17,405 bases of DNA from assembly GCA_902509725.1 (NCBI GenBank), contig CABWYI010000016.1:1-17405 (forward strand), read 5' to 3'. Of this stretch, positions 1 to 17,405 are shown one piece after another. Position 1 is the stretch's first letter. Each line of letters starts with the position of its first letter. This DNA is from an uncultured Pelagibacteraceae bacterium. Lineage in GTDB: Bacteria > Pseudomonadota > Alphaproteobacteria > Pelagibacterales > Pelagibacteraceae. The position numbers and the translations under genes are program-made. Below the pieces are notes generated by a model, which worked only from the letters and a program-made list of their open reading frames with translations, was not told the DNA's origin and did no database searches.

Positions 1-47
1 ATGTAGAAATAAACATTAATGTTGAGTCTGCTGAAAGCATTCAATAA
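1..47 (+). CDS. rplI: 50S ribosomal protein L9, C-terminal end (partial)
   Basis: Only the last 14 codons are inside the window: reading from position 3 gives VEININVESAESIQ followed by TAA at 45-47. This acidic beta-strand ending resembles the C-terminus of bacterial ribosomal protein L9, which binds 23S rRNA in the large subunit. The identification also rests on position, because rplI lies directly before dnaB in many alphaproteobacteria (rpsF-rpsR-rplI-dnaB). The match is too short to stand alone. The gene ends 67 bases before the chosen dnaB start. Confidence 0.6.
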   Translation, partial: VEININVESAESIQ

Positions 48-114
48 TTATACAACTTTTTCCCCAGCTTTTTTTTTAAATTTCTTAATTTAAAGTTTCA
101 TATAAACTTTGAAA

Positions 115-1533
115 ATGGAGAATAACCTCAGTATCGTTCAAAATAATTATAAAGAATTACCTAACAATGTAGAAGCAGAACAAGCTGTTATTGGCTCTAT
201 ACTAGTGACAAATGAAATTTTTGATGAAATAAATACTATAGTATCTAGTGTAAATTTTTATGACCCAATGCATCAAAAAATTTTTGGCGCTATTGAAAAT
301 TTAATTTACAAAGGACTGTTAGCCAATCCAATTACCTTGAAAAATTATTTTGAAGATGAGAAAGATGATATTAACGTTCCAGAGTATTTAGTAAAAATTA
401 CAAAATTTTCAACCTCTAAAAGACAAGCTACTGAGTATTCAAAAATTATTTATGACATGTTTGTAAGAAGAGAATTAATAAAAATTTCAGAACAGACAAT
501 TGACACAGCTAAATTAAATGATTTGAATACTAGTGGTCAAAATATAATTGAAAACTCTGAAAGATTATTATTCGACTTAGCTGAAAAAGGTTCTTTTAAT
601 TCATCTCTTGTAAAGTTTGATGAGGCCATGAAACAAACAATTGAAATGGCTTCAGCTGCTTACAAAAATGAAGAAGGTATAGTGGGTGTGCCAACTGGAT
701 TGAGGGACTTAGATGACAGATTGGGAGGTTTGCATCAGTCAGATTTAATAATAATTGCTGGCAGACCATCAATGGGAAAAACTGCATTGGCAACAAATAT
801 AGCTTTCAATGCGGCTCAAAAATTGCAAGATAGCGGAAAAAAATCATCCATAGCTTTTTTTTCATTAGAAATGTCATCAGAGCAACTATCGACTAGAATA
901 CTTGCTGAACAATCTAGGATAAAATCAAATGATATTAGAAGAGGAAGAATTTCAGACGAGCAATTTGACAAATTTATTGAGACGTCAAAAAATATTGCTG
1001 AATTACCTCTATATATTGATGAAACACCAGCTATTAGTATCGCTGCTATGAGTAATCGTGCCAGAAGAATAAAAAGGTTGTTTGGTCTTGATATGGTTGT
1101 GGTTGATTATATTCAGTTGATGAGGGGAACCTTCAACAATAAAGATGGTAGAGTTCAAGAAATTTCAGAGATTACCCAAGGTTTAAAAGCTATAGCGAAA
1201 GAACTTTCTGTTCCTGTTGTAGCTCTTTCTCAACTTTCTAGAGCTGTTGAACAGAGAGATGATAAAAAACCACTACTTGCAGATTTAAGGGAATCAGGAT
1301 CAATTGAACAAGATGCAGATGTTGTAATGTTTGTTTATAGAGAAGCATACTACTTGGAGAGAAAAGAGCCAAGACCCGCTACCGTAGAGCATGCAGAATG
1401 GCAAGCAAAAATGAATGAAGTATCAAATTTAGCAGAAATTATTATTGGAAAACAAAGACATGGGCCAACTGGAAATGTAATGCTTGAGTTTGAGGCAATG
1501 TTTACTAAATTTAAAGATACTCAAACCAGCTAA
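115..1533 (+). CDS. dnaB: Replicative DNA helicase DnaB
   Basis: This is the hexameric 5'-3' helicase that unwinds DNA at the replication fork and recruits primase. The N-terminal domain opens with the family pattern LPNNVEAEQAVIGSIL, followed by a linker and a RecA-like motor domain. Walker A is GRPSMGKTAL starting near residue 216, and Walker B is the hydrophobic strand ending in DYIQLM. Further family signatures are SLEMS, the LSQLSRAVEQR loop, and DLRESGSIEQDADVVMF, with the late IIGKQRHGPTG segment. There is no intein, and at 472 residues the length is normal. I chose ATG 115; an in-frame TTG at 109 would add two residues. No strong ribosome binding site is visible. It follows rplI and precedes the RND exporter by 21 bases, so co-transcription is likely. 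Confidence 0.97.
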   Translation: MENNLSIVQNNYKELPNNVEAEQAVIGSILVTNEIFDEINTIVSSVNFYDPMHQKIFGAIENLIYKGLLANPITLKNYFEDEKDDINVPEYLVKITKFSTSKRQATEYSKIIYDMFVRRELIKISEQTIDTAKLNDLNTSGQNIIENSERLLFDLAEKGSFNSSLVKFDEAMKQTIEMASAAYKNEEGIVGVPTGLRDLDDRLGGLHQSDLIIIAGRPSMGKTALATNIAFNAAQKLQDSGKKSSIAFFSLEMSSEQLSTRILAEQSRIKSNDIRRGRISDEQFDKFIETSKNIAELPLYIDETPAISIAAMSNRARRIKRLFGLDMVVVDYIQLMRGTFNNKDGRVQEISEITQGLKAIAKELSVPVVALSQLSRAVEQRDDKKPLLADLRESGSIEQDADVVMFVYREAYYLERKEPRPATVEHAEWQAKMNEVSNLAEIIIGKQRHGPTGNVMLEFEAMFTKFKDTQTS

Positions 1534-1554
1534 ATTCAAATATAAAAGAGTTTT

Positions 1555-3942
1555 ATGTTCAGCCAGTTTTATCAAAATAAGATACTTAATAAACCTAGGT
1601 CTGTTTTCTTTATTTTGCTGCTTATTCTTTTAAGCTTTGGTTTTCATTCCAAAGATTTTAGATTGGATGCATCCTCAGAAACCTTACTTATTGAGGGAGA
1701 TCCAGACCTTGAATATCTAAAAGAAATCTCACAAAGATATGGTTCTAAAGAATTTCTTATTTTAACTTATACACCTAATGATGGAATGGTTTCTGACACA
1801 TCTATAAATAATCTTTTAAGTCTAAAATATAAAATTCAAAGTCTAGATTGGGTACATAGTGTAGTTACATTGCTCGATATTCCTTTATTAAATAGCTCTG
1901 ATGCACCTTTGCAAGAACGTCTTCAAAATTTTAAAACACTTAAAGATGAGGGTGTTGATAGAGAAAGAGGTTTTAATGAAATATTGAGTAGTCCAGTTTT
2001 TAGAAAATTCGTCATAAGTGAAGATGGAAAAACAACTGGTATAATTGTTAATATTAAAAAAAACCAGAATTTAGAAGAGGTAACTAATAAATCAAATAAA
2101 GAAATAGAAATCTTAAAAGATCAAATAAAAAAACAGAATCATCTAAATATTCTACAAATAAGAGAGGTAATTAAGAGTTATGAGGATATTGGTAAAATAC
2201 ATTTAGGTGGAATACCAATGATTGCTGATGACATGATGACTTTTATTAAAAGTGATATAATAGTTTTTGGGATAGGTGTGCTTTTATTTATTATTGGAAC
2301 ACTATGGTTTGTTTTTCGAAAACTTATATGGATATTGGTACCTATTAGTAGTTGCTTTTTTTCAGTCGTAATAATGATGGGAGTTTTGGGTATCTTAGGA
2401 TGGAAAGTAACTGTGATTTCCTCAAATTTTATTGCTTTAATGTTAATTTTAACAATGGCAATGAATATTCATATAAGTACTAGATTTTTACAGTTAAGAG
2501 AAGAATTTCCAGACAAAAATATTTTAGAATTAACATCTTTAACTACAAGTAAAATGTTTTGGCCAATTTTGTATACGGCTTTAACAACTATAATTGCATT
2601 TCTTTCTCTTATTTTTAGTGAAATTAAACCTATAATCGATTTTGGTTGGATGATGACTTTGGGATTAATCACTTCTTTTTTAATAACTTTCACATTATTG
2701 CCTTGTTTGATAAATTTTGTTCCAAAAGAAAATATTTCATTAAAAAAATATGATAATTCTATAATTACAAATTTTTTTGCTAAAATATCTAAAAGCTATA
2801 GCAATATAATATTTGTATTTACAGGATTAATTATAATACTCAGTATAGTTGGAATTAGTCGTCTTGAAGTTGAAAATAGTTTTATAAATTATTTTAGTAA
2901 AAAAACAGAGATTTATAAAGGAATGAAATTAATTGATGACAAGCTAGGAGGAACAACACCCCTCGAGGTCATTATAAAATTTCCTATGCAAGAAAAGGTA
3001 AAGTCTGATGGTGAAGATGAATTTGAAGACTGGGGTAGCGAAGATGAACAAAATGATAAAAAGTATTGGTTTACTAAAGATAAAATCGATAAAATTGCAT
3101 CTGTTCATAATTATTTAGAAAGCTTACCTCAAGTTGGTAAAGTTTTATCTTTTTCATCAATTATTGATGTCGCTACAATGCTTAATAATAATAAACCTTT
3201 AGGATCTCTTGAGATGGGAGTTCTATACACAAAGATCCCTGAAACTATTAAAACAGAGATAATTGATCCCTATATTTCTATTGAAAACAATGAGGCAAGA
3301 ATAAATCTTCGAATAATTGACTCTCAAGAAAATTTGAGAAGAAATGATTTAATAAATAAAATTAACCTTGATTTAAAAAATAGAATAGGTTTAAAAGAAG
3401 ATGAATTTAAACTTGGCGGTGTTTTAATTTTATTTAATAATCTACTTCAAAGTCTTTTTAAATCGCAAATTCTTACCCTTGGTTTAGTAATGATTGGAAT
3501 TTTTTTAATGTTTTTGATTCTTTTCAAAAACACAAAACTTTCTTTAATTGGGGTTGTTCCAAATTTCATTGCTGCTTTTTTCATTCTGGGAATTATTGGA
3601 CTTCTTGGAATACCTTTGGATATGATGACAATTACTATAGCAGCAATTACAATTGGAATAGCTGTTGACAATAGTATTCACTACATTTACAGGTTTAAAG
3701 AGGAGTTTGAGACACTTAAAGATTACAACAAAACATTAGAATTATGTCATTCGACAGTAGGAAGAGCAATTTTAAATACTTCTATAACAATTATATTTGG
3801 TTTTTCAATTTTAGTTTTATCTAAATTTATCCCAACAATCTATTTTGGAATTTTTACTGGTCTGGCAATGTTATTAGCTATGGTTTTAGTTTTAACTTTA
3901 TTGCCATCATTAATTTTGTTTATAAAACCATTTGGAAAATAA
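1555..3942 (+). CDS. RND-superfamily (MMPL-type) exporter
   Basis: This is a predicted inner-membrane, proton-driven transporter of 795 residues; the substrate cannot be read from sequence. The layout is the RND/MMPL two-fold repeat. There is one membrane helix near residues 16-31, a periplasmic domain to about 230, five helices to about 405, one near 420-440, a second periplasmic domain, then five helices from about 645. The second half carries the conserved RND core GIAVDNSIHYIYRFKEE, whose Asp is the expected proton-relay residue. A very acidic insert (about residues 483-503) precedes the second periplasmic region. The protein resembles the broad 'predicted exporters of the RND superfamily' group, which includes the lipid and hopanoid transporters. 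A purine-rich AAAGAG lies 4 bases before the ATG. It ends 5 bases before cvpA. Confidence 0.85.
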   Translation: MFSQFYQNKILNKPRSVFFILLLILLSFGFHSKDFRLDASSETLLIEGDPDLEYLKEISQRYGSKEFLILTYTPNDGMVSDTSINNLLSLKYKIQSLDWVHSVVTLLDIPLLNSSDAPLQERLQNFKTLKDEGVDRERGFNEILSSPVFRKFVISEDGKTTGIIVNIKKNQNLEEVTNKSNKEIEILKDQIKKQNHLNILQIREVIKSYEDIGKIHLGGIPMIADDMMTFIKSDIIVFGIGVLLFIIGTLWFVFRKLIWILVPISSCFFSVVIMMGVLGILGWKVTVISSNFIALMLILTMAMNIHISTRFLQLREEFPDKNILELTSLTTSKMFWPILYTALTTIIAFLSLIFSEIKPIIDFGWMMTLGLITSFLITFTLLPCLINFVPKENISLKKYDNSIITNFFAKISKSYSNIIFVFTGLIIILSIVGISRLEVENSFINYFSKKTEIYKGMKLIDDKLGGTTPLEVIIKFPMQEKVKSDGEDEFEDWGSEDEQNDKKYWFTKDKIDKIASVHNYLESLPQVGKVLSFSSIIDVATMLNNNKPLGSLEMGVLYTKIPETIKTEIIDPYISIENNEARINLRIIDSQENLRRNDLINKINLDLKNRIGLKEDEFKLGGVLILFNNLLQSLFKSQILTLGLVMIGIFLMFLILFKNTKLSLIGVVPNFIAAFFILGIIGLLGIPLDMMTITIAAITIGIAVDNSIHYIYRFKEEFETLKDYNKTLELCHSTVGRAILNTSITIIFGFSILVLSKFIPTIYFGIFTGLAMLLAMVLVLTLLPSLILFIKPFGK

Positions 3943-3947
3943 TTTGA

Positions 3948-4493
3948 ATGTTTGAGATTCTAGAGGAATTTTATAATTCAATATCTGCTATTGATTTAAT
4001 ATATTTAATCATTACCGCTCTCTCTTTAGTAAAATGTTATAGCAAAGGCTTTGTATTAAGTATAATTTCTATGGCAAAATGGTTATTGGCTTACATCATT
4101 ACATTAATAATATTTCCAAAAATAAAACCTTATGTAAAAGACATTATAGATAATGAATACATTTTAGATATAGGATTAGGAATTATAATTTTTATTATCG
4201 TTATATTTTTAATTTTACTTATTAATAAAGGAATTAGTAAAGCTATAAAATATACTGGTCTTGGTAGTTTAGATGCTATTTTTGGATTCTTTTTTGGATT
4301 TATTAGATCTTACATAATCTCTGTTTGCTTATTTTCAGCTATACATATCGTTTATAATTATGATAAATGGCCTATAAATTTAGATAAATCATACATCTTC
4401 CCATATTTAGAAAAAGGTAGTAATTACTTATTAAAGGAATTTCCTAATGAAAAAACATATGAAGACTCTAAACAAAAAATTGAGGAACTTTAA
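3948..4493 (+). CDS. cvpA: CvpA family membrane protein
   Basis: This small inner-membrane protein of 181 residues belongs to the colicin V production family; its biochemical role is not settled. Four membrane helices are visible (about residues 15-33, 40-58, 75-95 and 105-128). The family hallmarks are a Gly after the first helix (KCYSKGF) and GLGSLDAIFGFFFGFIRS before the last one, equivalent to the usual GLGxxDRxxGxxFGxxRG. The second Arg/Gly position is relaxed here. It starts 5 bases after the RND gene. Its last 47 bases overlap purF in another frame, which implies coupled expression. cvpA-purF is a widely conserved pair in proteobacteria, which supports the call. Confidence 0.9.
   Translation: MFEILEEFYNSISAIDLIYLIITALSLVKCYSKGFVLSIISMAKWLLAYIITLIIFPKIKPYVKDIIDNEYILDIGLGIIIFIIVIFLILLINKGISKAIKYTGLGSLDAIFGFFFGFIRSYIISVCLFSAIHIVYNYDKWPINLDKSYIFPYLEKGSNYLLKEFPNEKTYEDSKQKIEEL
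4435..4438 (+). promoter_or_regulatory. Ribosome binding site deciding the purF start
   Basis: AGGA (within AAAGGAAT) lies 8 bases before ATG 4447 and is one of the clearest Shine-Dalgarno sites in the window. It favours ATG 4447 over the in-frame ATG 4459, which has only A-rich sequence before it. The site is inside the cvpA coding sequence. Confidence 0.6.
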
Positions 4494-5928
4494 TCCTAAA
4501 TTAAAGGAAGAGTGTGGAGTTTTCGGTATCAGTAATGCCAAAGATGCATCTGCATTGACTGCTTTAGGTTTGCATGCTCTACAACATCGTGGTCAAGAAG
4601 GTTGTGGTATTGTAACTTTTAATGGAAATCAATATTTTTCTGAAAAAAGATTTGGTTTAGTGGGAGATAATTTTAATAAAGAAAAAGTATTAAAAAATCT
4701 TCCTGGAGATTATGCTATTGGACATAATAGATATAGTACAACAGGTGAGAATACTTTAAGAAATATTCAACCTTTTTTTGCTGATACAAATGCAGGTGGT
4801 ATTGGTGTAGCTCACAATGGTAATTTAACAAATTCAATTTCTTTAAGAAAAAAATTAGTAGAAGATGGAGCAATTTTTTACACAACATCCGACACAGAGA
4901 CCATTGTTCAACTAATTGCAAAATCAAAAAGAATTAAAACAATTGATAAGGTTGTTGATGCTATTTTTCAAATTCAAGGTGGTTATGCATTAGTAATGCT
5001 AACGCAAACATCGCTTATTGGAGTTAGAGATCCATTTGGGATTAGACCATTGATAATCGGAAAACTTAAAAATAGCTTCGTTTTAGCTTCAGAAACTTGT
5101 GCACTAGATATAATAGGAGCTAAATTTGTTAGAGAAGTAGAAAATGGTGAAATTGTCTTAATAGAGAAAGATGAATTAAAAAGTATCAAGCCTTTCCCTA
5201 TTAAAAAAGAAAGACCTTGCGTATTTGAATATATATATTTTGCAAGACCAGATAGCATTTTAAATGGAAAGACAGCATATGAGCATAGAAAAAATCTTGG
5301 TGCTGAGCTTGCAAAAGAAAATGATGTTGAAGCTGATATAATTGTTCCAGTTCCGGACTCTGGGAATGCTGCTGCCCTAGGTTTTGCCCAATATCTTGGA
5401 AAAAATTTCGAGTTGGGATTAATCAGGAATCATTATGTTGGAAGAACTTTTATAGAACCAAGTCAAAAAATAAGAAGCCTAGGTGTTAAATTAAAATTAA
5501 ATGCTAATGAATCCACAATTAAAAATAAAAAGATTATACTAATTGACGACTCTTTAGTAAGAGGCACTACATCACATAAAATTGTAAAAATGCTTTATGA
5601 TGCAGGGGCTAAAGAGGTACATGTTAAAATTGCTTGCCCTGAGATTAGGTATCCAGATTTTTATGGTGTAGATACACCTACAAAAAAAGAGCTACTTGCC
5701 GCAAACAAAACAAATGACGAAATTAATGAATATATAGGTGCTAAATCGCTTAGATTTTTATCTCTTGATGGTATGTACAGAGCCATAGGTTTTGAAAAAA
5801 GAAACGAGAGCTATCCTCAACTTACCGATCATTACTTTACAGGTGATTATCCAGTTAAACCTATAGACGAACTTGGAGATAACAAAGTTACACAACTTTC
5901 GCTTTTAAACACTGCGTCAAATAATTAA
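4447..5928 (+). CDS. purF: Amidophosphoribosyltransferase PurF
   Basis: This enzyme makes 5-phosphoribosylamine from PRPP and glutamine, the first committed step of purine synthesis. The N-terminal Ntn glutaminase domain contains Cys23 (in KEECGVFGI) as the nucleophile, so a 22-residue propeptide must be removed. GHNRYSTTG (near residue 92) and the Asn/Gly oxyanion region (VAHNGNL) follow. The C-terminal phosphoribosyltransferase domain has the PRPP loop ILIDDSLVRGTT near residue 365. The Cys ligands of the Bacillus-type 4Fe-4S cluster are mostly absent: FYGVD is preceded by Asp, and the late CxxC is replaced by Pro/Thr-containing sequence (YPQLTDHYFTGDYP). The enzyme is therefore probably cluster-free although it keeps a propeptide. 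At 493 residues its length is normal. It overlaps cvpA by 47 bases and ends 14 bases before gshA. Confidence 0.97.
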   Translation: MKKHMKTLNKKLRNFNPKLKEECGVFGISNAKDASALTALGLHALQHRGQEGCGIVTFNGNQYFSEKRFGLVGDNFNKEKVLKNLPGDYAIGHNRYSTTGENTLRNIQPFFADTNAGGIGVAHNGNLTNSISLRKKLVEDGAIFYTTSDTETIVQLIAKSKRIKTIDKVVDAIFQIQGGYALVMLTQTSLIGVRDPFGIRPLIIGKLKNSFVLASETCALDIIGAKFVREVENGEIVLIEKDELKSIKPFPIKKERPCVFEYIYFARPDSILNGKTAYEHRKNLGAELAKENDVEADIIVPVPDSGNAAALGFAQYLGKNFELGLIRNHYVGRTFIEPSQKIRSLGVKLKLNANESTIKNKKIILIDDSLVRGTTSHKIVKMLYDAGAKEVHVKIACPEIRYPDFYGVDTPTKKELLAANKTNDEINEYIGAKSLRFLSLDGMYRAIGFEKRNESYPQLTDHYFTGDYPVKPIDELGDNKVTQLSLLNTASNN

Positions 5929-5942
5929 TTATTTAATAACTA

Positions 5943-7238
5943 ATGATCATTTCTAAAGAAAAAATTATTGAACATTTTAATTCAGGAATAAAGGAAACTA
6001 AAAATTTTAAAATTGGAATCGAGCATGAAAAATTCTTATTCAATAATAATAATAATAAAAGAATAGATTATTTAAAAATAAAAGAAATGTTTGCAGGTTT
6101 GCTAGAATTTGGCTGGAACCCAATTTTAGAAAAAGATAATATTATCGGGTTAAATAAGGGTGGTAAAAATATTACTCTTGAACCAGGAAACCAAATAGAA
6201 TTATCAGGAGAAAAACTTAATAATATCCACGAAGCTTGTGCTGAGTCACAAGATTATTTATTTGAATTAAAACAAGCCACACATAAGCTAAATATCAAAA
6301 TAGTAAGTGCTGGTTTTGACCCAATTTCAAAGCTTAGTGAAATACCGAATAATCCAAAAAAAAGATATAAACTGATGACCAAAGATATGCCATTAGGAGG
6401 TGAGTTGAGCTTAGATATGATGTATCGAACTTGTGGAACTCAATTAAATATTGATTACAATTCTGAAGAGGATTTTGTTAAAAAATTTAAGATCGTAAAC
6501 TCTATTGTACCTATTTCAATAGCTTTTTTTGCAAACTCCTCAATTGTTGAAAAAAAAAATAGTAATTATTTATCTTATCGCTCAAAAGTTTGGCAAAATA
6601 CTTCAAGAGGTGGCCTGCCAAAATTATTTTTAGAAAATTTAAATTTTGAGAAATATGCAGATTTTATAATGAATTTTCCAATTTTATTTATCCAAGACCA
6701 AGATAATTATTTTTCTGGAAAAAAATATCTATTCAAAGATTTTATGGACGGAAAAATTAATGAGATTAATAACCGATTTCCTGATGAAAATGATTTATCA
6801 ATACACTTAAGCACAATATTTACTGAAAACAGATTAAAAAAATATATTGAGTTAAGATCAATGGATACTTGTGGTTGGGATTGCTTATGTGCTGGTCCTG
6901 CTTTTAACATTGGCATGCTATACGGAAACCTTGAAGAAGTTAATGAGCTAGTTTCTAAATGGGATAAAGATAAAATAATAAATGCTTATTTAGAAGCACC
7001 TAAAAAAGGATTTAACACTCAATTAATGGACAAAGATCTACTTTACTGGTCATCAGTTTTATTAGATTTATCTAGAAAAGGTCTAGAAAATAGAGATATT
7101 TTAAATAAACAAAAAAAAAATGAAACTTTATTTTTAGATCACTTGCAAAATGTGATTGATAATAAAACAACAAACGCAGATCATATGATCAGTAAATTTT
7201 CAAAAAATGAAGATTTAAGTGAATTATATGATAAATAA
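5943..7238 (+). CDS. gshA: Glutamate-cysteine ligase (class II, alphaproteobacterial/plant type)
   Basis: This enzyme joins L-glutamate and L-cysteine using ATP, the first step of glutathione synthesis in the cytoplasm. At 431 residues it is close to the usual length of about 450. The N-terminal GIEHEKF (residues 25-31) matches the ATP/glutamate site signature GxEhEKF. LEPGNQIELSG follows near residue 77, then MYRTCGTQLNIDY, the YRSKVWQNTSRGG segment, and YIELRSMDTCGWDCL. All are typical of the plant/alphaproteobacterial ligase class rather than E. coli GshA. Translation probably depends on upstream ribosomes, because no Shine-Dalgarno site is seen before ATG 5943. Its 3' end overlaps gshB by 11 bases, so both steps of the pathway are tightly co-expressed. 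Confidence 0.93.
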   Translation: MIISKEKIIEHFNSGIKETKNFKIGIEHEKFLFNNNNNKRIDYLKIKEMFAGLLEFGWNPILEKDNIIGLNKGGKNITLEPGNQIELSGEKLNNIHEACAESQDYLFELKQATHKLNIKIVSAGFDPISKLSEIPNNPKKRYKLMTKDMPLGGELSLDMMYRTCGTQLNIDYNSEEDFVKKFKIVNSIVPISIAFFANSSIVEKKNSNYLSYRSKVWQNTSRGGLPKLFLENLNFEKYADFIMNFPILFIQDQDNYFSGKKYLFKDFMDGKINEINNRFPDENDLSIHLSTIFTENRLKKYIELRSMDTCGWDCLCAGPAFNIGMLYGNLEEVNELVSKWDKDKIINAYLEAPKKGFNTQLMDKDLLYWSSVLLDLSRKGLENRDILNKQKKNETLFLDHLQNVIDNKTTNADHMISKFSKNEDLSELYDK

Positions 7239-8154
7239 AATTGTAGCTATTCAAGGAAATCATCCTTCTAAACTCAATCTAGCAACAGATACAAGTATTT
7301 TTTTAGCCAATGAAATTCAAAGTAAAAAATATAAGATCTTTTATTATGAGCCTAAAAATCTGTCGATAATAAACTTTAAAGTAATAGCTAAAGGTTTTTT
7401 TATAAAGTTTAATTATAATAAAAAGAAATTTTTTAAAATATATAAAATTCAAAAATTAGATCTCTCGAAATGCAAATTCATATTAATAAGGCAAGATCCA
7501 CCTTTTAATCTAGAATATATATCAACCACATATATTTTAGAGAAATTGAGTAATAAAGTAAAAATTATTAACAACCCAAGATCAATCAGAAATATTTCTG
7601 AGAAGCTTTATTCAACAAAATATCAAAAATATATGCCTAGTACTATTTTTACCCAAAACATAAGTGAAATTAAAAAATTTTTCAAACTTCACAAAAAGGT
7701 GATTTTAAAACCTATTCATAGTTTTAGTGGAAATGATATTTACCTATTGACTAAATTTAACTTAAAATTTATTAGAAATTTTATAAATAAACATGATCAT
7801 ATAATGTGTCAAAAATATTTACCTAAAATAAGCAAAGGTGATAAGAGAGTTTTTTTAATTAACGGTAAGGTTAGGGGTGTGATATCAAGAATTCCGAAAA
7901 AAGGATCTTTTTTAAGTAATATGAGTAAGGGTGCTAGACCAATAACTACTAATTTAACTAAAATCGAAAAAAAAATAGCAAATATAATTGCAAAAGATTT
8001 GAAAAAAGAGCAAATTTTTTTTGCCGGGATCGATTTTATTGATCAAAAACTCAATGGTGATATCAACGTAACATCGCCAACTGGATTAAAAACTCTCCAT
8101 GATTTATCAAAACAAAATCTTGCAAAAATTTTTTGGAAAGAATTAAAAGCATGA
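7228..8154 (+). CDS. gshB: Glutathione synthetase (ATP-grasp)
   Basis: This enzyme adds glycine to gamma-glutamylcysteine with ATP to finish glutathione. At 308 residues it is near the 315 of E. coli GshB. Family blocks are IRQDPPFNLEY, TYILE, NNPRSIRNISEKLY, VILKPIHSFSGNDIYLL, KGDKRVFLINGKV, SRIPKKGSF, and INVTSPTGLKTL near the end, where Asn and Ser/Thr close the Mg-ATP site. The flexible ATP loop, GMGG in E. coli, reads SFSGND here. The protein is Lys-rich (pI likely high). I chose ATG 7228, with AAGTGA a few bases upstream; an in-frame GTG at 7219 would add three residues. It overlaps gshA by 11 bases and the DMT gene by 4 (ATGA). Confidence 0.94.
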   Translation: MINKIVAIQGNHPSKLNLATDTSIFLANEIQSKKYKIFYYEPKNLSIINFKVIAKGFFIKFNYNKKKFFKIYKIQKLDLSKCKFILIRQDPPFNLEYISTTYILEKLSNKVKIINNPRSIRNISEKLYSTKYQKYMPSTIFTQNISEIKKFFKLHKKVILKPIHSFSGNDIYLLTKFNLKFIRNFINKHDHIMCQKYLPKISKGDKRVFLINGKVRGVISRIPKKGSFLSNMSKGARPITTNLTKIEKKIANIIAKDLKKEQIFFAGIDFIDQKLNGDINVTSPTGLKTLHDLSKQNLAKIFWKELKA

Positions 8155-9011
8155 ATAGTTTAACTGATCAACAAAAAGGTTCTTTACTTGCGTTTGTTGC
8201 GGTTATGTTCATTACACCAGATTCTTTATTTATAAGACTTTCAAGTGTGGATACCTGGGGTTTAGTTTTTTATAGAGGAATGATTCCCTTTTTAACTGTT
8301 TTTTTTGTAATGCTTCTTATTTACAAATTAAATTTTTTTAAAATGCTATTCTCAAGCGGCTATCATGGTCTTATTTACATTGGCACATTTAGTATAACAA
8401 ATATCACTTTTGTAGTTTCTATCCAGAATACTAATGTAGCCAATACTCTTGTCATGATAGCTACCGCTCCAATGTTATCAGCTATACTCAGTGCTTTATT
8501 TTTAAAGGAGCCTCCAGACAAAAAGACTTGGATTTCTATAATTATTACTTTTTTAGCTATAATTTATATTTTTTTCGATTCTATCAAGTTAGGTAATTTT
8601 TATGGCGATATACTTGGCTTTATTACCGCAATTGGTCTCGCCGTGGGAGCGGTAACGATAAGATCAGCTAAATCAAAAAATTTGGTTCCTGCTGCTGTAG
8701 TAGGTAAATTGTTTGTAGCAACTTTTGCTTTATTTTTTATTGATAGTTTTGTTTTAGAAAATAGAGATTTAATTATTGTACCTATAATGTGTATACTTTG
8801 TGTAGCAATTCCTTTTGTATTAGTAACTATCGCCCCAAGATTTATACCAGCGGCAGAAGTAAATCTATTTTTCCTATTAGAGACCATTATTGGACCAATA
8901 TGGGTTTGGCTTATTATTAAGGAACAACCAAGTATAGAAACTCTTCAGGGGGGAGTAATAATTATTGCTACAATTGCAATTCACTCATTTCTAAAGCTTA
9001 AAAATTCTTAG
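8151..9011 (+). CDS. EamA/DMT-superfamily permease
   Basis: This is a membrane transporter of 286 residues with ten predicted helices in two EamA repeats. The first repeat ends with the typical AxxPMLSAILSALFLKEPP block. The second contains AAEVNLFFLLETIIGPIWVWLIIKEQP, the usual signature at the end of such proteins. Many family members export amino acids or metabolites; the substrate here is not determined by sequence. ATG 8151 overlaps the gshB stop as ATGA, so translation is coupled to gshB. That context suggests a role linked to glutathione or its precursors, such as exporting excess thiols, but this is inference only. An in-frame TTG at 8133 is a less likely start. It is a paralogue of the permease at 15059-15964. 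Confidence 0.9.
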   Translation: MNSLTDQQKGSLLAFVAVMFITPDSLFIRLSSVDTWGLVFYRGMIPFLTVFFVMLLIYKLNFFKMLFSSGYHGLIYIGTFSITNITFVVSIQNTNVANTLVMIATAPMLSAILSALFLKEPPDKKTWISIIITFLAIIYIFFDSIKLGNFYGDILGFITAIGLAVGAVTIRSAKSKNLVPAAVVGKLFVATFALFFIDSFVLENRDLIIVPIMCILCVAIPFVLVTIAPRFIPAAEVNLFFLLETIIGPIWVWLIIKEQPSIETLQGGVIIIATIAIHSFLKLKNS

Positions 9012-9013
9012 AC

Positions 9014-9042
9014 TTGTCACAATTAAGACTTGATTTAATAAT
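9014..9042 (+). promoter_or_regulatory. Candidate sigma-70-type promoter for the MFS gene
   Basis: TTGTCA at 9014-9019 (5 of 6 to TTGACA) and AATAAT at 9037-9042 (5 of 6 to TATAAT) are separated by 17 bases. Both lie in the 58-base gap between the DMT stop and the MFS start at 9070. This is the best-formed promoter I could find in the window. It implies that the MFS gene is at least partly independent of the glutathione operon. Confidence 0.5.
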
Positions 9043-9069
9043 ACATCGCGAATACTTACGGCAGTTTTT

Positions 9070-10359
9070 ATGAATAAAGTTTTAAAAAATTCTTGGGCAC
9101 TATTTTTAGGAATGGGCTTCCTAATGATGGCTTATGGTTTTCAAGGATCTCTCCTAGGGGTAAGAGCTGTTCAAGAAGAATTCAGTCTAATGGCAACTGG
9201 TTTTATGATGTCAGGATATTTTGTTGGTTATTTTATAGGTGCAGCAACAATACCAGGTATTATATCGAGAGTTGGTCATATTAGAGTTTTTGCTGCTTTT
9301 GCATCTTTAGCATCACTTGTTATTTTAGTTCATTCAATATTAGTTAATCCATTTATTTGGTTTTTGCTGAGAGTATTAACTGGAATAAGTATGGTTTGCA
9401 TTTATACAGTAGCTGAAAGTTGGTTGAACGATAGGTCAAGTAATAAAAATAGAGGTAGCGTACTCTCGATTTATATGGTTGTGCTTTATGGCTCCATGGG
9501 TATTGGTATGTTCTTGCTAAATTTTAGCTCTCCACAAAACTTTCAACCTTTCATCTTGGTATCAGTAATTACCTCTGCTGCATTGATACCAATTTTATTA
9601 ACCAAAAAAAAACCACCAACATTCAAAAAGATTGAAGCCATGTCTTTAAAAAATTTATATGAAGCTTCTCCTTTTGGAATGGTAAGTTCATTTTTTTACG
9701 GTACAATTCAATCTGCTCTTTTTACATTATTAGCGGTTTACGCAACTTCAATGAATTTTACAATATTAGAAGTATCGATTGTAACTTTTCTTTTAGCAAT
9801 TTCAGGTGCTGTCTCTCAATTTCCTATAGGTAAAATATCTGATTTTTATGATAGAAGAAAAGTAATAATATTTTCTACATTTGGAGCAGCTGCCTTTGCA
9901 ATCTTAGCAATTATAGTTTCGAGACAAATGTATTTGCCGGATGGCCTCGCTACAAGTAAAACATGGTTCTATATTTTTTTGATACTTTTTTCATTTTGCA
10001 GCTTACCTATGTTTTCTTTAATTTTAGCTCATACAAATGATTACATTCCAAAAGAAAAATTTGTAGCAGCAGGAGCTGGATTACAATTTGTATTTGGTTT
10101 GGGAGCTATGAGTGGTCCATTTTTATGCTCAATTTTTATGGATCTAGTTGGCTCAAATGGTTTTTTCTTTTTTTTATTTTTCTTTCATTCTGTGATAGGA
10201 CTATTTGGTATTTATAGAATGAAAGTAAGAAAAACAGTTGATAATCCCGACTCACAGTTTGTGGCTATGCCGCAAACAATTACACCTGCTGGAATTGAAC
10301 TAAATCCTACGACCGAACCAATCGAGGAACCTATTAAAGAAGAGAATAAATATATCTAA
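9070..10359 (+). CDS. Major facilitator superfamily permease (YcaD-like)
   Basis: This is an inner-membrane secondary transporter of 429 residues with 12 predicted helices in two six-helix halves. The N-terminal half holds YGFQGSLLGVRAVQEEF, GYFVGYFIGA, and TVAESWLNDRSSNKNRG at the TM4-TM5 region, typical of the YcaD-like MFS branch. The second half begins with a motif-A-like loop, GKISDFYDRRKV, near residue 254. After the last helix comes a soluble tail of about 45 residues, rich in Pro, Thr and Glu (FVAMPQTITPAGIELNP), which is a recurring feature of this branch in alphaproteobacteria. The substrate is unknown. The stop codon (10357-10359) overlaps the stop of the convergent cmk gene. Confidence 0.88.
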   Translation: MNKVLKNSWALFLGMGFLMMAYGFQGSLLGVRAVQEEFSLMATGFMMSGYFVGYFIGAATIPGIISRVGHIRVFAAFASLASLVILVHSILVNPFIWFLLRVLTGISMVCIYTVAESWLNDRSSNKNRGSVLSIYMVVLYGSMGIGMFLLNFSSPQNFQPFILVSVITSAALIPILLTKKKPPTFKKIEAMSLKNLYEASPFGMVSSFFYGTIQSALFTLLAVYATSMNFTILEVSIVTFLLAISGAVSQFPIGKISDFYDRRKVIIFSTFGAAAFAILAIIVSRQMYLPDGLATSKTWFYIFLILFSFCSLPMFSLILAHTNDYIPKEKFVAAGAGLQFVFGLGAMSGPFLCSIFMDLVGSNGFFFFLFFFHSVIGLFGIYRMKVRKTVDNPDSQFVAMPQTITPAGIELNPTTEPIEEPIKEENKYI

Positions 10360-10991
10360 ATAATACTATCTATGTATTTAGACATTTTAGATAATACTTT
10401 TTTTTTTGATAGAACATCTGTTTTGATTATAATTGCATCTTTTACTTTTATTAATGGGCTATTCGCTCGACTTTTATCCATCTGAGTTCTTTTTTTTAAT
10501 GATTTTTTAACTTCTTTTAATGGAATTTTTTTTTTTAAATCGAGCCATCTTCGATAACCAGCCACATTGATATTACATTTAAAGTAAAATGCTAAATCAT
10601 ATTTTGGTTTTTTTGATAAAATCTTACTTGCAATATCCCTACCCTCTACACAAATTTTATTATTTTTATGAATAATTTTTTTTTGAAAATCATTAACTAT
10701 TTTTCTTACTCTTTTATTTTTTGCCAGAACAGCAACATGATTGCTTATTTCCTGTGAATGTAAATTTTGTTTAGCAATTTTATTATATGATGCGATCCTA
10801 AATTTTTTGTTTAAAAAAGAAATAATATTTTTTGGCTTATTTTTAATTATTAGCTTACTTCCATATCTATATAAAAGACCTGAATTAAGTAAAAATAAGT
10901 TATATTTTTTTGAAACTAGTTTCGCAGCTGTGCTCTTTCCACTTGCAGACTCCCCATCACAAGCAATTATTAATTTTTTAAGCTTTGCCAT
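10356..10991 (-). CDS. cmk: Cytidylate kinase (CMP/dCMP kinase)
   Basis: This enzyme phosphorylates CMP and dCMP with ATP in pyrimidine nucleotide supply. At 211 residues its length is normal. The P-loop GESASGKST is at residues 13-21, and SGLLYRYGS stands in for the nucleotide-binding TGAMYRA of the family. VEGRDIASKI replaces the usual DGRDIGT, and SRANSPL is the late CMP-binding/lid motif, with KTD near the end. It is a divergent, very Lys/Ile-rich version, but every block is in order. In many proteobacteria cmk sits between aroA and rpsA; here it stands alone, between an MFS gene ending on the opposite strand and the divergent repeat-protein gene. Its TAG stop shares bases with the MFS TAA. 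Confidence 0.88.
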   Translation of the reverse strand: MAKLKKLIIACDGESASGKSTAAKLVSKKYNLFLLNSGLLYRYGSKLIIKNKPKNIISFLNKKFRIASYNKIAKQNLHSQEISNHVAVLAKNKRVRKIVNDFQKKIIHKNNKICVEGRDIASKILSKKPKYDLAFYFKCNINVAGYRRWLDLKKKIPLKEVKKSLKKRTQMDKSRANSPLIKVKDAIIIKTDVLSKKKVLSKMSKYIDSII

Positions 10992-10997
10992 GTATGC

Positions 10998-11026
10998 TTA
11001 ATAGAGCTAACAGTTGGTTAAATCAA
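10998..11026 (-). promoter_or_regulatory. Weak candidate promoter for cmk
   Basis: On the minus strand, TTGATT (11026-11021) and TATTAA (11003-10998) are separated by 17 bases, each matching 4 of 6 consensus positions. Transcription would start about at the ATG (10991), giving a nearly leaderless mRNA. In such AT-rich DNA a match of this quality can occur by chance. Confidence 0.25.
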
Positions 11027-11166
11027 AAAAAAATTAATTTTTTCAATTTTTTTTACTAATTTATCGCTTCTAGGTTGTACTCAAAATAGTCATATTATCG
11101 ATATTAATTTTCAAAGGTAATTGTTGAACATAATTTAATAATTTGTTGAAATAAGTTTTTAAAAAA

Positions 11167-11976
11167 ATGTCTAAAAAGAAAATTAAAACAAAAAGAAAAA
11201 ATTCAAAACCAAAAAAAATAGGAGGACTATTTAATAAGGTTTTCGAAGAATTTAAAAAAAAACAAAAAAGCAACGAAAAAAAAGAAATTAAACTCAAAGA
11301 AGAAATAATCCGTAAAGAGTTAATTAAAATTAAAGCTAAAGATAAAGAGCAAAAATTTAAAGAAGAAGAGTATAAAAAAAAAGAAGAACAGATTAAAAAG
11401 AAAGATGATGAACTAAGAAAAAAAGATTTATATCTTACCCAAAAAGATGATGATTTAAGAATTAAAGAAAAAGAACAAAAAATTAAAGAAAAAGAATACC
11501 TAAATAAGAATGATACTTTAAAACTTAAAGAAGAGTCAATTAAAACTAAAGAAATTTCTCTAAAAGAAAAAGAGCAGGAATATATCAAGCTTCAAAAAGA
11601 ACAAAAGAAAATAGAAAATGAGTTTAAGCTAAATAAAGAAATTTTAGTTAAGAGAGAACTAGATATTAAGATAAGAGAAGAGGAGCAAAGTAAAAAAGAT
11701 TTTAAAGAAGTGAAGCGAAAACAAAAAGAACAAAAATTAAAAGATGAAAAAGATGCTTTACAAAAAGATTTAGAAGCTCAAAGAATAAAAGAATGGGAAG
11801 ATAAATTTGATGAAGAACAAAGGCTCAAGCTAGAGTCGGAATTTCAAAAAGAGGAAAGACTTAAACAAAGAGAACAACTTAGAAGAGCTATTGAAGAGGA
11901 AAAAGATAAATCTCTTCAAGAAGAATTATTTTCTAGACTAGATGCTTTTGAAATAGATCAAAGGAAGAAAAATTAA
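11167..11976 (+). CDS. Highly charged heptad-repeat (helical) protein, function unknown
   Basis: This 269-residue protein consists almost only of Lys, Glu, Asp, Gln, Leu and Ile. I do not recognise a named family. A basic N-terminus (residues 1-17, mostly Lys/Arg/Asn) is followed by IGGLFNKVFEEF. From residue 37 to 169 there are 19 heptads without a break. Position 1 is Lys in 13 of 19, and position 5 is hydrophobic or aromatic in 16 of 19 (Gln in the other three). Residues 170-269 remain helical and charged but lose the strict phase, ending in LFSRLDAFEIDQRKKN. There is no signal peptide or membrane helix. The single hydrophobic seam suggests a stiff single helix or weak coiled coil, possibly binding nucleic acid or membrane through its basic end. 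It is divergent from cmk across 175 bases and ends 1 base before the convergent MOSC gene. Confidence 0.8.
   Translation: MSKKKIKTKRKNSKPKKIGGLFNKVFEEFKKKQKSNEKKEIKLKEEIIRKELIKIKAKDKEQKFKEEEYKKKEEQIKKKDDELRKKDLYLTQKDDDLRIKEKEQKIKEKEYLNKNDTLKLKEESIKTKEISLKEKEQEYIKLQKEQKKIENEFKLNKEILVKRELDIKIREEEQSKKDFKEVKRKQKEQKLKDEKDALQKDLEAQRIKEWEDKFDEEQRLKLESEFQKEERLKQREQLRRAIEEEKDKSLQEELFSRLDAFEIDQRKKN
11275..11673 (+). repeat. 19 coding heptads (21-base period) with a 126-base super-repeat
   Basis: The region encodes 19 consecutive heptads. On top of them is a six-heptad cycle. Heptads 4, 10 and 16 carry Gln at position 5 (KDKEQKF, KEKEQKI, LQKEQKK), heptads 5, 11 and 17 carry an aromatic there (Tyr, Tyr, Phe), and the next two positions are Ile/Leu each time. 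The units are 11338-11463, 11464-11589 and a partial one from 11590. The first 36 bases of units 1 and 2 agree at 30 positions by hand alignment, which suggests tandem duplication of a 126-base block followed by drift. Confidence 0.65.
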
Positions 11977-11977
11977 T

Positions 11978-12418
11978 TTATACTTTTATTAAATCATTAA
12001 TTTTTATAATAGATGAATTTAGTATTTTACATCTAAGCCCACCTTTTCTTAAAAATTCTTTCAGAATATTTTCTTGATTTAAAATTTCATTCAAATGATT
12101 GCATGGTCTACATAAATCTATTCCATCTAATTCTATATCACCTACAAAAAACTTTTTTCCAACCAACTCATTCAATCTAATTCCTTTTGTAATCACATTT
12201 CTTCTAAAATTAACATAGGGTATGTTCAATCCATATTTAAGATTAAAGTAATCAATATTTTCTGACTCAATCAATGTAAATTGACTGAATGGATCATTAA
12301 ATTCTCTGAAATGCCTATCTCCTACAATTCCCTTGTTTGCAATTACCTCAATAGAATTTACCTCTTCAATTTGTAAATTATTTTCAGATGCAATTCCCAA
12401 TTTAAATACTTTAGACAT
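11978..12418 (-). CDS. Stand-alone MOSC domain protein
   Basis: MOSC domains are named from molybdenum cofactor sulfurase C-termini and are thought to handle sulfur or bind molybdenum cofactor. This 146-residue protein is just the domain. KGIVGDRHF (residues 29-37) is the first family block, FRRNVITKGIRLNELVGKKF (71-90) the second, and LCRPCNHL (102-109) contains Cys103 and Cys106, one of which should be the conserved functional Cys. GGLRCKIL closes the domain. At this length it lacks the beta-barrel and PLP domains of larger relatives. Mo-cofactor genes (moeA, mobA) lie about 4 kb away on the same strand but in a separate transcription unit. Its stop is 1 base from the repeat-protein stop, and its start is 37 bases from the divergent small gene. 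Confidence 0.87.
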   Translation of the reverse strand: MSKVFKLGIASENNLQIEEVNSIEVIANKGIVGDRHFREFNDPFSQFTLIESENIDYFNLKYGLNIPYVNFRRNVITKGIRLNELVGKKFFVGDIELDGIDLCRPCNHLNEILNQENILKEFLRKGGLRCKILNSSIIKINDLIKV

Positions 12419-12430
12419 TATTTACTCTAA

Positions 12431-12445
12431 TATAATTTTATTATA
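12431..12445. promoter_or_regulatory. Palindromic pair of -10-like elements between divergent genes
   Basis: The 15-base stretch has TATAAT at 12431-12436 on the plus strand and TATAAT at 12445-12440 on the minus strand, facing each other across three bases. It lies in the 37-base gap between the MOSC start and ATG 12456. The two starts would give leaders of roughly 15 bases. No good -35 boxes are seen, so this is a candidate only. Confidence 0.35.
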
Positions 12446-12455
12446 TTTTAAAGAA

Positions 12456-12683
12456 ATGAACAAAGAAAATAAAATAAAATTATGGAAAATAATTCAACAA
12501 GCGGGTGATCATTTATTGGGACAACTTCCAAGTCATCCAAATCATCCAAAAGGAAGAAATCCTTATGCACATGTAGCTATATGTATTAAAGAAAAATTCA
12601 ATGCAAGTTACAAAGATGTTCCAGATGAAAAATTTGATGAAGTAATTGAATATATCGAATTTTTAAAACAAAATCCTAACTAA
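12456..12683 (+). CDS. Small conserved-looking protein resembling the ORF6C phage domain
   Basis: The product is a 75-residue soluble protein, too short for a confident family call. The N-terminal half is a helix (NKENKIKLWKIIQQAGDHLL) and a loop rich in His, Pro and Gly (PSHPNHPKGRNPYAHV). The second half, IKEKFNASYKDVPDEKFDEVIEYIEFLK, follows the pattern of the ORF6C domain found at the C-terminus of phage antirepressor-like proteins (F-x-SYKD-[IVL]-P-x-x-x-[FY]-x-E-[AV]-[IL]-x-[FY]-I). This is resemblance from memory, not a search result. I chose ATG 12456, just downstream of the TATAAT pair, because an in-frame extension to 12333 would run antisense through the MOSC gene and has unrelated composition. 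It ends 22 bases before the convergent amidinotransferase gene. No other phage genes are nearby. Confidence 0.72.
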   Translation: MNKENKIKLWKIIQQAGDHLLGQLPSHPNHPKGRNPYAHVAICIKEKFNASYKDVPDEKFDEVIEYIEFLKQNPN

Positions 12684-12705
12684 GAAAAAAACTATACAAA
12701 TATAT

Positions 12706-13824
12706 TTATTGTTTTGGAAAATAATCCTTTAATGTTCCTTCTCTATATACATCTGCCGTACAACAATGAAGTCCTCCTCCAAATGCGTAGGCGTCTCTTA
12801 AATCCACAGGAATAACTTCCATCCCCAATTTATCCAATTGTTCTGCTTGATATATTTCACTTTTTTCAACACAAACAGTTTTAGGATCAAGTACTAAAAC
12901 ATTCATAGATAGCCAAACAGAAGAGTAACATAGTGCTGGTGGCTCATTGTGAGCTGGTTGTGCGCTATCGATGATTTTCCATCCATTATCCTCAAATAGC
13001 TTTCGTTGTTCTTTTGGTAACTTTCTTTGAGGATTATTTATAATTAATCCTTCTTTAATAGGAGTAAAAGTTGCATCAATATGTATTGGATATGGATCTC
13101 CTGGAAAATTCACAGAATGAACTCGATGATCTTTGTAATGTCTTTTTAACCAATCAATGCCTTTCAAGTTTGTAGTAAAACCATGTTGTACAACTAAATC
13201 TTTACCAAATCTTAAAACATCAGCTGCGTCAAATAATGGCTCCTCCTCTGTTGTTACAAAGTATTTTTTTTCAGTCCAGTCTAATCTTTTTTGCACACCA
13301 ATTTTTTCTGATAGATAATCTTTACGATAATCAGCATCTGTAAGTCTTGGCTTAGGTGCTGACTCATGTCTCATGTTTGGGTCCAGATTATAATACTCTT
13401 TAAGTAATGGTCGATAACAAAGATACTCAAACCATCTGCACCTATAGCTCATTGTGGCTTCTAAAATTTCGTTTCCCACAGTTAAAAGCACATCTCTAGG
13501 GGGCATACAGCCAAACATAGTTTCCGCTTTCCAATCTGGAGTAGATGTTGCTTGATTAAAATTTATCGGAGTTGGCCTATCTACTTTAATGCCTCTTTTT
13601 TTTAGAATGTTTGAAAAATCATCTAAAAGTTGATTAGCTTTATCAATTGTATCTTTTGTTCTAGGTCCAAATTGACCTCTCATATCTGAGTCCTCAGGAA
13701 CTTTTGCATCCAAAGCTGGCTCAGGAGCTGGTATACAAGTACCATCTGCTTTTCCAACAATCACATGTTTAAGTGGATCCCATTCATTCCAACTATTAAC
13801 AACCATAGTGTTTTTTTTATTCAT
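12706..13824 (-). CDS. Arginine:glycine-type amidinotransferase
   Basis: This family moves the amidino group of arginine to an amine, classically glycine, giving guanidinoacetate and ornithine through a Cys-bound intermediate. At 372 residues it covers the whole catalytic pentein domain; the animal enzyme is longer mainly through its leader. NSWNEWDPLKHVIVG opens the domain. LFDAADVLRFGKD gives Asp199, PIHIDATF gives His248 (equivalent to animal His303), SSVWLSMNVLVLD follows, and GGGLHCCTADVYREGTL gives the nucleophile Cys354 (equivalent to animal Cys407). The residue after it is Cys, where the animal enzyme has Trp. The native acceptor cannot be read off: glycine is the default, but bacterial relatives use lysine or inosamines. 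It starts 5 bases after the creatinase stop, so the two are very likely co-transcribed. Confidence 0.92.
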   Translation of the reverse strand: MNKKNTMVVNSWNEWDPLKHVIVGKADGTCIPAPEPALDAKVPEDSDMRGQFGPRTKDTIDKANQLLDDFSNILKKRGIKVDRPTPINFNQATSTPDWKAETMFGCMPPRDVLLTVGNEILEATMSYRCRWFEYLCYRPLLKEYYNLDPNMRHESAPKPRLTDADYRKDYLSEKIGVQKRLDWTEKKYFVTTEEEPLFDAADVLRFGKDLVVQHGFTTNLKGIDWLKRHYKDHRVHSVNFPGDPYPIHIDATFTPIKEGLIINNPQRKLPKEQRKLFEDNGWKIIDSAQPAHNEPPALCYSSVWLSMNVLVLDPKTVCVEKSEIYQAEQLDKLGMEVIPVDLRDAYAFGGGLHCCTADVYREGTLKDYFPKQ

Positions 13825-13829
13825 AAATT

Positions 13830-15047
13830 TTAGTTTTTAATAATATTATATTCAGGACCAAATGGAAATTTTGTAATATTTTCTACTCCATCTTTACCAA
13901 TAACTAAAATATCATGCTCACGATATCCTCCGGCACCTGGTTTGCCTTCTGGGATCATTATCATTGGCTCCATTGAAATAACCATATTTTCCTTTAAAAC
14001 AGTATCAATATCTTCTCTCAACTCTAAACCTGACTCCCTGCCATAAAAATGTGATAGAACTCCAAAGGAATGTCCATAGCCAAATGTTCTGTATTGTAAA
14101 TATCCAAGATCAGCAAAAAGTTCATTTAATTCGTTGCAAATATCAGAGCATTTAACACCTGGTTTAATTAATTCTAATCCTCTTTTATGAACTTTTACAT
14201 TTGCTTCCCATGCTTTAAGAGAAGCATCATCTACTGAATTTAAAAAAAGGGTCCTTTCAAGCGCCGTATAGTAACCTGATATCATTGGAAAAGCATTTAA
14301 AGATAAAATATCTCCAGATTTTAACTTTCTATTAGTTTTTGGATTATGAGCACCATCTGTATTTATTCCAGACTGAAACCAAACCCAAGTATCCATATAC
14401 TCTGCATTAGGATAGGTTTTTGCAATCTCTCTCTCCATTCTATCTCTTCCTGAAATAGCTATTTCTAACTCTGTTGCATCTTCACTTATATTTTTGATAA
14501 TTTCTTCACCACCTATATCTGCAATTCTTGCTCCATTTTTGATTATTGCTATTTCTTCTTTTGATTTTATCATTCTTAGTTTCATTAAATCTTTTGAAAC
14601 ATCTTTGAATAACGAAAAAGTGAAAATAGAATTAATCTTATCTTTCATTTCAATAGTAACATGATCGTTTTCTATACCTATGTTTTTTGGAGGATCATCT
14701 CTTCCTATTATTGAAACTATTGCTTTTAAAAAATTATCTCTTTTCCAATCTGTATATATTATATTTTCACAATGAGACCTTCGCCAAGGTTGGCTTGCAT
14801 CGATATTAGCTGAAATAGTAAATATTTTATTTTTAGTAATTATACATCCATATGGTCTTCCAAAAGAACAGTAAATAAAACCTGTGTAATATGCAATATT
14901 ATGCATAGATGTAAGAATTATCATATCCAAATTATTATTTTCCATTACATTACGTAAATTAAATACTCTTTGGTCGTATTCCTTTTTTGAAAAAGGTAGG
15001 CTGACTTTTTTACCGTTATTTAATAAAAAAAAATCAGGTCGTTCCAT
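13830..15047 (-). CDS. Creatinase (creatine amidinohydrolase)
   Basis: Creatinase hydrolyses creatine to sarcosine and urea. The 405-residue protein has an N-terminal domain and a C-terminal pita-bread (M24) fold. It follows the Pseudomonas enzyme as I recall it, with almost no gaps: YCSFGRPYG places Phe62 and Arg64, QPWRR and YTDWKRDN follow, then FQSGINTDGAHNP with His234 (His232 there), YYTALERTLF with Glu264 (Glu262), GYGHSFG with His326, YGRESG with Arg337, and ISMEPMIM with Glu360 (Glu358). The two Asp metal ligands of M24 peptidases are Asn251 and Ala262 here, so it should be metal-free and not an aminopeptidase. It lies 11 bases after the DMT gene and 5 before the amidinotransferase. 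A related guanidino acid could be the true substrate. Confidence 0.92.
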   Translation of the reverse strand: MERPDFFLLNNGKKVSLPFSKKEYDQRVFNLRNVMENNNLDMIILTSMHNIAYYTGFIYCSFGRPYGCIITKNKIFTISANIDASQPWRRSHCENIIYTDWKRDNFLKAIVSIIGRDDPPKNIGIENDHVTIEMKDKINSIFTFSLFKDVSKDLMKLRMIKSKEEIAIIKNGARIADIGGEEIIKNISEDATELEIAISGRDRMEREIAKTYPNAEYMDTWVWFQSGINTDGAHNPKTNRKLKSGDILSLNAFPMISGYYTALERTLFLNSVDDASLKAWEANVKVHKRGLELIKPGVKCSDICNELNELFADLGYLQYRTFGYGHSFGVLSHFYGRESGLELREDIDTVLKENMVISMEPMIMIPEGKPGAGGYREHDILVIGKDGVENITKFPFGPEYNIIKN

Positions 15048-15058
15048 AATAAAAAAAT

Positions 15059-15964
15059 TTAATTCAGAGCAATGTGTCTTTTATTCCATCTCATTATTAA
15101 ACTGTAATAAATTAAAGAAATAAAAAGAAAAAATCCGCCAACTATAGTGTTAGTTGCTGGCACTTCGTTAATACCAAATAGAGGTAACCAAACCCAAAAA
15201 ATACCACCAATTACCTCTGTTAAAGACAAAAGTGTTAATTCAGCTGCTTGTATAGCTTTTGATCCTATTGAATATAAAATCAATCCAAAACAGACCAATA
15301 CTCCATGTAAAGAAAACATTGAGCTATTATAACTGGTAGAAAAAAAAGTTTGCTTTGTTATTAAAATAATTAAAGCTGCAAATATAAAACAAAATAGCCC
15401 TGCAATAGCGACAGTAGTAAATTTTGGGGTTTCTTTTCTCCATCTGAGTGTTACAGAAAATACTGAAAATCCTATTGATGAAGTTAATCCAAAAAGAAAA
15501 CCTATTAGAGAGTTTTTTTCTGTATTTCCTATAGCCATTATTATAATTCCTATAGTAGCAATAGAAATTGAAACCCAGACATTTATGGAAATTTTTTCTT
15601 TAAGGAATAAAAATGCAAGTACTGCCGTAAAAAAAGGCATAGCAGCTAAACATAAAAGAGTGATAGCGGCGGACGTGTTTGTTATTGAATAAATAAAGGA
15701 AATCATAGCAATACCCAGACCTAATCCACCTATTAGTCCAGATCTTCCAACTCTTTTGTAATTTTTATAAAAATTCATGCCCTCTTCCAAATAAAGATAA
15801 ATGTTTAAAATTATAAAAATTGTTAAACCACGACCAAAAATATATTGCCATGGCACCATATGGGGGTTGTCCATATACCTAACAACTAAAGGACCAAAAG
15901 ACCACAAAATGCCAGCAAATAATACTATTGGAATTGCAATTTTTTCGTTTTTAAGATCGATCAT
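15059..15964 (-). CDS. EamA/DMT-superfamily permease of the guanidino cluster
   Basis: This is a ten-helix inner-membrane transporter of 301 residues with two EamA repeats. The first contains LLCLAAMPFFTAVLAFLFLKEKIS, and the second contains IQAAELTLLSLTEVIGGIFWVWLPLFGINEVP, the end-of-domain signature. It ends with a basic cytoplasmic tail (MRWNKRHIALN). It is the first gene of a tight three-gene set with creatinase and amidinotransferase. It may therefore export or take up a guanidino compound or product, but direction and substrate are inference. Most EamA proteins characterised are exporters. It starts 50 bases after moeA on the same strand, so read-through from the molybdenum cofactor genes is possible. 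Confidence 0.9.
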   Translation of the reverse strand: MIDLKNEKIAIPIVLFAGILWSFGPLVVRYMDNPHMVPWQYIFGRGLTIFIILNIYLYLEEGMNFYKNYKRVGRSGLIGGLGLGIAMISFIYSITNTSAAITLLCLAAMPFFTAVLAFLFLKEKISINVWVSISIATIGIIIMAIGNTEKNSLIGFLFGLTSSIGFSVFSVTLRWRKETPKFTTVAIAGLFCFIFAALIILITKQTFFSTSYNSSMFSLHGVLVCFGLILYSIGSKAIQAAELTLLSLTEVIGGIFWVWLPLFGINEVPATNTIVGGFFLFISLIYYSLIMRWNKRHIALN

Positions 15965-15976
15965 AATGATTATTTA

Positions 15977-16005
15977 ATTGTAATTAGTTTGAACTACAAC
16001 AAAAA
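15977..16005 (-). promoter_or_regulatory. Weak candidate promoter for the guanidino cluster
   Basis: In the 50-base moeA-DMT gap the minus strand has TACAAT (15982-15977, 5 of 6 to TATAAT) with TTTTTG 17 bases upstream (16005-16000, poor -35). Transcription would begin a few bases before the ATG at 15964. This is weak evidence that the cluster can be expressed apart from moeA. Confidence 0.25.
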
Positions 16006-16014
16006 TGAGATGGT

Positions 16015-17268
16015 TTATAAAAAAATTTTATTAGGGTTATTTGGAAAAAAACAATCAACTACATCACCTTTTTTAAAACTTGATTTTCCCGAAGGAAGCA
16101 TCACCCATGCATTTGACTGAATAAAAGACCTAATTCTAAAAGACTCTTGACCTTTTAATATTTCAACATGAGCTTTACCATTTTTAGTTGTATAAATTTT
16201 ACTTTTTACAAATTGAGTAAATTCTTTTTTTTTAACAAATCCATTCTTTAAAATTGCTTTAAATGAAATTTCTTCAGGCATATCTAATAAATTTTTTATA
16301 TAAGGATAAACGAAAAAACGAAAGCAAGCTGAAGATGAAATTGGATTTCCTGGTAGCCCAAAAATAACTTTGTTTTTACCTTTTATTTTTGCAAATAAAA
16401 CTGGTTTACCAGGCCTGATATAAACGCTCTTAAAATAATTGGATAATTCAAATTCTCTTATAACTTTTGGTATAAAATCAAATTTACCAGCAGATACAGC
16501 GCCAGAAGTTAAAATAATATCAATTTTAGAATTAAGAATCTTTTTAATCTTTGATTTAAATAAATTGCTGTGATTATCCCTTAAAATACCCCCATCTTTA
16601 AAATTAAAAAGAAAACTTTGATTTAAAGAATGAATATAATCATTATTAGAATTCCTCACTTGCCATTTATTAATTCTTTTTTTATTACTAATTTCATTTC
16701 CAGTCGAAAAAAATATGATATTTGGTAATTTTTTTACTTTTACTTTTGTAATACCAAGAGTCTTTAAAGCAAGTATATGATTTGATTGGATTATTGTCCC
16801 TTTTTTAATCAATAAATCATTTTTTTTATAGTCTGACCCTTTAAATCTTACGTGTGAGTACTTTCGTACTCGTTGATTTAGAATAATGTATTTAGGTTTA
16901 TTCTTATTTGGGTAAAACTCTGCCTTTTCAATAGGTACAATTGCATCAAAAGATTTTGGTATAAGCCCACCTGTCATTATTTCTATGGTATTAAATTTTT
17001 TTATAGCCTTTTTAATTGGTTTATTCCCAGCAGCTATTGAACCAATAATTTTGAATTTTTTAGTAAATTTATTACTCAATTTTTTTGTCTCATTTGAATT
17101 GACTACAAAACCATCAAAGGCTGCATTATTTTCTGAGGGATAATAAGTTTTGACATAAATATTTTTTGCCACAACTCTGTTTAAACATCTGTTTGTATTT
17201 AAAAGCTCATTACCAATGTTTATTTTAGAATTTTTTAAAATTGATCTTGCTTTTTTATAATTAATCAT
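16015..17268 (-). CDS. moeA: Molybdopterin molybdenumtransferase MoeA
   Basis: MoeA inserts molybdenum into adenylated molybdopterin to make molybdenum cofactor. At 417 residues it is full length. NNAAFDGFVV holds Asp52, the counterpart of the catalytic Asp in the usual AMDGYA. EIMTGGLIPKSFDAIVPIE follows near residue 96. The MoCF_biosynth fold then shows FFSTGNEI (Ser188 region, Asn as in gephyrin rather than Asp), TSGAVSAGKFDF (near 254), RPGKPVLF and GLPGNPISSSACF. The C-terminal domain IV is present. The protein is unusually Lys/Asn-rich, so it is divergent in detail, but all blocks are in order. ATG 17268 overlaps the upstream mobA stop by 8 bases. Confidence 0.93.
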   Translation of the reverse strand: MINYKKARSILKNSKINIGNELLNTNRCLNRVVAKNIYVKTYYPSENNAAFDGFVVNSNETKKLSNKFTKKFKIIGSIAAGNKPIKKAIKKFNTIEIMTGGLIPKSFDAIVPIEKAEFYPNKNKPKYIILNQRVRKYSHVRFKGSDYKKNDLLIKKGTIIQSNHILALKTLGITKVKVKKLPNIIFFSTGNEISNKKRINKWQVRNSNNDYIHSLNQSFLFNFKDGGILRDNHSNLFKSKIKKILNSKIDIILTSGAVSAGKFDFIPKVIREFELSNYFKSVYIRPGKPVLFAKIKGKNKVIFGLPGNPISSSACFRFFVYPYIKNLLDMPEEISFKAILKNGFVKKKEFTQFVKSKIYTTKNGKAHVEILKGQESFRIRSFIQSNAWVMLPSGKSSFKKGDVVDCFFPNNPNKIFL

Positions 17269-17405
17269 AATTAAGAATTTTTTTTGCTTTTTCCAAGTCT
17301 GCTTTTGTATTTATATTAAAAAATGGATCTGGTTTTTTATAGTCAATATTTACTGTCTTTACACCAATTGAATTGGCCCAAATTTCTACTTTCCTCTCCC
17401 CTTTC
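17261..17405 (-). CDS. mobA: MobA-like molybdenum cofactor guanylyltransferase, C-terminal end (partial)
   Basis: The last 47 codons of a gene entering from the right edge are visible, with the frame starting at 17404. They include EIWANSIGVKTVNI and DPFFNINTKADLEKAKKIL, followed by NYD and TAA at 17263-17261. The 'PFFNINTxxDLxxA' ending is the standard C-terminus of MobA, which attaches GMP to molybdopterin to make the guanine dinucleotide form used by DMSO-reductase-family enzymes. The stop codon lies inside the first codons of moeA (8-base overlap), so the two genes are translationally coupled. The N-terminal nucleotide-binding domain is outside the window. Confidence 0.85.
   Translation of the reverse strand, partial: KGERKVEIWANSIGVKTVNIDYKKPDPFFNINTKADLEKAKKILNYD

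Follow-up and report, generated by a model that had tools for sequence, protein, structure and literature searches.

A putative glycine-scavenging operon in SAR11 bacteria, with an EamA permease, an AGAT-type amidinotransferase and an optional creatinase

Organization of the locus

The DNA analysed here, hereafter the window, is a stretch of 17,405 nucleotides from an uncultured Pelagibacteraceae bacterium (assembly GCA_902509725.1, contig CABWYI010000016.1). It contains a permease gene, a creatinase gene and an amidinotransferase gene in a row on the minus strand, and the open reading frame coordinates confirm the gaps of 11 and 5 bases that had been described between them from the sequence alone. 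The features are as follows.

15059..15964, minus strand: EamA/DMT-family permease, 301 aa (PF00892, 4.6e-18); putative guanidino-acid importer, the substrate being a prediction
15048..15058, no strand: EamA/creatinase gap of 11 bases (ORF coordinates)
13830..15047, minus strand: creatinase (creatine amidinohydrolase), 405 aa (1chm, 1.2e-156; 7yto, 1.5e-153)
14346..14348, minus strand: creatinase His codon, equivalent to H232 of 1chm (window residue 234; from the alignment, codon read)
13825..13829, no strand: creatinase/amidinotransferase gap of 5 bases (ORF coordinates)
12706..13824, minus strand: AGAT-type amidinotransferase, 372 aa (1jdx/1jdw, human AGAT, 1.2e-85; triad and Arg322/Ser355 equivalents kept)
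12706..13824, minus strand: proposed activity of the amidinotransferase, amidino exchange between arginine/ornithine and glycine/guanidinoacetate (predicted)
13084..13098, minus strand: amidinotransferase 300-flap, D-P-Y-P-I (D-P-N-P-M in AGAT; from the alignment, in 127/127 type I copies)
12763..12765, minus strand: amidinotransferase catalytic Cys codon, window C354, equivalent to AGAT C407 (from the alignment, codon read)

All three genes are under purifying selection, with dN/dS ratios of 0.03-0.08 in 18 comparisons with 6 relatives, ratios that are rough because dS (1.2-1.9) is near saturation. The moeA gene lies 50 bases upstream of the trio on the same strand. Neither the window nor any of 17 related loci gave a glycine riboswitch match that reached the gathering score; the sole riboswitch match in those loci was a SAM-V element in L138, at a distance from the operon, and a looser search of window positions 12500-16300 gave three matches, all far under the gathering scores.

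Identity of the three proteins

Creatinase (EC 3.5.3.3) converts creatine and water to sarcosine and urea. The window protein aligns with the creatinase 1chm over its full length (57% identity over 398 aligned positions), has the Creatinase_N and Peptidase_M24 architecture (PF01321 and PF00557), and scores 525 bits against 1chm versus 89 bits against the best non-creatinase chain among solved structures. All seven residues of what we take to be the active-site list of 1chm (F62, R64, H232, Y258, E262, R335 and E358) are present in it and in 80 of 80 aligned SAR11 copies. By these measures of sequence, the protein is a predicted creatinase, nearer to the true creatinases than to any other M24 enzyme.

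The EamA domain of the permease (PF00892) scores 66.3 bits against a curated cut-off of 28.2, and a PDB search by sequence found no relative at E<=1. Many EamA/DMT proteins are exporters.

The amidinotransferase is 44% identical over 352 positions to human AGAT (GATM, EC 2.1.4.1; 1jdw), and the structure matches to 1chm (1.2e-156) and human AGAT (1.2e-85) support the identities that the sequence-only reading had given to the two enzymes. The catalytic residues of AGAT, which we take to be Cys407, His303 and Asp254, correspond to C354, H248 and D199 in the window, and this Cys-His-Asp triad is kept in 127/127 copies from type I loci, by which we mean SAR11 loci with an amidinotransferase of the window's type. 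Equally constant in these 127 copies are the equivalents of Arg322 and Ser355, presumably the carboxylate-binding residues of AGAT, and the window enzyme has AGAT's D170 and D305 as well as R322 and S355. The 300-flap is where the two differ: D-P-Y-P-I in the window, with Tyr245 for Asn300 and Ile247 for Met302. Because it lacks the Asp-Pro-Asn-Pro-Met flap of AGAT, we call the enzyme AGAT-type, not AGAT.

Two other members of the family, AmtA and CyrA, serve secondary-metabolite pathways and have flaps (D-M-H-P-M and D-I-F-P-S, respectively) that also differ from that of the window (PMC4887976). According to that paper, amidino transfer by AmtA was demonstrated in both directions, and human AGAT, CyrA and StrB1 accept guanidinoacetate as amidino donor; AmtA refuses glycine and guanidinoacetate, and refuses glycine even with an AGAT-like flap. 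Since AmtA behaves in this way and the window flap departs from that of AGAT, glycine is not a guaranteed substrate of the window enzyme.

Conservation of the operon and its optional members

The neighbourhood is conserved across SAR11, and on this point the sequence-only reading is supported. Among 127 type I loci with a readable upstream side (114 distinct sequences), the gene directly before the amidinotransferase was creatinase in 82 and EamA in 45, leaving no locus with any other gene there; adjacency confined to one genome had been named as an observation that would count against the finding, and our check across these loci found that the trio recurs. EamA directly preceded creatinase in all 79 loci in which that position could be read, and 3 further loci were cut by contig ends, so that EamA was seen in 124 of the 127. 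Creatinase (E<=1e-100) was found in 41 of 197 sampled SAR11 genomes and the amidinotransferase in 152; all 41 creatinase genomes also had the amidinotransferase, 39 of them adjacent by listed positions. Creatinase distances correlated with those of EamA (r 0.80) and of the amidinotransferase (r 0.85), values as high as these arising in 0 of 999 permutations, and creatinase presence changed 8 times on a tree of 94 rows, built after dropping repeated sequences and any row in which EamA was incomplete. Searches of five whole creatinase-less genomes, all possibly incomplete, found only weak M24 relatives. The fixed unit is EamA-amidinotransferase, and creatinase is an optional insert.

A second optional member of the operon, absent from that of the window, is a gene for an L-threonine aldolase directly downstream of the amidinotransferase. 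Of 124 readable type I loci, 56 have it (50 of 113 when only distinct sequences are counted), and in 53 of the 56 it starts 1-2 bases past the amidinotransferase stop. One such protein matched 1v72 (2.5e-107) and 7yvr (7e-104) in the PDB, and three that were scanned matched PF01212 at 4.1e-57 to 2.1e-61; the same three fell under the NCBIfam cut-offs for low-specificity (at most 58.5 versus 312 bits) and GntG-family (at most 76.6 versus 230 bits) threonine aldolases. We use the name for what is, by similarity, a predicted PLP aldolase nearest to the L-threonine aldolases. Its presence, at a fixed slot, changed 13 times on the tree and was independent of creatinase (Fisher p 0.52, 91 rows). The earlier description of a trio, right about the conserved neighbourhood, had thus missed both the EamA-amidinotransferase core and the optional character of creatinase and threonine aldolase.

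These patterns bear on whether the adjacency has any functional meaning, since in a streamlined genome an operon may bring together genes that have nothing to do with one another. The SAR11 genomes in our samples are compact (0.6-1.5 Mb), and moeA, close upstream on the same strand, fits such packing. We nevertheless regard it as very unlikely to explain the operon, in which EamA and the amidinotransferase have been held together in the 127 readable loci while the inserts vary, and in which creatinase and threonine aldolase come and go repeatedly, each at its own fixed slot.

Amidinotransferases in other settings

Linkage of creatinase and amidinotransferase was not found outside SAR11 in 289 genomes of the class, among which creatinase (E<=1e-80) occurred in 31 and amidinotransferase (E<=1e-40) in 7. 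Apart from G015, itself a SAR11 genome, the two genes occur together in G388 and in G491, each time on separate contigs. The 8 of the 30 other creatinase loci of the class that were fetched widely gave no amidinotransferase match; whereas the window creatinase sits in the EamA-amidinotransferase operon, these eight non-SAR11 loci have neither an amidinotransferase nor a related EamA. Relatives in plasmid (43) and phage (15) records were all below 60% identity. In two unannotated plasmid regions, an NCBIfam scan of 10 ORFs found no creatinase, sarcosine or glycine gene, and one of the two, from Photobacterium, has a non-adjacent EamA gene about 3 kb upstream.

Within SAR11, a divergent FAD monooxygenase is present in 18 of 22 type II loci, which show no obvious gene for glycine metabolism, and three genomes (L112-L114) carry a second amidinotransferase together with a different EamA and oxygenases. 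In one genome a sister amidinotransferase starts 4 bases after a gene resembling sarcosine/dimethylglycine dehydrogenases, in a betaine-type osmolyte island (L115/L167/L168). A link to serine synthesis, suggested by serC-serA downstream in L142, was set aside because it was not found in L169-L174, which are of the same order as L142 and include several contigs that end too soon to tell.

We also considered that the amidinotransferase might use another acceptor, such as taurine, lysine, beta-alanine or a polyamine amine, so that EamA and the amidinotransferase would form a separate guanidino module with creatinase and threonine aldolase as co-regulated passengers. The second amidinotransferase of the three genomes, with its own EamA and oxygenases, is in keeping with this idea, as is a flap that is unlike those of AGAT, AmtA and CyrA and is identical with or without a neighbouring creatinase (127/127 type I copies); AmtA, moreover, is an example from this family of an enzyme that takes neither glycine nor guanidinoacetate (PMC4887976). 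Against the idea stand the conserved Arg322 equivalent and the two optional genes, both of which lead to glycine, and we consider it unlikely, if worth bearing in mind.

Glycine, sarcosine and urea genes in SAR11 genomes

It had been pointed out that no guanidinoacetate methyltransferase or sarcosine oxidase gene is present in the window. This is true as written but misleading, because a soxB-type gene (TIGR01373, over cut-off) is present elsewhere in 41 of 41 creatinase-bearing SAR11 genomes, relatives of the window's genome; 6 of these have a single copy, and some copies may be N-methylglutamate dehydrogenase. With that caveat, the claim that the creatine route is incomplete is not supported. 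A human GAMT query, directed at complete creatine synthesis, matched 0 of 197 genomes, a count that carries no weight because the query had no positive control.

A match to phosphoglycerate dehydrogenase (PGDH, serA; E<=1e-100) was found in 1 of 107 type I genomes versus 45 of 90 others, a correlation that, like that with soxB, is confounded by common descent and by gaps in the genomes. Nine of the 197 genomes have a PGDH above the family cut-off, and eight of these lack the amidinotransferase; a short PGDH-like gene was found in 32 of 45 type-II-only genomes.

Urease was found in 13 of 41 creatinase genomes versus 16 of 156 others (p 0.002, uncorrected for ancestry). With just 13 of the 41 having it, we rejected urea as the purpose of the operon, and nitrogen from urea would be at most an extra. 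The same count weighs on the suggestion of an arginine-to-urea shunt, in which the amidinotransferase would make creatine or guanidinoacetate for creatinase to hydrolyse, with the net conversion of arginine to ornithine and urea. The two enzymes are indeed neighbours, and the guanidino acids that they use are similar in chemistry. The shunt is, however, highly improbable: 45 of 127 loci lack creatinase while the flap of their amidinotransferase is unchanged, the five creatinase-less genomes searched whole, all possibly incomplete, offer only weak M24 relatives in its place, arginase-family genes are already present in 156 of 197 genomes, and we know of no creatinase that hydrolyses guanidinoacetate.

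A proposed route to glycine

Threonine aldolase leads to glycine, creatinase to sarcosine, and an AGAT-type enzyme interconverts guanidinoacetate and glycine; because of these three outlets and the 106 of 107 type I genomes without a PGDH match, we propose, with a probability of about 0.5, that EamA-[creatinase]-amidinotransferase-[threonine aldolase] is a glycine-scavenging operon of SAR11, of which the window holds the local form. Creatine, guanidinoacetate or related small guanidino acids would enter through EamA. Creatinase would split creatine, giving urea and sarcosine, and the sarcosine would be converted to glycine by a sarcosine oxidase whose gene lies elsewhere in the genome. The amidinotransferase would run the animal AGAT reaction in reverse, from guanidinoacetate and ornithine to glycine and arginine, and threonine aldolase, where present, would cleave threonine to glycine. 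We propose the reverse direction because SAR11 are described as glycine auxotrophs (PMC12478193, PMC12636525), an auxotrophy that agxt, said to be carried by offshore genera, may relieve (PMC12636525). The sister amidinotransferase next to a sarcosine/dimethylglycine-dehydrogenase-like gene favours the proposal; the many exporters among EamA/DMT proteins, the missing riboswitch matches, the type II loci with their FAD monooxygenase, the short PGDH-like genes of type-II-only genomes, the failure to find the linkage outside SAR11 and the lack of threonine aldolase in the window weigh against it. Among the options offered by the sequence-only reading, creatine degradation paired with a reversed amidinotransferase fits the evidence best.

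The opposite direction deserves comment. Arginine and glycine would give guanidinoacetate, or a relative, and ornithine; EamA would act as an exporter, as EamA proteins often do; and creatinase and threonine aldolase would supply the glycine. This is how the AGAT reaction is usually described, from arginine and glycine to guanidinoacetate and ornithine (PMC4887976). Glycine, however, is limiting in SAR11 (PMC12478193, PMC12636525), and its export as guanidinoacetate would be costly given the near absence of PGDH matches from type I genomes, so that we hold forward synthesis with export to be distinctly unlikely.

SAR11 creatine use is already in print: creatinase has been listed among SAR11 genes and a conversion of creatine to glycine proposed (PMC3686209), and SAR11 sarcosine oxidases have been described (PMC3160333). 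The main texts of both papers make no mention of amidino-, EamA or threonine aldolase, and that of PMC3160333 none of creatin-. In the literature searched we found no description of a SAR11 amidinotransferase or of the operon, and the gene set, though widespread, is apparently undescribed.

SAR11 bacteria rank with the most abundant in the ocean, and glycine/serine auxotrophy is reported for them; their source of glycine therefore bears on the dissolved organic matter that they need. More tentatively than the proposal for the operon itself, we suggest that reversed AGAT-type salvage may extend across most of the SAR11 order, with creatine and threonine cleavage plugged in as alternative glycine sources. 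The operon is conserved and an amidinotransferase is present in about three quarters of the sampled genomes, which suggests that these bacteria may draw glycine, arginine and nitrogen from guanidino acids; and if the salvage reading is true, with several glycine sources in one operon, guanidino acids would be a glycine currency of the surface ocean.

Identity of the three genes

The window, with a G+C content of about 29%, comes from SAR11, as its amidinotransferase is up to 95% identical to Pelagibacteraceae records. Its layout is as the sequence-only reading had claimed, with three minus-strand genes separated by gaps of 11 and 5 bases:

15059-15964, minus strand, EamA permease
13830-15047, minus strand, creatinase
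12706-13824, minus strand, amidinotransferase of the L-arginine:glycine amidinotransferase (AGAT) type

A domain search assigned the EamA product to the DMT-family permeases. Judged by its relatives, the second gene is a true creatinase: among solved structures it matches three creatine amidinohydrolases best, at 491-525 bits against 89 bits for the M24 enzyme that comes next, and it is 57% identical to 1chm. The seven residues that we take to form the 1chm active site are all conserved, both in the window and in each of the 80 SAR11 creatinase copies aligned. The third gene falls in the AGAT family by its closest solved relatives and retains the catalytic Cys, His and Asp, along with the equivalents of D170, D305, R322 and S355. 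Its 300-flap (the residues around AGAT Asn300/Met302, part of the active-site lid) reads D-P-Y-P-I, versus D-P-N-P-M in AGAT.

Elsewhere in the window, a second EamA gene (8133-9011) follows gshA- and gshB-like genes, and a stretch of 22.8% G+C (11167-11976) holds a 269-aa lysine/glutamate-rich, coiled-coil-like ORF for which a Pfam search gave no match.

Conservation and gene order in SAR11

Among 197 genomes of the SAR11 order, 152 carry the amidinotransferase (E<=1e-20) and 41 the creatinase (E<=1e-100), and all 41 of the latter also have the former (Fisher p 1.1e-5, uncorrected for shared ancestry). Comparison of listed places puts the two genes side by side in 39 of the 41; in one exception (G018) the creatinase is on a separate contig beside unrelated genes, and in the other (G123) it is interrupted by a contig end. 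We designated as type I those amidinotransferases with at least 80% identity to that of the window (107 genomes); a further 45 genomes have type II only.

Two of the 129 type I loci are broken upstream, leaving 127 readable (114 distinct). Creatinase occupies the position immediately 5' of the amidinotransferase in 82 of these and EamA in the other 45; EamA directly precedes creatinase in all 79 loci where this can be read. Because those 45 loci lack creatinase and keep EamA, EamA-amidinotransferase is the constant unit and creatinase an optional insert. Conservation of the trio, as raised by the sequence-only reading, thus holds for the EamA-amidinotransferase pair of the type I loci, but creatinase joins it only in 82 of 127. 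Five creatinase-less genomes, searched whole and possibly incomplete, yielded only weak M24 relatives. No creatinase-amidinotransferase linkage outside SAR11 was found among the class genomes and fetched creatinase loci examined. A riboswitch signal at the operon was sought in the window and related loci, and none was found; one creatinase-less locus has a SAM-V riboswitch (L138, 1340-1403) some 6 kb away from its amidinotransferase.

Downstream, 124 type I loci are readable (113 distinct; 5 of the 129 are broken), and 56 of them (50 of the distinct loci) have a same-strand gene directly after the amidinotransferase. It starts 1-2 bases past the amidinotransferase stop in 53 of the 56, the other three showing a one-base overlap or lying 5 bases off, and it encodes 341-350 residues (the L045 copy is cut at 274). 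By homology this gene is an L-threonine aldolase: the one protein compared has 1v72 (2.5e-107) and 7yvr (7e-104) as closest solved relatives, and three proteins scanned match PF01212; matches to the NCBIfam models of threonine aldolase and of the related GntG family stay below cut-off. These counts cover the slot immediately downstream of the amidinotransferase. The aldolase occurs with creatinase in 34 loci and without it in 22, and its presence is independent of creatinase across 91 rows of the tree (Fisher p 0.52). The window operon lacks the aldolase, having instead a convergent short ORF after the amidinotransferase.

Mapped on a tree built from 94 rows of EamA+amidinotransferase, the presence of creatinase takes 8 changes, of which well-supported branches force at least 5; for the aldolase, over 91 rows, the number is 13 (at least 5 forced). 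Over 54 rows, including a repeat of G015, creatinase distances track those of EamA (r 0.80) and the amidinotransferase (r 0.85), and none of 999 permutations reached these values. This is a better fit to inheritance with the operon and repeated loss than to repeated independent capture.

Other amidinotransferase loci

Three genomes (G040, G180, G042) carry a second amidinotransferase, 74-76% identical to that of the window (L112, 1113-8251; L113, 4142-15173; L114), followed by a different EamA, with two EamA copies in L113. The L113 surroundings include an LLM monooxygenase, a choline-dehydrogenase-like gene, a TauD gene and a 2-oxoglutarate/Fe(II) oxygenase whose relatives include ethylene-forming enzyme and isopenicillin N synthase. 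This set of genes possibly represents another guanidino-compound pathway.

In L120 (6788-9069), L123 and L154, an M24 gene comes no more than about 10 bases after a type II amidinotransferase, a second pairing of amidinotransferase with M24 hydrolase; the M24 protein of L120, the one tested, is close in sequence to the ectoine hydrolase DoeA (6twk, 8.4e-95) and below the NCBIfam cut-off. An osmolyte island in G085 (L115, L167, L168), its genes named from NCBIfam matches below cut-off, combines an amidinotransferase with genes for a homocysteine S-methyltransferase-like protein, two dimethylglycine/sarcosine-dehydrogenase-like proteins, a SAM methyltransferase, a GbcA-like Rieske oxygenase, a DddP-like M24 protein and ETF, with a divergent OpuAC gene. 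In a 1.6-Mb genome of the class (G365; L143, 7283-14839), the first gene of an operon is an amidinotransferase (61%), and the operon also contains an M24 gene and genes similar to eutA, eutB, eutC and DoeB2. This operon resembles ectoine/hydroxyectoine catabolism clusters; all ectoine-named models match below cut-off, and a general cyclodeaminase model above its own. In G491, of another order (L142, 2780-6645), serC and serA follow the amidinotransferase; six fetched relatives from that order all keep a HIBADH-amidinotransferase pair, and the serC-serA adjacency was not seen in them.

A proposed role in glycine scavenging

Glycine is the shared product of the creatinase route, threonine aldolase and the AGAT-type interconversion of glycine and guanidinoacetate, and we therefore propose a glycine-scavenging operon. 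The gene identities and their conservation are observed; the direction of the amidinotransferase, its acceptor and the transport step we infer. EamA would import guanidino acids; creatinase would yield sarcosine, which sarcosine oxidase would convert to glycine; threonine aldolase would release glycine; and the amidinotransferase would turn guanidinoacetate and ornithine into glycine and arginine. EamA proteins are often exporters, which counts against import.

A soxB-type gene is present in 41/41 creatinase genomes versus 124/156 others (ancestry uncorrected), with at least two matches in 35 of the 41 and one in 6. A caveat is that PMC3160333, in its available part, describes two such SAR11 operons and postulates a sarcosine oxidase for one and an N-methylglutamate dehydrogenase for the other.

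The strongest rival is an amidinotransferase with another acceptor. In the accessible passages of PMC4887976, AmtA (flap D-M-H-P-M), a family member whose reaction goes both ways, accepts lysine and ornithine; that it refuses glycine and cannot use guanidinoacetate as donor speaks against the glycine reading. CyrA (D-I-F-P-S) accepts glycine, and guanidinoacetate serves as donor for human AGAT, CyrA and StrB1. The D-P-Y-P-I flap differs from those of AmtA, CyrA and AGAT. AmtA given an AGAT-like flap still did not accept glycine (PMC4887976), so the flap leaves the acceptor undecided. Other results also speak against the glycine reading: the negative riboswitch search, the lack of any linkage found outside SAR11, and the type II loci. 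In 18 of 22 SAR11 type II loci examined, the amidinotransferase sits divergent beside an FAD monooxygenase and no glycine gene is evident nearby; most of the 18 have a Lys/Arg/Orn-binding-protein cluster gene close by (identified in L130). In L130 (8289-9857) the divergent pair is about 50 bases apart, and there and in the 17 further loci it lies beside rodA/pbp2 and a Lys/Arg/Orn transporter.

The sequence-only reading had also offered an arginine-to-urea shunt, in which creatinase would act with the amidinotransferase. We disfavour it because a third of loci keep the amidinotransferase, its flap unaltered, and EamA without creatinase, arginase-family genes already occur in 156/197 genomes, and urease is found in just 13/41 creatinase genomes. 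The 82 amidinotransferase copies that accompany creatinase and the 45 that do not share the D-P-Y-P-I flap, so the substrate of the amidinotransferase is probably independent of creatinase. In G008, G042, G089, G140, G150, G154, G170 and G204, the contig that carries the creatinase operon also has urease, not adjacent but about 45-51 kb away. The two cultured strains studied in PMC8437039 lack urease, and urea accumulation is speculated there to inhibit growth, according to the portion at hand.

Open-access searches for amidinotransferase, creatinase or threonine aldolase with SAR11 or Pelagibacter found no description of the operon, and no paper treating amidinotransferase together with SAR11; for creatinase with Pelagibacter they gave PMC3686209 alone, an extract of which already reports the SAR11 creatinase and conversion of creatine to glycine.

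Glycine/serine auxotrophy is reported for SAR11 in the sections available of PMC12478193 and PMC12636525, the latter adding that offshore genera carry agxt, which may relieve it. PGDH (the serA product) exceeds the family cut-off in 9/197 genomes, 8 of the 9 without amidinotransferase; counting PGDH matches at E<=1e-100 regardless of length, 1/107 type I genomes has one versus 45/90 others (ancestry uncorrected). A short PGDH-like gene is present in 32/45 type-II-only genomes, which counts against the glycine reading. The guanidinoacetate-donor passage speaks for the glycine reading, and the soxB, agxt and AmtA caveats against it.
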